Notes under the pieces: generated by a model
Seen by the model: only the letters and a program-made list of their open reading frames with translations
What the model was told of the DNA's origin: nothing
Databases searched by the model: none
Assembly: GCF_900187295.1 (NCBI RefSeq)
Contig: NZ_LT906473.1
Location: forward strand, 372,001 to 436,000
Reading direction: 5' to 3'
Length of the DNA: 64,000 nt
From: Corynebacterium cystitidis
GTDB lineage: Bacteria > Actinomycetota > Actinomycetes > Mycobacteriales > Mycobacteriaceae
Translations under genes and position numbers: made by a program
Shown here: positions 1 to 64,000 of the stretch, in pieces
Layout of the letters: every line of letters starts with the position of its first letter
Position numbering within the stretch: position 1 is the first letter of the stretch

Positions 1-133
1 CGCTCTCGCGCCGGGCAACGATGATGAGGTTATAACCGGCAAGTGCGAGATCGCGGGCGATAGCACGGCCAATGCCCTGGGAAGCGCCGGTGACTAGCGC
101 GTAGGAATCGATGGTGGGGGAGGGAAAAGTCAT
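1..133 (-). CDS. Short-chain dehydrogenase/reductase, N-terminal part (runs off window)
   Basis: The first 44 codons are visible, from an ATG at 133. After a short leader comes a Rossmann nucleotide-binding start, VTGASQGIGRAIA (TGxxxGIG motif), then a strand ending NLIIVARRES, where the arginine after the second beta strand suggests NADP(H). This is the classic N-terminus of an SDR oxidoreductase; substrate cannot be told. It lies 10 bp downstream of the winged-helix regulator gene on the same strand and is probably the last gene of that operon. The C-terminal catalytic Tyr-x-x-x-Lys lies outside the window. Confidence 0.85.
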   Translation of the reverse strand, partial: MTFPSPTIDSYALVTGASQGIGRAIARDLALAGYNLIIVARRES

Positions 134-143
134 GGCCGCCATT

Positions 144-464
144 CTAGCTGTTGGGCGTGCTCTGGCCAGCAATCTCGCGCAGGGCAGCGATGTGACCGTC
201 GAACGCTTCCTTACCTTTTGCGGTGAGCGTGACCCACACAATGTCTTTAGCGCGGCTTGCCCCGTACTCGCGGGACCGGGTGATATAGCCTGCTTCTTCC
301 AACGCACCGAGCTGTTTGGAAAGCGTGGCATCAGAAACCTCAACGGCATCGCGCAGGGCGGAAAAACGCATCTCATAGCGCACATCCCCCTCTACCGCGC
401 CCGCAGCGTTAAGCGCAGCACAAATTTTGAGCCGATTAATGGGGTGAATAACAGGGTCGATCAT
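144..464 (-). CDS. Winged-helix transcriptional regulator (MarR/ArsR-like, single domain)
   Basis: A 106-residue protein that is almost entirely one winged-helix DNA-binding domain. The N-terminus HPINRLKICAAL is the usual first helix of the small HTH family that opens with DPVIHPxxRL. Residues about 34-65 form the helix-turn-helix (SALRDAVEVSDATLSKQLGA) and the following beta wing carries basic residues. No separate ligand domain is present. The ATG overlaps the stop codon of the upstream membrane-protein gene (ATGA), so it is translationally coupled to it. It likely autoregulates this four-gene operon through the tandem inverted repeats at 1329-1367; that link is inference. Confidence 0.85.
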   Translation of the reverse strand: MIDPVIHPINRLKICAALNAAGAVEGDVRYEMRFSALRDAVEVSDATLSKQLGALEEAGYITRSREYGASRAKDIVWVTLTAKGKEAFDGHIAALREIAGQSTPNS

Positions 465-871
465 GGTTGATTATCACGCAGGTAGAGTATCCCGGCGAGC
501 GTGCCGACGATGCCTGCCGCCACCGTCACCCACACCGTTTCATTGGGGCCAACAAAAACAAGTGCCGTGGTCACTAGTGAGGCAATTAAGGCGGGCCAGG
601 ATCCACGGATTTTCGGATCGTCGAAAGGGTCTTCATTCGGGTGAAGCCTGGTGCGCTGCGGGCCGAAAAGCCGGTGGCGCAGGAGGAAAGCGTAGGCGAC
701 GAATACGATGAGGATGCCGAGTGCTAGTAGCCACACAGGCCACGTCAGTGCTGCGGCGAATCCGCCAACTAGTAGGCCAAAGAGTGCATCTGCCCACCGG
801 GTTGGTTGAAACTGGATTGTGCGTTCAACCTCGGCTACCGCATTAAGGTCTGAGTGTGCATTAGTGTCCAC
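461..871 (-). CDS. Small membrane protein, unknown function
   Basis: A 136-residue protein with four hydrophobic segments: two near residues 31-65, two in the last 45 residues, separated by a charged loop rich in Asp and Pro (HPNEDPFDDPKIRG). I chose the GTG at 871 because a GGAG motif lies 8 nt upstream; an in-frame ATG at 889 has no ribosome-binding site. It overlaps the upstream gene by 11 bp and the downstream regulator by 4 bp, so the three are tightly coupled. Such membrane proteins often accompany a small winged-helix regulator; no family name is recognised. Confidence 0.75.
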   Translation of the reverse strand: MDTNAHSDLNAVAEVERTIQFQPTRWADALFGLLVGGFAAALTWPVWLLALGILIVFVAYAFLLRHRLFGPQRTRLHPNEDPFDDPKIRGSWPALIASLVTTALVFVGPNETVWVTVAAGIVGTLAGILYLRDNQP

Positions 872-1304
872 GGCGGAAACTCCATTCAAAAATAAGTCCT
901 AGAGTGATGGCGGTAGCAATACCTGCACCTATTGACCAGGGCAGTGAGCCTTCCGGGATGAGCCTGATTAACACCGACCCCACCGCGTAGACAGCAACTA
1001 CTGTGACGATGGTGCGGGTGGGTTTCTGCCCTGCTTGCAGGTCTTGTCGAGGTGATGGGCGCACAGGCCCGTTGAATTGGACAATCAAGAGAAAAGGAGC
1101 CACTAGCAAGAGTGTCACGACCAGGATGAGGGGCCAGTTGCCTAACTCTAAGTTGGTGGTGGCTACGATCGCGCCACCGATCAGTGCGATCGCCCAGGCG
1201 CTCATCCGATGCAGAGCGCTTGGTTTTGGTGGCTTGGTGTGGCTAATTGTTGCCAGTGCCTCGCGTGCATCGGCCACCGTGACCGGTTCGTCCGTTGTCT
1301 CCAT
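861..1304 (-). CDS. Small membrane protein, unknown function (first gene of operon)
   Basis: About 147 residues with four predicted membrane segments in two pairs joined by a basic loop (RPSPRQDLQAGQKP). The N-terminal 35 residues are hydrophilic. The ATG at 1304 (METTDEP) is preferred because GGAG lies 6 nt upstream; an ATG three codons earlier sits on top of that site, and one at 1352 has none. It resembles the next gene in topology, so the two may form a heteromeric membrane complex (inference). Its promoter overlaps the tandem inverted repeats at 1329-1367. Confidence 0.7.
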   Translation of the reverse strand: METTDEPVTVADAREALATISHTKPPKPSALHRMSAWAIALIGGAIVATTNLELGNWPLILVVTLLLVAPFLLIVQFNGPVRPSPRQDLQAGQKPTRTIVTVVAVYAVGSVLIRLIPEGSLPWSIGAGIATAITLGLIFEWSFRRGH

Positions 1305-1328
1305 CAACTCCATCCTTATAGTCTTTAT

Positions 1329-1371
1329 TTTCCGATATAGAAAGTATCTCACTTTCCTCTATGGAAAACAA
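1329..1371 (-). promoter_or_regulatory. Promoter with two tandem operator-like inverted repeats
   Basis: On the minus strand TTGTTT (1371-1366) and GATACT (1348-1343) are spaced by 17 nt and make a plausible sigma-A promoter. Two 15-bp inverted repeats of the form TTTCC-N5-RGAAA overlap it: TTTCCGATATAGAAA at 1329-1343 and TTTCCTCTATGGAAA at 1353-1367, starts 24 bp apart. A regulator bound here would block the promoter. The winged-helix protein encoded in the operon is the obvious candidate. Confidence 0.6.
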
Positions 1372-1944
1372 GGGACTGTTGTTCTGATTTTCAACCCAAT
1401 GCGGACGAAAGTAGTCCCGGTGGGTGGAATCACAGAAAAGAATGTGGAGATCTATGTCACAAAACTTGACAAATTGAAAAATATAGATTCAGCAAAAGTG
1501 GAACAAAAATTAGTGCTGAATTGAACGCAAAAAACCAGGCATGATCGGACATTCGGGGAGCTAAAATTCGGGCGGAAAACTCCCTTTCCGGGAAAGGGTA
1601 ACCATGCAACGGGACCGGTCGATCATGGCTGCTGAATGTCCTGAAAAGCCAGGTAGAAGTATGTTTATGCACATTTTATATCTGGCTAAATTGTGCAACT
1701 TCTAGCAACAATCAATGTCCGTGCTGCTGTGTAGAAAGTTGATCGACTGAGGTGATCGTAGTTGAGAGCAAAAACAAGCGGGCAATTACAAACTTATTTT
1801 GAAGTTCGTTTTGGCTACGAATCGCTTCTGTCGGCGAGGCGCGAGAGAAAAAGTTTGAAGAACCTGGTCTGGATTTGCACCCCCCAATAAGGGCTAAGTA
1901 GCATCAAAGGTGCAAGTTCAAAACATCAAGAAAGGAAAGCAAGA
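1372..1944. other. Intergenic region without recognisable gene
   Basis: About 570 bp, AT-rich, with no ORF I would defend. It contains a perfect 8-1-8 inverted repeat, CCCTTTCC G GGAAAGGG, at 1582-1598. It presumably contains the promoter of the 35-codon ORF; TTGCAC near 1875 with TAGCAT 18 nt later is one weak candidate. Confidence 0.5.
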
Positions 1945-2052
1945 ATGAACATCGTCAAGACTTACGCAAAGAACATCTTCGCCAGGGCTCTCGAGCACAA
2001 GGATTCCTTCGCAATCGCGGCAGGCAATCTGAACGCTCACAAGCACGACTAA
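1945..2052 (+). CDS. 35-residue micro-ORF, basic, His-rich C-terminus
   Basis: ATG at 1945 opens a 35-codon reading frame starting MNIVKTYAKNIFARAL and ending NLNAHKHD. A strong ribosome-binding site (AAAGGAAAG) lies 8-9 nt upstream, codon use matches the local genes, and a Rho-independent terminator follows 85 bp later. The N-terminal half alternates Lys/Arg with hydrophobic residues, as an amphipathic helix would. The frame lies alone in its own transcription unit. Corynebacteria are known to encode very small abundant envelope peptides (PorA, PorH) in this style, but I see no sequence match. Function unknown. Confidence 0.6.
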   Translation: MNIVKTYAKNIFARALEHKDSFAIAAGNLNAHKHD

Positions 2053-2077
2053 GAACTAAGAACTAAGAACTAAGAAA
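2050..2077 (+). repeat. 7-bp tandem repeat (TAAGAAC)
   Basis: Three copies of TAAGAAC and one TAAGAAA begin at the stop codon of the 35-codon ORF. Since 7 is not a multiple of 3, the array places TAA stops in all three frames straight after the peptide. Confidence 0.8.
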
Positions 2078-2136
2078 CAAGAAGAAGCGACTGAGTAGTA
2101 GAAAACGCAACTAAACCTTCGCGTTCTCCGCTGCAC

Positions 2137-2170
2137 GGCCTCTGCCCACACCGGGTAGGAGGTCTTTTTT
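2137..2170 (+). terminator. Rho-independent terminator
   Basis: GGCCTC (2137-2142) pairs with GAGGTC (2159-2164, one G-U), extended by GCCC/GGGT inside, and is followed by six T. It ends the transcript of the 35-codon ORF and faces the convergent methyltransferase gene. Confidence 0.75.
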
Positions 2171-2190
2171 ATTGCTTTGGCTAATACCCG

Positions 2191-2937
2191 CTAAGTCACT
2201 TTCCAGATAGCCAACACGAAACGCATGGTCACGCGGATAGTGATGGTTTCTTCTGGGCCAACTTTTTTATCGATCGCATCAAATAACCCTGGGCCGTACT
2301 CGTCGACATGCATTGAAAGCTCGGCTTTCAGTGAATCGCGGTCTAATTCGCGCTCATCACTAAACCCACTGTGCCTGAGTTGGGGCTGTGCGCCGATGCG
2401 AAACGCCTCGCCCAGTTTCATCCCAAAAGACTCGCCCATGCGGTTCGGGTTATATTCTGGTGCGTCCGGGATGGCTGCCACCAGTTCTTCCATCACATCC
2501 ACATGCTTGTACACCGGGGAAGCCATAATGACGGTCTGGCGGGCTAAAGAGTGTAGTTTTTCCACGGCTGCACCGTCGCGGATTGCGGGGCACCGGTTGG
2601 CTATTACCAGGTCATAGCCGTCGGCAAGCTCTTCCGGCACTCCGGTAGTCCAGTCATGCTGGATGAAGGTGAGGTTGTCGGGGGCGTCGTTACGCGCAAG
2701 CTCGATCATGCGTGCCGACGAATCCACACCCACCCCATGCGCAATCTTGTCTGCCATGGTGTTGAGGTGCCAGCCCGGCCCGCAGCACACATCAAGGACT
2801 GTGCCGCCGTGGGGGATGGCATCGAATTCTTCTAATGCTGCAAGAAGGTCATCATTGTGCCGGTGTTTTAAACGCTTGTAGAAAGAATCAGCGATGAGAT
2901 CCCACCGGGATTGCCCCGTGGGTTGCCCCGTGGACAT
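2191..2937 (-). CDS. Class I SAM-dependent methyltransferase
   Basis: A 248-residue single-domain protein. Motif I, GGTVLDVCCGPGWHLNTM (residues about 44-61), and the following acidic GVGVDSS are the SAM-binding elements of Rossmann-fold methyltransferases; a motif II-like stretch LVIANRCPAI follows. The N-terminus WDLIADSFYKRLKHRHND fits ubiquinone/arsenite-type Methyltransf_11 or _25 proteins. Substrate unknown. The ATG at 2937 has AAGGAG 6-7 nt upstream. It is monocistronic and converges on the micro-ORF unit. Confidence 0.85.
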   Translation of the reverse strand: MSTGQPTGQSRWDLIADSFYKRLKHRHNDDLLAALEEFDAIPHGGTVLDVCCGPGWHLNTMADKIAHGVGVDSSARMIELARNDAPDNLTFIQHDWTTGVPEELADGYDLVIANRCPAIRDGAAVEKLHSLARQTVIMASPVYKHVDVMEELVAAIPDAPEYNPNRMGESFGMKLGEAFRIGAQPQLRHSGFSDERELDRDSLKAELSMHVDEYGPGLFDAIDKKVGPEETITIRVTMRFVLAIWKVT

Positions 2938-3276
2938 GAGGTTACTCCTTAATCAGATACTTAAGTCAGGTGCCTAGTCAGGAATATTGTTCAGTTCCAG
3001 CCACTCTAACACGTATTCAATTGATCATTCGATTAATGATGTGGGGAGGGTGTGTATCTTTGGGTCGTGTTGGTGATCATGGCGCCTTGAAACGGAAGGC
3101 AGTCACGGACGATAACCAAAGCGGGCCGTTGCACGTTCCTTTCTGGTGGTAGTCCCCGGTCCTAGCTAATTGGTGTAAGCAGGGCAGTGTAAGCAGGGCC
3201 GGAGTTTTAAAATTCGCATTGACCAGAATTGGTGAAAGTGGCATACTCGAGCACAATGGAAGAAAGGATCAGGTGA
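2938..3276. other. Intergenic region with direct repeat
   Basis: No gene recognised. A 13-bp direct repeat GTGTAAGCAGGGC occurs at 3173-3185 and 3187-3199, just upstream of the promoter at 3219-3247. The first half is AT-rich (TCAATTGATCATTCGATTAA, about 3017-3036) and may hold the methyltransferase promoter. Confidence 0.5.
3219..3247 (+). promoter_or_regulatory. Sigma-A-type promoter
   Basis: TTGACC (3219-3224) and CATACT (3242-3247) are separated by exactly 17 nt. Transcription would start near 3254, giving a short leader before the ATG at 3277 of the DUF2335 reading frame. Confidence 0.7.
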
Positions 3277-3926
3277 ATGGGCGATGACCATCACACCACC
3301 CAGCATCCCAACCCGGAAAAGCTCTCGATGACCTACCTGCCGTCGCGTCGGACAACAAAAATAGCGACACCCATCCCCACGGCGAGCGACGTTATCGGGA
3401 AGACCTGGACGCTCACAGGAGACTGTCTCAGCTCAGCGATGAAGCGATACTTGGAGATCTACTAGACGCAGGGAACGAAGGAGCGCAGGTCGAAGCCATC
3501 GCTCACCTTGTTGCCGAGCGTTACTCGGGTCCGCTGCCACCCGCGCGTGAGCTAGCCCAGTACAACGAAGTACATCCCAAAGCTGTGGAAATAATCCTGG
3601 GCATGGCAGATCGTACTAACAAAGCACTGGTCCGCAGACACGAAGCGGAAGCCGACGCTATCACAACAAACTCGCGGATAGATGAGAAAGCCGTGCCACG
3701 AGGACAGTGGCTTTCTGCGATGCTTATTGTCTGTCTGTTTGCGTTAACTCTAGTGGCGCTTATCCTCGATCGCGGATGGGCTGTAGCACTGTTCGGAGTT
3801 GGTGGGCTGAGCCTGATGTTGATGAATACCCTGCCTACTTTGATGAATCGAAACCACAAGGCTGGCTTACCTGATCCTTCGGAAGAAGAAGGAGAGGAAA
3901 AGCCTGAAAGCCCGGAAAACGGTTAG
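3277..3926 (+). pseudogene. DUF2335 membrane protein, frameshifted near the 5' end
   Basis: The ATG at 3277 has a good ribosome-binding site (AAGGA, 9 nt upstream) and a strong promoter, but its frame ends at 3465 as nonsense. The DUF2335 sequence lies one base back in frame: from 3288 it reads through LDDLPAVASDNK and LLDAGNEGAQVEAIAHL to the family hallmark ERYSGPLPPARELAQYNEV, then two membrane helices (about 3706-3840) and an acidic C-terminus, stopping at 3926. That frame has no ATG, GTG or TTG before 3585, inside the conserved domain. So one base is missing between about 3290 and 3330; the AAAA run near 3317-3320 is the likely spot. Either a broken gene, an assembly error, or a -1 frameshift. 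Confidence 0.75.
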
Positions 3927-4086
3927 TGAGATCACGATCCGGGCCTTCCGGGTGTTGGCTGGCGGGAATACATCGAAGTGAAATACCAGGTTGGCATTCC
4001 TATTCAGCTTAACGGGTATTCAACGGGACGAAGTGTGAGTGGCCCAATTTTCGCTGATCCTGCGGCTTAGCGTGAGGAGGTGCAGA

Positions 4087-4100
4087 CCTGCTTAAGCAGG
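4087..4100. repeat. 14-bp perfect palindrome
   Basis: CCTGCTTAAGCAGG reads the same on both strands. It lies between the DUF2335 gene and tRNA-Arg and is followed by a short direct repeat containing CATTTTGTCCCTT. Role unknown. Confidence 0.5.
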
Positions 4101-4171
4101 CTGAAAGCACACATTTTGTCCCTTAAGCCCATTTTGTCCCTTCAGTCCAGCCTCGCGGCTGCCTAAAACAC

Positions 4172-4210
4172 AAAACCCCCACTACCTCCTAAAACACGTG
4201 GTAGTAGGGG
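4172..4210 (-). terminator. Rho-independent terminator of tRNA-Arg
   Basis: On the minus strand CCCCTACTACC pairs with GGTAGTGGGG (one bulge) and is followed by GTTTTG, about 13 nt beyond the tRNA 3' end. Confidence 0.75.
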
Positions 4211-4222
4211 TGTGGCCTGAAG

Positions 4223-4296
4223 CGCCCCCAGCAGGATTCGAACCCGCGACCCACCGGGTAGAAGCCGGTTGCTCTCATCCACTGAGCTATAGGGGC
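4223..4296 (-). tRNA. tRNA-Arg (anticodon TCT)
   Basis: A 74-nt cloverleaf. The acceptor stem pairs GCCCCTA with TGGGGGC, then discriminator G. The D-arm contains AGCTCAGTGGATGAGAGC. The anticodon stem CCGG/CCGG holds the loop CTTCTAC, giving anticodon TCT (AGA codons). The T-arm is CGCGGGTTCGAATCCTGCT. CCA is not encoded. Confidence 0.95.
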
Positions 4297-4425
4297 AGTG
4301 AGACAGTAGTTTAGCGCATGCTTGCTCCGAGTCGCATTTCCCCACCATTGTCCACCATCAGCCACCATTGTCCACCGTCGTGCCTAGTTCGGCCAAACCA
4401 AGCGTGGCCACTATCGTGTACAACT

Positions 4426-6501
4426 ATGTCCACAAAACAGGCGGTCCGTTCAACGTGGCCGATCTATCTGGCCACGATCCTGGTGGCTGCAGTAGTCGCT
4501 GGTTCTATTTCCTATAGTTTTTTGGCCGAATCTTTGGCGGCGTTGGGGATCCCTGATCCTGGCCCTGCCACCACCTTCGGTCTGCCCGCACTGCGCGGCG
4601 CCGGTTGGTTGTTGGCGGCGCTGTCGATCGGCTCATTTTTGTTCAGCGCATTCCTGATCCCGCCGGATGGCAAGGACCTCAATGAAGCCGAGCTGACTGT
4701 CGACGGGCACATCGCGGCACGCACGGGTGCTTCCGCAGCGGCCGGGATGGGCCTCATTGGCCTGGTGATGATCCCCATGGTCATGTCCGATACGTCAGGC
4801 ACACCTCTTGGGCAGGTATTTTTCCAGCCTACCGCGTGGGCTGCTGCATTAGAGTTGCTGGCAGAGGCAGTGGTGTGGTTGATTGTGACGATCATCGCAG
4901 CTCTTGTTGCTTTCTTCGGTTTTATTCGCAGCCAGTGGGCTGCGCAGCCGGCTTTATTGATCGGTGCGGTGGTGATGATCGTCCCGCTTGGTATGGCAGG
5001 CCATGCCGCTACCGGCGGTGACCATGACTACGGCACCAACGCTTACCTGTGGCACTTGATTTTTATGGCGGTGTGGATCGGTGGATTGCTAGCGCTGGCT
5101 GCCCACGGGCGCCGCCTTGGGCCTCATATGGAAAAAGGGGTCGCGCGTTATTCGCGCATCGCACTATTTTCGTTTATCACTGTGGCGATCTCAGGTGTGG
5201 TGGCAACAGTAATCCGCATCCAACCCGAGGACCTTTTTAGCACACGGTATGGGCTGATCATCGTGGCAAAAATCGTCGGCACGCTCTTGCTTGGCTTATT
5301 TGGTTTTGCTCACCGTCAGCTGACTATTCCAAAGCTTAACGACGATAAATCCGCCTTCGTTCGTCTTGCTGTTGTAGAAGTGCTGATCATGGCTGCGGTG
5401 GCTGGTATTGCTGTGACAATGGGGCGTACACCACCACCGCCTCCGAGAGACCCCAACCTGACCGCGATGCAGATTCAGATGGGCTACAACCTGTATGAAG
5501 CACCGTCAATCGGAGTAGTGTTTACCACCTGGCGTTTTGAGATCCTGTTTACGGTGCTGGCTATTCTGGCGGCAGGCTACTACTTGTGGCTGCTGCGCCG
5601 AGTAGAAAACTGGAACCACAAATACACTTTCTGGTGGCTGCTGGGTTGCGCCACTCTGGCAATTACTACCAGCTCTGGCATTGGTATGTATATGCCTTCG
5701 GGGTATGCAATGCACATGGTCGGCCACATGATTTTATCCATGGTGGTGCCGCTGTTCTTGGTGTTGGGCGCACCACTGACATTGGTACGTCAGGCTTTTC
5801 CCGAAGATGGTTTTAACCCTCGGGCGTGGGCCATCGCGCTGCAGAACTCTAAGTTCATCCAGATCATCACGTACCCGCCGGTCTCCACCCTGCAGTTTAT
5901 TTTCGTCTTCTACGTGTTGTATATGTTCCCGGACTTTTACTCTTTAGCTATTTCAGAGCATGCAGGGCACGTGTTGATGAACGTCGCTTTCCTGGTATCC
6001 GGCTACTTCTATTTCTGGGAGTTGGTGGGGGTTGACTATATCAAGGGCCGCAAACGCACCCCGATTCGTTTGCTGTGGTTGTGGATTTCCATGCCGGCTC
6101 ACCTCTTTATGGGTGTGTACCTCATGCAGCTCAACACTGTGATGGGAGAAGAGTTCTACCTCTCCCTTGACTTGCCATGGAACCCGGACTTGCTGCGCGA
6201 CCAGAAAAATGGTGGCGGTATCGCTTGGGCTTCCGGCTCTTTCCCGCTGATCCTGGTATTTGGCATGCTGTTTGTCTCTTGGCGGCGTGAGGATAAGGAA
6301 GAAACCACCCAGGTGGATAAGAAATTAGACACCGAGGGCGACGATGAGTGGGAGGCCTATAACAAAATGCTTGCCGACGCCGCCGCCCGGGACAGGGCCC
6401 GCGAAGAAGCTGAGCGGCCGTCGATAAGCGCTGCTCAACGCCGTACGACGGGGATTGTGCGCCGAGATCATACTACAGATCCCAACGACCGCAATACATG
6501 A
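4426..6501 (+). CDS. ctaG: CopD/CtaG fusion: copper-related cytochrome oxidase assembly membrane protein
   Basis: A 691-residue protein with about 14-16 membrane helices. The first half resembles CopD (copper import), with GHAATGGDHDYG and a helix starting WHLIFMAVWIGGL. The second half is the caa3-type CtaG domain used in copper delivery to cytochrome oxidase, with GYAMHMVGHMILSMVVPLF and histidines such as EHAGHVLMN and MPAHLFMGV. This fusion is common in actinobacteria. A long charged tail follows the last helix. I chose the ATG at 4426: it lies about 8 nt after a TATCGT -10 element with no SD, so the mRNA may be leaderless; upstream codons from 4318 read as untranslated DNA. Confidence 0.85.
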   Translation: MSTKQAVRSTWPIYLATILVAAVVAGSISYSFLAESLAALGIPDPGPATTFGLPALRGAGWLLAALSIGSFLFSAFLIPPDGKDLNEAELTVDGHIAARTGASAAAGMGLIGLVMIPMVMSDTSGTPLGQVFFQPTAWAAALELLAEAVVWLIVTIIAALVAFFGFIRSQWAAQPALLIGAVVMIVPLGMAGHAATGGDHDYGTNAYLWHLIFMAVWIGGLLALAAHGRRLGPHMEKGVARYSRIALFSFITVAISGVVATVIRIQPEDLFSTRYGLIIVAKIVGTLLLGLFGFAHRQLTIPKLNDDKSAFVRLAVVEVLIMAAVAGIAVTMGRTPPPPPRDPNLTAMQIQMGYNLYEAPSIGVVFTTWRFEILFTVLAILAAGYYLWLLRRVENWNHKYTFWWLLGCATLAITTSSGIGMYMPSGYAMHMVGHMILSMVVPLFLVLGAPLTLVRQAFPEDGFNPRAWAIALQNSKFIQIITYPPVSTLQFIFVFYVLYMFPDFYSLAISEHAGHVLMNVAFLVSGYFYFWELVGVDYIKGRKRTPIRLLWLWISMPAHLFMGVYLMQLNTVMGEEFYLSLDLPWNPDLLRDQKNGGGIAWASGSFPLILVFGMLFVSWRREDKEETTQVDKKLDTEGDDEWEAYNKMLADAAARDRAREEAERPSISAAQRRTTGIVRRDHTTDPNDRNT

Positions 6502-6520
6502 CGAGGAATGTGACCTATTT

Positions 6521-6547
6521 CTGTGGATAACGCAGGGTTATCCACAG
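6521..6547. promoter_or_regulatory. Pair of perfect DnaA boxes in inverted orientation
   Basis: TGTGGATAA (6522-6530) and TTATCCACA (6538-6546) are both exact matches to the DnaA-box consensus. With flanking bases they form an 11-5-11 inverted repeat. They sit 20 bp after the ctaG stop and about 95 bp before the SSB gene start. They could bind DnaA as regulator of the SSB gene; no T-run follows, so a terminator is less likely. Confidence 0.7.
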
Positions 6548-6641
6548 ATTTCAAAAGTGCGCAAACGCCGAGTGCACAGTTGAGTAACAATCAGCAGTAG
6601 TCGCCTCGACCGAGGCGACAAGACTCAACAAAGGAGCAAAC

Positions 6642-7235
6642 ATGGCAAGGCACATCACCACAATTTCTGGCAACCTCACGCACGACCCCTTCTTCGAACA
6701 AACCCGAAATACGAAGGCCGATCTGTGCAAGCTGCGTCTGGCTAGTTCGCGTCGCGTGCGCGCTACGTCAACCCGCAAGTTGAACTACAACGAAACGGCG
6801 CCGGACGGGGTGAAGACCTTCACGCATGAAGGAGAAACGTGGGTGGAAGAAGATACCTGGACCGACGTAGATACCCTCTATCTGGATGTTGAATGTTGGG
6901 GCGAACTCGCCGTCAACGTGAAAGCCTGCCTGTTCCGCGGAGCTCCCGTGACAGTGACTGGCCAGTTAGTAACAGACCAGTGGGAAGTCACCGACGACCA
7001 GGGCAACACCATCACCCGCTCCAAAATTAAGATGCGGGCCACCGAAGTTGCGTTTGACCTGTCACGCCATCAAATTGCGTCAGCGAAAACGGCCGGTACC
7101 ACGCATGCGCCGGAGGGCATGGAGGCACCGAAAATACAAAGCGCAGAAGACCTCCTCGCTAAACAGCTCAAGGAAGCACAGGGGGATGCGTCGACAAGCG
7201 ACTACTTCGCGGAAGCTGAGGCTGTCTCGGTTTAG
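6642..7235 (+). CDS. ssb: Single-stranded DNA-binding protein paralogue
   Basis: A 197-residue protein with an N-terminal OB-fold of the SSB family: ITTISGNLTHDP at the start, LRLASSRRV, then LYLDVECWGELAVNVKACLF and GAPVTVTGQLVTDQW. Compared with housekeeping SSB it has a shorter tail and ends AEAEAVSV, lacking the acidic DDxPF tip that recruits repair proteins. It is therefore probably a second, specialised SSB. ATG 6642 has AAAGGAG 6 nt upstream. A perfect DnaA-box pair lies upstream and ettA follows 75 bp later. Confidence 0.85.
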   Translation: MARHITTISGNLTHDPFFEQTRNTKADLCKLRLASSRRVRATSTRKLNYNETAPDGVKTFTHEGETWVEEDTWTDVDTLYLDVECWGELAVNVKACLFRGAPVTVTGQLVTDQWEVTDDQGNTITRSKIKMRATEVAFDLSRHQIASAKTAGTTHAPEGMEAPKIQSAEDLLAKQLKEAQGDASTSDYFAEAEAVSV

Positions 7236-7265
7236 CCGAAGTACGGTTGTCGGGCACGTGATGTA

Positions 7266-7309
7266 CCCTTTGTGTTGATTGATACAACGTAAATTGCAAA
7301 GGGGTTTTT
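7266..7309 (+). promoter_or_regulatory. Hairpin burying the ettA ribosome-binding site, followed by U5
   Basis: CCCTTTG (7266-7272) is the exact complement of CAAAGGG (7297-7303), and the second arm contains the ettA Shine-Dalgarno sequence AAAGGGG. TTTTT (7305-7309) follows, one base before the GTG start. A second pairing, GTTG/CAAC, lies inside the loop. The element could be the ssb terminator, a translational switch for EttA, or both. Confidence 0.5.
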
Positions 7310-7310
7310 C

Positions 7311-8981
7311 GTGGCCGAATTCATCTACACGATGAAAAATGTTCGCAGGGCCATCGGTGACAAAGTCATTCTGGATGACGTCACCATGGCCTTCTACCCA
7401 GGCGCCAAGATTGGTGTTGTGGGCCCGAACGGCGCAGGCAAGTCGTCGCTGCTGAAGATCATGGCTGGCATTGACCAGCCCAATAATGGCGAGGCATTTT
7501 TGGACCCGGGCGCCACCGTGGGTATCTTGCTGCAGGAACCACCTCTGAACGAGGACAAGACTGTTCGTGAAAACGTCGAGGAAGGCCTCGGCGACATCAT
7601 GGACAAGAAGCAGCGCTTCGACGAGATCGCCGAAGAAATGGCGACCAACTACACCGATGAGCTCATGGAAGAAATGGGCAAGCTGCAGGAAGAGCTCGAC
7701 GCAGCTGACGCGTGGGAGGTTGATTCCAAGATCGACCAAGCCCTGAACGCGCTGCGCTGCCCGCCAGCTGATGAGCCTGTGGTCCACCTCTCTGGTGGGG
7801 AACGTCGTCGCGTGGCACTAGCGAAGTTGCTGCTCACCCAGCCTGACCTACTGCTTCTCGACGAGCCCACGAACCACCTGGACGCAGAATCCGTGCTGTG
7901 GTTGGAGAAGCACTTGAAGGACTACCCAGGTGCAGTCTTGGCCATTACACACGACCGCTACTTCCTCGACAACGTTGCGGAATGGATCTGTGAGGTTGAC
8001 CGCGGCAAGCTTTACCCATACGAGGGAAACTACTCCACCTACCTGGAGAAGAAGGCAGAGCGCCTCGAGGTTGCTGGCCAGAAAGACAAGAAGCTGCAGA
8101 AGCGCTTGAAGGATGAGCTGGCGTGGGTCAAGTCCTCACCAAAGGCACGCCAGGCGAAAAACAAGGCACGTCTGGAGCGCTACGAAGAAATGGCAGCTGA
8201 AGCGGAGCAGTACCGCAAGCTGGACTTCGAAGAGATCCAGATTCCAACCCCGCCACGCCTGGGTAACCAGGTTGTGGAGGTAGAAGACCTGGAAAAGGGC
8301 TTCAACGGCCGCACTTTGATCAAGGACCTCTCATTTACTCTGCCGCGTAACGGCATCGTGGGCGTGATCGGCCCCAACGGTGTGGGTAAATCAACCCTGT
8401 TCAAGACCATTGTGGGCTTTGAAGAGCCGGACGCGGGCACCGTGAAGGTGGGCGACACCGTGCAGATCAGCTACGTGGACCAGAACCGTGAGAACATCGA
8501 CCCGGAAAAGACGGTGTGGGAGGTTGTTTCCGACGGCCTGGACTATATTGTGGTGGGCCAGAACGAGATGCCATCGCGCGCTTACCTCTCAGCGTTCGGC
8601 TTCAAGGGTGCTGACCAGCAAAAGCCGTCTAAGGTGCTCTCCGGTGGTGAGCGTAACCGCCTGAACTTGGCACTGACACTGAAGCAGGGCGGCAACCTGA
8701 TCCTGCTTGATGAGCCGACGAACGACCTCGACGTCGAAACGCTCGGTTCCTTGGAAAATGCGCTGCAGAACTTCCCGGGCTGTGCGGTGGTGATCTCGCA
8801 CGACCGTTGGTTCTTAGATCGCACCTGTACCCACATCCTTGCGTGGGAAGGTGACCAAGAGGAGGGTAAGTGGTTCTGGTTCGAAGGAAACTTCGGCGAC
8901 TACGAGCAAAACAAGATTGAGCGTTACGGCGAAGAGGCAGCTAAGCCTAAGGCTTCGACGCACCGCAAGCTCACACGCTAG
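7311..8981 (+). CDS. ettA: EttA, energy-dependent translational throttle ABC-F ATPase
   Basis: A 556-residue ABC-F protein with two nucleotide-binding domains and no membrane segments. Domain 1 has Walker A GPNGAGKSSL (about residue 39), signature LSGGERRRVALAK and Walker B LLLLDEPTNHLDAES. Between the domains is a charged linker (KDKKLQKRLKDELAWVKS). Domain 2 has GPNGVGKSTLF, LSGGERNRLNLA and LILLDEPTNDLD. It binds the ribosomal E site and gates elongation according to ATP/ADP. The length matches the family (about 555). Start is GTG 7311, whose SD lies in the hairpin at 7266-7309. Strand-wise it follows ssb. Confidence 0.95.
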   Translation: MAEFIYTMKNVRRAIGDKVILDDVTMAFYPGAKIGVVGPNGAGKSSLLKIMAGIDQPNNGEAFLDPGATVGILLQEPPLNEDKTVRENVEEGLGDIMDKKQRFDEIAEEMATNYTDELMEEMGKLQEELDAADAWEVDSKIDQALNALRCPPADEPVVHLSGGERRRVALAKLLLTQPDLLLLDEPTNHLDAESVLWLEKHLKDYPGAVLAITHDRYFLDNVAEWICEVDRGKLYPYEGNYSTYLEKKAERLEVAGQKDKKLQKRLKDELAWVKSSPKARQAKNKARLERYEEMAAEAEQYRKLDFEEIQIPTPPRLGNQVVEVEDLEKGFNGRTLIKDLSFTLPRNGIVGVIGPNGVGKSTLFKTIVGFEEPDAGTVKVGDTVQISYVDQNRENIDPEKTVWEVVSDGLDYIVVGQNEMPSRAYLSAFGFKGADQQKPSKVLSGGERNRLNLALTLKQGGNLILLDEPTNDLDVETLGSLENALQNFPGCAVVISHDRWFLDRTCTHILAWEGDQEEGKWFWFEGNFGDYEQNKIERYGEEAAKPKASTHRKLTR

Positions 8982-9007
8982 AAAGAATCTGGTTAGGATT
9001 GGGCATT

Positions 9008-9445
9008 ATGTCGGACCAAACTTCACATATCCATATCCACGAGGTTCCTCTGCGCTGGGGTGACTTTGACCGTTACGGGCACATCATGAACGCCCGGTAC
9101 GTTGAACTCGCCCAGGAAGCTCGCGTTGAATTCGCTGACGAATACTTCGAAAAACGTGGGCATGAGTTCGCCGTGTTTGTGCGTCGCATCGAGTGTGATT
9201 ACTTACGCCCCGTGCTGCCGGATACAAAGTCGGTGACGGTGGAAACCATGGTTGTTGATGTTGGCAACACGTCCTTCACCACGCGCCAGGAAATCAAGGA
9301 CCGCCAGGGGCGCACCGCTTGTGTGGTGGAATGTGTCCAAGTGGCCATTGATGTGGATATTGAACGTCCGCGCTCCCTGACCCAAAAGGAGGTGGGTATC
9401 CTCACGATGAAACCAGAGGTGCCCGCCGACGAGGAAGACGAGTGA
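9008..9445 (+). CDS. Acyl-CoA thioesterase, 4-hydroxybenzoyl-CoA thioesterase type
   Basis: A 145-residue hotdog-fold protein of the 4HBT/YbgC type. The motif LRWGDFDRYGHIMNARYVE (about residues 14-32) carries the catalytic Asp in the usual WGDxDxxGHxNN context. A strand-rich body and an acidic tail (PADEEDE) follow. Likely hydrolyses acyl- or aroyl-CoA thioesters in the cytosol; the physiological substrate is not visible. ATG 9008 has AGGA 9 nt upstream. Its stop overlaps the GTG of the next gene. Confidence 0.85.
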   Translation: MSDQTSHIHIHEVPLRWGDFDRYGHIMNARYVELAQEARVEFADEYFEKRGHEFAVFVRRIECDYLRPVLPDTKSVTVETMVVDVGNTSFTTRQEIKDRQGRTACVVECVQVAIDVDIERPRSLTQKEVGILTMKPEVPADEEDE

Positions 9446-10062
9446 TCCAGGAATCGCTGACTATCACCGACGGCGCCGCCGGCCTTCGAGCCCTGGTTGG
9501 GCGCGCCGTCGGTTTAGATGCTTCGGCTTCCGCACGCTTCTCTGCGCGTGACGACGACACCGTCGACGTGTTCGTGACCACCCCCTTTGATGTGATTGCC
9601 TCCCGCCGTGTCCTCGGCACCTGCTCGCGCGATGGGGCGGTGGTCTCCGCGATGGACTTATTGGATGCCCTAGCCGACGAGCGCTCAGAGATCGGCGCTG
9701 CACGCGACCCAAACTGGCTGGGTGCGCTGCCACCGAAAGACGGTTTTGAAGAACGGGAAGTGTTGCCGGTTTCGGTGGTGCGTGATTTGGCCGACCAGGG
9801 GCAAAGTCTTGCCCGCCAGTTTTCAGGGCCCCTGGGCCCTCCGAAGTCTCTGCTCGACCAACCGGTGATCACCATTAATAATGACGTGGAAATCCCGATG
9901 CGGATGATCTTCGCCTGCACCTCATTGGGACTGATTCCCGGCTTTTCTACACCCCTTGAGATCCCGCGCCATCTTCGGGTGGCTACTGCGGGTCGGTGGA
10001 CCCGTCTCGATGCACCGTTCGGCTCGGTTTATCGTTCCACCAGCCTCGGCCTGTTTGTATGA
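9442..10062 (+). CDS. Conserved actinobacterial protein of unknown function
   Basis: A 206-residue soluble protein without signal peptide or membrane segment. It starts at GTG 9442, overlapping the thioesterase stop by 4 bp (GTGA), so the two are translationally coupled. It is rich in Asp and Arg, with stretches VFVTTPFDVIASRRV, LGPPKSLLDQPVITI and MIFACTSLGLIPGF. I recall similar proteins next to this thioesterase in other corynebacteria but know no function; a joint role in acyl-CoA metabolism is only suggested by coupling. Confidence 0.7.
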   Translation: MIQESLTITDGAAGLRALVGRAVGLDASASARFSARDDDTVDVFVTTPFDVIASRRVLGTCSRDGAVVSAMDLLDALADERSEIGAARDPNWLGALPPKDGFEEREVLPVSVVRDLADQGQSLARQFSGPLGPPKSLLDQPVITINNDVEIPMRMIFACTSLGLIPGFSTPLEIPRHLRVATAGRWTRLDAPFGSVYRSTSLGLFV

Positions 10063-10084
10063 CCTTCTCGCACTGAGTGATCAT

Positions 10085-10103
10085 CCCCGCACTGAGTGTG
10101 GGG
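10085..10103. terminator. Hairpin between convergent genes
   Basis: CCCCGCAC and GTGTGGGG are separated by TGA (one G-U-type mismatch) and lie between the convergent hypothetical gene and glbO. No clear T-run on either strand, so termination function is tentative. Confidence 0.4.
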
Positions 10104-10123
10104 GTAGGAGATCTCGGAGGCCA

Positions 10124-10555
10124 CTACTTTCTGTAACTGCGGTTCCTCCCAGAGACACACGTTAGGCGCAGAGAACCTAAACCAGGCTGGTTGATCATCA
10201 TGGCGACGACGCGGACCATATGGTTCCAGAGCGCAGCGCGATGTTCTGTAGAAACCTCGAGGCTTTCCAATGAGTTGTGCATTAACTCCAGCCAGCGCTG
10301 CGCTTCCGGTTCCCCGATTTCAAACGCAAAGTGGCGACGCCGCAGCATAGGCGCCCCGCGCTGTTCATTGAACGTGGGTGGGCCACCCCAATACTGCGCC
10401 AGAAACCACTTCAAACGCAGTTCAGCGCCTTCCCAATCATCGTGGGGGTACATCGGCCCAATGAGGTCGTCGTCACGCACTTGCGTATAAAAGCCCTCGA
10501 CGAGCGCGGAAAAGAACGCGTCGCCACCTACTTGGTCATAGAACGATTGGGACAT
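10124..10555 (-). CDS. glbO: Group II truncated haemoglobin
   Basis: A 143-residue 2-on-2 globin. Visible hallmarks are the N-terminal SFYDQVGGDAFFSALVEGFY (Tyr B10 at about 23), MYPHDDWEGAELRLKWFLAQ, WGGPPTFNEQRGAP and the proximal histidine in RRRHFAFEIG (His75). Group II forms bind O2 and are linked to nitrosative and oxidative stress handling. The usual length is near 130 residues; here the last helix (VVAMMINQ) is followed by about 19 extra residues rich in Arg and Ser, suggesting loss of the ancestral stop codon. ATG 10555 is 19 bp from the mscS stop. Confidence 0.9.
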   Translation of the reverse strand: MSQSFYDQVGGDAFFSALVEGFYTQVRDDDLIGPMYPHDDWEGAELRLKWFLAQYWGGPPTFNEQRGAPMLRRRHFAFEIGEPEAQRWLELMHNSLESLEVSTEHRAALWNHMVRVVAMMINQPGLGSLRLTCVSGRNRSYRK

Positions 10556-10575
10556 GTCCTACACCTTACGGGCAG

Positions 10576-11598
10576 TTACTCCTCTTTGCTGGCTGGGAGA
10601 TGAAACCGTCCGTTAGGGTAGGGCAGCGGGACATCCGCATCCTGCAGGTCGTCCAAGATTCGCCTGTTCAACTGGCGCTGCACTGCCCACTGCTTGCCTG
10701 GCAACGTTTTCACTGAAACGCGGTAACTCATGTGGTCAACGGCAAACTCGGTGACGCCATTAAGCACCGGAGCGTCTAAAACAAGGCCTTTCCAATCATC
10801 ATCGTCGACGGCGCGTTGCGCAGAGGCGAGAATGATATCGGCGACCTCGTCAGGGTCCGCGCTTAAAGCAACGGGAATCTGCACGCGGGCCACTGAATAG
10901 GTTGCGGTGAAGTTGCCCACTTGGAGCATCTCGCCGTTGCGGACATACCACAGTGTGCCGTCGATATCGCGAACCGTCGTAATGCGCAAGGTGACCTCTT
11001 CGACGTCACCGGATATGCCATTGACCTCGATATTGTCGCCCACGCCGTACTGGTCTTCCAGGAGCATGAAGATGCCAGACAAGAAGTCTTTCACCAGTGA
11101 CTGGGCACCGAAACCGATAGCCACACCCACAACACCCGCAGAGGCAATCAACGGGCCGATATTCACACCGATCTGATCGAGCACCGCCAAAGTCGCCCAC
11201 ACCCACACGATGATCGCTACTGCTGAACGCCCCACGCTAGCAAGGGTTTTCACGCGCTGCTTTCGCCGCTCCTCCTGTGCTTTCTCCTGCACCGTGAGCT
11301 CATCGTCTGTGCCACGGAAGAGCGTGGGAAATGCCTTGCCTTGATTTTCAATGTTGTGGCGCGCGGCACGATTGATCAGGCGGACCAGAATCCAATGGAC
11401 AAACGCCGCGACAAGCAGAATAAGCAAAATTTTCAGCGGGCGCTCAACAACCCACTCCCGTGTCACCGGATCTTGCCACCATGATTCAACGCTTTCAATG
11501 GCATCATCCACCGAGGTAGGTACCGGAGTGCTTTCTTCTTTAGACAAGTACTTGATTAGTGTGTCTCCTTTCATCACGCGGCCAGTGTAGCCATGCAT
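10576..11598 (-). CDS. mscS: Small-conductance mechanosensitive channel (MscS family)
   Basis: About 340 residues. Three membrane helices: one near residues 44-64 (LKILLILLVAAFVHWILV), a second with AIIVWVWATLAVLDQIGVNI, and the pore helix GVVGVAIGFGAQSLVKDFLSG, rich in Gly/Ala as in MscS TM3. Then the beta domain FMLLEDQYGVGDNIEVNG and the cytoplasmic cage. It releases solutes on osmotic downshock. The start is uncertain: ATG 11598 or 11574; no candidate has an ideal SD, and the open frame to 11679 overlaps the divergent metB. Upstream of, and codirectional with, glbO. Confidence 0.85.
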   Translation of the reverse strand: MHGYTGRVMKGDTLIKYLSKEESTPVPTSVDDAIESVESWWQDPVTREWVVERPLKILLILLVAAFVHWILVRLINRAARHNIENQGKAFPTLFRGTDDELTVQEKAQEERRKQRVKTLASVGRSAVAIIVWVWATLAVLDQIGVNIGPLIASAGVVGVAIGFGAQSLVKDFLSGIFMLLEDQYGVGDNIEVNGISGDVEEVTLRITTVRDIDGTLWYVRNGEMLQVGNFTATYSVARVQIPVALSADPDEVADIILASAQRAVDDDDWKGLVLDAPVLNGVTEFAVDHMSYRVSVKTLPGKQWAVQRQLNRRILDDLQDADVPLPYPNGRFHLPASKEE

Positions 11599-11663
11599 AT
11601 AATTCAACGCCTTCTGAACCGCTGGTCTAATATATTCGTAATCTCGTTCTAGAAAGGAACCCC

Positions 11664-12812
11664 ATGACCCGCGGTACACCTTCTGGTTTCTCCACGGACT
11701 CCATCCACGCCGGCTACCAGCCGGACAGCCTGTATGGCTCCATTAATGTGCCCATTTACGCCTCCACTACCTTCCAACAGGACGGACTGGCGCAATTGCG
11801 CAACGGCTACGAATATACGCGAGTGGGCAATCCGACGATCACCGCGCTGGAAAAAACGGTCGCTGCTCTCGAAGGGTCCGAATATGCTGTGGCGTATGCG
11901 TCGGGGATGGCGGCTATTGACACAGTGCTGCGGATCCTGATGAAGCCTGGCGATCACATCGTCATCGGTAACGATGCCTACGGTGGCACATACCGGCTGA
12001 TTAACCAGATCTTCAACCAGTGGGGAATCGAGAATACCGTGGTCGATACCACCAAGCCTGAGCAAGTGAAGGCTGCGATCCAGGGCAACACGAAGGTGAT
12101 CTGGGTGGAGACCCCCACCAACCCAGCCCTCGACATCGTGGATATCCAGGCGGTTGCTGACATCAAGGGCGCGGCCACGCTCGTTGTAGACAACACGTTC
12201 GCCTCGCCGTACCTGCAAAAGCCACTGGAGTTCGGTGCGGATGTGGTATTGCACTCGACGACGAAATACCTGGGCGGGCACTCTGATGTGATCGGTGGGC
12301 TGGTGTGCGCAAGCGACGCTGACTTGGAAGAGCAGCTGCGATTCTTTTTCGGCTGGGTTGGAGCTATCCCGTCACCCTTCGATACGTATCTCACCGCGCG
12401 CGGCATTAAGTCTTTAAGCGTGCGCATGGAGCGCCACTGCGACAATGCGGAGAAGGTAGCGGAATTTCTGCAGGGCCGCGACGAGGTTGAGCGCGTGTGC
12501 TACCCGGGCCTGCCGGGTCACCCGAATCATGAGGTGGCCAAGAAGCAAATGAAGCGCTTCGGTGGCATGGTGTCGGTGATCTTTAAAACGGAGGAGCAGG
12601 CGAAGAAGTTCTGCACGTCCACCAAACTGATTGCTTTAGCTGAATCGCTCGGCGGTGTGGAGTCTTTGGTGGAGCATCCCGCTACGATGACGCATGTTTC
12701 AGTTGAGGATTCTGCCCTTGCAGTACCACGGGAACTAGTCCGCATTTCTATCGGCATCGAGGATGCGGATGACCTCATCGCGGATATTGAGCAAGCACTA
12801 GAACAGTTATAA
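11664..12812 (+). CDS. metB: Cystathionine gamma-synthase
   Basis: A 382-residue Cys/Met-metabolism PLP enzyme. Features are YASTTFQQDG, the phosphate-binding YASGMAAI region, and the PLP-lysine segment VVLHSTTKYLGGHSDV (Lys about 205). C-terminal ESLGGVESLVEHPATMTH is typical of gamma-synthase/gamma-lyase. It joins O-acetyl- or O-succinylhomoserine to cysteine to give cystathionine in methionine synthesis; discrimination from a gamma-lyase by sequence alone is not certain. ATG 11664 has AGAAAGGAA upstream. Divergent from mscS. Confidence 0.9.
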   Translation: MTRGTPSGFSTDSIHAGYQPDSLYGSINVPIYASTTFQQDGLAQLRNGYEYTRVGNPTITALEKTVAALEGSEYAVAYASGMAAIDTVLRILMKPGDHIVIGNDAYGGTYRLINQIFNQWGIENTVVDTTKPEQVKAAIQGNTKVIWVETPTNPALDIVDIQAVADIKGAATLVVDNTFASPYLQKPLEFGADVVLHSTTKYLGGHSDVIGGLVCASDADLEEQLRFFFGWVGAIPSPFDTYLTARGIKSLSVRMERHCDNAEKVAEFLQGRDEVERVCYPGLPGHPNHEVAKKQMKRFGGMVSVIFKTEEQAKKFCTSTKLIALAESLGGVESLVEHPATMTHVSVEDSALAVPRELVRISIGIEDADDLIADIEQALEQL

Positions 12813-12815
12813 ACA

Positions 12816-12829
12816 CTAGCCCGGGCTAG
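12816..12829. repeat. 14-bp palindrome after metB
   Basis: CTAGCCCGGGCTAG is a perfect palindrome 3 bp after the metB stop. Without a loop or T-run it is not a standard terminator. Confidence 0.5.
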
Positions 12830-12906
12830 ACAAGTTATAAGCACAGAAAGGCTGTTTAGCTGTAGCAAAGATCATGCACAAGTAGCACTCGGCCACAGTT
12901 GGGGAT

Positions 12907-12951
12907 GTGTACCATAATCGGTACACCGTAATCGGTACACCGTAATCGGTA
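12907..12951. promoter_or_regulatory. Operator array upstream of the GntR regulator
   Basis: GTGTACC (12907-12913) and GGTACAC (12920-12926) form a perfect 7-6-7 inverted repeat. Overlapping it is a 14-bp direct repeat AATCGGTACACCGT at 12916-12929 and 12930-12943, with a partial third copy AATCGGTA at 12944-12951. The array ends 24 bp before the ATG, a position expected for autoregulation by the GntR-type protein. Confidence 0.65.
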
Positions 12952-12975
12952 GATACACCAACCAGTGGAGGCGGC

Positions 12976-13692
12976 ATGGCTCGTAAACCAGCGTATGTTG
13001 CCATTGCTGAGTCGCTGCGCAACCGGATCGAGGATCACACTTACAAGCCCGGTGATCGGCTGCCTGCGGAACGTGAACTCGTGGACGAGTTTGGGGTTGC
13101 CCGCATGACTATCCGCCACGCTTTAGACTTATTACAGCTGGAAGGCCTCATTGATCGCAAACGTGGGCGTACTGGTGGGACTTTTGTGCGTGCTGTTCCA
13201 CCCATGCTCGAGTTGACAAAACTTGACGAAGTGGGCACCCAACTGACCGCTTTGGAGGTTGAGCATTCCCACGAAATTGTGAGCCAGGGTTTAGTCCCGG
13301 CACAGCCCCCGGTGGCTGCGGCTTTTTCCATCGATTCTGGTGACGATGTTTTTCGGGTGGAAATTGTGCGCTTGATTTCGGGAGTGCCAGCCATCCTGGA
13401 AACTACGTATGTCCGAAGTGAGATGTCGTTGCAGGAGACGCTCGCCAACGAACTTCAGGCGGACGTCGAAAAGCGTGAGGATGTGATTACGCCAGGGGTT
13501 GCCACCGAGGACGAACGGATCCGTCTGGGTATCGCTAGCGCTACCCAGGTGTTACGAGTAACGCGCACAACGTACTTGGAGGATGGTTCAGTCGCCGCGC
13601 TGTCCTTTTTGGTCATTCGCCCTGATCTAGCTCACGTGAAAGTGGTCACGGAGCGCCCGGGGCAGAAGCGCCCTAGGCAGAAGCGCTCCTAA
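12976..13692 (+). CDS. GntR-family regulator with UTRA ligand domain (HutC type)
   Basis: A 238-residue regulator. Residues 1-75 are the GntR winged helix: YKPGDRLPAERELVDEFGV and ARMTIRHALDLLQLEGLI, with a Gly/Arg wing (DRKRGRTGGTFV). Residues about 90-225 form a UTRA effector domain: DDVFRVEIVRLISGVPAILE and TTYLEDGSVAALSFLVIR. UTRA proteins sense sugars or amino acids; the ligand here is unknown. ATG 12976 has GGAGG upstream. The repeat array at 12907-12951 is its likely binding site. It converges on, and overlaps by 4 bp, the response regulator gene. Confidence 0.9.
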   Translation: MARKPAYVAIAESLRNRIEDHTYKPGDRLPAERELVDEFGVARMTIRHALDLLQLEGLIDRKRGRTGGTFVRAVPPMLELTKLDEVGTQLTALEVEHSHEIVSQGLVPAQPPVAAAFSIDSGDDVFRVEIVRLISGVPAILETTYVRSEMSLQETLANELQADVEKREDVITPGVATEDERIRLGIASATQVLRVTRTTYLEDGSVAALSFLVIRPDLAHVKVVTERPGQKRPRQKRS

Positions 13693-14345
13693 ACGAGGCG
13701 GTAGCCGGAGCCGCGGATGGTTTCTATTCTTTCGGAACCAATTTTCTTCCGCAAAGTGCGAATATAGACATCCACCACGTTCGATCCTGGGTCAAAGTCC
13801 ATGCCCCACACCATTGAGAGCAGCTGTGCACGTGACAGTATCTGCCCGGGGTGGCGCAAAAAGGTTTCCAGCAGGCTGAGCTCGCGGCGCGATAAATCTT
13901 TCCATTTGCCGTCTATGTTGACGCGTTGGGAGCGCAGGTCAAGCACCATGTCGTTGCGGGACAATTTCACCGATGATGTCGCTTGGGCCTCGCTTAATCG
14001 GAGCCGGACTCGGGCAAGCAGTTCGGCGAACTGGAACGGCTTGGGCATGTAGTCATCGGCACCGCCTTCGAGCATGCGTACTCGCTCCTCGAGATTGGTA
14101 CGCGCCGTCAAAACAATAATCGGGAGGGGGATTTGGAGGGCTCGTATCTGCTTGAGAATGTCGGCGCCGTCCATGCGAGGCAGCCCAAGATCGAGGATCA
14201 TCAAGTCATAGTCCCCGGTTCGTGCCATTGCGAATGCCGCCGGTCCTGTGTCGACGGTGTCGCAGGGGTAACCGGCTGCGGTGAGGCCACGCTCAATGAA
14301 ATCTGCGATTCCGTGGTCATCTTCGGCGATTAAAATTCTGCTCAT
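13689..14345 (-). CDS. OmpR/PhoB-family response regulator
   Basis: A 218-residue two-domain regulator. The receiver domain has the acidic pair in IAEDDHGIADF, phospho-acceptor Asp in MILDLGLPRMDG, the Thr in IVLTART and Lys in MPKPF. The C-terminal winged helix has WKDLSRRELSLLETFLRH, VDVYIRTLRKKIG and IRGSGYRLV. ATG 14345 has GGAGAG 5-6 nt upstream; an upstream TTG would lie on that site. It pairs with the kinase just upstream (12 bp) and the DDW-tailed protein before that; all three share one transcript. Confidence 0.95.
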   Translation of the reverse strand: MSRILIAEDDHGIADFIERGLTAAGYPCDTVDTGPAAFAMARTGDYDLMILDLGLPRMDGADILKQIRALQIPLPIIVLTARTNLEERVRMLEGGADDYMPKPFQFAELLARVRLRLSEAQATSSVKLSRNDMVLDLRSQRVNIDGKWKDLSRRELSLLETFLRHPGQILSRAQLLSMVWGMDFDPGSNVVDVYIRTLRKKIGSERIETIRGSGYRLV

Positions 14346-14357
14346 TTTACTCTCCAA

Positions 14358-15773
14358 TTATTTCTGTGCCGGGAGGTGTTCCGGGGCCGGGATTTCCAGG
14401 CCGAAAATGCTTCCTAAGCCCACGGTGGATTCGACGTATGCTTTGCCACCGTGGGCTTCTCCGATTGCTTTGACGATGGACAGGCCTAATCCAGCACCCT
14501 CAGGGCGGGAGCCGAGGGTATCACCACGAGAAAAGCGGCTAAAGAGTTGATCGAGTTTGTCTTCCGCGATTCCTTCTCCACGGTCGCGTACCCAAAAGCG
14601 CACGGTGCGGTCGGGGCCTTCGCCGTGGAGGGTGCTGCCGATTTCTACCTCGTCTTGCGAGTACTTTAGGGCGTTGCCGAATAGTTCGAGGACAGCCTCT
14701 GTCACCCGGTCGGGGTCTAGTTCTGTTTCGCCTTCTGCGACATCGACAAGGCGGGCACGCGAGTCGATTGTGGAGGCTTTATCGTCGATGGTGATTGTTA
14801 GTTCAGTGAGGTCGGTCATCTCTGGTTTGACGAAGTCACCCGAGTCGGCGACGGCGAGGGTGAGCATGTCATTAACCATGCGTGCCATGCGGTCGAGCTC
14901 TGCGGTGGCTAGTTCGATGGATTTTTGTCGCTGTTCTGGTTGGGTGGAGGGCAGCAACTCGAGTTGGCCACGCACGACGGTGATGGGTGTGCGTAGCTCG
15001 TGGCCGGCGTCGTCGATGAATTGGCGTTGGTCGCGGTAGGCCATTTCGAGGCGATCAAGCATGGCGTTGAAGGTGTGTGCCAGCTGTCCGATTTCGTCGT
15101 TTGTTTGGATGGGCACGCGTGTGGTGAGGTCAGAGTTGCTTATCGACGACGCTACTTTTTGTAGCTTCCTGATTGGTGCGGTGATTTGCCCCGAGACTAA
15201 CCATGCCATCAGCATGGCGGCAAGGAGGCCACCGAGTGAGATCAGGCTGATCCAGATCATGTTGTTGCCGGCTTGATCGCGTTCGTAGCTGGAGTTGTAG
15301 AGCAAGGCGAAAATTGCGTTTTGGTCAATTTCTACGCGGCCCCAGTGGATATCTTTGTGGCGGCCACCGTGGGAGGGGCTGTTGAGGATTTCGTGGACTA
15401 TGGGGTCATCGTATTTGATGGGTTCGGGGTGGGTGCCGGATATTTTGGAGAAATCGATTTGAGCCATGCGCCCATCAACGAATCCCACCATGTTTTCTCT
15501 GCTGTCGGGGATTTGTCTTTGGATGTAGACCTCAATGAGCCTTTGTGGGTCGTTGAAACCTTCTCCGGTGTCGGGGTCTACACCTTCTTGGGCGAATTGG
15601 GTGAACTCGTCGATTTCTTGGACGACAGCTACGTTGGCGTTGTCGGTAATTTGTCCCATATAAAAGGACCGGGTCAGTATCAAAACTGCTGTCAGCGCGA
15701 CTAGGACTACGACGGTGGTCCATGCAACAACTCGCCACCTCAAGGAGGTGGCTAGTAGACCGTCTTTAGCCAT
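14358..15773 (-). CDS. Sensor histidine kinase
   Basis: A 471-residue membrane kinase. TM1 spans about residues 12-33 and TM2 about 176-195 (WISLISLGGLLAAMLMAWLV); the extracellular region of about 140 residues between them is acidic. A HAMP domain follows (ITAPIRKLQKVASSI), then HisKA with phospho-His in DDAGHELRTPITVVRG, and HATPase_c with N-box LELFGNALKYS, G1 WVRDRGEGI and G2 GAGLGLSIV. The ATG lies 2 nt after the stop of the DDW-tailed gene, so translation is coupled. The signal is unknown; the acidic sensor and acidic partner suggest cations or cationic peptides (inference). Confidence 0.95.
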   Translation of the reverse strand: MAKDGLLATSLRWRVVAWTTVVVLVALTAVLILTRSFYMGQITDNANVAVVQEIDEFTQFAQEGVDPDTGEGFNDPQRLIEVYIQRQIPDSRENMVGFVDGRMAQIDFSKISGTHPEPIKYDDPIVHEILNSPSHGGRHKDIHWGRVEIDQNAIFALLYNSSYERDQAGNNMIWISLISLGGLLAAMLMAWLVSGQITAPIRKLQKVASSISNSDLTTRVPIQTNDEIGQLAHTFNAMLDRLEMAYRDQRQFIDDAGHELRTPITVVRGQLELLPSTQPEQRQKSIELATAELDRMARMVNDMLTLAVADSGDFVKPEMTDLTELTITIDDKASTIDSRARLVDVAEGETELDPDRVTEAVLELFGNALKYSQDEVEIGSTLHGEGPDRTVRFWVRDRGEGIAEDKLDQLFSRFSRGDTLGSRPEGAGLGLSIVKAIGEAHGGKAYVESTVGLGSIFGLEIPAPEHLPAQK

Positions 15774-15775
15774 CG

Positions 15776-16246
15776 TTAGTCATCGTCCCAATCATCCCAG
15801 TCATCGTCCCAGTCGTCCCAGTCATCGTCATCATATTGGGGGGCTGGAATATATGGCTGAGTATAGACCGGAGCAGGAGCCGGTGGGATGTATTGCTGCT
15901 GGGGCACAGGCGCATGCGCTGGTGTCGGCGCCGGTGCCGGTGTCGGTGGCGGAGCGGGCGCGTGGTTTTCGTCACGGAAGCCTTGCTCATCGCCCGAGTT
16001 CCCCCCGTCCTTGTTAGCTGCGCCATCTGGGTCAGATGAGTCATCTGGGTGATCGGGCTCGGAGGTTTCGCTGGTGGTGTTTTCCTCTCCGTCGGTGGAG
16101 GCCCCGGGGTTGAGCGTGATGTGGGCTGCCTCTTCTGGCACGTTTGGTGCCTGATTATTGTTGGCGAGTGCGGCTCCTCCGATGGCGACCAACACGAGTA
16201 GAGCAATGATCGCGATGATGGGCGCGAACTTGCGTAGTGATGCCAT
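15776..16246 (-). CDS. Secreted/anchored protein with Pro-rich stalk and Asp-Trp repeat tail
   Basis: 156 residues. An N-terminal hydrophobic segment (FAPIIAIIALLVLVAIGGAA) acts as signal anchor or signal peptide. An acidic Ser/Thr/Asp region, then a Pro-Ala stalk (APAPPPTPAPAPTPAHAP) and Tyr/Pro motifs (QYIPPAP, QPYIPAPQ) follow. The last 18 residues, DDDDWDDWDDDWDDWDDD, are almost only Asp and Trp. It is the first gene of the two-component operon, 2 nt from the kinase ATG, with SD AAGGAT upstream. The tail looks built to bind metal ions or cationic molecules; a co-sensor role is inference. The family is unknown to me. Confidence 0.8.
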   Translation of the reverse strand: MASLRKFAPIIAIIALLVLVAIGGAALANNNQAPNVPEEAAHITLNPGASTDGEENTTSETSEPDHPDDSSDPDGAANKDGGNSGDEQGFRDENHAPAPPPTPAPAPTPAHAPVPQQQYIPPAPAPVYTQPYIPAPQYDDDDWDDWDDDWDDWDDD

Positions 16247-16353
16247 GGTAGTGATCCTTATGTTGTGACCGGGTGTGGCCAGATTTCTGGTGTTGCTAGC
16301 CTTAGTGTGCCTCGTGGGTCTGAACTAAAAATGAGATGACTGTGAGAGTTCTT

Positions 16354-18783
16354 TCATTTCCGGCTCTTGTCAATCGCGCGATTGCGGCGAGCTCGTTCCA
16401 CCTGATCGAGCTGTTCACAGATTATTCTACGTAAACCTTGTGGAAGATCGGATTTTAGTAGTTCATCGGCGCGCTTGATTGCATGATCTGACATGTCGCG
16501 CGAGGGGTAGAGCCCTGTGAGCGTGCGTTGCGCCATCTCGGGGGTCTGTTCGCGCCAGACGCGTTGGGCATTGTCGAAGTAGGCGTCGGTGAATTCGGTG
16601 GCGCAGGTATCGGTGAAGTTGAATCCTTCCATGAGGTGGCGCGCTTCGAGGTTGGTGCGTTGGCCGGACATGACTTCGTCGAAAGCCCATTGCTTATCGA
16701 CGACCGCCTGGGCCCGCAGCCGGGCTAGTTGGCCGGCTGAGGTGTCGTCGTGTTCCTGCTCAAGGATTTCTAGGCCACGATCGCCACATGCGATGAGTGC
16801 TGTGATTGCTAGCCAGCGTACTTCCTGGTTGTCGGAGGTTTCCAGTAGCTGTTGGAGGTAGGCGGCGCTGGTGTTGGTTTGGGGCAGGCGCGCAAGCGCA
16901 CGGTCGAAAATGGTGGCGGGTTCGCGCCCAGTGAAAGCTGCGGTCAGCGTGGCGTATGCGTGGTTTCGCGCGTCTTCGGCCACGTAGTAGCGGGCCGCCA
17001 TTGTGGCTTGGCCTGCGAGGCGCTCGAGTACGGCTGTCTGGTCTTCGGCGTTTAAGTGGCGGGCGACCAGTGTGATGAAGGCGCGGGCTGGCATGTCACC
17101 GGCGCGGGTGGCTTACCAGGCTGCAGACCAGGCGAGTGTGCGCGCCATCGGATCAGCGATATCGCCTAAGTGCTTGACGACGAACTCCTGTTGTTCTGCT
17201 GCGATGCCCATGAGGCAGTAGGTGAGGTCACCGTCATTGACTAAGGCCAGGTCGTGCTTGACACCCGCGTAATCTGGGACTTCGGTGCGTTCACCTGTGA
17301 TGTCTACTTCGATGTGGTGGGTGCGGGTGACCGCGTTGCCGTCGTGGGAGTAGAGGCCCACGCCCACACGGTGGGTGCGTTGCACGTCAGATTCCTGGAC
17401 GATAACGAAGGAGTTTTCGGTGATTTCTGGGTAGAGCGTGGAGATGCCGGTTGTTTTCAGCCACTGTTGTGACCACTCGCTGAGGTCACGGCCTGAGGCT
17501 GCTTCGAGCGCGCCGAGCAGGTCGTCGAAGGTGGCGTTTGCAAATGCGTGGTTGTCAAAGTGGGCGCGCACCCCGGCGAAGAATGCGTCGCGGCCCACAA
17601 AGGCCTGTAGCTGTTTGAGTACGCTGGCGCCTTTGGCGTATGTGATGCCGTCGAAGTTTTGCTCTGCGGTTGCTACATCGGGGGCGTCGGTGCTGATGGG
17701 GTGGGTGGATGGTAGCTGGTCTTGGCTGTATGCCCACGCCTTTTCCACGTTAGCGAAGGTGACCCACGCGGTGTCATAGGCGGTGGCTTCGGCTTGGGTG
17801 ATTGCTGCCGCCCAGGTTGCGAAGGATTCGTTGAGCCACAGGTCATCCCACCATTGCATTGTGACTAGGTTGCCAAACCACATGTGGGCCATCTCGTGCA
17901 GGATGGTTTCGTTGCGGCGTTCGTACATGTAGGGGCTGGCTTCGGAGGTGAAGACGTATTCGTCACGGATTGTGACTGCGCCGACGTGTTCCATCGCACC
18001 GATATTAAATTCGGGGCAGAAAATCTGGTCATACTTGGTAAACGGGTAGGGCCGGGCGAAGTTGTCGTGGTAGTACGCGAAGCCTTCTTTGGTTTCTGCA
18101 AATAGGCGGTCTGCGTCGAGGTATTCCATGATGGAGGCGCGTGCGTACAGGCCAAGCTCGATGGTGCTCTCTTGGTCACCGTTCATTTCGGTGTAGGTGT
18201 CATGCACGTGGGCGTAGTCCCCGGCGATAAACGCCACCAGATAGGTGGACAGCGGATAGTCGATGCTGCTCGTGTGCGTCTTTGTCCCACAGCTGGAGTC
18301 TGCAACGGCGACGTTTTCATTCATGACCACGGTGAAGTGTTCCGGGGTGGTCATGGATAACTGGTAGGTGGCTTTGAGATCGGGCTGGTCAAAGCAGGCG
18401 AACACGCGTTGGGCGTCGGCTGGTTCGAACTGGGAGTAGATGTATACCTTATTATCTAGCGGGTCGACAAAGCGGTGCAGGCCTTCGCCGGTAGACGAGT
18501 AGGGGATTGTGGCCTTGACGGTCAGGGTGTGTTCGCCCTTGCTGACACGGAAAGTTAAGGAGTCGAGTGGTTCGTCGTTAAGCGTTGCTTCCCACGAGCC
18601 GGACATTACATTCAAGTCGATGCTGATGTCGCCGGAGCCGGATTGAAAGGTGGCCGTGGTTGTGGAGGTGAAGGTCTCTGGGCTGGTCACGTCGAGGTGG
18701 ACGCGGTAATGCACGTTGCTGATCAGGCTCGCGCGGTGGCGGGCGTGGGTGCGGGTAAGCGTTTCTGTGTGATTTGATGCCAT
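16354..18783 (-). pseudogene. pepN: Aminopeptidase N, interrupted by an in-frame TAA
   Basis: The M1 zinc aminopeptidase reads from ATG 18783. GAMEH (residues 263-267), HEMAH (296-300, zinc ligands H296 and H300) and the third ligand E319 in NES are intact. After residue 556 (WSAAW) a TAA at 17115-17113 stops the frame; the next codons continue in the same frame as ATRAGDMPARAF and through the helical ERAP1_C-like domain to 16354. Without the stop it would be 809 residues. A single substitution (for example GAA to TAA) explains it. The 556-residue product has the whole catalytic domain but lacks the C-terminal domain, so activity cannot be excluded. Confidence 0.85.
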
Positions 18784-18812
18784 TGTCTTACTTTAGCGCT
18801 GCGGTATTCTGG

Positions 18813-18840
18813 TTGACGTTTGGCCGTGTTCCTGTAGTGT
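18813..18840 (+). promoter_or_regulatory. Promoter of the nitroreductase-like gene
   Basis: TTGACG (18813-18818) and TAGTGT (18835-18840) with a 16-nt spacer lie 50 bp before the ATG at 18891, in the divergent interval with pepN. Confidence 0.55.
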
Positions 18841-18890
18841 AAAACACGCAAGAAGATACAAGTTTAAAGTAAGTTGTGGAGGATGAGATA

Positions 18891-19517
18891 ATGGCAACCC
18901 CAGTAAAGTTCTGGTTCGACGTTTCCTGCCCATTCGCGTGGAAAACCTCACGTTGGATGAAAGAAGTTGAAACAGTCCGCGACATTGACGTCGAATGGAT
19001 CCCCATGTCCCTGGCCGTACTGAACGAAGGAGCGGACATTCCAGAGGACTATGCGGAAAAGATGAAGGCCAATTGGGGTCCAGCCCGCGTGTTTGCCAAG
19101 GTGAAAAACGAGCAACCGGACAAAGTCGGCGAGCTCTACACCGCCATGGGTGAGATTGTCCACAACGAGGGCGAAAACTCGAAGCAGGACTATGGCGCAT
19201 ACGACGGCGTAATCAAGCGCGCCTTGGAAAAGGTGGGCCTACCAGCCGAGTATGCCGAGGTAGCAAACAGTGAAGAGATGGACAAAGACCTGCGCGCCTA
19301 CCACCAAGCTGGCCAAGATGCGGTGGGCTCCGATTCCGGCACCCCGATTGTGAAGGTGGAGGAAAATGCATTCTTCGGCCCTGTGATCACCCGCTTCCCG
19401 GAAGGCGAAGAATCCGGCGAGCTTTTCGACGCCTACCGCACACTTGCCGCCTACCCCTACTTCTTTGAGTTAAAACGCAACCGCTTCGAGATGCCGCAGC
19501 TGGATGGGTGGAAATAA
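18891..19517 (+). CDS. DsbA-family mycothiol-dependent nitroreductase-like protein
   Basis: A 208-residue thioredoxin-fold protein of the DsbA/FrnE type. It begins with a beta strand and active site FWFDVSCPFAWKTSRW, in which Cys-Pro-Phe-Ala replaces CxxC, so there is a single catalytic Cys (about residue 13). A helical insertion follows, then the cis-Pro region SDSGTPIVKVE. This fits the Rv2466c-like mycothiol-dependent reductases of actinobacteria, which reduce nitro compounds using mycothiol. ATG 18891 has GGAGG about 9 nt upstream. The gene is monocistronic. Confidence 0.8.
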   Translation: MATPVKFWFDVSCPFAWKTSRWMKEVETVRDIDVEWIPMSLAVLNEGADIPEDYAEKMKANWGPARVFAKVKNEQPDKVGELYTAMGEIVHNEGENSKQDYGAYDGVIKRALEKVGLPAEYAEVANSEEMDKDLRAYHQAGQDAVGSDSGTPIVKVEENAFFGPVITRFPEGEESGELFDAYRTLAAYPYFFELKRNRFEMPQLDGWK

Positions 19518-19550
19518 TACTGGAAAACTCAAGTTACGTAGGTTGTTCAA

Positions 19551-19574
19551 AGGTGGCCGTTGCAGGGGCCACCT
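19551..19574. terminator. Hairpin after the nitroreductase-like gene
   Basis: AGGTGGCC (19551-19558) and GGCCACCT (19567-19574) are perfect complements with an 8-nt loop. No T-run follows, so this may be a weak terminator or an RNA-stabilising hairpin. The rest of the 220-bp gap shows only a possible TACAGT -10 element near 19684. Confidence 0.5.
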
Positions 19575-19738
19575 CCGCAAGGCTAAAGCCTCACTGTCTC
19601 TGGGATACTCCTGCGTAGTCGTGTCGCGTAACTCAACCTGCATCCAGCAACTCATCAGTCATCTCGAAACAGCCCCAACCCTGTACAGTGATTGAATAAA
19701 TATCCATCATCTTCTTGGTTGAAAGGCCCCGCCCGAGC

Positions 19739-21022
19739 ATGTCTGAAAATCCTTTGCGCACTGAGTCTAAGCTCATCCACTCCGGCTACACGCCCGGAAA
19801 CACCGAGCCACGGCAGTTGCCAATCGTGCAGTCCACTACCTACACCTTCGATTCTTCCGACGACATCACCGCGGTGTTCGACGAGCCGACTCACGCCCTG
19901 ATCTATTCGCGCTTCGCCAATCCCACCGTGATGGCCGTAGAGGAGAAGGTGGCGGACCTTGAGGGTGGCGCGGCCGCTATGGCGACCACCTCCGGTCAGG
20001 CTGCCACCGCGTTCGCGATCATGAACTTGTGCTCTAAAGGCGATAGCTTCGTGTCTTCTTCGGAAATCTATGGTGGAACCTCGAACCTGTTTACTACCAC
20101 GCTGGCGAAATACGGCATCGAGGTTATCTATGTGGACCAGGACGCACCGGAGGAAGAGATTAGGGCAGCGTTCAAGCCGAACACTAAGGCGTTGTTCGGT
20201 GAGACTATCGCTAATCCGGCGATGAGCGTGCTTGACATTGAGAAATTTGCGCGAATCGCCCACGACCAGGGTGTTCCCCTGATCGTCGACTCTACCTTTG
20301 CCACCCCCGTCCTGTGTAAACCCATCGAACACGGTGCGGATGTAGTTATTCACTCAACTTCGAAGTACATGGACGGCCACGCGGTACAGATCGGCGGCAT
20401 GATCGTGGACGCCGGGAAGTTTGACTACACTAACGGCAACTTTCCAGACTTTACAGAGCCCGATGAGTCTTATCACGGAGTTGTGTACACGAAGGACTAT
20501 GCGGCGGCACCGTTTATTATTAAAGCGCGCATGCAGCTAATGCGCGATTTCGGTGCTTACCCGGCGGCACACTCGGCTTTCATGCTCAATTTGTCCTTGG
20601 AGTCGCTGGACGTTCGCGTGCGTCGCCACTGCGAGAATGCGTTGGCCGTGGCCAAGCACCTTGAATCGCGTACGGACGTGTTTAATGAGGTCCGCTACCC
20701 GGGTTTGAAGTCCTCTAAGTATTATGACTTGGCCCAGAAATATCTGCCGGGAGGGGCTTCGGGCGTGGTCACCGTTGACTTGAAGGGTGGCCGCGAGGCA
20801 GGAGTGAAGTTCATGGACGCGCTCACGATGGTCGCGCGCGAGGTCCACGTTGCTGATTCGCGTTCTTGTGTGCTGCACCCAGCGTCTACTACGCACCGCC
20901 AGGTGCCTGACGATCAGCTCGCATCCGTAGGAATTACCCCGGGTCTGGTGCGCCTTTCTATGGGCTTGGAGCATGTCGACGACATCATTGCCGACATCGA
21001 TCAGGCTCTCAACGCGATCTAG
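19739..21022 (+). CDS. metY: O-acetylhomoserine sulfhydrylase
   Basis: A 427-residue Cys/Met-metabolism PLP enzyme, longer than MetB, as is usual for MetY. Marks are QSTTYTFDSSDDI, the phosphate loop ATTSGQAATAFAIM and the PLP-lysine segment VVIHSTSKYMDGHAVQIGG (Lys about 209). The C-terminus has VADSRSCVLHPASTTHRQ. It makes homocysteine directly from O-acetylhomoserine and sulfide, the alternative to the MetB route; both are present within 8 kb. Start ATG 19739 (SD AAAGG is somewhat distant, 14 nt); a TTG at 19715 is possible. No McbR-type TAGAC-N6-GTCTA site was seen. Confidence 0.85.
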   Translation: MSENPLRTESKLIHSGYTPGNTEPRQLPIVQSTTYTFDSSDDITAVFDEPTHALIYSRFANPTVMAVEEKVADLEGGAAAMATTSGQAATAFAIMNLCSKGDSFVSSSEIYGGTSNLFTTTLAKYGIEVIYVDQDAPEEEIRAAFKPNTKALFGETIANPAMSVLDIEKFARIAHDQGVPLIVDSTFATPVLCKPIEHGADVVIHSTSKYMDGHAVQIGGMIVDAGKFDYTNGNFPDFTEPDESYHGVVYTKDYAAAPFIIKARMQLMRDFGAYPAAHSAFMLNLSLESLDVRVRRHCENALAVAKHLESRTDVFNEVRYPGLKSSKYYDLAQKYLPGGASGVVTVDLKGGREAGVKFMDALTMVAREVHVADSRSCVLHPASTTHRQVPDDQLASVGITPGLVRLSMGLEHVDDIIADIDQALNAI

Positions 21023-21084
21023 CTCTGAGAATCAGTGGCTGAAATCGGTTACCGACACGAAGATATCTAGGTACGATATTGGGT

Positions 21085-21558
21085 ATGCGCGTTTACTTAG
21101 GAGCAGACCACGCAGGGTTCGAGCGGAAAAATGAGATTGCTGAACACCTGAAAGCCAATGGACATGAGCCGATCGATTGCGGTGCTTTTGTTTATGATGC
21201 GGAGGACGATTACCCGGCATTCTGTATCGACGCCGCCGCTAAGACTGTTGCTGATGAAGGATCCCTGGGAATCGTGCTTGGTGGTTCCGGCAACGGTGAA
21301 AACATTGCAGCCAATAAGGTGAAGGGCGCGCGGTGCGCTCTGGCATGGTCGGAAGAAACGGCGCGCTTGGCTCGCGAACATAATAACGCCCAGCTGATTG
21401 CTATCGGTGGGCGTATGCACACCAAAGAAGAAACGCTCGCGATTGTGGATGCTTTCCTCAACCAGGAGTGGAGTAAGGCCGAGCGCCATCAGCGCCGCAT
21501 TGACATCCTCGCCGAGTACGAGCGTACCGGTGAAGCCCCTGAGGTTCCCGGGGCGTAG
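21085..21558 (+). CDS. rpiB: Ribose-5-phosphate isomerase B
   Basis: A 157-residue RpiB/LacAB-type isomerase interconverting ribose 5-phosphate and ribulose 5-phosphate. The N-terminus MRVYLGADHAGFERKNEI holds the phosphate-binding ADHAG motif. IVLGGSGNGENIAANKVKG contains the anion-hole GGSGNGE; actinobacterial RpiB uses a Glu (here in SGNGE) as base. ARCALAW and NNAQLIAIGGRM follow. The ATG at 21085 lacks an SD and lies 7 nt after TACGAT, a possible -10 hexamer, so the mRNA may be leaderless. Confidence 0.95.
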   Translation: MRVYLGADHAGFERKNEIAEHLKANGHEPIDCGAFVYDAEDDYPAFCIDAAAKTVADEGSLGIVLGGSGNGENIAANKVKGARCALAWSEETARLAREHNNAQLIAIGGRMHTKEETLAIVDAFLNQEWSKAERHQRRIDILAEYERTGEAPEVPGA

Positions 21559-21573
21559 GTACGCTTAACGACG

Positions 21574-21611
21574 AAACACCCTTCTTCACGAATTTGTGTA
21601 GGAGGGTGTTT
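21574..21611. terminator. Terminator after rpiB
   Basis: AAACACCCT (21574-21582) and AGGGTGTTT (21603-21611) are perfect complements around a 20-nt loop; A- and T-rich ends allow use on both strands. Confidence 0.7.
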
Positions 21612-21633
21612 CTGCGTGCTTATTGTATAAGGG

Positions 21634-21813
21634 GATGTCACGGCACTGATCGAAGAATTAGGGACATCGTTAAGTGAAGCATTGAGTAGTGCACGTAAAG
21701 TGCCACCGCTTGGTCGCCGCACCAAAAGCATTTATGCAGTTCAAAGGCGGTATATTTCGGTAATTAATGCCTTTGCCCCGCTTTACTTGCAGAATCAACG
21801 CTTTACGGTGTAA
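21634..21813 (+). other. Possible gene remnant
   Basis: An open frame without a standard start reads GDVTALIEELGTSLSEAL, then RKVPPLGRRTKSIYAVQRRY, and ends at TAA 21811-21813. It looks protein-like (amphipathic helix followed by a basic patch) but has no SD and is not recognised. It may be the tail of a lost gene at the left edge of the pilus island. The rest of the 430-bp gap holds the pilus promoter and leader. Confidence 0.3.
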
Positions 21814-21878
21814 GTTATAGGCGTGACTCGGCTGTAGGGCTCCTCTGAGAGATATCCCAGCATTTCACAAGGAGCCCT
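21788..21878 (+). promoter_or_regulatory. Pilus operon promoter and leader hairpin
   Basis: TTGCAG (21788-21793) and TAAGTT (21812-21817), spaced by 18 nt, are a possible promoter. In the leader of about 170 nt AGGGCTCCT (21836-21844) pairs perfectly with AGGAGCCCT (21870-21878). No T-run follows, so it is more likely an RNA stability or regulatory element than a terminator. Confidence 0.45.
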
Positions 21879-21992
21879 CCTCGGCGCTGAAACGTTCGGT
21901 GTGTGAGCTGAGAGTAATTCGTCTGGCCTTGTCGCTATGCGGTTCTCCGAACCGTAAAAATGCAAATATCCGTCCTCTGGAAGGTTTTCAAA

Positions 21993-23564
21993 ATGGCACG
22001 TGCCACTACCCTTGTTCGTTCTACCGCCATCGCTGCCGCTTTGGGTATGGCGGTCTCCCTTGGTGCGGTTGGCGTGACTGCTGATGCTACCCCTACCTAC
22101 GGCGACGACTCTCCCGTGGTCAACCCTACTAAGCAAGGTTCTTTGACCATTCATAAGTATGGGGACCCAAATTCTACGTCTGATCCGACTGGTCTCGACG
22201 GTCAGTCTGTTGATGGCGGCAAGGTTCTGGATGGTGTAGGTTTCACGATCTACAAGATCAATGGCATTGATGTGACCACGAATGAAGGTCTTGCAGCCGC
22301 AGCTGGAATCAAACCGGAAAACTACATCAAAAACGGTGCGGCTGATCTATCTAAGGTAACGAAGATTGGTGAAGAACGTAAAACTGAAACTAACGGTCAG
22401 ACTACATTTCCTGGCCTGGCACTGGGCGCATACTTGGTTGTAGAAACCTCCCCGAAGGAGGGTTACACCCCGGCAGCACCATTCATCGCTTTCGTGCCGA
22501 TGACAGAAGGTAACGACAATAAAGGCCAGGGTGTCAAGTGGTTCTACGACGTTCACGCGTATCCTAAGAACTACTCGGAGACCAAGCCGACCAAGGAAGT
22601 TGCGGACAAGGACAAGAACGTTTCCGAAAAGGTTACCTACACGGTCACGGGTACTGTGCGAAACCTCGTGGATAACGAAAAACTCAAGGCGTTCCGTATC
22701 ACAGATACCATTGATAAGGCACTAGAGATCGGAAAGATCACTGTTGCTATTAAGGGTGGCCAGTCCCTTGAGTTGGGCACTGACTACACCCAGGATGGTA
22801 CTGGTCAGAACATCGACGTGAACTTCACCCCGGCTGGACTTGCCAAGCTCACTAGCGGTGCCAAGGTTGTCATGACAGTTGAGACGACCGTCAAAAATGA
22901 CGTGAATGCTGGTAACTTCTACAAGGCACCTAACGAAGCTAAGGTCTACCAAAACCGTCCTGGTGTCGATCAGCTTACAGATGACGATGGTAAGCCAACT
23001 CCAAAGGTGCACACCTACTGGGGCAAGATCAAATTCACCAAGACTGACGATTCTGCTGACAAGAAGGGTCTCAAAGGTGCCGAGTTCCAGATTGTTCGTT
23101 CTAAGGATCGATGCGAGGACATTAACGTCACCGATCAGGCTACCATCAACGCTAATGCTGTAATGGGCATCCAGGCTGGCCAGACCCAGGCGGCTAAGAA
23201 GTTCACCTCTGATGACAACGGTTTGGTAGAGGTTGCAGGCCTGCACGTCAACGACTTCGCGAATAACGAGACGGTTGACGCAGATTGGTACTGCCTAGTT
23301 GAGGTTAAGGCCCCAGAAGGTAAGGAGCTGCTGCCTAAGCCAATTCCATTCCAGTTCGTCGCTACGTCCGGTGCTGACACCAAGGAAAACCGTGTCTACG
23401 AGATTAATACACTCACCAGGGACGGCAATGTTGTGAACAAGGCTGACACCACCCCGCTGCTGCCACAGACCGGTGGTACGGGTATCGCTCTCCTTGTCTT
23501 GGCTGCTCTGGGGCTGATTGGTGGCGGAGCTGTATACGCTCGCCGCAACACCGCTCAGGCATAA
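21993..23564 (+). CDS. Major pilin, SpaA/SpaD type
   Basis: A 523-residue LPxTG shaft pilin. The signal peptide is about residues 1-31 (cleavage near VTADA). The pilin motif WFYDVHAYPKN places the sortase-linked lysine at K192. E-box-like segments are YLVVETSPKEGY in the N-domain and WYCLVEVKAPEG in the C-domain, expected to form intramolecular isopeptide bonds in the Cna_B-type domains. The sorting signal LPQTG (490-494) precedes a membrane helix and RRNTAQA. ATG 21993 has AAGG 10 nt upstream. First gene of a three-gene pilus operon, probably polymerised by the sortase that follows. Confidence 0.93.
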   Translation: MARATTLVRSTAIAAALGMAVSLGAVGVTADATPTYGDDSPVVNPTKQGSLTIHKYGDPNSTSDPTGLDGQSVDGGKVLDGVGFTIYKINGIDVTTNEGLAAAAGIKPENYIKNGAADLSKVTKIGEERKTETNGQTTFPGLALGAYLVVETSPKEGYTPAAPFIAFVPMTEGNDNKGQGVKWFYDVHAYPKNYSETKPTKEVADKDKNVSEKVTYTVTGTVRNLVDNEKLKAFRITDTIDKALEIGKITVAIKGGQSLELGTDYTQDGTGQNIDVNFTPAGLAKLTSGAKVVMTVETTVKNDVNAGNFYKAPNEAKVYQNRPGVDQLTDDDGKPTPKVHTYWGKIKFTKTDDSADKKGLKGAEFQIVRSKDRCEDINVTDQATINANAVMGIQAGQTQAAKKFTSDDNGLVEVAGLHVNDFANNETVDADWYCLVEVKAPEGKELLPKPIPFQFVATSGADTKENRVYEINTLTRDGNVVNKADTTPLLPQTGGTGIALLVLAALGLIGGGAVYARRNTAQA

Positions 23565-23591
23565 GCCATAGCATCTCCCGCGAATGTGGTC

Positions 23592-23627
23592 CGGCAGTAC
23601 CACGTATTAATCTGTACGAAACTGCCG
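23592..23627 (+). promoter_or_regulatory. Intercistronic hairpin between pilin and sortase genes
   Basis: CGGCAGT (23592-23598) pairs with ACTGCCG (23621-23627). It has no T-run. Such a hairpin after the shaft pilin could lower sortase expression relative to pilin. Confidence 0.4.
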
Positions 23628-23727
23628 CCGCGTCGCCCGCTGTTGCTATTATTCAGTCGGCCGACGCCGCCAAAACTTATCCACGAGTGTGGCGACACCA
23701 CGAGTTAGTAGTCCCAGGAGGCAGCAA

Positions 23728-24642
23728 TTGGCAACAGCTATCCATAACGCGTCGAATCACGGTAGCAGCACCAAACCCGCTAGTTTCCTGCGTCGGGTAT
23801 TGATTCCAGCAATACTCGTGCTTGCCGGAATTGCCATCCTGTTGTATCCGGTGGTGTCCTCACAGTGGAATAATTTCATGCAGCAAAAGGCGGCAGAGCA
23901 GTACACGAACTATAATGAAACATTAAATCCAGATACTCTAGAGCGTGAACTCGCCGAAGCTGTTGCGTATAACGAAGACCCAGGCACTGGCGGACCGATC
24001 TTGGATCCGTGGCTGGCCCGAGTGGCAAAAGATAATCATGATTACCAAAGGTATCTTGAACAGCTTAATCATCAGGAAGCTATGGCTCGCCTCGTAGTAC
24101 CGGCAGCGAAAGTCGATCTACCTGTTTACCACGGCACGGAGTCGCACACCTTGGAAAGAGGTGTGGGGCATCTCTACGGAACCTCGATGCCTGTGGGTGG
24201 TCCAAATACTCATTCGGTTTTGACCGCACATACCGGACTACCTCATGCGACGTTGTTCGATAACTTGGATCAGGTTGAAGAAGGCGACGCCATCTACATC
24301 GATACTGCTGGGCAGAAAATGAAGTACGAGGTTCATGACGTAGAGGTCGTGTTGCCGACGGAGACTGACTCCTTAAACGTCGTACCTGGTGAGGATCTAG
24401 TCACTTTAATTACGTGTACCCCGTACGGAATTAATACGCATCGAATCTTGGTGCATGCCCATAGGGTTGCTTATGACCCTGCGGAAGAGGCATTTGAAAA
24501 CAATGGCCCTGTGATTCAGTGGTGGATGTGGGTTTTGATTGCTGCCGCCATAATAATTTTAGCGCTGCTCGCGCGATGGCTATATCGGCAGTATTTGGCA
24601 GCGAAGATCGTCAACGTTAAAGAAGAAAGCAATGATGTTTAA
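23728..24642 (+). CDS. Class C (pilin-polymerising) sortase
   Basis: 304 residues with an N-terminal membrane helix (about 24-40) and a C-terminal one (about 263-288), as in class C sortases. The lid motif DPW lies at residues 93-95 (ILDPWLA). The catalytic triad is His168 (LTAHTGLP), Cys230 (LITCTPYG) and Arg239 (HRILVHA). It cleaves LPxTG pilins and joins them to the lysine of the next subunit. I chose TTG 23728, which has a perfect AGGAGG 6 nt upstream; the frame opens earlier (GTG 23689) without an SD. It overlaps the minor pilin start. Confidence 0.93.
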   Translation: MATAIHNASNHGSSTKPASFLRRVLIPAILVLAGIAILLYPVVSSQWNNFMQQKAAEQYTNYNETLNPDTLERELAEAVAYNEDPGTGGPILDPWLARVAKDNHDYQRYLEQLNHQEAMARLVVPAAKVDLPVYHGTESHTLERGVGHLYGTSMPVGGPNTHSVLTAHTGLPHATLFDNLDQVEEGDAIYIDTAGQKMKYEVHDVEVVLPTETDSLNVVPGEDLVTLITCTPYGINTHRILVHAHRVAYDPAEEAFENNGPVIQWWMWVLIAAAIIILALLARWLYRQYLAAKIVNVKEESNDV

Positions 24643-25486
24643 ACGACAAATGAGCGGCCTGGCCGCTGGCGTGCTAACAGTCACACTTCTAGGTAACTTC
24701 CCCGCCTTCGCTGATTCGAAGGTTGTGACTGGTAATGATGCTGGATTGATCGCTGAAATGATCAATACCAGTGAACCGATCACCTTGACGATTAAAAAGA
24801 CTCCGCGTAACCCTCATGATGAAGACACCGCTGGTGTCAAGCCACCCGGACCAATCGAAGGCGTGACGTTCGATCTTCAACGCGTCGAAAATATTGACGT
24901 GACCACCACGGCGGGCCGTAAAAGAGCTGAGAATATGACTGTTGATTCGGCCCGAGAAATCGGTTTAGGCTCCCCGATCTCCAGGGCTACAAACGGTAAA
25001 GGTGAAGCAGTATTCGCAGACCTTTCTCCGGGTCTCTACTTGGTTACCGAAAAGCTACCCGAAGACCAAAGAGAAAAGTATGCCTACGCACAGCCTTTCT
25101 TGGTGCTTCTTCCGTTGGGGTCTGTTGATGGAACAAAATTTGAGCACGATGGTTTAATTTTGGTAAAAAGCCAGACTCCACCGAAACCACCGAGCACACC
25201 GACCCCAACACCCACTCCGCCTCCTGGAACTCCACCAAATGTCCCCCCTGGTAAAACCACCCGTCCACCGGTTCCACCAGAAACCCCGCCAAGAGAAACC
25301 CCGCCGGTCACCACACCGCCCGAGGGTCCACCATCCACGCCACCTGGAGAGACCCCACCAGGAGAGACCCCAGGCTTACGACTGGCTGAAACCGGTGCGA
25401 ACGTAATTATCACTGCACTGGCGGCACTTCTATTGATCGCTACCGGTGGAGCGCTCATGCTCCGGAATCGGCGCGAACGCTCTTAA
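24632..25486 (+). CDS. Minor/base pilin with Pro-rich wall-spanning stalk, SpaB type
   Basis: A 284-residue protein: signal peptide (residues 1-27, ending FPAFADS), one Cna_B-like domain (about 50-175, with GVTFDLQRVENIDV and LSPGLYLVTEKLPED), a Pro/Thr/Glu stalk of about 70 residues (PTPTPTPPPGTPP and similar), then sorting signal LAETG (251-255), membrane helix and RNRRERS. SpaB-type base pilins anchor the shaft to peptidoglycan; the stalk suits crossing the thick mycolate wall. ATG 24632 lies inside the end of the sortase gene, so translation is coupled. No tip-adhesin gene follows. Confidence 0.88.
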   Translation: MMFKRQMSGLAAGVLTVTLLGNFPAFADSKVVTGNDAGLIAEMINTSEPITLTIKKTPRNPHDEDTAGVKPPGPIEGVTFDLQRVENIDVTTTAGRKRAENMTVDSAREIGLGSPISRATNGKGEAVFADLSPGLYLVTEKLPEDQREKYAYAQPFLVLLPLGSVDGTKFEHDGLILVKSQTPPKPPSTPTPTPTPPPGTPPNVPPGKTTRPPVPPETPPRETPPVTTPPEGPPSTPPGETPPGETPGLRLAETGANVIITALAALLLIATGGALMLRNRRERS

Positions 25487-25996
25487 GAAATGAAGCAGAG
25501 CAGAGGAAATCGTGCAATCGAGGTAAAAATGATTGGACATTGGTTCTAAGGGGCCGCACAAACTTCTTCGGCCAGTGCCATAGCCCGATGTAACAGAGCT
25601 AGGAAATCCCAAGCATGTAGCTAGGTTCTCAGCCTGTGCATTGGGCTATTCCTATAGTAAAGCTGTGTTGAGTTTCAGTAAGCGGGCAATTGCTTTTAAT
25701 GGGTGGGGTACAACCCTAATCCAGGGGATGGCGTGGCAGTAGTTGAGGTGCAAGTGGCGAATGCTCTTGGATGGGTTACTTTCTATTGCCATTTGGAAGC
25801 CACATCGACTGTAGAAGGCCTCATTCACTGGTCGACCTCGCCACCAATAAGAACCTTCGACGCGATAATTGTTCTGTCGTAGAGCAGTCCCAGCCTGAGC
25901 GTAGTGATAGACGATTCTTTGATAACTGTTATCAAAGGCCACGCTGATTGCACGGATGCTTATGCGTGTTAGGAACGGGGTTTTGAAGTGGTGTGG

Positions 25997-26030
25997 TGGG
26001 CTATCCAGCTATCTGTACCTGGATAGCCCA
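25997..26030. repeat. 12-bp perfect inverted repeat
   Basis: TGGGCTATCCAG (25997-26008) and CTGGATAGCCCA (26019-26030) flank a 10-nt loop. There is no T-run. It could end the pilus transcript or mark an old insertion edge. Confidence 0.6.
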
Positions 26031-26085
26031 TCAACGTAAAACTTCTCTACTGGCTGCGATGGACGGCTATGTTGCAATGAAATGC

Positions 26086-26121
26086 AAAAATCGGGCCCCA
26101 GGACCTGGGTGCCCGATTTTT
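26086..26121. terminator. Bidirectional Rho-independent terminator
   Basis: AAAAATCGGGC (26086-26096) pairs with GCCCGATTTTT (26111-26121); the A- and T-runs serve both strands. It ends the iron-box gene on the minus strand. Confidence 0.85.
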
Positions 26122-26144
26122 GTTACATTCACGTTAAAAACGTT

Positions 26145-26909
26145 TTACTCAGATGTAAGATTCACCAAATCCATCAAAAGGTTCGACAAGTCAGTCAGTG
26201 TGCGCGCCACAGTGGGAAAGGTAGCTGATACGGGGATCCGTGAACTCTCCGTGGTTTTGAGCATCATGATTCCTACCTCGCAGATATCAATGACAAACAC
26301 GCGGTGGCGCAAATGTTCACACACTGGTTGATATTGCGGGGCTAGGACAGTGCCTGGAGCCACGCCGGTTTCTACGGCGTGGACAATTCTGGCCAGATCA
26401 CTCTGAGATAAGGAACTGGCTACATCGTAGGCGCCTAGCCGATCGGTAGCCATGGCGGGAAGATGGCGGCTTTGGTCTGCCAGTTGAGAAAAATCGAAAG
26501 AGCAAACACCGGAAAAATAGTGCACGTGCAGCTTCGAAACATCCACAATCCCGGTCAGCCATGGGCCATCTGTATCGACCCATTCCACAAATCCTAAAGC
26601 GTGGGCACTTGCAGCGGTGGCCACCAGCTGAAAATGGGGGGCGTACATAGTTACGTCGAGACGCACCTGCGTCGGCAAAAAGTGGTCAAAGTCATGCCGT
26701 GAGCACGAGATCAGCCACCGATCTTGCTCGTCAAGGCAGTGCCCCGCTACCGGGATTACGCGTTGGAAGCCGCTGGAGTAGTCCACGAGCTGCATATCAC
26801 CGGTACCGGATACGATGCGCGCCGCAATGCTACGCGCGATATCTTCTGCGCCAAAGGCCTGGGGGCGGGCTTGATTATTGTGCGGTGCAGGTGAAGTCTG
26901 ATTCCACAT
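26145..26909 (-). CDS. Unrecognised protein under a DtxR-type iron box
   Basis: A 254-residue soluble protein without signal peptide. It begins with a flexible Gln/Pro-rich leader, then DIARSIAARIVSGTGDMQLVD, a beta-rich middle (WLISCSRHDFDHFL, VRLDVTMYAPHFQLVATAA) and helical C-terminal half. His residues are frequent. I do not recognise the family; a split-barrel (PNPOx-like) fold as in haem-utilisation proteins is a guess. The DtxR box at 26935-26953 predicts repression in iron-replete cells. A strong bidirectional terminator follows. Confidence 0.65.
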   Translation of the reverse strand: MWNQTSPAPHNNQARPQAFGAEDIARSIAARIVSGTGDMQLVDYSSGFQRVIPVAGHCLDEQDRWLISCSRHDFDHFLPTQVRLDVTMYAPHFQLVATAASAHALGFVEWVDTDGPWLTGIVDVSKLHVHYFSGVCSFDFSQLADQSRHLPAMATDRLGAYDVASSLSQSDLARIVHAVETGVAPGTVLAPQYQPVCEHLRHRVFVIDICEVGIMMLKTTESSRIPVSATFPTVARTLTDLSNLLMDLVNLTSE

Positions 26910-26934
26910 GGCATACCCTTTCCTTTAATTCAAG

Positions 26935-26953
26935 TAAGGTAAACCTAACCTAC
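26935..26953 (-). promoter_or_regulatory. DtxR/IdeR-type iron box
   Basis: The 19 bases TAAGGTAAACCTAACCTAC match about 15 positions of the DtxR consensus (TTAGGTTAG-S-CTAACCTAA). The site is 26 bp upstream of the minus-strand ATG at 26909, where it would block the promoter. Confidence 0.75.
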
Positions 26954-27006
26954 CTGCCGCGCAGCGTCAAGGGTTTAATGAAAATACTTTCGTGGACCGC
27001 GGTCTT

Positions 27007-27831
27007 CTACTCGCGCTCATTCGGGTGGAAGCCGATGCGGCCATCTTCACCTTCATCCAGGGAAATGATGCCTTCCATCTCCTTTTGAGTCAGCTCAAAG
27101 TCAAAGATATCCATATTTTCGCGCATGCGCTCAACATGGTTGGTCTTTGGAAATACGATGGTGCCGTTCTGGATATGCCAGCGCAAAACAACCTGGGCTG
27201 GGGTCTTCCCGTGGGCTTCGGCTGGTTCCACGATCTCAGGGATCTCGGTGAAGTCGCGCTTGAATTGGGCCAGTGGGTGCCATGCCTCAACAGCGATGGA
27301 GTGCACTTTGGCTGCGTCAACATCCTTCCACTGCTGGAAAAATGGGTGCAGCTCAATCTGGTTAACCACCGGAGTGACATCAGACGAACTTTCCAGCTTA
27401 TCTAAGTGTTCGGGTAGGAAATTGCACACGCCGATAGACTTGGTCAGGCCTTTATCGCGCTGTTGAACCATGGTCTTCCACGCGGTGGTGTACTTGTCCC
27501 GCATCGGCGCAGGCCAGTGGATCAGGTACAAGTCGACATAGTCGGTACCGAGGCGCTCCAGCGACTCTGCAAGTGCCTGGTCTGCGTCTTCGTGGCGGTC
27601 TTGCCACAATTTAGTGGTCAGAAAGATTTCTTCGCGGGGGATGCCGGAGCCAGCGATGGCACGCCCAACACCTTCCTCATTGCCGTAGAAAGCAGCAGTG
27701 TCGATGTGGCGGTAACCCACCTCAAGCGCGTCTGAAACAACACGTTCGGCATCCTCGGGTGCAACCAAGAAAGTGCCAAAACCCAGCTGTGGGATAGTAT
27801 TTCCATCATTGAGAGTAATTGAAGGGATCAT
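27007..27831 (-). CDS. Aldo/keto reductase (2,5-diketogluconate reductase type)
   Basis: A 274-residue AKR5-type NADPH-dependent TIM-barrel reductase. The tetrad appears as Asp (GYRHIDTAAFYGNE, with Tyr in the same motif), Lys (LTTKLW) and His (YLIHWPAPM). NADPH-binding elements are VNQIELHPF, PAQVVLRWHIQNGTIVFPKT and the C-terminal FDFELTQKEM. Its physiological substrate may be 2,5-diketo-D-gluconate or other aldehydes and ketones, possibly methylglyoxal. ATG 27831, SD-like GGGATC is weak. Single gene. Confidence 0.92.
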   Translation of the reverse strand: MIPSITLNDGNTIPQLGFGTFLVAPEDAERVVSDALEVGYRHIDTAAFYGNEEGVGRAIAGSGIPREEIFLTTKLWQDRHEDADQALAESLERLGTDYVDLYLIHWPAPMRDKYTTAWKTMVQQRDKGLTKSIGVCNFLPEHLDKLESSSDVTPVVNQIELHPFFQQWKDVDAAKVHSIAVEAWHPLAQFKRDFTEIPEIVEPAEAHGKTPAQVVLRWHIQNGTIVFPKTNHVERMRENMDIFDFELTQKEMEGIISLDEGEDGRIGFHPNERE

Positions 27832-28035
27832 GGTTTCAGATCCTACTGAAATTCACCACCTACCACCCGGCAAACATCCGCTCCAACCGAATCGGGCACT
27901 CAACGGGGGTGCAAATACTGTCGGCCTTCCAACCTTTACGATGTCTACGGGCGAGGGATTCTCGATATCACAAGCATTTATCGAATTCGATCAGGGGATT
28001 GGAGAGGGGCTGTTGAGAAGTCCCTCCACATCTCC

Positions 28036-28824
28036 TTAGAAGTCAAAGCCGCCGAAATCGAAGCCGCCGCTAAAGTCTCCTCCGCCGAAGTCGCCGTCTC
28101 CTAGGTCGCTGTCTCCTAGGTCGTCTCCCATCTCGCCTTCTGCACCGCCCATGTCATCCATGTCGCCTCCTCCTATGTCGCCGGCAGCAAATTCCTCGGC
28201 GGACGGGGTACCCGCCATTCCCGCAAACATCGCCGAGAACATCATCATCGAAGATGCGGTCCACATACCGGTCATCATTGCAGGTGCCCACCACGCAGCG
28301 GAGTACCAACCAGCAGGGACTGGGCGACCAGCCACCTTGCCGCCCGGGTAGTAGTTTGGGGTTTCGTCGGAAGCAACCGGGGAAGCGGTCAAAGTCGTCC
28401 CGTCTTCTTGACGGATAGTACGACGCTCCGTCACCTTTCCTGCGCGACGCTGGCCCTCAAGCTCAGGTAGTTGCGGGCCAGGAGTCATGCCCATGATCTC
28501 GCGGGCAGCATTGACGTAGTGCATGCCCTCCAACGCGGACTCGCGTGCTAGCTGAGCCTGTTTCGTCGTCGACGCGGTGGACAGTGCCGATGCAGCTGCG
28601 TTGTAGCGCTCGGACGCGTCGGCCATCGCCTGAGTGGATGCTGCGTCTTCGCCAGAAATGTTCAGCACTTGGGAGCCGAGGCGGTCGACCCAGCGGCGCG
28701 CATCAGCCACAGCGTCTTCAAACTGGACAGCTTCTAATTCTTGCTGCTTCTTCTTGTCGTTGCGTGAGCTAATGAACCAAATAATGCCGCCGGCAACGGC
28801 GAGGAGAAGGAGGAGTTCCATCAT
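28036..28824 (-). CDS. Membrane-anchored protein with acidic Gly/Asp/Phe-rich tail
   Basis: A 262-residue protein: N-terminal signal anchor (MELLLLLAVAGGIIWFISS), a helical, Ala-rich coiled-coil-like region (about 25-115), then a Trp/Met-rich hydrophobic stretch (WYSAAWWAPAMMTGMW), and a tail of Gly-Asp-Met and Gly-Asp-Phe repeats ending GGFDFGGFDF. It resembles uncharacterised corynebacterial proteins encoded upstream of tig. The function is unknown. ATG 28824 (or 28821) has AAGG upstream. The low-complexity tail may self-associate. Confidence 0.75.
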   Translation of the reverse strand: MMELLLLLAVAGGIIWFISSRNDKKKQQELEAVQFEDAVADARRWVDRLGSQVLNISGEDAASTQAMADASERYNAAASALSTASTTKQAQLARESALEGMHYVNAAREIMGMTPGPQLPELEGQRRAGKVTERRTIRQEDGTTLTASPVASDETPNYYPGGKVAGRPVPAGWYSAAWWAPAMMTGMWTASSMMMFSAMFAGMAGTPSAEEFAAGDIGGGDMDDMGGAEGEMGDDLGDSDLGDGDFGGGDFSGGFDFGGFDF

Positions 28825-28990
28825 TTTCTACCTTATTAAGGGGACAGTGTGTCTTACAGTATCTCTTGATGTCTTGCTACTTACTACAACTCCTACCTAT
28901 CCGAACTAGTTCCCGTTTTGGCGCACACCGGTGCAGTAGGGTATGCTGGCATGCGCATCGAAACGGCACGTTGTGTTAAATCCATGCAGT

Positions 28991-29065
28991 GGGAATGTCG
29001 TATAGTGGCTAATACCTCAGCCTTCCAAGCTGAAGACGCGGGTTCGATTCCCGTCATTCCCTCCA
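28991..29065 (+). tRNA. tRNA-Gly (anticodon TCC)
   Basis: The acceptor stem GGGAATG pairs with CATTCCC (29055-29061), followed by discriminator T and encoded CCA (29063-29065). The anticodon stem CAGC/GCTG holds loop CTTCCAA, giving TCC for GGA codons. T-arm GCGGGTTCGATTCCCGT. A possible promoter is TTGGCG (28918) with TATGCT (28942). Confidence 0.95.
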
Positions 29066-29075
29066 CGATTGATCT

Positions 29076-29107
29076 AAAGCCCGGCTTGATTGAGAGCCGG
29101 GCTTTTT
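29076..29107 (+). terminator. Terminator of tRNA-Gly
   Basis: AAAGCCCGGCT pairs with AGCCGGGCTTT and runs into TTTT, 10 nt after the tRNA. Confidence 0.9.
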
Positions 29108-29179
29108 CAATGTCGCTTGTGCCGGTTGAACTGGTGAATTGGTAAATGAGCAAACCTTGTGTAGGGTACTTCAAGGACA

Positions 29180-29253
29180 CGGGGCGTGGCGCAGTTTGGT
29201 AGCGCACCTGCTTTGGGAGCAGGGGGTCGCAGGTTCAAATCCTGTCGCCCCGA
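29180..29253 (+). tRNA. tRNA-Pro (anticodon TGG), copy 1
   Basis: A 74-nt cloverleaf: acceptor CGGGGCG/CGCCCCG, discriminator A, anticodon stem CTGC/GCAG around TTTGGGA (TGG). The T-arm is CGCAGGTTCAAATCCTGTC. CCA is not encoded. Identical to the copy 282 bp downstream. Confidence 0.95.
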
Positions 29254-29261
29254 CGTGTGAA

Positions 29262-29300
29262 AGAAAGGTCTTGCCGACGATCGGCAAGACCTTTCTTTTC
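29262..29300 (+). terminator. Terminator after tRNA-Pro copy 1
   Basis: AGAAAGGTCTTGCCGA (29262-29277) and TCGGCAAGACCTTTCT (29281-29296) form a 16-bp stem with a 3-nt loop, followed by TTTC. Confidence 0.9.
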
Positions 29301-29461
29301 TGTTGGGGCCCACGGACGAAGTGGGATCGCACTGAGCTGCTTGGGATTCTACCGACCAGCAGTGAGCAGTCAGTCCGGAGCGTGAGTTGGTGTTGACCGA
29401 CCCCGAGTGCATGGCGAGAAAGCGAGGTTCGGTAGAATCTGCGAAGTACGTTTTATATGTA

Positions 29462-29535
29462 CGGGGCGTGGCGCAGTTTGGTAGCGCACCTGCTTTGGGA
29501 GCAGGGGGTCGCAGGTTCAAATCCTGTCGCCCCGA
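29462..29535 (+). tRNA. tRNA-Pro (anticodon TGG), copy 2
   Basis: Same 74 bases as the gene at 29180-29253. The 208-bp spacer between copies carries the first copy's terminator and an 11-bp inverted repeat (29345-29355 and 29429-29439). It lies 57 bp before tig. Confidence 0.95.
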
Positions 29536-29592
29536 CAAGGTGCACGCCTTCAGAAGTTTTATTCGTATCCAAAGTATCCAGGAGGGTAACTC

Positions 29593-31011
29593 GTGCAGAC
29601 TACCGTCAATAAGCTCAGCGACACCCGTATCAAGCTGACAGTCAACGTTCCCTTCGGGGAGCTCGAGCCAGAAATTGATCAAGCGTACGCAACGATCGCC
29701 CAGCAGGTCACCATTCCCGGCTTCCGTAAGGGCAAGGCACCTCGCCAGCTGATCGACGCACGCTTCGGTCGCGGCCCGATCCTGGAGCAGGTTGTCAACG
29801 ATATGCTGCCAACCCGTTACGAAAAAGCCTGTGTTGAAAACGATATCAAGGCCATCAACCAGCCACAGATCGAGATCACCAAGATCGAGGATAACGAATT
29901 CGTCGAGTTCACCGCTGAGGTTGACGTCCGCCCAGAAATCGAGGTTCCTGACTTCTCCAAGATCTCTGTCGAGGTTCCAGCGATCAAGGTTGACGATGAG
30001 GCTTTGGACGAGGAAATTGACAAGCTGCGCGAACGCTTCGGTGAGCTCAAGGACACCAAGCGCAAGTTAAAGACCGGCGATTTTGCCATCATCGACATCG
30101 AAGCTGAGGTTGACGGTGAAAAGATCGACGAAGCAACCGCTGAGGGCTTGAGCTACCAGATCGGCGACGACGATCTGATCAAGGGCCTAGACACCGCGCT
30201 GCGCGGAATGAAAACCGGTGAGGACAACGAGTTCACCGCCGAGATGCAGCACGGCGAGCACAAGGGCAAAGAAGCCACCGTCAAGGTGCATGTCCAGCAG
30301 ACCAAGGAGCGTAAGCTGCCTGAGTTTGATGACGAGTTCGCACAGATGGCATCCGAGTTTGACACAGCAGAAGAACTGCGCGAGAACACCAAGGCCCAGC
30401 TGGAAGAATCCAAGAAGGCGCAGCAGGCAGCAGATATCCGCGACGAGGTTCTTAAGGCGGCACTGGAGCAGTGCGAGTTCGCTCTGCCGGAGTCGGTCGT
30501 GGAGGAGCAGGTCCACAACCAGCTGCACCAGCTGCTGGGACAAATGGCTCACGACGAGAACGCTCTTGCACAGCTGCTCGAAGCACAGGGTACCACCCGC
30601 GAAGAGTTTGACAAGCAAACCCGCGGCCAGGCTGAAGAGTCCGTGCGCACCCAGCTCTTCCTCGACGCAGTTGCAGAGAAAGAAGAGCCTGAGGTGTCCC
30701 AGCAGGAACTGACCGACCACATCCTGTTCACCGCGCAGTCTTACGGCATGGACCCGAACCAGTTCGTGGGCCAGCTGCAGCAATCCGGCCAGATCGCGAA
30801 CCTATTCGCGGATGTGCGCCGTGGCAAGGCACTGGCGGCAGCAATCTCGCGTACCTCCGTCAAGGATGATGAGGGCAACGACATTGACCCAAACATCTAC
30901 TTCGGCGAGATCGAAGAAGACGAGGATGTAGACGAGCCAGTCAACCAGGACGCTGCTGAGGAGACCGTTGAGGAATCCAAGGCAGAAGAGTCCACGGAAG
31001 AAGAGAAGTAA
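29593..31011 (+). CDS. tig: Trigger factor
   Basis: A 472-residue ribosome-associated chaperone and peptidyl-prolyl isomerase. The N-terminal ribosome-binding domain has the signature [17 protein letters not shown] (about residues 44-60). The FKBP-type PPIase domain follows ([16 protein letters not shown] and [17 protein letters not shown]), then the long helical C-terminal arm. An extra acidic Glu/Asp tail ([12 protein letters not shown]... EESTEEEK) is usual in corynebacteria. Start GTG 29593 with GGAGG 8 nt upstream. Followed by a terminator, then clpP1. Confidence 0.97.
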
Positions 31012-31026
31012 AAGCCATCTGAGCGC

Positions 31027-31070
31027 CCCGCCCTATTCTGTGCATTAGTGCAGGTGAAGGGCGGGTTTTC
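31027..31070 (+). terminator. Terminator of tig
   Basis: CCCGCCCT (31027-31034) pairs with AGGGCGGG (31058-31065), followed by TTTTC. Confidence 0.85.
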
Positions 31071-31169
31071 TCGTCGTTACGCCCATAGCGAACAAACGCG
31101 ACTTTCAAATGGCACCCGAGTAAGGTGGTGTCATTGACCGAAACGTTAGAACAAAAGGAGCACGTTGTA

Positions 31170-31778
31170 ATGAGCACTGAGACTCACTTACCACAGATGA
31201 CCGCCCCTGGTGCGGGAATGAACCTGGGCGATTCTGTGTACGATCGCTTGCTGCGCGAACGCATTATTTTCTTGGGCCAGGAGGTTAACGATGAGATCGC
31301 GAACAAACTGTGCGCGCAGATCCTGCTGCTCACCGCGGAAGACCCCACCCGCGATATCTCGCTGTACATTAACTCCCCCGGTGGCTCCGTGACCGCGGGC
31401 ATGGCGATTTTTGACACCATGAAATACTCCCCATGCGATATCCGCACCTACGGTATGGGCCTCGCGGCGTCTATGGGCCAATTCCTGCTTTCCGGTGGTA
31501 CCAAAGGCAAGCGCTACGCTCTGCCACACGCACGCATTATGATGCACCAACCATCCGCAGGCGTGGGCGGTACCGCAGCCGATATCGCCATCCAGGCTGA
31601 ACAGTTCGCCCAGACCAAGCGTGAAATGGCTGAGTTGATCGCTGAGCACACCGGCCAGACCTTTGAGCAGATCACGAAAGACTCGGACCGCGACCGCTGG
31701 TTCACCGCCCAGGAGGCGAAAGACTACGGCATTGTTGACCATGTCATTGAGCACGCTGACAGCTCGATTAGCAACTAG
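31170..31778 (+). CDS. clpP1: ATP-dependent Clp protease proteolytic subunit 1
   Basis: A 202-residue serine peptidase. The catalytic Ser is S101 in AASMGQF and the His is H126 in MMHQPSAG; the Asp lies in the TKDSDRDRWF region. [18 protein letters not shown] is the oxyanion-hole strand. In actinobacteria ClpP1 and ClpP2 form a mixed tetradecamer fed by ClpX or ClpC and the complex is usually essential. ATG 31170 has AGGAG 10 nt upstream. clpP2 follows after 21 bp in the same operon. Confidence 0.97.
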   Translation: MSTETHLPQMTAPGAGMNLGDSVYDRLLRERIIFLGQEVNDEIANKLCAQILLLTAEDPTRDISLYINSPGGSVTAGMAIFDTMKYSPCDIRTYGMGLAASMGQFLLSGGTKGKRYALPHARIMMHQPSAGVGGTAADIAIQAEQFAQTKREMAELIAEHTGQTFEQITKDSDRDRWFTAQEAKDYGIVDHVIEHADSSISN

Positions 31779-31799
31779 AACTAGAAGGAGAAAACAACG

Positions 31800-32420
31800 A
31801 TGACTTTCCAGATGCCTCACTCCCGCTACGTTCTGCCGAGCTTTATCGAGCAGTCCAGTTACGGAACCAAGGAAACCAACCCCTACTCCAAGCTCTTTGA
31901 GGAGCGCATCATCTTCTTGGGCACCCAGGTCGATGACACCTCCGCGAACGACATCATGGCGCAGCTGCTCGTGCTGGAATCCCAGGACCCAGACCGCGAC
32001 ATCACCATGTACATCAACTCCCCAGGAGGCTCGTTCACCTCGCTGATGGCGATCTACGACACCATGCAGTATGTGCGCCCCGACGTGCAGACCGTCTGCC
32101 TGGGCCAGGCTGCTTCTGCAGCTGCAATCTTGCTCGCGGCTGGTGCACCAGGCAAACGCGCAGCACTTCCGAACTCACGCATCCTGATCCACCAGCCATC
32201 CACCCAAGGCACCCAAGGCCAGGTGTCTGACCTGGAGATTCAGGCAGCAGAGATTGAGCGGATGCGCCGCCTCATGGAAGAGACTCTGGCGCGCCACTCC
32301 GGCCGTACCGCTGAGCAGATCCGCATTGATACTGACCGCGACAAGATCCTCACCGCTGAGGAAGCAGTCGACTATGGCATCATCGACCAGGTCTTCGACT
32401 ACCGCAAGCTGAACGGATAA
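31800..32420 (+). CDS. clpP2: ATP-dependent Clp protease proteolytic subunit 2
   Basis: 206 residues. Catalytic Ser about S106 in [14 protein letters not shown] and His in [30 protein letters not shown] precedes. The longer N-terminus ([14 protein letters not shown]) is typical of ClpP2, which carries the N-terminal extension seen in mycobacterial and corynebacterial pairs. ATG with AGAAGGAG about 8 nt upstream. The operon ends at the terminator 32464-32500. Confidence 0.97.
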
Positions 32421-32463
32421 TAGAGCTCATCACCGAGCGCGAAACCAACTTCGCGAAATGTGT

Positions 32464-32500
32464 AAACCGCTGCGTCCCGATAATTTTGGCGCAGCGGTTT
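32464..32500 (+). terminator. Terminator of clpP1P2
   Basis: AAACCGCTGCG (32464-32474) pairs perfectly with CGCAGCGGTTT (32490-32500). Confidence 0.85.
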
Positions 32501-32618
32501 ATGCTTTGCAGCTTTCCTCGCCCGCGGGCAAAGCTGGGCCATTGCCTACCGCAGCAATGAGACGTAGCATTGTTCGAACACCGAAAGTAACTTATCCCAT
32601 AATCGAGGAGCGGAATTG

Positions 32619-34088
32619 GTGACTACCTACAATAAACTTATCTCCAACCAGATCTACATTGGCGGCTGGCGCGATGGCTCGTCGGACAAGTCGACTGTTT
32701 CAAAGAACCCGTTCGACGACGCTGAGATCTCCACCATCAAGAATGCTTCCCAGGCGGATGTCGACGAAGCGTACGCTTCAGCCCAGGAAGCGCAGAAAGA
32801 GTGGGCGGCGCTTCCTCCAGCTAAGCGCACCGCAGTGCTCACTAAGGCAGCTGACTTCGTCGCAGAGCACAAAGACGACATCGCCCAGTTGATCTCGCGC
32901 GAGTCTGGTTCCACCGTGATTAAAGCGGGCACTGAGGTTGGGATTGCGATTCGTGCGATCCGCGAGGCCGCTACCTTCCCCAGCCGTATCCACGGCAGTA
33001 TTCATCCGTCAAATACACCGGGAAAGACCAACTTTGTGTTCCGTGAACCGCTCGGTGTAGTCGGTGTGATTAGCCCGTGGAACTTCCCCTTCGCGCTGTC
33101 CATGCGCTCGGTCGCCCCAGCACTAGCCTGCGGTAACGCCGTGGTGCTCAAGCCGGCCTCCGACACTCCGGTTGTCGGAGGAACTTTGCTGGCCACCATC
33201 TTCGAGGCCGCGGGTTTGCCCGCAGGCGTGCTCAACGTGGTTGTTGGCTCCGGTTCTGAGATTGGTGGCTACTTCGTGGAATCCCCAGTCCCGTCGCTCA
33301 TTTCGTTTACCGGTTCAACACCTGTGGGCAAGAACGTTGGTGCAACCGCGGTGGGCGGCAAGTGGATCAAGAAGGTCGCCCTTGAGCTCGGCGGAAACGC
33401 ACCATTTGTAGTGCTTGACGACGCCCAACTGGACGAAGCGGTCGCCGCTGCTTCCATGGGCAAATTCTTGCACCAGGGACAGATCTGCATGTCTATTAAC
33501 CGCATCATTGTTGATGCGAGTTTGTACGACGCGTTCGTCGAAAAGTATGTCGACCGCGTCTCGAAGCTTCGCGCGGGGGATCAGACCAACCCGGACAACT
33601 GTGTAGGCCCGATTATTAATGACCAACAGTGTGAGTCGGTGAAATCCAAGATCGAGCAGGCGCGAGCGGACGGTGCCCGTGAGGTTGTCAGCGGTGAGAT
33701 CAAGGGCCGCGTGATCCCGCCACACGTGTTTGCGGACGTGACACCTGAGATGGAGTTGTTCCGTGAGGAGATTTTCGGCCCAGTAGTAGGAATTGTCAAA
33801 GCTCGCGATGAAGCGCACGCCTTGGAGCTGGCTAATGACACAGAGTTTGGTTTGTCGTCGGCAGTGTTTACCTCTGACCTGGCGCGCGGCGTGCAGTTTG
33901 CGCGCGGCATCAAGGCAGGCATGACCCATATCAACGACATCACAGTCAATGACGAGGCACACGTAATGTTTGGCGGTGAGAAGAACTCCGGCCTGGGTCG
34001 CTTCAACGGCGAGTGGGCAATCGAAGAGTTCACCACAGACCACTGGGTTGGGGTGCAAGCCCACCCGCATACCCACTTCCCGATCTAA
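32619..34088 (+). CDS. NAD(P)-dependent aromatic aldehyde dehydrogenase
   Basis: An ALDH-superfamily enzyme of 489 residues. Catalytic Cys290 lies in [11 protein letters not shown] and general base Glu256 in [30 protein letters not shown] and [13 protein letters not shown] form the cofactor site. It resembles benzaldehyde/vanillin dehydrogenases (XylC/Vdh type), which would fit a role feeding aromatic aldehydes into the pca or ben routes next door; substrate is inference. Start GTG 32619 (GAGGAG 8 nt upstream) or TTG 32616. Its 3' end is repeated as a decayed copy at 35555-35690. Confidence 0.88.
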
Positions 34089-34125
34089 TATCCCCCAACC
34101 TGTCGCACGACTAGAATGCACGCTT

Positions 34126-34156
34126 AAAAGGCCCAGCTTTATCAGCTGGGTCTTTT
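34126..34156 (+). terminator. Terminator of the aldehyde dehydrogenase gene
   Basis: AAAAGGCCCAGC and GCTGGGTCTTTT pair around TTTATCA (one G-U). Confidence 0.85.
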
Positions 34157-34476
34157 CGGGTTCGCCACTTAACCAGTGAACACCAACTGCCCAGACTGAT
34201 GCGCAAGTCGCAGATAACATGCCAGCATCGGTTCTGTACGGTAAGCTGACCTGTGCACGTTCCTCGGGGGAAGCATTGAAATCGTACGGTTGGTTGATCG
34301 TTGATTTTCTGGACGTGCGGTGACATCTTTTCTCGGGGTTGTGTCTGTTCTGCCTTCGGGTGCGGTACTTGTCTTTCCACAAGGTCAACCGCACACCTGT
34401 GGCGGTTGGTCTAGCGTGGGTGCGATGCACCGCACGCGAAGGCTTAGCCTACTACGAAGGGAGAGGAGGACCGACA
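34157..34476. other. Intergenic region, upstream of micro-ORF
   Basis: No gene recognised. An inverted repeat CAACCGC/GCGGTTG occupies 34386-34392 and 34402-34408, about 70 bp before the 50-codon ORF, and could be an operator. TAGCGT just after it may be a -10 element. Confidence 0.4.
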
Positions 34477-34629
34477 ATGTCAGAATCTTCTCGCGGTGGT
34501 CGCCATCGTAAAAGAGAAGAACCCCGACTAGCAGGGGTTTTTAACTTTGCTAGCCGGGTTCTGGCCGGAGCTACATCCAAACTCCTTGCGGATATGATCC
34601 GCAAGGGGTGGGAGTGGATGAACTCCTAG
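34477..34629 (+). CDS. 50-residue micro-ORF, basic with C-terminal amphipathic helix
   Basis: The ATG at 34477 has a strong SD (GGAGAGGAGG, 7 nt away) and a Rho-independent terminator starts 12 bp after the stop, so this is a complete small transcription unit. The N-terminus is very basic (SRGGRHRKREEPR). From about residue 18 it could form an amphipathic helix (LAGVFNFASRVLAGATSKLL), ending KGWEWMNS with two Trp. No membrane-length segment or signal peptide is present. A bacteriocin-like, membrane-active or envelope peptide is possible; I do not recognise it. Confidence 0.65.
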   Translation: MSESSRGGRHRKREEPRLAGVFNFASRVLAGATSKLLADMIRKGWEWMNS

Positions 34630-34640
34630 GTCAAAAGAAG

Positions 34641-34670
34641 AGGTCACTCGTTAACGGCGGGTGGCCTTTT
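34641..34670 (+). terminator. Terminator of the 50-codon ORF
   Basis: AGGTCACTCG pairs with CGGGTGGCCT (10 bp with G-U pairs) around TTAACGG, followed by TTTT. Confidence 0.8.
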
Positions 34671-35554
34671 CACTTGCTTTCCGTCGCCCCCAAGGGCACC
34701 TTAAGTCTAACCCCCAAACAAATAGCAGGCAACACCACGGCGGGCCCCATTGCCAGCAGCAGCCTCCAGTCCACGCTCAACCCCCAGAAAATATCGAAAA
34801 ACTCATGCGCCTACTTTCCGTGGTAATCCGTGGTAATCCTACCAAAGTGATGTCTACTAACTACTTGGACTTACCAGGTCACAATCATGAGATGGCAATG
34901 TCATCTCATCTCAGAAAAGATGATCTCTGAATTCCATCCGGTCGCAAGCAGTTGTGCACGGACAAGCAGTGTGTGCACGGACAAGCACGATCAGCTACCA
35001 CGGGCACCACCAGCACGCCCACCACATCAACCTGTACCACAGCACCAATGAAATATTCTGGTGAGACTTGCCAAGTTACTATCCTGTTCCCTCCGGTGGC
35101 AGAGGTCGCGGCTTGAGTTTCGACAGTTTACAAAAAGGGGGGCCGGGCACATTATAAAAGAGGGCCGGGCAAAAGAAGCGGGTCTAGCTAACACTTCCAT
35201 CACGCTATACAGGACGGTACTCCTAGCACCAACACTGGCGTAGTCGGCAAGACATTGAGAGAGACTCTTTAAAAAAGGCTGCTCCGCAGAGCTACAAAGG
35301 CACCGCATAATCGTGGGACTTAACCGGAGGAGACGACGCGCTTGCAATCCTTTCCGCAGCCAAGGTCTCAATAGAATCTAGCGTGGAACCAGCAGGATGG
35401 GCCTAAAACGCCACACTAGTTGATAGCTCCAGGACTACCAATCCCGTCAACGTACGCACGCAACAACATGTGGCTTACCCCTTTAAGCCGCTAGTCACAA
35501 GCGCCCTATGGGGCACCTTGTGTTTTAGGAAAGACCTTCTGTGGGCTTCCGTCG
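34671..35554. other. Decayed region
   Basis: About 900 bp without an intact gene. One stretch (35266-35408) reads LKKAAPQSYKGTA, stop, then WDLTGGDDALAILSAAKVSI and ESSVEPAGWA, which looks like coding sequence broken by stops; loosely like a piece of an HK97-type phage capsid protein, but far too short to assign. The minus-strand 114-codon frame at 35371-35027 shows no family features and is not called. Confidence 0.4.
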
Positions 35555-35690
35555 AATTGAAGTGCCGAATGACTTCCTGGTTGCGGTGCACGCTCATCCG
35601 CATACCCACTTCCCGGTCTCATCGCCTGGGCGTGAGGCCTTGCCTTAAAGGCTAGGTGCTGGGCCCTTTTGGTTCACCAATTGTCGGGTA
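35555..35690 (+). pseudogene. Relic of an aldehyde dehydrogenase 3' end plus terminator
   Basis: The frame [16 protein letters not shown] at about 35569-35616 corresponds to the C-terminus [15 protein letters not shown] of the gene ending at 34088. At DNA level CATCCGCATACCCACTTCCC matches nearly base for base. The bases downstream (a GGCT...GGGCCCTTTTGGTTC stretch) still resemble that gene's terminator. This is the decayed end of a second ALDH copy, or of a duplicated 3' segment. Confidence 0.75.
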
Positions 35691-35909
35691 ACGGCACTTA
35701 CACTCAACCCCCTAGCCTACCCCCCTAGTCATATCCCTGGTCAAGCGAAATCGCCTGCACCGGGCCAAGGTATGACGAATAGTGGGGTCTACGTGCATGG
35801 ACAGGGGACGCGCAGCTTTTGTCAGGCCGAGTCGAGTGCCATAAAGTGGCGTGCATCACCATCCTGGGATCGCTTACCCCGAATAACACCGATATTCACA
35901 AGGAGAATC

Positions 35910-36614
35910 ATGAGCGTCGAATACACCGCGTCAACGGAGGGCGTCTTCGCTCCGTTGCACTTCCCCGAATACCGCACGACGATCAAGCGCAACCCAACCA
36001 ACGAACTCATTCTCACCCCGCAGCGTCTTGGTGAACTGTCCGGCCCTGTGCTGGGTGAGCGTGACTTAGGCGGCCTTGATAATGACATGACCAAAGCAAA
36101 TGGCGGCGAAGCCATCGGTCAGCGCATGCTGGTACACGGTCGTGTATTGGGCTGGGACAACAAACCAGTTCCAAACACTTTGGTAGAGGTATGGCAGGCC
36201 AACGCTGCGGGCCGTTACCGCCACAAGAATGATTCCTGGCCAGCACCGCTAGATCCACACTTCAACGGAGTGGCGCGCACCATGACCAATGAGGACGGCT
36301 ACTACGAGTTCCTCACCATCATGCCTGGCATGTACCCATGGGGGAACCACAATAATGCGTGGCGTCCCGCGCACATCCATTTCTCTCTGTACGGCCGCCA
36401 GTTTTCGGAGCGTCTGGTCACCCAGATGTACTTCCCCAATGATCCCATGTTCTTCCAGGATCCGATTTACAACTCGGTTCCGCAGGGTGCTCGTGAGCGC
36501 ATGATCGCTGTTTTTGATTATGACAAGACTGCTCCGAATTACTCTTTGGCCTACAAGTTCGACATCGTCTTACGCGGCAAGAACCAGACCTTCTTCGAAA
36601 CCCACAAGCACTAG
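35910..36614 (+). CDS. pcaH: Protocatechuate 3,4-dioxygenase beta subunit
   Basis: A 234-residue subunit of the intradiol dioxygenase carrying the non-haem Fe(III). Ligands are visible as Tyr in GRYRHKNDSW, Tyr in GMYPWGNHNN, and the two His in WRPAHIHFSL. It opens protocatechuate to 3-carboxy-cis,cis-muconate together with PcaG. ATG 35910 has AAGGAG 5 nt upstream; the open frame further upstream to 35772 is not used. First gene of pcaHGBC-pobA-pcaK. Confidence 0.96.
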   Translation: MSVEYTASTEGVFAPLHFPEYRTTIKRNPTNELILTPQRLGELSGPVLGERDLGGLDNDMTKANGGEAIGQRMLVHGRVLGWDNKPVPNTLVEVWQANAAGRYRHKNDSWPAPLDPHFNGVARTMTNEDGYYEFLTIMPGMYPWGNHNNAWRPAHIHFSLYGRQFSERLVTQMYFPNDPMFFQDPIYNSVPQGARERMIAVFDYDKTAPNYSLAYKFDIVLRGKNQTFFETHKH

Positions 36615-36639
36615 ATCAAAGCACTGGAGGAGAACAATC

Positions 36640-37260
36640 ATGATTGAGACCGGAAAACATGAAGGTTTCCGCTACCCGGATACCGCCAATGACGCCCCCG
36701 ACCAAGACCACACGGAATTTGGCATTACTCCGTCACAAACGGTTGGGCCGTACGTCCATATCGGCCTGACACTAGCGGACTCCGAGGTCATGGCGTACCC
36801 GGACGACAGCACCGGCGACGGCAACGGCACCGTGGAAATCGAGTTCACCGTCATCGACGGCGACGGGGCCCCGATCGCCGATGCCATGATCGAGCTGTGG
36901 CAGGCCCGCCCCGACGGCACCTTCAACACCGATTCCCACGACGGCTTCCGAGGCCTGGGTAGGGCAATGGCCGATGACAATGGCCAGGTCACTTTTACCA
37001 CCCTGGTCCCTGGTGGCTTCGGCGATGAGGCACCGCACATCAATGTTGGAGTTTTTGCCCGCGGCATGCTTGAGCGCCTCTATACCCGCCTCTACTTCCC
37101 AGAAAATACCGAGGCCAACAACACCGACCCAGTGCTACACCTAGTCGACGAACCGCGCCGCAGTCTGCTGGTTGCGCAGAAAACCGACAAGGGTTACTCC
37201 ATGACTATCCACGTGCAGCACCCTGACCTGAGCCTCGAAACCCCATTTTTCCGGATTTAA
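36640..37260 (+). CDS. pcaG: Protocatechuate 3,4-dioxygenase alpha subunit
   Basis: 206 residues, homologous to PcaH but without the iron ligands. TPSQTVGPYVHIGL and the core MIELWQARPDGTFN are the family marks, and APHINVGVFARG replaces the His-ligand strand. It completes the active site pocket of the alpha-beta dioxygenase. ATG 36640 has GGAGGAG 9 nt upstream; 25 bp after pcaH and 2 bp before pcaB. Confidence 0.96.
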   Translation: MIETGKHEGFRYPDTANDAPDQDHTEFGITPSQTVGPYVHIGLTLADSEVMAYPDDSTGDGNGTVEIEFTVIDGDGAPIADAMIELWQARPDGTFNTDSHDGFRGLGRAMADDNGQVTFTTLVPGGFGDEAPHINVGVFARGMLERLYTRLYFPENTEANNTDPVLHLVDEPRRSLLVAQKTDKGYSMTIHVQHPDLSLETPFFRI

Positions 37261-37262
37261 CA

Positions 37263-38378
37263 ATGGACTCTCTTTCCCGCACCCTTTACTCGGATCTTGC
37301 GTCAGGTTCCACCACGGTTCACGCCGCGCTTTCCGACGATGCCTTCATCAACGCCATCGTTGAATTTGAAGCGGCACTAGTTGAAGCTGCCGAGTCCACC
37401 GGCAAAGTTACTGCCCAACAAGCTGCGGATGCACGCGTTGCCTTCGTTGGTTTCACACCGGATTTAGAAGAGATCGCCATCGCTTCAGCTAGTGGCGCGA
37501 ACCCGACGATCCCGCTGGTGAAACAGTTGAAAGCACGCGCCCATGACCCAACAGCCATCCATATCGATGCCACCAGCCAAGATGGGGTTGATACAGCCCT
37601 ATCATTGTGCCTGTCTCGCGCGGTGGCGTTGCTGATCGAGGACACCCGCGCCGTCGAAAAGCTTCTTGCAAACCTAGCGCGTACCCACCGCAACGATCCC
37701 ATCATGGCCCGCACACTAGGCCAGCAGGCTTTACCCACCACCTTCGGTGCGGTGGCGGCGGGGTGGCTCGATGGTGTGCGTTGCGCGCGCAAAGCTGTAC
37801 AGGCGGTGGACTTCCCCGTGCAATACGCAGGCCCGGTCGGCGCGCTACCAGGCGGGGTAGATATCCACGACGAACTCGCACAGCGGCTCGGTCTTTCAGC
37901 AACACCGCTGGTGTGGCACACCAACCGCCAACCACTGGCCGAACTTTCTGCAGCAATGGCGCGATTAGCTGGTGCCGTGCGCAAGATCGCCGGTGACATC
38001 GTGGCGTATTCAGCAACCGAGGTGGGGGAGCTGCGTGAACCCGCACCAGGGGGTTCCAGTTCCATGCCGCACAAGGCTAACCCTGCAGCCTCTGTCGCCG
38101 CCGACGGCTATGCTCGACGCACCCCGGGCCTGGTTGCCACCATCTTTGACGCACTCGACTGCCGTGGCCAACGCGGAGTAGGCAGCTGGCATGCCGAATG
38201 GCAACCAATCCGGGAGATCGTCGCCGTCACCGCAAGCGCGGTCAACCGGATTACCGCAGCTCTTGACGGGCTGGAAGTACATACCGAAGCAATGGTCGCC
38301 GCCTGTGGCAACAACCCCGATACTGCGCACGCAGCTGAGCTAGTCGATGCGATTCTAGAAACGGAAGTACACCCATGA
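37263..38378 (+). CDS. pcaB: 3-Carboxy-cis,cis-muconate cycloisomerase
   Basis: A 371-residue member of the fumarase/adenylosuccinate lyase superfamily. The signature loop GGSSSMPHKANPAAS (about 260-274) carries the catalytic Ser. It forms 4-carboxymuconolactone. It is shorter than the 450-residue Pseudomonas enzyme, lacking the C-terminal extension. ATG lies 2 nt after the pcaG stop and its end overlaps pcaC by 4 bp, indicating tight coupling. Confidence 0.94.
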   Translation: MDSLSRTLYSDLASGSTTVHAALSDDAFINAIVEFEAALVEAAESTGKVTAQQAADARVAFVGFTPDLEEIAIASASGANPTIPLVKQLKARAHDPTAIHIDATSQDGVDTALSLCLSRAVALLIEDTRAVEKLLANLARTHRNDPIMARTLGQQALPTTFGAVAAGWLDGVRCARKAVQAVDFPVQYAGPVGALPGGVDIHDELAQRLGLSATPLVWHTNRQPLAELSAAMARLAGAVRKIAGDIVAYSATEVGELREPAPGGSSSMPHKANPAASVAADGYARRTPGLVATIFDALDCRGQRGVGSWHAEWQPIREIVAVTASAVNRITAALDGLEVHTEAMVAACGNNPDTAHAAELVDAILETEVHP

Positions 38379-38788
38379 CCAACACAAACGACAACCACGC
38401 CCTTTACATCGATGGACGTGCAGCCGCCGCAGAAGTAGGCGACAAGAATCGCCGCGCAGTACTTGGCGATGCGCACGTGGACCGGGCCAGCAAGAACACC
38501 AGCGATACCACCGCAAAATTCCAGGACTTTATCACCCGAACCGCGTGGGGTGATATCTGGAATCGTGACGGACTGGACCACACTCAGCGCCGCCTGATCA
38601 CCATCGCCGTGCTCACAGCGGTAGGAAACAACGGCGAACTCGACATGCACATCCGCGCCGCTGTGCGCGCCGGCGTCGACCCAGACCTCATCGGCGAAGT
38701 CATCCTGCACACAGCTGTGTACGCGGGCGTACCCAACTCAAATCACGGATTCAAGCTGCTGGACAAGGCAGTCAAGGAGGAGAATTAA
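38375..38788 (+). CDS. pcaC: 4-Carboxymuconolactone decarboxylase
   Basis: A 137-residue CMD/AhpD-fold protein. The marks are KFQDFITRTAWGDIWNRDGL, RRLITIAVLTAVGNNGEL and VILHTAVYAGVPNSNHGF (active-site region). It removes CO2 to give beta-ketoadipate enol-lactone. It is a stand-alone protein here, while some actinobacteria have a PcaD-PcaC fusion (PcaL). ATGA overlap with pcaB; pobA starts 2 nt after. Confidence 0.95.
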   Translation: MTNTNDNHALYIDGRAAAAEVGDKNRRAVLGDAHVDRASKNTSDTTAKFQDFITRTAWGDIWNRDGLDHTQRRLITIAVLTAVGNNGELDMHIRAAVRAGVDPDLIGEVILHTAVYAGVPNSNHGFKLLDKAVKEEN

Positions 38789-38789
38789 C

Positions 38790-39983
38790 ATGACCACCCA
38801 TGTACCTGTCGCCATCATCGGCGCTGGCCCCGCTGGCCTTACCCTTGCTCACCTGCTGCACCTGCACGGCATCGAATCAATCGTGTTTGAAACCCGCTCA
38901 CGGCGCGATGTTGAAGAAACCGTGCGTGCCGGTGTGCTCGAGCAAGGAACCCTGAACCTGATGCGTGACTCCGGCGTAGGCGAGCGTATGGAACGCGAAG
39001 CAGATATCGACGAAGGCATCGAAATCGCCATCGACGGTGAGCGCACCCGCATCGCACTAACCGCACTAACTGGTCACCACATGGCCGTCTACGCCCAGCA
39101 CGAATACCTCAAAGACTTCATCGCCAAGCGCCTCGCAGACGGTGGCGAACTGCTGTTCAACACCACCGTGGACGATGTCACCGGCTACGACGGTGACAAG
39201 TGCACCGTCACCTACACCGACGACAACGGCACCCAGCACGAACTCACCGCCGATTATGTGGTAGCTGGTGACGGCTCCAAGTCTCCGTACCGCAAGCCCA
39301 TTCTTGAACTGCCAGGTGCGGTGCGAGCCAAGCACGAATACCCCTACGCGTGGTTTGGCATCCTCGTCAACGGGCCACAGACCCAAAAGGAACTCATCTA
39401 TGCCACTCACGACGCAGGATTTGCGCTGATCTCCACCCGCTCGGCCGATATCCAGAGGTACTACCTGCAGTGTGACCCGGAAGATACCGTGGATATGTGG
39501 CCGGACGAGAAGATCTGGGAACAGCTCCACCTGCGCGTCGACTCCGATAACCTCCAGGTTGCCGAGGGCGAGATCTTTGACAAGTCCGTGCTTCGCTTCC
39601 GTTCCGCTGTGACAGACCCGATGCAGCGCGGCCGGCTGTTCATCTGCGGCGATGCGGCGCACACTGTGCCACCAACCGGGGCGAAAGGCCTAAACCTTGC
39701 CGTTGCCGACGTCTCAGTTCTAGCACCGGGCTTGGTGCGCGCCTTGAAAAAGAGCAACACCGACCTGCTTGACCAGTACTCGGCCCTGGCAGTGCCGCGG
39801 GTGTGGAAGGCACAGCACTTCTCCTACTGGATGAGCTCCATGCTGCACGCAGTGCCAGGTGAGTCGCACTTCGACGCACAACGCCGCCGCGGTGAGCTGC
39901 GCGCAATGCTCTCTTCCGAGGCAGGTCGCCGGTACCACGCCGAACAGTATGTTGGCATGGATCTTCCCACATTCGACATCTAA
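38790..39983 (+). CDS. pobA: 4-Hydroxybenzoate 3-monooxygenase
   Basis: A 397-residue class A flavoprotein monooxygenase. The FAD-binding GAGPAGLTLAHLLHL lies at residues 10-24, VVAGDGSKSPYRKP is the DG motif, and ICGDAAHTVPPTGAKGLNLA the GD motif. It converts 4-hydroxybenzoate to protocatechuate with NAD(P)H and O2. Directly coupled to pcaC (2-nt gap) and followed by pcaK. Substrate entry and ring cleavage are thus in one operon. ATG with AAGGAGGAG upstream. Confidence 0.96.
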   Translation: MTTHVPVAIIGAGPAGLTLAHLLHLHGIESIVFETRSRRDVEETVRAGVLEQGTLNLMRDSGVGERMEREADIDEGIEIAIDGERTRIALTALTGHHMAVYAQHEYLKDFIAKRLADGGELLFNTTVDDVTGYDGDKCTVTYTDDNGTQHELTADYVVAGDGSKSPYRKPILELPGAVRAKHEYPYAWFGILVNGPQTQKELIYATHDAGFALISTRSADIQRYYLQCDPEDTVDMWPDEKIWEQLHLRVDSDNLQVAEGEIFDKSVLRFRSAVTDPMQRGRLFICGDAAHTVPPTGAKGLNLAVADVSVLAPGLVRALKKSNTDLLDQYSALAVPRVWKAQHFSYWMSSMLHAVPGESHFDAQRRRGELRAMLSSEAGRRYHAEQYVGMDLPTFDI

Positions 39984-40076
39984 CTCTCTCCGTTACCTAG
40001 AACTGTTACCTAGAGCCTGGCCGAGTCGCGGCGCCAGGCTCTTTATCCGCATGAAATATTGAAAGGCATAGCGATT

Positions 40077-41375
40077 ATGCGTTCTCCGACGATTGTTGTC
40101 GTTCTCCTCTGGCTCGCAGTACTGCTCGACGGGTTCGACATGGTAGTACTCGGTGCAACTCTGCCCGCCATGATGGAAGACCCAAACTGGCAACTAACCG
40201 CAGCCCAGGGCACCCAGATTTCAACAGCTGGGCTCATCGGCATGACAATCGGCGCACTAGTTATCGGTGCTGCAACAGACAAGTTGGGTCGTCGTAACGT
40301 GATGATCGTCTCCGTCGCAGCATTTTCAATCCTGACGCTCATCATGGGCTTTACCTACAACTTCTGGGCCTTCCTCATCCTGCGCTTCTTCGCAGGAGTA
40401 GGTCTTGGCGGGTGCTTGCCGACGGCGATTTCCATGGTCACCGAGTTCCGTGGACGCAGTAGAGCGGGTTCTTCTACAACCACGGTGATGACCGGATACC
40501 ACGTAGGTGCCGTGCTCACAGCACTGCTGGGCATTTTTGTAATCGGCGAAATTGGCTGGCACTCCATGTACATCATCGGCGCTGTTCCGGGGCTCATCCT
40601 TGCCCCAGTAATGTACTTCCTGCTGCCCGAATCCCCCCAGTACCTCAACGTTGTCGGGCGCACGCGCGAAGCCCAAGACATCGCCGACACCTACGGGCTT
40701 GAGCTTGCCGACGAGATGGACCGTACTGCCGCATCCGAAAACCAAGGCACCGGAATCAAGGCACTTCTCAAACCGCCGTACCTGCGGAACTCGCTGGCCA
40801 TCTGGGCGGGCTCCTTCATGGGCCTGCTGTTGGTTTATGGTTTGAATACCTGGCTGCCACAGATCATGCGCCAGGCCGACTATGACATGGGCAACTCGTT
40901 GGGCTTCCTCATGGTGCTCAACATTGGGGCGGTGGTTGGCCTTGTCATCGCTGGACGAGTATCAGACCGTTATTCTCCGCGACCAACCGCGATGGTGTGG
41001 TTCCTGCTATCGGCGATCTTCCTCTCGCTCATGGCGGTACGCATGCCCATGATTGGGCTTTATATCATCGTTTTTCTCACCGGAATTTTCGTGTTCTCCT
41101 CCCAAAACCTGGTGTATGCCTTCGTGGGAGAAAACCACCCGTCAAACCTGCGCGCAACCGCGATGGGGTTGTCCGCTGGCATTGGACGCCTCGGCGCGAT
41201 TTCCGGCCCGATGCTCGGTGGACTGCTGATCAGTTTGAACATGGCCCACCCGTGGGGCTTTTTCGCGTACGGCGCCGTTGGTCTTGCCGGTGCAATAATC
41301 TTCATGTTCACCCGGCCCATCTACAAGCGCACCGTGGTGGTAGCAGAGCAACCCCTCAATTTGTCGGCCGAATAG
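40077..41375 (+). CDS. pcaK: 4-Hydroxybenzoate/protocatechuate MFS transporter
   Basis: A 433-residue 12-TM transporter of the aromatic acid:H+ symporter family. The hallmark DGFDMV in TM1 (LLDGFDMVVLGATLP) and the GAATDKLGRRNVM loop between TM2 and TM3 are visible, with LLPESPQYL after TM6. The start ATG 40077 has GAAAGG 11-12 nt upstream; a TTG at 40059 overlaps that SD. The last gene of the pca-pob operon; a convergent regulator gene follows. Confidence 0.93.
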   Translation: MRSPTIVVVLLWLAVLLDGFDMVVLGATLPAMMEDPNWQLTAAQGTQISTAGLIGMTIGALVIGAATDKLGRRNVMIVSVAAFSILTLIMGFTYNFWAFLILRFFAGVGLGGCLPTAISMVTEFRGRSRAGSSTTTVMTGYHVGAVLTALLGIFVIGEIGWHSMYIIGAVPGLILAPVMYFLLPESPQYLNVVGRTREAQDIADTYGLELADEMDRTAASENQGTGIKALLKPPYLRNSLAIWAGSFMGLLLVYGLNTWLPQIMRQADYDMGNSLGFLMVLNIGAVVGLVIAGRVSDRYSPRPTAMVWFLLSAIFLSLMAVRMPMIGLYIIVFLTGIFVFSSQNLVYAFVGENHPSNLRATAMGLSAGIGRLGAISGPMLGGLLISLNMAHPWGFFAYGAVGLAGAIIFMFTRPIYKRTVVVAEQPLNLSAE

Positions 41376-41437
41376 TGCGCCGTGGCGCTGGACACTGCCT
41401 TACCGCGTTGTGCCGCCGTGTTGGTGCCCAAAAATAG

Positions 41438-41459
41438 CCGGGCAGCTACCGGGCAGCTA
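41438..41459. repeat. Direct repeat in convergent interval
   Basis: CCGGGCAGCTA occurs twice head to tail between pcaK and pcaO. No T-run is nearby; role unknown. Confidence 0.5.
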
Positions 41460-41501
41460 CCAGACAGCGGTAGGCTCCGCGATTAACCCCTACGCCAAAA
41501 C

Positions 41502-43811
41502 CTAGGATTTCAACGCCTCAGGAAGTTGCGCCCTGCCGGTGATCTCAAGTTTCTTGTAAATACTCGTCAGGTGATACTCCACGGTTTTCGGCGACAAGGT
41601 AAGCTGCAGGGCGATCTCTCGGTTGGTTATTCCATCCGCCGCAAGGTGAGCAATTTGTTCCTCTTGGGTAGTCAACCCCAAATGGTTGTGCACGTGCCCA
41701 CCAACTCCACCCACACGCCGCTCCTGATTACAGCGCGTCACCATCACGTGGGCCCCCATCTCGGCAAAGAGATCAGAAGCGCGGCCCAAAATATCGTCGG
41801 CATGCGAACGCCTGCCAATACGGCGCAGCAGCAAACCGTATTCGAACAAGATGCGGGCAGCATAGGCAGGCATCGCCGAGTGCTCAATGGCCACGGTGGC
41901 ATCGTCGAGAAGTGATAAAGCCCTAGCAGTCTGGCCTCGTTGAAGCAGAATTGAGGCGCGCGGAACCGAATTCTTCGCCCTCAGCGACGCTAAATTGGCG
42001 CTATTATTGCGTTGTTCCGCCTCAGTAATCACCCGGTCTGCGTCGGCAATGCGACCGGCACGTAGCAACGTTTGCGCATACACGTCCTCCCACGGCCAAA
42101 AGCCGGGCTGTTGCGTATCCACCCCTTCGACCGCCCGCTCCAAGTCTTCCGCTGCCCGCAATGATGTGGCCAAATCGAGCACATGCGCCGAAACGATCAT
42201 TTGCCCCATCGCCGCAGGAACCCGCTGAATTGTAAAAGCATCCGCACCGGGTGTAGCGCGATTGAGGTAAGACCGCGCTAAGCCCAGATTGCCCTCCATC
42301 GCCGCAATCAACGAACCGGTCCACAACAACCAGGGTTCCAGCAGCGCAACCCCATGCAACTCACACGAAGAAAGGCCACGTTCTACCACCGCCTTCGCAT
42401 CATTCCACTGGCCTAACACAAACAAGGCGCGGGCCAGCAGCGCATCGCGCCACAGTGCCACTGAGAGGGAACCACCAGGTACCGGGCGAAGCTGTTCACG
42501 GGCGGTGATCGGGTCATCGTCGGCAAGTGCCACCCACCCCATAAACATCTTCAATCGTTCATGCGAAATAGGGTGAGCAAAATCCGGCAGCTGGGGCGGG
42601 TAGGTGCGGTGCAGCAAAACAGTAGCGAAAATTTCATACACCTGGGCCTCTTCATATTCGACCGACCCCGGTGCGGTAAGCGACTGCGTATGCCTAGCCC
42701 GCTGAAGCAAACCGGAGGGATTCCACACCGCCAATTCATGCAGACAACCCGAAAGCGACTGGGCGGCATGGTCTTTCACTGGCCCAAGAAAAATCTCTGA
42801 CTGGTAGCGGTGGCCACCATACAACGCCACATACCCCGTCAACGAGTCCCGTAAATTAACGTTGACAGTGCCAGAACAGTCCTGCAAGAAAAGCTCCGCA
42901 GAAGCCAGATCAAGTGCCTCGGCGTGTTTTTCCGCCTTTGCCAACAGCAGCTTCTCGCGCTCTACCGGACTCGTCGCCCGAGGCGGGGAACCTGTGGCAG
43001 CTTGAGTCAGGGCGGCAAAGCGGGGATCACGGAACTCCGGGGTAGCCCCCGATTCTGTCAGCGCTATATCGATAATCCCTGCGGCGACGGCCTCGCCGAG
43101 CTTTTCCTGTTCAAGAGGACGCGAATAAAGAGCGCGCCGAGTGTCATCGCCAAGCCCTGCGGTCGCATGCTCACATTCGTGGTACCAGGCTTGCGGGAAT
43201 TTCAACGTCGCATTTGCATCCGACCACTGATCGCGGGGTGTGGCCTGGAGAAGTTCCGCAATATAATCGGGGCGCCCTCCGGTAGCGCGGTGCACATCTT
43301 CAACAAGCAGCGCAGGAAGTTTGGTTCCAACAAGGGTGCGCACGAACTGATCAGTTTCTGGGAGCGTAAACGGGGCCAGCGCAATAATGTCATCGGCGAA
43401 TTCATGCACGCGTTGCGACGACACCGTGGCAACAACCCGCAAGCCACCGCGCTTCGTGCTCTCCACGACCCACCGCAGGGACTGTTCATCCGCGCGGTCA
43501 AGATCGTGGATGAGAACAGCAGCGCCGGTATCATGCTGAATCTGCCGCTGTAAAGCCCCGTGGTGTGCCGATTCCCACGGCAAAGCCGAAACAACACGAA
43601 CACGGTCCTGTGGGAGGTGGGTAGCCAGGCGGTTGAGGAACCGGCGGGCACCTACTCCGGGCACGATCGGGATAATGACTAAGCGCTGCGGGTGTGTATC
43701 AAGGATCTCGAGGATCGAGGCGATCACGCGGCCACGCAGCACTTCGTCTCTATGGATATCGGACACTTTTGATAGCACTGACTTGCCTGGTTGCGAATTA
43801 TTTCCAGCCAT
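41502..43811 (-). CDS. pcaO: LAL-type LuxR-family regulator, PcaO-like
   Basis: A 769-residue regulator: N-terminal ATPase-like domain, long helical TPR-like middle, C-terminal LuxR HTH (LTTQEEQIAHLAADGITNRE and LSPKTVEYHLTSIYKKL). The P-loop is degenerate: PGVGARRF (residues 51-58) has Arg where Lys is expected. The Walker-B-like strand is AAVLIHDLDRADE. In C. glutamicum PcaO activates pcaHG and is described as having an atypical ATP site. ATG 43811 lies 20 bp after pcaD in the unit pcaR-pcaF-pcaD-pcaO. It is a close paralogue of the regulator at 62123. Confidence 0.9.
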   Translation of the reverse strand: MAGNNSQPGKSVLSKVSDIHRDEVLRGRVIASILEILDTHPQRLVIIPIVPGVGARRFLNRLATHLPQDRVRVVSALPWESAHHGALQRQIQHDTGAAVLIHDLDRADEQSLRWVVESTKRGGLRVVATVSSQRVHEFADDIIALAPFTLPETDQFVRTLVGTKLPALLVEDVHRATGGRPDYIAELLQATPRDQWSDANATLKFPQAWYHECEHATAGLGDDTRRALYSRPLEQEKLGEAVAAGIIDIALTESGATPEFRDPRFAALTQAATGSPPRATSPVEREKLLLAKAEKHAEALDLASAELFLQDCSGTVNVNLRDSLTGYVALYGGHRYQSEIFLGPVKDHAAQSLSGCLHELAVWNPSGLLQRARHTQSLTAPGSVEYEEAQVYEIFATVLLHRTYPPQLPDFAHPISHERLKMFMGWVALADDDPITAREQLRPVPGGSLSVALWRDALLARALFVLGQWNDAKAVVERGLSSCELHGVALLEPWLLWTGSLIAAMEGNLGLARSYLNRATPGADAFTIQRVPAAMGQMIVSAHVLDLATSLRAAEDLERAVEGVDTQQPGFWPWEDVYAQTLLRAGRIADADRVITEAEQRNNSANLASLRAKNSVPRASILLQRGQTARALSLLDDATVAIEHSAMPAYAARILFEYGLLLRRIGRRSHADDILGRASDLFAEMGAHVMVTRCNQERRVGGVGGHVHNHLGLTTQEEQIAHLAADGITNREIALQLTLSPKTVEYHLTSIYKKLEITGRAQLPEALKS

Positions 43812-43831
43812 GTCAGTTCCTGATCCACCAA

Positions 43832-44596
43832 CTACAGGAAGGCTTGCAAAGCCTGCGTGAACTCGGCAGGAGATTCCAGGGTGGGAACGTGCGCGCCGGG
43901 CACAACCACACTTGTCGACGAGCCTGACACTCCTGCGGCGATCGCGGAGACAACCTGTGGCGGAGTTGACTGGTCACCGTCTCCGGCGATGGTGAGCACC
44001 GGGCAGGCGATTTTACCAAGTGAATCTGTGAAATCCCACGTGCTCAGCGCATCCGAGCACTGCGCGTATCCTTCACCACTGGTGCTCAGGATCATGTCGC
44101 GGGCCTCAGCAACGGTACTGGGGTTCTTGTCCGCATAATCGGGAGTGAACCAGAGACCTACAACCCCATCGACCATCGGATCAAGGCCCTCACGGCGCGT
44201 CAGCTCAGCGCGCGGAACCCATTTCTCAGGGCCACCAAAATACGCTGCGGTGCAGCAGAACACTGCTTTGGTCACCTGCGGACAGTGGGCCGCCAGATAC
44301 TGTGCAATCGCACCACCTAAAGACAACCCGATCACTGCGAACTCTTCAACATCCAGCTGGTTGAGAGTGTGGAGCACATCATCCGCCAGGTCCGCCATGG
44401 TGGTCACCCCGGGTGTTACATCAGCAACAGGTGAATCCCCGTGGCCTCGATGGTTGACAGCGATGATGCGGTAGTCGTCGGCAAGTGCCTTAAACTGCGG
44501 GGCCCACATCGCTGTGGTTGACGCGATGGACCCGAGAAAAACAAGTGTGCGGGAACTATTCTTGTTACCTAGTTCAACGTGGTCAAGGGTGATCAT
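43832..44596 (-). CDS. pcaD: Beta-ketoadipate enol-lactone hydrolase
   Basis: A 254-residue alpha/beta hydrolase. The nucleophile elbow is GLSLGG (Ser about 92), the acid Asp lies in IAGDGDQSTPP and the His in VPGAHVPTLESP. VFLGSIASTTAMW is the oxyanion loop typical of PcaD. It makes beta-ketoadipate, where the protocatechuate and catechol branches meet. Second last gene in the minus-strand unit, 6 bp after pcaF. Confidence 0.94.
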   Translation of the reverse strand: MITLDHVELGNKNSSRTLVFLGSIASTTAMWAPQFKALADDYRIIAVNHRGHGDSPVADVTPGVTTMADLADDVLHTLNQLDVEEFAVIGLSLGGAIAQYLAAHCPQVTKAVFCCTAAYFGGPEKWVPRAELTRREGLDPMVDGVVGLWFTPDYADKNPSTVAEARDMILSTSGEGYAQCSDALSTWDFTDSLGKIACPVLTIAGDGDQSTPPQVVSAIAAGVSGSSTSVVVPGAHVPTLESPAEFTQALQAFL

Positions 44597-44602
44597 CGTG
44601 GG

Positions 44603-45832
44603 TTACTCCTTCTCAATAACTGCGGCAAGGCCCTGTCCGCCACCAATACACATGGTAACTAGGGCGCGGCGAGCGTCGGTACGTGCCATGCGGTGTGATG
44701 CAGTGACCAGCATCCTAGCTCCCGTGGCACCCACGGGGTGGCCAAGGGAAATACCAGAGCCTTGGGGGTTCAGGCGCGGATCATCAGCCGAAATGCCCCA
44801 CTCATCGAGACAGGCCAGAGCTTGGGCCGCGAATGCCTCGTTGAGCTCAATCACATCGATATCGTCAAAGGTTAGGCCCAGCCGGTTGAACAGTTTCTCG
44901 GTGGCCGCCACCGGGCCAATCCCCATCGTCTCTGGCGCGACACCTGCGACAGACCAGCCTTTGAGCGACACCATTGGTGTCAGCCCGAGCTCCTCAGCCT
45001 TCGCGCGGGTGGTCACAATCATGGCGGCAGCACCGTCGTTTTGGCCCGATGCGTTACCGGCGGTGACTGTCGCCTCCTCATCCTGGCGGCCCATCACTGG
45101 CCGCAGGCGCGCCAGCGACTCCAGCGTAGTTTCTGGGCGGATGTGTTCGTCCTTGTCCACAACGATAGGATCGCCTTTGCGCTGCGGGACCGAAACCGGG
45201 ACGATCTCATCGTCGAAAAGCCCGTCTTCTTGCGCCTGAGCTGCGCGCATGTGAGAGTTGTATGCCATTTCGTCTTGGATGTCCCGGGCGATGGAATAAT
45301 CGCGGCGCAGATTCTCCGCGGTTTCAATCATGCCACCGGGAATGGGGTGGTTTTTCCCGCCAGCCTTCTCGCGGCCTTCAGCAAGGCGGTCATGCAACAC
45401 CATGTCGCCGCCCTTCTTGCCCCACCGAATGTCTGCGTCGATGGTGTACTCCGTACGCGACATCGATTCCGCACCACCGGCGATAATCAGGTCTGCGGCC
45501 CCGGAAGAGATATGGGCGGCAGCTGTGGCTACTGCCTGCAAGCCGGAACCACAGCGTCGATCGAGCTGCATGCCCGGAACAGACTCGCCGAGGCCCGCGT
45601 CCAAAGCAACCACGCGCCCGAGGGCAGGGGCAGAACCCCCGGGGGAGGCCTGGCCAAGAATCAGATCATCAACCTGGCCCGGTTGGAGACCAGACTCGTC
45701 GAGTACTGCCTTGACAACGGTCACGGCAAGATTTTGGACCGGGACGGAGACAAAGGCGCCTCCGTAGCGGCCGACCGGGGTGCGCTTAGGATTGCAAAGA
45801 ACGATATCCGTGGGGTTGTTAGAGCAGGTCAT
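44603..45832 (-). CDS. pcaF: Beta-ketoadipyl-CoA thiolase
   Basis: A 409-residue thiolase. Catalytic Cys in QLDRRCGSGLQA, His in NEAFAAQAL region and the C-terminal Cys in ALVTMCIGGGQG. It splits beta-ketoadipyl-CoA to succinyl-CoA and acetyl-CoA, the last step. The ATG at 45832 has AAAGGAT 7-8 nt upstream and overlaps the pcaR stop (ATGA). The open frame to 45886 is not used. Confidence 0.94.
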   Translation of the reverse strand: MTCSNNPTDIVLCNPKRTPVGRYGGAFVSVPVQNLAVTVVKAVLDESGLQPGQVDDLILGQASPGGSAPALGRVVALDAGLGESVPGMQLDRRCGSGLQAVATAAAHISSGAADLIIAGGAESMSRTEYTIDADIRWGKKGGDMVLHDRLAEGREKAGGKNHPIPGGMIETAENLRRDYSIARDIQDEMAYNSHMRAAQAQEDGLFDDEIVPVSVPQRKGDPIVVDKDEHIRPETTLESLARLRPVMGRQDEEATVTAGNASGQNDGAAAMIVTTRAKAEELGLTPMVSLKGWSVAGVAPETMGIGPVAATEKLFNRLGLTFDDIDVIELNEAFAAQALACLDEWGISADDPRLNPQGSGISLGHPVGATGARMLVTASHRMARTDARRALVTMCIGGGQGLAAVIEKE

Positions 45833-46611
45833 GGGTAGATCCTTTCGAGGTGTGCAGCGTGGATGTCGGTTGAGATTGTCGCGCATGTAGATTTCAGCGC
45901 AGGGATGAAGTTGTTGATGATGAATTCGGGGGTGTGGGCCGCAGCCGGCGTCGAGATATTAACGGCAGCAACTGTCGTGCCATTGCTATCACGCACGGGA
46001 GCCGCCACAGACCGCAAACCGAGTTCAAGTTCTTGATCGACTAGTGAATAGCCTTGGTTTTTCACCCGAGCCAGTTCGCTCTCTAGCTGGTTGGGCGTAG
46101 TCAACGTTTTAGGGGTGAGGGCTTCGAAGGGGGCTTGTTTCAGGTAGTGGTCAATCTCTTCTTCTGATCTGTCGGCGAGGAGAACGCGCCCCATTGATGT
46201 TGCGTAGGCAGGAAAGCGGGTGCCGATGGTGATGGAGACTGCCATGATGCGCCGGATTGGAACGCGCCCGACATATAACACATCGCCGTGATCCAGGATA
46301 GACAGTGAGCACGACTCATCGACGGTGTGGGCGAGCTTTTCCAGGTGGGGTTGGGCTATCTCGGGAAGGCCTAACGACGAGAGGTAGGAGTAGCCGAGTT
46401 CTAGGGTTTTGGGGGTAAGCCAAAAGAGTGAGCCGTCAGTGTCTGCATAGCCTTCTTCAACCAGGGTGTGCAGAAAACGTCGCGCTGTTGCGCGGGCGAG
46501 GCCCGTCGATTCGGCGACCTGGGCCACTGTCTGGCGAGGACGATCTGTGCCGAAAGAGCTGATCACGGCAAGTCCTCTGGTGAGGGACTGAACGGGTGGT
46601 GGGGGAGGCAC
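45829..46611 (-). CDS. pcaR: IclR-family regulator PcaR
   Basis: About 260 residues. The N-terminal winged helix has SLTRGLAVISSFG, TVAQVAESTGLARATARRFL and HTLVEEGYAD; the IclR effector domain follows with LGLPEIAQPHLEKLAH and SLVDQELELGLRSVAAPV. GTG 46611 is chosen because AAGGAG lies exactly 5 nt upstream; the frame extends to 46695 but a TATAGT -10 element lies inside that part. Divergent from pcaI, with a perfect inverted repeat between them as likely operator. It probably senses beta-ketoadipate. Confidence 0.9.
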   Translation of the reverse strand: MPPPPPVQSLTRGLAVISSFGTDRPRQTVAQVAESTGLARATARRFLHTLVEEGYADTDGSLFWLTPKTLELGYSYLSSLGLPEIAQPHLEKLAHTVDESCSLSILDHGDVLYVGRVPIRRIMAVSITIGTRFPAYATSMGRVLLADRSEEEIDHYLKQAPFEALTPKTLTTPNQLESELARVKNQGYSLVDQELELGLRSVAAPVRDSNGTTVAAVNISTPAAAHTPEFIINNFIPALKSTCATISTDIHAAHLERIYP

Positions 46612-46689
46612 TAATACTCCTTCCGGGTGATTGTTGGTACTTGGGCGATCGATGCGGGGTTCTGGCTTACCCACCACTATACCCAAAAA

Positions 46690-46704
46690 GTTCACTGGGT
46701 GAAC
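46690..46704. promoter_or_regulatory. PcaR-type operator between pcaR and pcaI
   Basis: GTTCACTGGGTGAAC is a perfect 6-3-6 inverted repeat. It lies upstream of the TATAGT -10 element of pcaR and 37 bp before the pcaI ATG, so it can control both promoters. Confidence 0.75.
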
Positions 46705-46741
46705 TCTTGTGCAACTAGCGAACAGGCGTTAGGGTGGAGAC

Positions 46742-47485
46742 ATGCTTGATAAAACAGTAACTTCAGCACAGGAAGCGGTAGCTGACATCGCAGACGGTGC
46801 TTCGATCGCGGTGGGCGGTTTCGGTCTCGTGGGGATACCTGCCCGCCTCATCGACGCGCTTCGTGAAAACGGTGCCGGCTCGCTCACCATCATTTCTAAC
46901 AACCTGGGTACTGACGACTTCGGTCTCGGCCTCCTGCTCAAGGACGGGAAAATTACCCGCTCGATCGGCTCCTATATCGGTTCCAATCAAGAGTACGCAC
47001 GCCAATACCTCAGCGGAGAGCTCACAGTGGAGTTCACACCCCAAGGCACCTTGGCGGAAAGGATGCGCGCCGGTGGTGCGGGCATCCCGGCGTTTTATAC
47101 GAAGGCGGGCGTGGGAACCCAGCTTGCTGAAGGTGGCATCCCAACCCGCTACAACGAGGACGGGACCATCGCTGAGTATTCAAAGCCGAAAGAAACCCGT
47201 GAGTTCAACGGCGAGGTCTATGTGATGGAGGAAGGCATCCGTGCAGATTTCGCATTCGTGCATGCGGCCAAAGCGGACCGCTACGGCAATCTCGTGTTTT
47301 CCAAAACGGCCCAAAACTTCAATCCCGATGCTGCAATGAGCGGCAGGATCACCATCGTCCAGGCAGAAGAGCTTGTCGACGAGATCACTCCGACTGAGAT
47401 TCATCTGCCCGGCATTTATGTCGACCGGGTAGTTGAAGTGGGGCCACAAGAAACAGGTATTGAGAATCGGACGGTGAGCAAATAA
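46742..47485 (+). CDS. pcaI: 3-Oxoadipate CoA-transferase subunit A
   Basis: A 247-residue class I CoA-transferase alpha subunit. The marks are [38 protein letters not shown] and the [18 protein letters not shown] stretch. With PcaJ it moves CoA from succinyl-CoA to beta-ketoadipate. GGTGGAG lies just before ATG 46742. Its last base overlaps pcaJ's ATG (TAATG). Confidence 0.94.
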
Positions 47486-48138
47486 TGACATGGACGCGTG
47501 AACAGATGGCAGCGCGCGCTGCCCAAGAACTAGAAAACGGCCAGTACGTCAATCTTGGCATCGGCATGCCAACCTTGATCCCTGGTTTCCTTCCTGAAGG
47601 CCTTGAAGTTGTCCTGCATTCTGAAAACGGCATCCTCGGGGTTGGCCCGTACCCGGCAGACGACGCTGTAGATCCTGAAATGATCAACGCTGGAAAAGAA
47701 ACAATCACCGCAGCACCCGGCGCGTCATTCTTTTCTTCCTCCCAGTCTTTCGGGATGATCCGGTCCCGCGCGATCGACGTAGCTGTCTTAGGCGCGATGG
47801 AGGTCTCACAGTTTGGGGACCTGGCCAACTGGATGATCCCGGGCAAGATGGTCAAGGGTATGGGTGGGGCCATGGACCTTGTTCATGGTGCGAAAAAGAT
47901 CATCCTGATGATGGATCACGTGACCAAGAAGGGCGACAGCAAGATCCTGCCCGAGTGCAAACTGCCCCTGACGGGTGCAAAGTGCGTCGACCTAATTGTG
48001 ACCAATTACGCCGTCTTTGACGTTGACGCGAAGACCGGCTTAACGCTTGTTGAGCTTGCCGACGACGAAACTGTGGACTCAGTACGAGAAGTGACTGCAG
48101 CACCATTCACGGTTGCAGACAACCTCGCGACAACCTAA
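47485..48138 (+). CDS. pcaJ: 3-Oxoadipate CoA-transferase subunit B
   Basis: 217 residues with the family I active site SENG ([14 protein letters not shown], Glu about 52), which forms the glutamyl-CoA intermediate. [16 protein letters not shown] precedes it and [12 protein letters not shown] follows. Translationally coupled to pcaI through a one-base overlap. catC follows 57 bp later on the same strand. Confidence 0.95.
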
Positions 48139-48195
48139 GACACCCTAAGACCACTACCCTAAGATCAACAACACACCACGAAAAGTAGGAGAGCA

Positions 48196-48486
48196 ATGCT
48201 ATTTCTTGCCCGGATGGATGTCAGCTTCCCTGACAATCTGACTGCCGATGAGATCGCCGACTACCAAGCCCGCGAAAAGGAATACTCCGGTAACCTGCAG
48301 GTCGCAGGAACCATGAAAGGGATCTGGCGCGTCGTCGGAGAGTACGCCAACTACTCCATCTACGACGTCGAAAACACAGACCAGCTCCATGAGGTCTTCC
48401 AGGGATTCCCCATGTTCAAATACATGAAAATCAAAGTCACCCCTTTGGCAAAACACCCGAACTGGACGGATGCCTGCGCGTATTAG
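48196..48486 (+). CDS. catC: Muconolactone delta-isomerase
   Basis: A 96-residue ferredoxin-like-fold enzyme. The N-terminus MLFLARMDVSFPDNL, the middle GIWRVVGEYANYSIYDVE and LHEVFQGFPMFKYMKIKVTP are family hallmarks. It converts muconolactone to beta-ketoadipate enol-lactone. SD TAGGAG lies before ATG 48196. It is placed after pcaIJ rather than with catAB, 8 kb away, so it probably shares the PcaR-controlled transcript. Its end converges on the LAL regulator gene, 9 bp apart. Confidence 0.95.
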   Translation: MLFLARMDVSFPDNLTADEIADYQAREKEYSGNLQVAGTMKGIWRVVGEYANYSIYDVENTDQLHEVFQGFPMFKYMKIKVTPLAKHPNWTDACAY

Positions 48487-48495
48487 TGTGCGTCG

Positions 48496-51084
48496 TTAAG
48501 CGTCGAAGCGGCGTAACGCATTGCCTAACTCCGAGCGGTTGCGTACGCCAAGCTTCCGGTACACACGCGTCAGGTGATACTCCACCGTCTTCGGCGACAA
48601 AAACAGAGCCGTAGCCACATCTTTATTGGAGCTACCCTCAGCAACGAGGGTAGCTATTTCCTTTTCCTGCGGGGTCAGCCCCTGTTCCGAAGGGATGCGG
48701 GAACCAAGACCTCCAGCGCGGCGTTCTCTCCCACACCGGGCGACCATATTATCGGCCCCCATCGCCAGGAAGTACTCGCTGGCCCTGGCGAAGAGATCGT
48801 CGGCAAGCTTCCTTTTACCTAAACGGCGCAGCGCCTGGCCATAATCGAAAAGAACACGGGCAGAATACAGCGGCAGCGAGAGCGTCTCAATCATGTCCAA
48901 AGCCTCATCAAATTTTGCCACCCCGGTCTGGTGCTGCCCCCGGGCAAACGCGAGACGCCCTTCCGACATAGACAGTTTGGCTTGAGCTGACACCACCGGA
49001 GCAGACCGGATACGATCGCCGACCTGACCGATGAGCGCTTCGGCCTCATCGAGTTGACCACTGTTGACCAGGTGTGATGCCCAAATATCGCGCCACGGCC
49101 AAAAACCAGGTTGAGCGGTATCCACCGTGTCACTGAGGTTGCTAAGAAAAGTCCCGGCGCGTTGCATAGCAGCTGAATCCTGCTGAGAGTACGCGATATA
49201 GAGTCGCGCCATCGCAGAAGGGATTTGCTGAATGGGAAAAGCATCATTGCTTAGATTAACTTGCCTGCTGTATAGCGACATCAAGGACTGGTCTCCGCGT
49301 AATCCAGCCACAACGCTGGCGCTCCACAGCAGCAAAGGCTCTAAGAAACTAATACCGTAGCGTTCGCACCGGGCCAAACCCCGCTCTACTGCATTCTCGG
49401 CGTTGATGAGATCGCCCAACAGCAGGTAGGAGCGGGCACGCCACGCGTCCATCCAGGCCGCGATCCGCTCAGAGCCCTTTCCGTGGGCGTCGACGGAAAG
49501 ATGCTGCCGTGCAGCGAAAGGATTATCGTGAACTAAATAAATCCAGCCGGCCGCCATGTGTCTGCGTTGCGCCATCGTTTCCGTTTCCCAGGCAAGGGGC
49601 GTCAAGTCGGGGATTTCATCGGTGCAGGCAGCAGTGCCAATTAAAGAAATGTAATGGGCCTCCGAACCAAGGGGTGATTCTGGCAACGCCCAGTGCGAGG
49701 TGGTCTGTGCCCATCGAACCACCTCAGAAGGTTGCCACTCACACAGGCTGAGAAGCACTTGGCGGCTTGCGGCGCGGGTGCGCAGTTGCGTATCTCCGCT
49801 TTCGGTGCTGTCCAGTTGAGACCATGATCGGTTGATCAGGTTCAGTGCATTACTCCGGTGACCTTGGTGCAGCGCCAGGTAACCACGAATCGAGTCAATG
49901 TGCGCATTAGGGGCAACACTGGTGAGTTGGCGAACATGCTGGTTGGCCTGGGGAATATCGGAATCTGCGATGAGCGCTTCGATCGCATTGAGATTGGCTT
50001 GGTCCTGGATTACGGGGCTTTGAGCAGTAACGGAGGCTTGGTGGTACACCTCGAAGGCTTGGCGCCAGTGCCCTGCGCTGGTGAGTTTTTCTGCGTGCTC
50101 AATCATCTGGCCAGCTAGGTCGTCGTTACCGCTAGACATGCTTTTGGCCCGGTGGAGTAGCGCCTGAGTGCTGTTATCGTGCCGGGTAAACCACTCACTG
50201 GCCTTTTTATGAAAATCACGAATCAACGCTGGCGGAGCCGAAGAACGCGCGACAGCAAGGTCAGTCGGGTGGACAAACGCAATGACACGGCCGCGACCCT
50301 GCGGCACCGACTGTAAAATCCCGCGCTCAATACTGGTAGTAACACCCTCACTACCACCGAGTATCGCAACTAATGCCTCGTAGCTGGATGTGACCGTAGC
50401 TGCTTGGGTGGCGTTAATCAGTACCGTGTTGCCCTGCGCACGCGCTTCGAAGGCCGTGCGCCAACGCCGGGGTACCGGCACGTAGGGGTGGGTGCTGCGC
50501 CAATGATCTTCCGAGGCAGCATCGAGCAAATCCCGAACCAGATCGGCGTTACCGTTGGTCACCTCGAGAATCTTCCAACACACTTCCGGTCGCAGATGCA
50601 CCGCGCGGCGTGACACCGCCATCGCGGCAATATCGCTGCTGCGCAGGGGAGGCAGATTGACCCGAAAATCTGCTAGTAAGTGGAAGTCTTCGTTCACTTC
50701 TGACAAATCGGTCGACCCCACGACAGCCGCAGTGGCCCGTGAAATGCTTTGCGACCACTCCAGTAACGCCCTGAGTGATTCCTGATCGGCCCACTGCACC
50801 TTTTCGACGATCAGCACGACCCGAACCTGGGGTTGATCAAGCTCGGAGAGATCCGCCACCCCAGCTTTTCTACACATGATGTCCACGAGCCAACCAGGGT
50901 CGTGAGCACGCCACGGGAGCGCGGACACCCGCACAAGTGTCCAGGTTTCCAATTCTCTTACGAGGCTGTCTACAGCGGAGTGCGCGTCGGACCCGGAAAT
51001 TGAAATGACCGAACAGCTTCCCGGTGTCAACGAAGTCACGTGAGTATAAATTCTGCGTGACTCATACCGTGCTGAGAAAGCCAT
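48496..51084 (-). CDS. benR: LAL-type LuxR-family regulator, probable BenR
   Basis: An 862-residue regulator: N-terminal ATPase-like domain, helical repeats, C-terminal LuxR HTH (LTPQEKEIATLVAEGSSNKD and LSPKTVEYHLTRVYRKLGV). The P-loop region reads SISGSDAHSAVDSL with no GKT/S, while a Walker-B-like RVVLIVEKVQWADQES remains, so ATP hydrolysis is doubtful. It lies 76 bp after benD on the same strand, the position of BenR in C. glutamicum, so control of benABCD is likely (inference from context). Diverged from the two other LAL proteins here. Confidence 0.82.
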   Translation of the reverse strand: MAFSARYESRRIYTHVTSLTPGSCSVISISGSDAHSAVDSLVRELETWTLVRVSALPWRAHDPGWLVDIMCRKAGVADLSELDQPQVRVVLIVEKVQWADQESLRALLEWSQSISRATAAVVGSTDLSEVNEDFHLLADFRVNLPPLRSSDIAAMAVSRRAVHLRPEVCWKILEVTNGNADLVRDLLDAASEDHWRSTHPYVPVPRRWRTAFEARAQGNTVLINATQAATVTSSYEALVAILGGSEGVTTSIERGILQSVPQGRGRVIAFVHPTDLAVARSSAPPALIRDFHKKASEWFTRHDNSTQALLHRAKSMSSGNDDLAGQMIEHAEKLTSAGHWRQAFEVYHQASVTAQSPVIQDQANLNAIEALIADSDIPQANQHVRQLTSVAPNAHIDSIRGYLALHQGHRSNALNLINRSWSQLDSTESGDTQLRTRAASRQVLLSLCEWQPSEVVRWAQTTSHWALPESPLGSEAHYISLIGTAACTDEIPDLTPLAWETETMAQRRHMAAGWIYLVHDNPFAARQHLSVDAHGKGSERIAAWMDAWRARSYLLLGDLINAENAVERGLARCERYGISFLEPLLLWSASVVAGLRGDQSLMSLYSRQVNLSNDAFPIQQIPSAMARLYIAYSQQDSAAMQRAGTFLSNLSDTVDTAQPGFWPWRDIWASHLVNSGQLDEAEALIGQVGDRIRSAPVVSAQAKLSMSEGRLAFARGQHQTGVAKFDEALDMIETLSLPLYSARVLFDYGQALRRLGKRKLADDLFARASEYFLAMGADNMVARCGRERRAGGLGSRIPSEQGLTPQEKEIATLVAEGSSNKDVATALFLSPKTVEYHLTRVYRKLGVRNRSELGNALRRFDA

Positions 51085-51125
51085 TTCAATATCCTATCGG
51101 AGCCAACGTCATCGTTCCGTTAGAC

Positions 51126-51156
51126 AGGCTAGGTCTCACACCGTGAGACCTAGCCT
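51126..51156 (-). terminator. 14-bp perfect hairpin after benD
   Basis: AGGCTAGGTCTCAC (51126-51139) and GTGAGACCTAGCCT (51143-51156) flank a 3-nt loop. It lies between benD and the LAL regulator gene. A T-run is poor on the minus strand, so it may reduce rather than end read-through. Confidence 0.7.
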
Positions 51157-51160
51157 TGGT

Positions 51161-52000
51161 CTAGCCTTGATCACCTCCAGCCACAGGGAGCACGGACCCG
51201 GTGATGTAGCTGGCTTCCCGCGAAGCGAGGAACGCGATCGGCCCAGCTTGCTCTTCAAGAGTGCCATAGCGTTTAAACTCCGAGGACTCCACAGTTTGCT
51301 CCACAATTTGCTGGTACCATTGCTTTTCCTGCTGATCTTCAGGGCCTGGCCCGCGCTTGACCACACGCTCCGGGGCTTCTGTTCCCCCAGGCGCGGTGGC
51401 AACAACACGGATATTCTTTTCGGCAGCTTCCTTGGCTAATGCCGCAGTGATAGCATTCACGCCTCCCTTAGCCGCCGCATAGGGCACGCGGTTGACACCG
51501 CGCGTGGCCACCGACGAAACATTGACGATGGTGCCCCCACCGTTATCAATCAGCGCTGGCAGTTCCGCTCGTACCGACCACAGCGTGGTAAACAGTGATC
51601 GGTGGATCTCCTTTTCAATTTCTTCCGGGGTGTAGTGCTCAAATGGTTTCGCCCAAATAGTTCCGCCGACGTTATTGATCGCTACATCAATGCGCCCGAA
51701 CTCAGCCACCGCCTGCTCAACCATGCGGGCGGCCCCTTCGTACGTTTCCAGGTCAGTGGCGCACGATTGCACTTTCATCCCAGTCCGCTCAGATAGTGTT
51801 GCCGCCACATCGCTAACAAGTTCGGACCTATCGACGATCAATAGGCTGCCACCCTCATGTGCGATGCGGTTGGCCACAGCTAAACCAATTCCTTGGACTG
51901 CGCCCGTAATCAGCACCACCTGGCCGGAAAACCGGTGTGGGGTGAATACGGTTGGAGTCTCAGCAACTCCATCTCCTGTGGGCATTTCGCCGAAAGCCAT
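51161..52000 (-). CDS. benD: Benzoate diol dehydrogenase (SDR)
   Basis: A 279-residue short-chain dehydrogenase: cofactor motif TGAVQGIGLAVA, VINNVGG-type NAG motif (DVAINNVGGTI), catalytic Ser in NVSSVATRG and YAAAKGG (Tyr-x-x-x-Lys). The Asp in LLIVDRSE indicates NAD. It oxidises the dihydrodiol from BenABC to catechol with loss of CO2. The ATG overlaps the benC stop by one base. It ends just before a strong hairpin. Confidence 0.93.
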   Translation of the reverse strand: MAFGEMPTGDGVAETPTVFTPHRFSGQVVLITGAVQGIGLAVANRIAHEGGSLLIVDRSELVSDVAATLSERTGMKVQSCATDLETYEGAARMVEQAVAEFGRIDVAINNVGGTIWAKPFEHYTPEEIEKEIHRSLFTTLWSVRAELPALIDNGGGTIVNVSSVATRGVNRVPYAAAKGGVNAITAALAKEAAEKNIRVVATAPGGTEAPERVVKRGPGPEDQQEKQWYQQIVEQTVESSEFKRYGTLEEQAGPIAFLASREASYITGSVLPVAGGDQG

Positions 52001-53604
52001 TATTTGTCACCTTCTTCGATAGCGCGGTGAACAGTAGCAATGGCGCTACGGTGGTGCTTTTCGACGATTGCCCGGCACGCTTGAAAGTCTTTCGCTTCCA
52101 AGGCGTCGACAAGCTCAAAGTGATCTTGTTCTATACCGTCAACCACAAAGCCTTCGTCGTCAAGCACCTCGTTCATGACTTCTACAACATCGAGGACGTT
52201 ATAAGCCTGCTTCATCGCGTCATTACCTGAGCGGTCAAAGAGGTAGTTGTGGTACTGCGCATTGGCAGCCGTGTAGCCAGTGGCGTCAAGGAATTTGGTG
52301 TCCGAGATAAATTCCTTGCAGGCCTGGGCGAGTTGACGCATCTCGGCGTAATCTTCTTCGTCCAATTGGTCGATCATCAACGTGATTACTCCGAGTTCCA
52401 ACGCCATGAGGGCGTTGAACTGTGCTTCGGAGTCAGTCTTGGCAGTCAAAATATGCCCTGTTTCCACATCACCTTGAGACGTGATGGTCTTTGATAGGCC
52501 ATCTTCTACACTTGCAACCGTTGTAGCCTGTGTGACATCCGTTGCTGGTGCTTCGTCGATACGCGAATCTTCCGGAGTGTCGGACGTAGCCGGCACATTC
52601 GGCGTGAATTTTTCGTAGTAGAAGTTCTGTGGCGGAGCATCAAGGTCGCGGAAGAAAGTGCGGACTGCCTCGACCATTGCCGGTGGGCCGCACAAGTACA
52701 CGTCAACATCGCCGCCGTGCAGGTATTCCTCGGCGATATGGTCCGTGACGTACCCAGTACGGTCGTGCTCTTCTCCCTCGCCGGAGACGACTGAGAACCA
52801 ATCAAAATCCGCCAAGATGTCCTTGTACTGATTCAGGCGGTCTACTTCCACGATGTCGTGATTGAATGTTGCGCCGTAGATCAGACGAACAGGTTGGGTG
52901 AGGTCAGGGTCTTCGGCGAGCTTTTCCAAGATCGCAAGAATGGGGGCCAGACCAGTTCCACCTGCCAGCAACAGGATCGGGGAAAAGGGCTCACGGAGGA
53001 AGAAGGACCCCATGGGGCCGGTGAGGTTCAACCGGTCACCAACTTTGGCTTCCTCCGTGAGGTAGGTGGACATTTTGCCGCCTGGTGTGTTTTTCACAAG
53101 GAAGGTCACGATGTCGTCGCTGGGACCTGAAGAGAAGGAATATGACCGATGAAAATCAGCGTTCGGGGGTGCAATATTCATGTATTGGCCTGGAAGATAA
53201 TACAGCTGGTCGCGATCTTCGATATGCACGGCAAACTTGATCGTTGACTTAGAAAGCTGCTCGAGTTCGACGATGTGACCAATCATCGTGCCAGCCCCAG
53301 TTTTTGCTGCAGCCGATGTCGTGGCGATATTAACCACCATGTCATCGATTGGGTATGTCTGGCAGCACAGAATATAGCCTTCATCAGCTTCGTCTTCTGT
53401 CAGCGCATCATCAATGTAGTCGCCTTCCTCGTATTCTCCTGATTCGCAGAAAGCTTTACACGTTCCGCACGCGCCGTCACGGCAATCGAATGGAATATTA
53501 ATTCGCGCCTTATAAGCTGCGTCAGTGATGGTTTGGTCTTCCTCGATTTCAATGAAACGGGTAACACCATCTTCAAAAGCTAACGCTACTTGCGGTTGGG
53601 CCAT
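52000..53604 (-). CDS. benC: Benzoate dioxygenase reductase fused to an FCD-like domain
   Basis: 534 residues. A plant-type [2Fe-2S] ferredoxin domain (Cys41, 46, 49 and 80/81), then FAD-binding (YSFSSGPSDD) and NAD-binding (LLLAGGTGLAPI) domains up to about residue 340. Pseudomonas BenC (about 336 residues) ends here. A linker leads to an extra all-helical domain (about 395-525) that looks like the FCD effector domain of GntR regulators: NAQYH (His452), EQDHFELVDALEAKDF and AIVEKHHRS give the three histidines of its metal site. So the electron-transfer protein may sense a ligand or metal. Confidence 0.9.
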   Translation of the reverse strand: MAQPQVALAFEDGVTRFIEIEEDQTITDAAYKARINIPFDCRDGACGTCKAFCESGEYEEGDYIDDALTEDEADEGYILCCQTYPIDDMVVNIATTSAAAKTGAGTMIGHIVELEQLSKSTIKFAVHIEDRDQLYYLPGQYMNIAPPNADFHRSYSFSSGPSDDIVTFLVKNTPGGKMSTYLTEEAKVGDRLNLTGPMGSFFLREPFSPILLLAGGTGLAPILAILEKLAEDPDLTQPVRLIYGATFNHDIVEVDRLNQYKDILADFDWFSVVSGEGEEHDRTGYVTDHIAEEYLHGGDVDVYLCGPPAMVEAVRTFFRDLDAPPQNFYYEKFTPNVPATSDTPEDSRIDEAPATDVTQATTVASVEDGLSKTITSQGDVETGHILTAKTDSEAQFNALMALELGVITLMIDQLDEEDYAEMRQLAQACKEFISDTKFLDATGYTAANAQYHNYLFDRSGNDAMKQAYNVLDVVEVMNEVLDDEGFVVDGIEQDHFELVDALEAKDFQACRAIVEKHHRSAIATVHRAIEEGDK

Positions 53605-53703
53605 GTCGGTTCCTTCATCAAAATAGGGTGTGGCGCCCCCTAAGTGTTGGTCTTAGAGGGCGTAATTGCTGTGATCGTGGGGAGGCTGGTGAAAGTCTCT
53701 CCG

Positions 53704-54198
53704 CTAGAGCATGTAGACATCCACCACGTGGTGGATATAGTCGTTCTTCAACACGACCTTCTTCTTCACAATCTGTGGCTTCTCACCGGAAAAATCGATG
53801 GTTACCCAGGTTGTTCCGAAGTAGTGGTCGGTGGTGTTGTAGCGGAAATAGTAGGAAATCCAGTTGTAGCGGACATCGACCTGCTGGTCGCGGCGCTCAA
53901 GAATTTCCAGATTTGTCAGATTATGGCCGGTTCGTGGCTCCGGGATTGATGTTGCAGCTGAGCGCTCTGTACGGATGCGGAAAACGCGGTCCTCCATGCC
54001 GGCACGAGTGGGGTAGTAGATCAAAGAGATCTCCGACTGCGGGTCGGTGGTGAGCTCGTCATTGACATCCCAAGAAGGCATCCAGTACTCAGCATCGGGG
54101 TGGTAGCACTCGAGCCACTGTTCGAATTCGCGATCATCAAGAAGGCGGTTTTCGTAGTGCAAAAAGTCGAGGATGCTGTCGCGGGTGATTTCAGACAT
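53704..54198 (-). CDS. benB: Benzoate 1,2-dioxygenase small subunit
   Basis: A 164-residue ring-hydroxylating dioxygenase beta subunit (NTF2-like fold). Marks are LDFLHYENRLLDDREFEQW and YHPDAEYWMPSWDVND near the start, and RTERSAATSIPEPRT in the middle. It has a structural role in the alpha3beta3 oxygenase. ATG 54198 has AAAGGA 8 nt upstream; the frame to 54255 is not used. It lies 75 bp after benA and 99 bp before benC. Confidence 0.94.
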   Translation of the reverse strand: MSEITRDSILDFLHYENRLLDDREFEQWLECYHPDAEYWMPSWDVNDELTTDPQSEISLIYYPTRAGMEDRVFRIRTERSAATSIPEPRTGHNLTNLEILERRDQQVDVRYNWISYYFRYNTTDHYFGTTWVTIDFSGEKPQIVKKKVVLKNDYIHHVVDVYML

Positions 54199-54273
54199 GA
54201 GTGAAGTCCTTTGCAGAAATGTGAGAGAGTGAGTCGTATCGTGCAGCTCAACCAACCTGGCTGAGCGCGGTCT

Positions 54274-55797
54274 TTACTGCTTGCGCTTGCGTCGAACACG
54301 ACGGCCAGACGAGCTGACCTCAGCATCCGCTGACTTGTTCGCAGAGGCCTCCGCTTTCTTCGCGGCGCGCTGCTGAGCGTGCTCGGTAGTAACCTTTGTC
54401 GCTTGTGCGTCGTTACGTACGTTCTTTGACGTGCGCTCCTGGCTGTCCTTCTCTTCCTGCTCAACGGCCTGCTCGAGGACCTCCTCCCAGTAGGCGTGCT
54501 GAATAGGGTAGAGACCTTCATCTTCAGTCCGCGCACCCGAGCTGAGCACACTATCCATGCCCAAACTTCTTGCCAATTCGCTAGCACCCTCGATTTGGTG
54601 GCCGAGGCCGCGAGTCATGTCATTCCAAGGGAAAGACGTTGCGCGATAGGTTTTCTGGCAGGAGCGGAATTCTTCCAAATCATCAGGGGTTGCCATGCCC
54701 GTCGCGTTAAAGAAGTCCTCGTACTGCCGGATCCGGGCTGCACGGTTTTCCGCCGATTCTCCCTTCGGCGCAATACAGAAAATAGTCACTTCGGTCTTGT
54801 CAACGGAGACTGGCTCAAGGCGACGAATCTGCGTGGAGAACTGGTCCATGATGTACACGTTCGGGTAGAGGCACAGGTTGCGCGAAGCACCCACCATGAA
54901 CGTGCCGCGTTCTTCACCGTGCAGGTCCTTCAGTTCCGCGAGGCGGTCGAAGATCGGGCGGTCTTCTGGGTTTGCCCACTCGGACCACAACATGAGGTGC
55001 CCGTATGGGTAGGAGAAGTAGCCCCCTCCTTGTTCGCCCCACTTGCCTGCGTCCATCGCTTTTGTATCATTGGCAGACTCACCAGTGCTACGACGTGAGG
55101 TAGTAGCGGCATAGTTCCAGTGGACGGAGGAGACGTGGTAACCGTCAGCTCCGTTTTCTGCCTGCAGTTTCCAGTTGCCGTCATAAGTGTAGGTTGATGC
55201 GCCCTTGAGCACTTCCAACCCTTCGGGCGACTGGTCAATGAGCATGTCGAGGATGACCCGGGTGTCACCGAGGAATTCCTCCAGCTCAACAACGTCATCG
55301 TTTAAGGAGCCGAAAAGGAATCCACGATAGGACTCGAACTTTGGAACGCGGCGCAAGTCATGGGAGCCTTCAGTATTGAAGTTATTCGGGTAGGCGCCGT
55401 TCTGTTCGTCTTTTGCTTTGAGGAAAGTTCCATCATTGGAGAATGTCCAACCATGGAATGGGCAAGTCAGTGTGGTGCGGTTGTCTACTTTCCGACGACA
55501 CAGCATTGCGCCACGGTGGGAGCAGGAATTGATCAAGCAATTCAGCTTGCCGTCCTTTGAACGGGTGATCACGACAGGTTGACGGCCAATATTCGTGGTG
55601 AAGTAGTCGCCTACATTGGGTATCTGAGACTCGTGGGCGAGGAAAATCCAATTTCCTTCGAAGATGTACTTCATTTCCAGCTCGAAGATCTCTTCGTCGG
55701 TGAAGATTTCACGATTGAGACGAACGATTCCCTCTTCGGGGCTATTCTCTAGCGCGCGATCAAGAATCTCACGAACATTGTCGGTTGGGGCAGTCAC
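54274..55797 (-). CDS. benA: Benzoate 1,2-dioxygenase large subunit
   Basis: A 507-residue oxygenase alpha subunit. The Rieske [2Fe-2S] site is CSHRGAMLCRR and CPFHGWTF; the mononuclear iron site includes ENGADGYHVSSVHW. It dihydroxylates benzoate to the cis-diol. Start GTG 55797 with AAAGGAG 6 nt upstream; the frame open to 55971 is leader. The last 50 or so residues (about 458-507) form a basic Lys/Arg/Ala tail ending SSGRRVRRKRKQ, which is not part of the usual family. Confidence 0.93.
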   Translation of the reverse strand: MTAPTDNVREILDRALENSPEEGIVRLNREIFTDEEIFELEMKYIFEGNWIFLAHESQIPNVGDYFTTNIGRQPVVITRSKDGKLNCLINSCSHRGAMLCRRKVDNRTTLTCPFHGWTFSNDGTFLKAKDEQNGAYPNNFNTEGSHDLRRVPKFESYRGFLFGSLNDDVVELEEFLGDTRVILDMLIDQSPEGLEVLKGASTYTYDGNWKLQAENGADGYHVSSVHWNYAATTSRRSTGESANDTKAMDAGKWGEQGGGYFSYPYGHLMLWSEWANPEDRPIFDRLAELKDLHGEERGTFMVGASRNLCLYPNVYIMDQFSTQIRRLEPVSVDKTEVTIFCIAPKGESAENRAARIRQYEDFFNATGMATPDDLEEFRSCQKTYRATSFPWNDMTRGLGHQIEGASELARSLGMDSVLSSGARTEDEGLYPIQHAYWEEVLEQAVEQEEKDSQERTSKNVRNDAQATKVTTEHAQQRAAKKAEASANKSADAEVSSSGRRVRRKRKQ

Positions 55798-57270
<1,473 letters not shown>

Positions 57271-57311
57271 AAAAATCGCAGCGTATAGTTAAATCTGTAC
57301 GCTGTTCCATT

Positions 57312-57346
57312 ACCCCGACGCCGATTTCTGAGGCATCGGGGTTTTG
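57312..57346 (+). terminator. Terminator after catA
   Basis: ACCCCGACGCC pairs with GGCATCGGGGT (one mismatch) around ATTTCTGA, followed by TTTTG. Confidence 0.8.
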
Positions 57347-57413
57347 TTAGCACTTCAGTACTATCAGCACTATCAGCTTCGATTGAAAATTTAATCGCCG
57401 AGGAGAGTATTCA

Positions 57414-58535
57414 ATGACCGATTTAACTATCAGCCAGGTTAAAACCACCTTGCTCGATGTTCCCCTATTTCGACCACACGGTTTTGCTACCTACACCGCA
57501 ACCGAACAGCCAATCTTACTGGTGGAAGTAGTTCTCGAAGGTGGAGTCAGTGGATTCGGCGAGGGGGTTGTCCCTGGTGGTCCATGGTGGGGAGGTGAGT
57601 CGGCTGAAACTATGAAGGTGATCATTGATGGACACCTTGCCCCCATCATGATCGGACGTGAAGTGAACCAACTGGTGGGCATCCTGGCGGACTTCGAACG
57701 ATCAGTAGCAAATATGCGTTTTGCTAAAGCCGCTGTCGACGTAGCCATGCATGACGCGTGGGCTCGCGCCCTTGGACTACAAGTCCGGGACTTATTAGGG
57801 GGCTGCTACCGTGAAGAAGTCGATGTGACGTGGGCACTCGGAGTGCTGCCCTTGGAAGAAGCGGTCGCCGAAATCGAAGAACGCATCGCAGAATATGGGC
57901 ACACGTCGTTCAAGCTGAAGATGGGCTCAGGTGACCCAGCTGTTGATACTGAACGCATCGAACAACTTGCGGGCGCTTTAGGTGGCAAGGTTGGGTTAAG
58001 GATTGATGTCAATGCCCGCTGGGATCGGATGACAGCGCTGAAATATTTACCCCGCCTAGCAGAGGCAGGTATTGAACTTTTCGAACAACCGACACCCGCC
58101 CATGACCTTGCTACGCTGCGTGAAATTGTCACTCGCATTGGGGTGCCTGTCATGGCGGATGAATCTGTTGCCTCTCCGGCGGATGCGCTGGCTGTGGCGC
58201 ACACTCAAGCGGCTGATGTCATTGCGCTGAAAACCACCAAACTAGGTGGTTTACAAGAATCCACGAAGGTCGCTGCTATTGCCGAAGCGGCTGGACTTGC
58301 CTGCCATGGGGCTACCTCGCTCGAGGGGCCTTTCGGCACGGCTGCTTCCTTGCACTTCGCGTGCGCCACCCCAGCTGTCAATTATGGGTCCGAACTGTTC
58401 GGCCCAATGCTACTGCGAGAGTCCTACACCACCGAAGATCTCGTGTACAAAGATGGTGTTGTGCAGCTTCCACAAGGCCCTGGTTTGGGACTCGACCCAG
58501 ATTGGGACAAAGTGAAGGCCTTCACCCGCGACTAA
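57414..58535 (+). CDS. catB: Muconate cycloisomerase
   Basis: A 373-residue enolase-superfamily enzyme. The Lys-x-Lys motif is in FKLKMGSGD (about 165-169), metal ligands Asp in RIDVNARWD, Glu in FEQPT and Asp in MADESV, and the second acid/base Lys in IALKTTKLGG. It turns cis,cis-muconate into muconolactone. AGGAGAG lies before ATG 57414. The following step (catC) is encoded 9 kb away after pcaIJ. Confidence 0.95.
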   Translation: MTDLTISQVKTTLLDVPLFRPHGFATYTATEQPILLVEVVLEGGVSGFGEGVVPGGPWWGGESAETMKVIIDGHLAPIMIGREVNQLVGILADFERSVANMRFAKAAVDVAMHDAWARALGLQVRDLLGGCYREEVDVTWALGVLPLEEAVAEIEERIAEYGHTSFKLKMGSGDPAVDTERIEQLAGALGGKVGLRIDVNARWDRMTALKYLPRLAEAGIELFEQPTPAHDLATLREIVTRIGVPVMADESVASPADALAVAHTQAADVIALKTTKLGGLQESTKVAAIAEAAGLACHGATSLEGPFGTAASLHFACATPAVNYGSELFGPMLLRESYTTEDLVYKDGVVQLPQGPGLGLDPDWDKVKAFTRD

Positions 58536-58557
58536 TTTTTTACTGGTCTATCCCTTA

Positions 58558-58591
58558 AATTCCCTCAGCCCCGAGTAAGGCTTAGGGAATT
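58558..58591 (+). terminator. Hairpin between catB and benK
   Basis: AATTCCCTCAGCC (58558-58570) pairs with GGCTTAGGGAATT (58579-58591, one mismatch), followed by a T-rich stretch. Confidence 0.65.
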
Positions 58592-58624
58592 TCCTGATTT
58601 GCTTCTTTGTAGTACCGGCTTGAA

Positions 58625-58640
58625 TGTGATGTAGCTCAAA
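58625..58640 (+). promoter_or_regulatory. GlxR/CRP-like site upstream of benK
   Basis: TGTGATGTAGCTCAAA matches TGTGA-N6-TCACA with one mismatch. It lies 28 bp before the benK ATG and could give carbon-catabolite control. Confidence 0.4.
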
Positions 58641-58667
58641 TCCCTTGACCTATCTGGAGGAAATCAC

Positions 58668-60089
58668 ATGAGCACTTCACGCGCTAGTGCCCCTGAGGTA
58701 CGACACGACACTTGGGCTTCGCCCGCGCATCGGCGCACGGTTTATCTCGTGCTAGCTGTTGTTGGCCTGGCCATTCTTTTCGACGGCTACGACCTGGTGA
58801 TCTACGGAGCCGTGCTATCCACCCTCTTGGAAGACCCGTCACATATCGGCCAGCTCTCCCCAGCAGTGGCGGGCTCCCTGGGCTCATACGCCATGATCGG
58901 TGTTCTGATCGGTGCTTTATCTTCAGGCGCTGTAGGCGATCGACTGGGGCGCCGAAAAGTGTTCCTCGCCGCACTGGTCTGGTTTTCTCTCGGAATGATC
59001 GCAACAGCGTTGGCTACCACAATCTTCTGGTTTGGGTTCCTCCGTTTCATCACCGGACTAGGGGTGGGCGTGATCGTCGCTATGGGCGGGGCCATCATCG
59101 CGGAGTTCGCACCGGCTAATCGCAAAAACTTGTTCAACGCTGTGGTTTACTCCGGGGTTCCCGGCGGTGGCGTGATGGCCTCCATCCTTGCGCTGCTGCT
59201 CGAAGAGCACATCGGCTGGAGAGGACTGTTTATGATCGGTGGTGCCCCGCTGATCATCGTCTTCCCGCTGGCCCTGGCAGCCCTGCCAGAATCCCCACGC
59301 TGGCTGGTCTCCCGCGGACGGATCGACCAAGCACGCGCAGTGTGCGCAAAGTACGGTTTGCCTGCTGAATCCTTCGTGGATGCTCCCGCACAGGCAATTG
59401 CAGCCTCTACTGAGACAACAAGCGCTTCCGGTGCACGACGCGACGTAGACAAAACTGGTTTTTCTGGAATCTTTTCCCGCTCCTTCCTGCCAGGTACCGT
59501 GTTGATCGGTCTGATGAGCTTTATCGGATTGCTCTCTACTTACGGCTTAAATACCTGGTTGCCGAAGATCATGCAGGCCAACGGCGCTACGCAACACGAT
59601 TCCTTGTACTCGTTGCTAGCACTGAACGGTGGAGCGGTTGTCGGCGGACTCTTTGCATCCTGGGTGGCCGACAAAATCGGTGCAAAGCTGGTTATCACTT
59701 CGACGTTTACTCTTGCTGGCATCATGCTGGCACTGCTTCCGCAGTTCAACTCTGTAGCGGTTATGTATGTACCGATTATGTTAGCTGGGCTCGGCGTACT
59801 TGGCACCCAGGTGCTGACGTACGGGTTGACATCGAACTACTACTCCACGGCCTCTCGTGCGGCTGGCGTGGCGTGGTGTGCTGGATTCGGACGCCTCGGC
59901 GGAATCGTTGGACCACTTGTTGGCGGCTTGATCCTTGGCGCAAACCTCGGACCAGCATATGCTTTCTATATCTTTGCTGGTGCTGCGATCCTCGGTGCCA
60001 TTTGTACCGCACTCATCCCGCGTTCCCCTGCCGAGGTTGAGGTCATAGCTACCACAGAACCTGAGGCGCCGAAGGTAGCAACGGCTTAA
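58668..60089 (+). CDS. benK: Benzoate MFS transporter
   Basis: A 473-residue 12-TM aromatic acid:H+ symporter. DGYDLVIYGAVL in TM1 and GAVGDRLGRRKV in the TM2-3 loop are the family marks, with ALPESPRWLV after TM6 and a long central loop (TETTSASGARRDVDKTG). The Tyr in DGYD is usual for benzoate transporters. ATG 58668 has GGAGG 7-8 nt upstream. Next to catB and close to ben genes, so benzoate is the likely substrate. Confidence 0.9.
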   Translation: MSTSRASAPEVRHDTWASPAHRRTVYLVLAVVGLAILFDGYDLVIYGAVLSTLLEDPSHIGQLSPAVAGSLGSYAMIGVLIGALSSGAVGDRLGRRKVFLAALVWFSLGMIATALATTIFWFGFLRFITGLGVGVIVAMGGAIIAEFAPANRKNLFNAVVYSGVPGGGVMASILALLLEEHIGWRGLFMIGGAPLIIVFPLALAALPESPRWLVSRGRIDQARAVCAKYGLPAESFVDAPAQAIAASTETTSASGARRDVDKTGFSGIFSRSFLPGTVLIGLMSFIGLLSTYGLNTWLPKIMQANGATQHDSLYSLLALNGGAVVGGLFASWVADKIGAKLVITSTFTLAGIMLALLPQFNSVAVMYVPIMLAGLGVLGTQVLTYGLTSNYYSTASRAAGVAWCAGFGRLGGIVGPLVGGLILGANLGPAYAFYIFAGAAILGAICTALIPRSPAEVEVIATTEPEAPKVATA

Positions 60090-60096
60090 GGCTGGA

Positions 60097-60108
60097 CCTC
60101 GATCGAGG
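60097..60108. repeat. 12-bp palindrome after benK
   Basis: CCTCGATCGAGG is a perfect palindrome 8 bp after the benK stop; two CCTAGG sites lie within the next 75 bp. No T-run. Confidence 0.4.
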
Positions 60109-60161
60109 CCTGATCGAGACTAAGGAAAGCCTCTCCATGGCCTAGGAAGGCCTACCGATGC

Positions 60162-60440
60162 CTAGGAGATCAGCCCAGCACCGCCTACATTATTTGCCGA
60201 AAGTGCCGCTCTAGCCCCTGCGCGAATCGTAGGGGCATGGTTTTGTGCATTCTCAGCCAGGCTAGCGACTGCTCGGTCGAGGGTGAAGCTCTCAGGCGGA
60301 CACAGCTTAGCCAGCGTCATGGTAGATGTACGCCATTCAGAAGGTAGAAAGGAAATCACCTCGTCCCAAGCGGTGGTGGAATCACCAAGGCCCGATAAGA
60401 ACACTATTTTTGGGTGGATCTTTGTCGACTTCACAATCAC
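60162..60440 (-). pseudogene. Truncated alpha/beta hydrolase (N-terminal fragment)
   Basis: A 92-codon frame begins like an alpha/beta hydrolase: PKIVFLSGLGDSTTAWDEVISF, with the oxyanion-hole region and first strands, then TLDRAVASLAENAQN. It ends before any nucleophile elbow (GxSxG), with unrelated residues ANNVGGAGLIS. No SD is seen. It looks like the 5' remnant of a lost hydrolase gene, left between benK and the broken MFS gene. Confidence 0.6.
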
Positions 60441-60528
60441 TTACTATGCCATGCGGGCCAAGAACAGGCTGGGTACCTTCTGTCGGGGGAGAACACAGTT
60501 TCCTCGCTAGATAGCTTCCAGCTGGGGC

Positions 60529-61850
60529 CTACACCTGCACCGATTTTTGGGCACGTGCCGACGACACCACTGCGGTTCCGGGGGAGCGCAGACCCACAAG
60601 GGCAACCGCGGTGAAAATGAATACTACTGCCACGGTGATATAGAGCGCTTCCGGTGACCATCCTGCTTCCGCAAGATAGCCGATCAGTAGCGGGCCGCAC
60701 ACCGCACCTACACGCCCGGCAGCCAGTGCCGCACCCACTCCGGTGCCACGCAGGTGCGAGGGATAAGCTGCGGGGGTGACGGTGTACATTCCTGTGACAC
60801 AACCGTTGAGCAGCATGCCGACGAGCACACCGAGCGCGAACGCTAGTGCAGGAATGCCAGTGGAGTAGATGAACGCCACAAGCACCCCGGCACCCGCGAT
60901 AGAGAAGGCAATGAGCACGGTACGCGCCGAGATTTTGGTGGTGAGCACCCCGAAGATCAGCGAGCCAATGGTGCCCCGAAGGACAGCATGATGCCGCCGA
61001 TAATTCCTTGCTGGGCCGTCATTCCTGTCTCGGTGAGCAGTTTCGGAGTCCACGAGTTTGCAAAATTGAAACCAAAGTTGACCAGGGAGAACGCGACCCA
61101 CAAGCGGATCGTCACACCCAGGAAGTCACCGGATAGCAGTTCGCGCAGCGCTACTTTCTCTGCTTTGACGATGGGGTTGAGCTCAACATCGGTGCCATGG
61201 CCAATGCGGGCGGATACGCGTCGGACAGCGTCTAAGTCGCGGCGGTTGGACAGGTAGTCGGTGGACTCTGGAAGCAGCAAGATTACGCCGATCAGCCCGA
61301 TGACGGTGAGGATTGCGCCGGTGTAAAAGATCCACTGCCAGCCGATCGTCGGAATGAAGCGGGCGGCCAACGTGCCACACAGGGTCGCGCCGAGTCCATA
61401 GCCAGAGGCATAAATGGCCATGGCTAGGCCCCGGAATTTCCGGTTAGAAAACTCACTAGTCACCACGGTAATGGTGGCCAGGATGCCACCAACACCCACG
61501 CCGGTAACAATACGCCAGGCTAGGAGCTCGCCGAAGGAGGTGGACAGGCCTGTCATCACAAGGCCTACCACGTCAATCAGGATCGACGCGATGACCATTG
61601 TGCGTCGACCGAATTTATCCGCCAGGGGGCCCAGCAGCAGCGCGCCAACACCCATGCCCAGCAGGGCGGAAGACAGCAGCCAGCCAAGGGCGGCCGGGCC
61701 GATAGCAAACTGGTCGGTGATTGCGTTCGAGGAATACGCGATAGCAACCAGGTCATAACCATCCAGTGCGTTGAGGTAGGTGACCAGGGCAATTATCAGC
61801 CATTGGTAGGCGGTCATCCGGGAAGAATCAATGCGGGACCGAATGTCCAT
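60529..61850 (-). pseudogene. MFS aromatic acid transporter, frameshifted
   Basis: From ATG 61850 (SD AAAGGA) the protein reads as an AAHS-family transporter: DGYDLVAIAYS in TM1, LADKFGRRTM, LLPESTDYLS. At GGIMLSFG it runs into a wrong frame (APLAR, stop). The correct continuation, GTIGSLIFGVLTTKISARTV to the end QKSVQV at 60529, lies one base out. The break falls in a run of four C on the plus strand (60974-60977); a fifth would restore TTC GGG GGC ACC and a protein of about 440 residues. Either a real single-base deletion, a slippage-prone (phase-variable) tract, or an assembly error. Confidence 0.88.
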
Positions 61851-62122
61851 GCGGAAATCCTTTACACGTGTCGATTACAGGGACCCACCGGCCCCAACGG
61901 CGGTGGCTTCCGCTTGGCACAAGGGCTCTCGGCGTCACGGACTACTCACTTTTATGAAAGAGATAATCTAGCGCATTCCACCTCGAAAGCAAATTATTTC
62001 CTGGGCGTGGGCGCTAAAGCTGCAGAGGCAACTGGATTCTGCAGCGCAGATGGTCAGGGGCATTCACGCCCGCCCCCTACAACGCTCGCGAGTATGTGCA
62101 CCCCGAAACCAGAAGAGTCGCT
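61851..62122. other. Intergenic region between LAL regulator and MFS gene
   Basis: About 270 bp, containing the MFS promoter on the minus strand. I see no gene or strong repeat in it. Confidence 0.4.
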
Positions 62123-64000
62123 TTACGACGAATACTTCAGTGCTGCCCCCAGTTCAGGCCTACCTCTAATCCCCAGCTTCTTGTAGATATTGGTCAGATG
62201 GTACTCCACGGTCTTCAACGACAGGGTGAGCTGGAGGGCAATCTCGCGGTTGGTAATGCCGTCGGCCGCCAACCGTGCCACCTGTTCCTCCTGAGCAGTC
62301 AGCCCCAGGCGGCTGTGCACGTGGCCGCCCACACCGCTGAGGCGGCGTCCTTTATTGCACCGCTCCACCATGACATGGGCACCTAACTCTTCAAACAGGG
62401 TGGATGCTCGGCGCAGGATATCGTCGGCACGCGAACGTCGACCAATGCGGCGCAGCGTGATGCCGTACTCGAACAGAACGCGCGTGGCGTAAACAGACAT
62501 GGGGGAGTGCTCGATGGCATCGACGGCATCATCGAAGAGTCGAAGAGCAGGCTCCACCTCACCACGCTGCAACATGATCGTGGCCCGTGGCACTGCAAGA
62601 CGCGCAAACCACGAGACCAAATCAACATCGGCAGTACGCTCCTCCGCAGCGGTTACCACCATGTCTGCCTCATCCAAACGCCCACTGCGCAGCAGAGTCT
62701 GGGCGTAAACATCTTCCCACGGCCAAAACCCAGGCTGGTACGTGTCCGCCCGTTTCGCGGCAGAGGCAAGATCATCCGCCGCACTCACCGCCGAATTCAG
62801 ATCCCACAAGGTCGACGAGACAAACAGGCGTGCCATCGCCGCCGGGATTTGCTGCAAAGCAAACGAGTCACTGCCGGCAGCCGCCCGGTTAACATAGGAC
62901 CGGGCAAGACCTTGATTCCCTTCCATAGACGCAATCGAGGCACCCGTCCACAATAAAAACGGCTCCAGCAAGGCCACGCCGTGCAACTCGCAAGCAGCCA
63001 GCCCACGCTCCACAACTACCTTGGCCTCATCCCATTGGCCAAGCACAAACAGGGTGCGGGCAAGCAACGCGTCGCGCCAGATCCCCACAGAGAGAGCGCC
63101 ACCAGGAACCGGGCGAAGTTGCTCCCGGGCAGAGATCGGATCATCGTCGGCAAGCGCTACCCACCCACTAAACATCTTGAGCCGCTCGCGCGATACCGCA
63201 TGACGAAGTTCCGGGTTACGTTCTGGAAAGGTGCGGTTGATCAACCAGTAGGCGAAAGACCTGTGAATACGCGCCTCCTCGTAGCGCACTGATCCAGGCA
63301 TCGCCAAGCTCATCGTGTGCTGTGAACGCGCAGCCAAACCGCGCGGATTCCAGTTAGCCAACTCAAACATGGATCCGGCTGCAGACTGTTCAAGAGACTT
63401 TGTCACCGGCTCCAGATATGCCTGAGCCTGGTGGCGGTTACCGGTGTACAACGCAATATATCCGGTCAATGTGTCGCGGTGCTCGGCGTTGACAACCCCG
63501 GTGCAATCCTGCAGAAACAACTGCGCAGAACCCAACCCCAGATCGTCGGCATGTGCCTGCGCCTTCGACAGCAAGAGCTTCTCGCGGGCAATCGCAGTGG
63601 TAGCCCGCGGCGGGGTTGGTATAGAAGCCTGGGTAATGGCATTAAAGCGCGGGTCGCGGAAGAACGTCTCCTGCCCCATCTCATTCTTGCGCAGCTGAAC
63701 AATCCCGGCGCTAATCGCCTCCGAAAGATCCTCAGGGACAAGCGGACGGACATAGAGCGCCTCAATCGTCTCCGGCGATAAACCCTGAATGCGCCTGTTG
63801 AATTCGGTGTGCCAACTATCGGGAATGGTCAGGGCGGCGTTGGCCTGGGTCCAGTAATCGCGCGGGGCCACATCCAGCATCTCCGCGACGTAGTCAGGCC
63901 GCCCACGGGTGGCAAAATACAAGTCTTCAAGCAAAAGGGCGGGCAGCTTATGGCCCGTCAGCGCACGGGCAAACTGGTCAGTTTCGGGCAGAGTAAACGG
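62123..64000 (-). CDS. LAL-type LuxR-family regulator, PcaO paralogue (start outside window)
   Basis: At least 625 C-terminal residues; the frame is open to the window edge (PFTLPETDQFARALTGHKLP at the border). Middle helical region and C-terminal LuxR HTH (LTAQEEQVARLAADGITNRE and LSLKTVEYHLTNIYKKLGI). It matches the pcaO product closely over its whole visible length, for example in GWVALADDDPI-SAREQLRPVPGG and YQPGFWPWEDVYAQTLLRSGR, so they arose by duplication. The ATP domain lies outside. It sits upstream of the broken MFS gene on the same strand and may have controlled it. Confidence 0.88.
   Translation of the reverse strand, partial: PFTLPETDQFARALTGHKLPALLLEDLYFATRGRPDYVAEMLDVAPRDYWTQANAALTIPDSWHTEFNRRIQGLSPETIEALYVRPLVPEDLSEAISAGIVQLRKNEMGQETFFRDPRFNAITQASIPTPPRATTAIAREKLLLSKAQAHADDLGLGSAQLFLQDCTGVVNAEHRDTLTGYIALYTGNRHQAQAYLEPVTKSLEQSAAGSMFELANWNPRGLAARSQHTMSLAMPGSVRYEEARIHRSFAYWLINRTFPERNPELRHAVSRERLKMFSGWVALADDDPISAREQLRPVPGGALSVGIWRDALLARTLFVLGQWDEAKVVVERGLAACELHGVALLEPFLLWTGASIASMEGNQGLARSYVNRAAAGSDSFALQQIPAAMARLFVSSTLWDLNSAVSAADDLASAAKRADTYQPGFWPWEDVYAQTLLRSGRLDEADMVVTAAEERTADVDLVSWFARLAVPRATIMLQRGEVEPALRLFDDAVDAIEHSPMSVYATRVLFEYGITLRRIGRRSRADDILRRASTLFEELGAHVMVERCNKGRRLSGVGGHVHSRLGLTAQEEQVARLAADGITNREIALQLTLSLKTVEYHLTNIYKKLGIRGRPELGAALKYSS

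Follow-up and report, generated by a model that had tools for sequence, protein, structure and literature searches.

An FCD domain with an intact metal-site residue set in the benzoate reductase BenC of actinobacteria

FCD domains have otherwise been studied as effector domains of transcription factors, and the locus described here raises the question of what such a domain is doing at the end of BenC, an electron-transfer enzyme. The window (the whole stretch of 64,000 nucleotides of Corynebacterium cystitidis DNA that was analysed) contains a benABCD operon in which benC extends beyond its reductase part (Table 1). An earlier note on this DNA had suggested that the extra part could act as a gate on electron transfer, with benzoate, a metabolite or a metal as the signal. 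We have examined the identity, distribution, history and conserved residues of the domain, and weigh below the roles that these allow.

Table 1. Features of the ben locus, in window coordinates
Feature	Position	Strand	Basis or remark
LuxR-type (LAL) regulator gene adjoining the operon	48496..51084	-	ORF; family read from sequence
benD, cis-diol dehydrogenase (SDR)	51161..52000	-	ORF and sequence
benC	52000..53604	-	ORF, 534 aa: reductase, linker and FCD; NCBIfam BenC equivalog above cut-off
BenC FCD domain, residues 388-533, seven helices	52006..52443	-	Pfam, models, structural matches
T524, matched by spacing to Asn221 of Atu1419, a citrate contact	52033..52035	-	71/71 identical
Presumed metal ligand H517	52054..52056	-	71/71 identical; 22 residues past H495
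Presumed metal ligand H495	52120..52122	-	71/71 identical
Metal-site helix, codons of N448 and H452	52249..52263	-	71/71 identical; by spacing Atu1419 Asn137/His141
L399, taken as the carboxylate-binding Arg position (Atu1419 Arg86)	52408..52410	-	
BenC linker, residues 337-387, predicted disordered	52444..52596	-	
BenC reductase part, residues 5-336 (Fer2, FAD_binding_6, NAD_binding_1)	52597..53592	-	
benB, small oxygenase subunit	53704..54255	-	ORF
benA, large oxygenase subunit	54274..55971	-	ORF as listed; true start may be internal

Identity and setting of the domain

BenC ends in a genuine FCD domain. The Pfam family FCD (PF07729) is matched by residues 397-517 with an E-value of 1.1e-12 (48.9 bits against a curated cut-off of 24.3), and likewise at E <= 0.001 by all 50 rows of our FCD alignment (A3). 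The BenC equivalog NF040810 covers residues 5-336 (467.9 bits, cut-off 430). The earlier note's observation, a reductase that ends near residue 340 and is followed by a linker and an all-helical domain, is confirmed. In a model of full-length BenC the FCD helices run from 388-410 to 507-533, and residues 332-386, the linker region, have a pLDDT below 50. Because the reductase filled the matches in fold searches with this model, the FCD domain was folded alone (pLDDT 91.1); the lone-domain model has the helical FCD fold and matches FCD regulators, including Atu1419 with citrate and DhdR with 2-hydroxyglutarate (L2HG in the title of 9vkn). The structural comparison that the note had proposed thus gives an FCD-like fold. 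A sequence search of PDB chains with the C-terminal 171 residues found nothing credible (best E 0.14); searching with a profile built from 36 FCDs gave NanR at 2.5e-4. The full-length model has a pTM of 0.50 and gives no support for packing of the FCD onto the reductase.

Atu1419 and PS5454 (VanR-type, GntR superfamily) are transcription factors in which the FCD is accompanied by a DNA-binding winged-helix domain, whereas the FCD of the window sits on an electron-transfer enzyme: Pfam identifies Fer2, FAD_binding_6, NAD_binding_1, NAD_binding_6 and FCD in BenC, and no GntR helix-turn-helix or winged-helix domain. The short BenC of Acinetobacter (structure 1krh) and the 336-residue BenC of Pseudomonas putida pWW53 share the reductase domains (48% and 50% identity, respectively), but both end there and have no FCD; BenD of pWW53 is a separate gene.

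The stop codon of benC and the ATG of benD overlap by one base (TAATG; gap -1). The gene order benABCD is conserved across the 38 ben loci compared, in 36 of which the adjoining LuxR-type regulator has a tblastn match. We considered the tight benC-benD junction as a trait specific to FCD-bearing forms and rejected it, as it is also found in FCD-less forms; in this comparison some start calls are plainly wrong (gaps such as -634), BenA is misread in L004, L009, L160 and L185, and the tblastn threshold scores L174, an FCD form identical with L123, as lacking the domain. A second window ORF (62123-63934) has a LuxR-type helix-turn-helix at its end, reads as similar to the adjoining regulator and lies close to transporter-like ORFs. 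Of 20 Corynebacterium loci, 18 (the window, L003, L005-L007, L154-L156, L183, L184 and L186-L193) encode a BenA whose tail carries an Arg/Lys-rich run, for example RRVRRKRKQ or RRRRRTRG; BenA is misread in the other two, L004 and L185. This tail is present whether or not BenC has an FCD, and a link between the two was dropped, since three FCD-less Corynebacterium loci keep it.

Distribution and history

In the order-level sample, 66 of 298 genomes have a match at 1e-40. Thirty of these, that of the window included, have a BenC-type match with an identity of 49% or higher; the other 36 have weaker reductase matches only (30-37% identity). BenC, FCD and BenD are encoded in one frame in 26 of the 30, BenC-FCD is accompanied by a separate BenD in two (the window's genome and G289) and the FCD is missing from two. 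The phylum-level sample (matches in 23 of 396 genomes) added one further FCD form, G305. BenC is found at 1e-60 in 21 of 151 Corynebacterium genomes, with the FCD present in 18 and absent in three, and in 31 of 149 genomes of the G305 family (Micrococcaceae-like), with 19 and 12, respectively. Six proteobacterial BenC proteins examined (L010, L149-L153) have no FCD. Long BenC forms do therefore occur in other actinobacteria, as the earlier note had believed, and natural BenC exists with and without the domain. The survey of domain architecture that it had called for places the FCD between BenC and BenD, fused to both in a large clade; the window does not have the three parts in one frame, its BenC stopping at 52000 beside a separate, overlapping BenD.

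A match to a fused protein occurs in 241 plasmid records, one of which covers at least 80% of it. This is WP_068741130.1 of Tsukamurella tyrosinosolvens, a single CDS of 860 aa called benC that contains reductase, FCD and SDR; no separate benD is annotated beside it in the plasmid stretch shown. A protein database search with the FCD part of a fused form returned 799 proteins at E <= 1e-10. Most of the matches listed (120 of the 799) have reductase, FCD and SDR domains, and the genera named among them include Geodermatophilus, Blastococcus, Pseudonocardia, Prauserella, Saccharopolyspora and Amycolatopsis. A different fusion is seen in L092-L098 (836-845 aa), where a reductase about 36% identical to BenC is followed by a second part that, in the Pfam search of L092, weakly matches FAD-dependent oxidoreductases.

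The architecture has been remarked on in one printed source found: a benC-benD fusion with FCD is stated for one genome, Gordonia alkanivorans YC-RL2, in the available portion of PMC6362181. All three components are shared with the window, but they are fused in Gordonia, and BenC-FCD and BenD are overlapping genes here. That portion of the text holds no analysis of metal site, distribution or mechanism. Partial texts of two further papers list a Rhodococcus benC as an 'FCD domain-containing protein' (PMC11858498) and a Rhodococcus ruber benC as a reductase/dehydrogenase, with benD listed too (PMC6498646). The literature searched on BenC and FCD, which covered few subscription papers, contained no functional study of the domain. 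The earlier note's statement that no study was known to it thus stands for function, but not for the architecture, given the Gordonia report.

A tree of the reductase part (54 of 89 rows plus the window, that is, 55 of 90; midpoint root) groups actinobacterial BenC together (support 100/99) against five proteobacterial rows and leaves the deep actinobacterial branching open. The fused forms are one clade (100/100), which also contains the FCD-less L088 and L089, nested with support of 98/89 and 97/84. In both, BenC ends in one copy of a linker motif (described below) and BenD begins right there, with the sequence that follows the FCD in fused proteins. As judged from these sequences, L088 and L089 represent a clear natural loss of the FCD with both enzymes retained. 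The tails of FCD-less L137, L139, L141, L117 and L118 contain an ETGE- or DTGE-like sequence similar to the segment that precedes the FCD and may point to further losses. Within Corynebacterium, the three rows that lack the FCD are the sister group of those that have it. FCD presence requires five changes on this tree, which does not fix the number of losses. Over 61 rows, with shared ancestry included in the values, FCD distances correlate with those of the reductase (Mantel r 0.81) and of BenD (r 0.66), and none of 1000 shuffles reaches either value.

On the simplest history, the FCD was gained once, no later than in the ancestor of actinobacterial BenC, was fused once to BenD and was lost several times. 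Its source may have been a GntR-type regulator, whose DNA-binding part was left behind when the domain was joined to BenC. The attempt to name the donor regulator was abandoned, as the hits that bear a GntR helix-turn-helix (P0060-P0063, E 5.6e-5 to 1.2e-3) are too distant; this search scored the 7998 candidates sharing most words. One other FCD match occurs in the genome, in an ORF of 294 aa whose sequence looks like that of an ordinary regulator of the GntR type.

Metal site and ligand pocket

The Zn of Atu1419 is held by Asn137, His141, His192 and His214, and its citrate contacts include Arg86, Tyr133 and Asn221 (PMC7797058); the Ni site of PS5454 consists of Asn144, His148, His192 and His214 (PMC7674646; both papers here and below as given in the portions available). 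N448, H452, H495 and H517 of BenC reproduce the spacing of the metal-binding FCD subgroup, which has an Asp or Asn and three His, at N-x3-H and H-x21-H. The interval from H495 to H517 (22) is that of residues 192 and 214 in both regulators; the middle interval, H452 to H495, is 43 residues, compared with 44 in PS5454 and 51 in Atu1419. Conservation was assessed in 71 sequences with an FCD, all of them distinct: 41 split forms, the window's among them, 27 fused forms and three database proteins, four duplicate loci having been removed. Besides the residues marked in Table 1, E403, N461 and Y468 are identical in all 71, and position 444 is Tyr in 47 and Phe in 24. At position 399, 64 sequences have Arg and seven (the window and six relatives) have Leu. 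In alignment A3 position 399 is Arg in 41 rows, Leu in five and Lys in four, and H517 is gapped in one fragment, P0039. Seven positions (399, 444, 448, 452, 495, 517 and 524) were matched to the metal and citrate site of Atu1419, by spacing or alignment rather than by coordinate superposition; five of them are among the 14 invariant positions of 163 columns (hypergeometric P 4e-5, a guide only, since the matching was made with conservation in view).

Most likely, a divalent metal occupies the Asn/His/His/His site of the FCD and serves to bind a small carboxylate, both occupancy and ligand being what we infer from the residues. Family score, fold and conservation together bear out the earlier note's assignment of an FCD with metal-site residues. 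The conservation could also be structural, because metal sites stabilise the fold as well: Atu1419 without its three His has a Tm of 34 C, down from 52.6 C (PMC7797058).

The domain might instead be a functionless relic, retained because it is harmless. Several lineages lack it and at least one loss is clear, its mean identity (0.48) is below that of the reductase (0.61) and of BenD (0.66) over 61 rows, and Arg399 has been replaced in the window clade. A relic would, however, hardly be expected to keep its metal-site residues invariant in 71 distinct sequences or to recur in the database proteins counted above, and we consider this explanation very improbable.

Possible roles

We tentatively favour metal-dependent binding of a diol, either to feed back on the electron supply or to hand the diol over to BenD, and rate it at somewhat under an even chance. 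The first-candidate ligand would be the cis-1,2-diol of benzoate, because the FCD lies between the diol-forming reductase and the diol-oxidising BenD, and because this product of BenABC and substrate of BenD is an alpha-hydroxy-carboxylate, a class of compound already known among FCD ligands. As feedback, diol bound to the FCD would throttle electron delivery by BenC when BenD lags; as hand-over, the FCD would hold the diol close to BenD. Gating and hand-over are both functions that we infer. With the FCD placed between BenC and BenD, and fused to both in a large clade, a role in sensing or handling the cis-diol is no less likely than benzoate gating; the data suggest, but do not prove, that the domain senses or handles a pathway intermediate.

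The earlier note's version, in which benzoate or cellular metal sensed by the FCD opens the reductase, would also account for the conserved metal-site residues, and benzoate is both a carboxylate and the pathway substrate. Citrate and 2-hydroxyglutarate can, however, chelate a metal through the hydroxyl beside the carboxylate, and benzoate has no such hydroxyl. As to metal gating, FadR-family proteins are reported to give up their metal ions with relatively more difficulty than metal-sensing regulators (PMC7674646). We regard gating by benzoate or metal as improbable.

The linkers bear on the main rival to diol binding. They comprise 27-56 residues in 40 split forms (window excluded) and 100-229 residues in 27 fused forms. 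The core [AVCILR]-G-Q occurs 70 times in the fused linkers, where shuffling gives a mean of 5.8 and a maximum of 14 copies (1000 shuffles), and not at all in the 40 split linkers. Single fused linkers contain no copy (one linker), one (three), two (six), three (13) or four (four); the 26 of 27 that bear the motif (L062-L072, L074-L079, L082-L087, L090, L091 and L148) are predicted to be disordered. The commonest letters around the core are A-R-[ASRT]-[VIL]-A-G-Q-x-[MVLI]-[FLW]-P, with the Arg in 57 and the Pro in 38 of the 70 copies. A set of three might, speculatively, fit docking to an oxygenase trimer; no related pattern was found in BenA or BenB read from the motif-bearing loci.

The FCD could accordingly be an assembly module that dimerises BenC (and fused BenD) or docks both to the oxygenase, with a metal that stabilises the fold and no ligand sensed. 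The BenD fusion and the excess of linker motifs look like features of assembly, the C-terminal domain provides most of the listed dimer contacts of Atu1419, a protein that its metal stabilises (PMC7797058), and the Leu at 399 in the window clade fits as well. The invariance of T524, beyond the four metal-site residues, and the Arg399 of 64 of the 71 sequences are not explained by assembly, and we judge this role possible but on balance unlikely. Nor is diol binding free of difficulty. With Leu399 in place of Arg, the window clade may have altered or lost its ligand, and since the FCD is missing from several genomes with BenC, benzoate genes are kept without it; the Leu399 clade and the sizeable fraction of actinobacterial BenC proteins that lack the domain argue against a sensing role that is essential and uniform.

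More broadly, actinobacteria may have recruited a transcription-factor sensor into a catabolic electron chain, in which metal-bound diol would, at the protein level, balance its formation by BenABC against its oxidation by BenD, and fused proteins with about three docking-like motifs would form a self-regulated oxygenase-dehydrogenase assembly; as a whole we hold this to be doubtful. What is found in either case is a recognisable FCD with an intact metal-site residue set inside an enzyme of a well-studied pathway, common to many actinobacteria. Annotation is affected, as the fused proteins among the matches listed carry the name of either BenC or BenD. If the FCD responds to the diol, it would represent direct metabolite control of the electron supply of a Rieske dioxygenase and would matter where actinobacterial ben genes are used to engineer the production of muconate or the diol.
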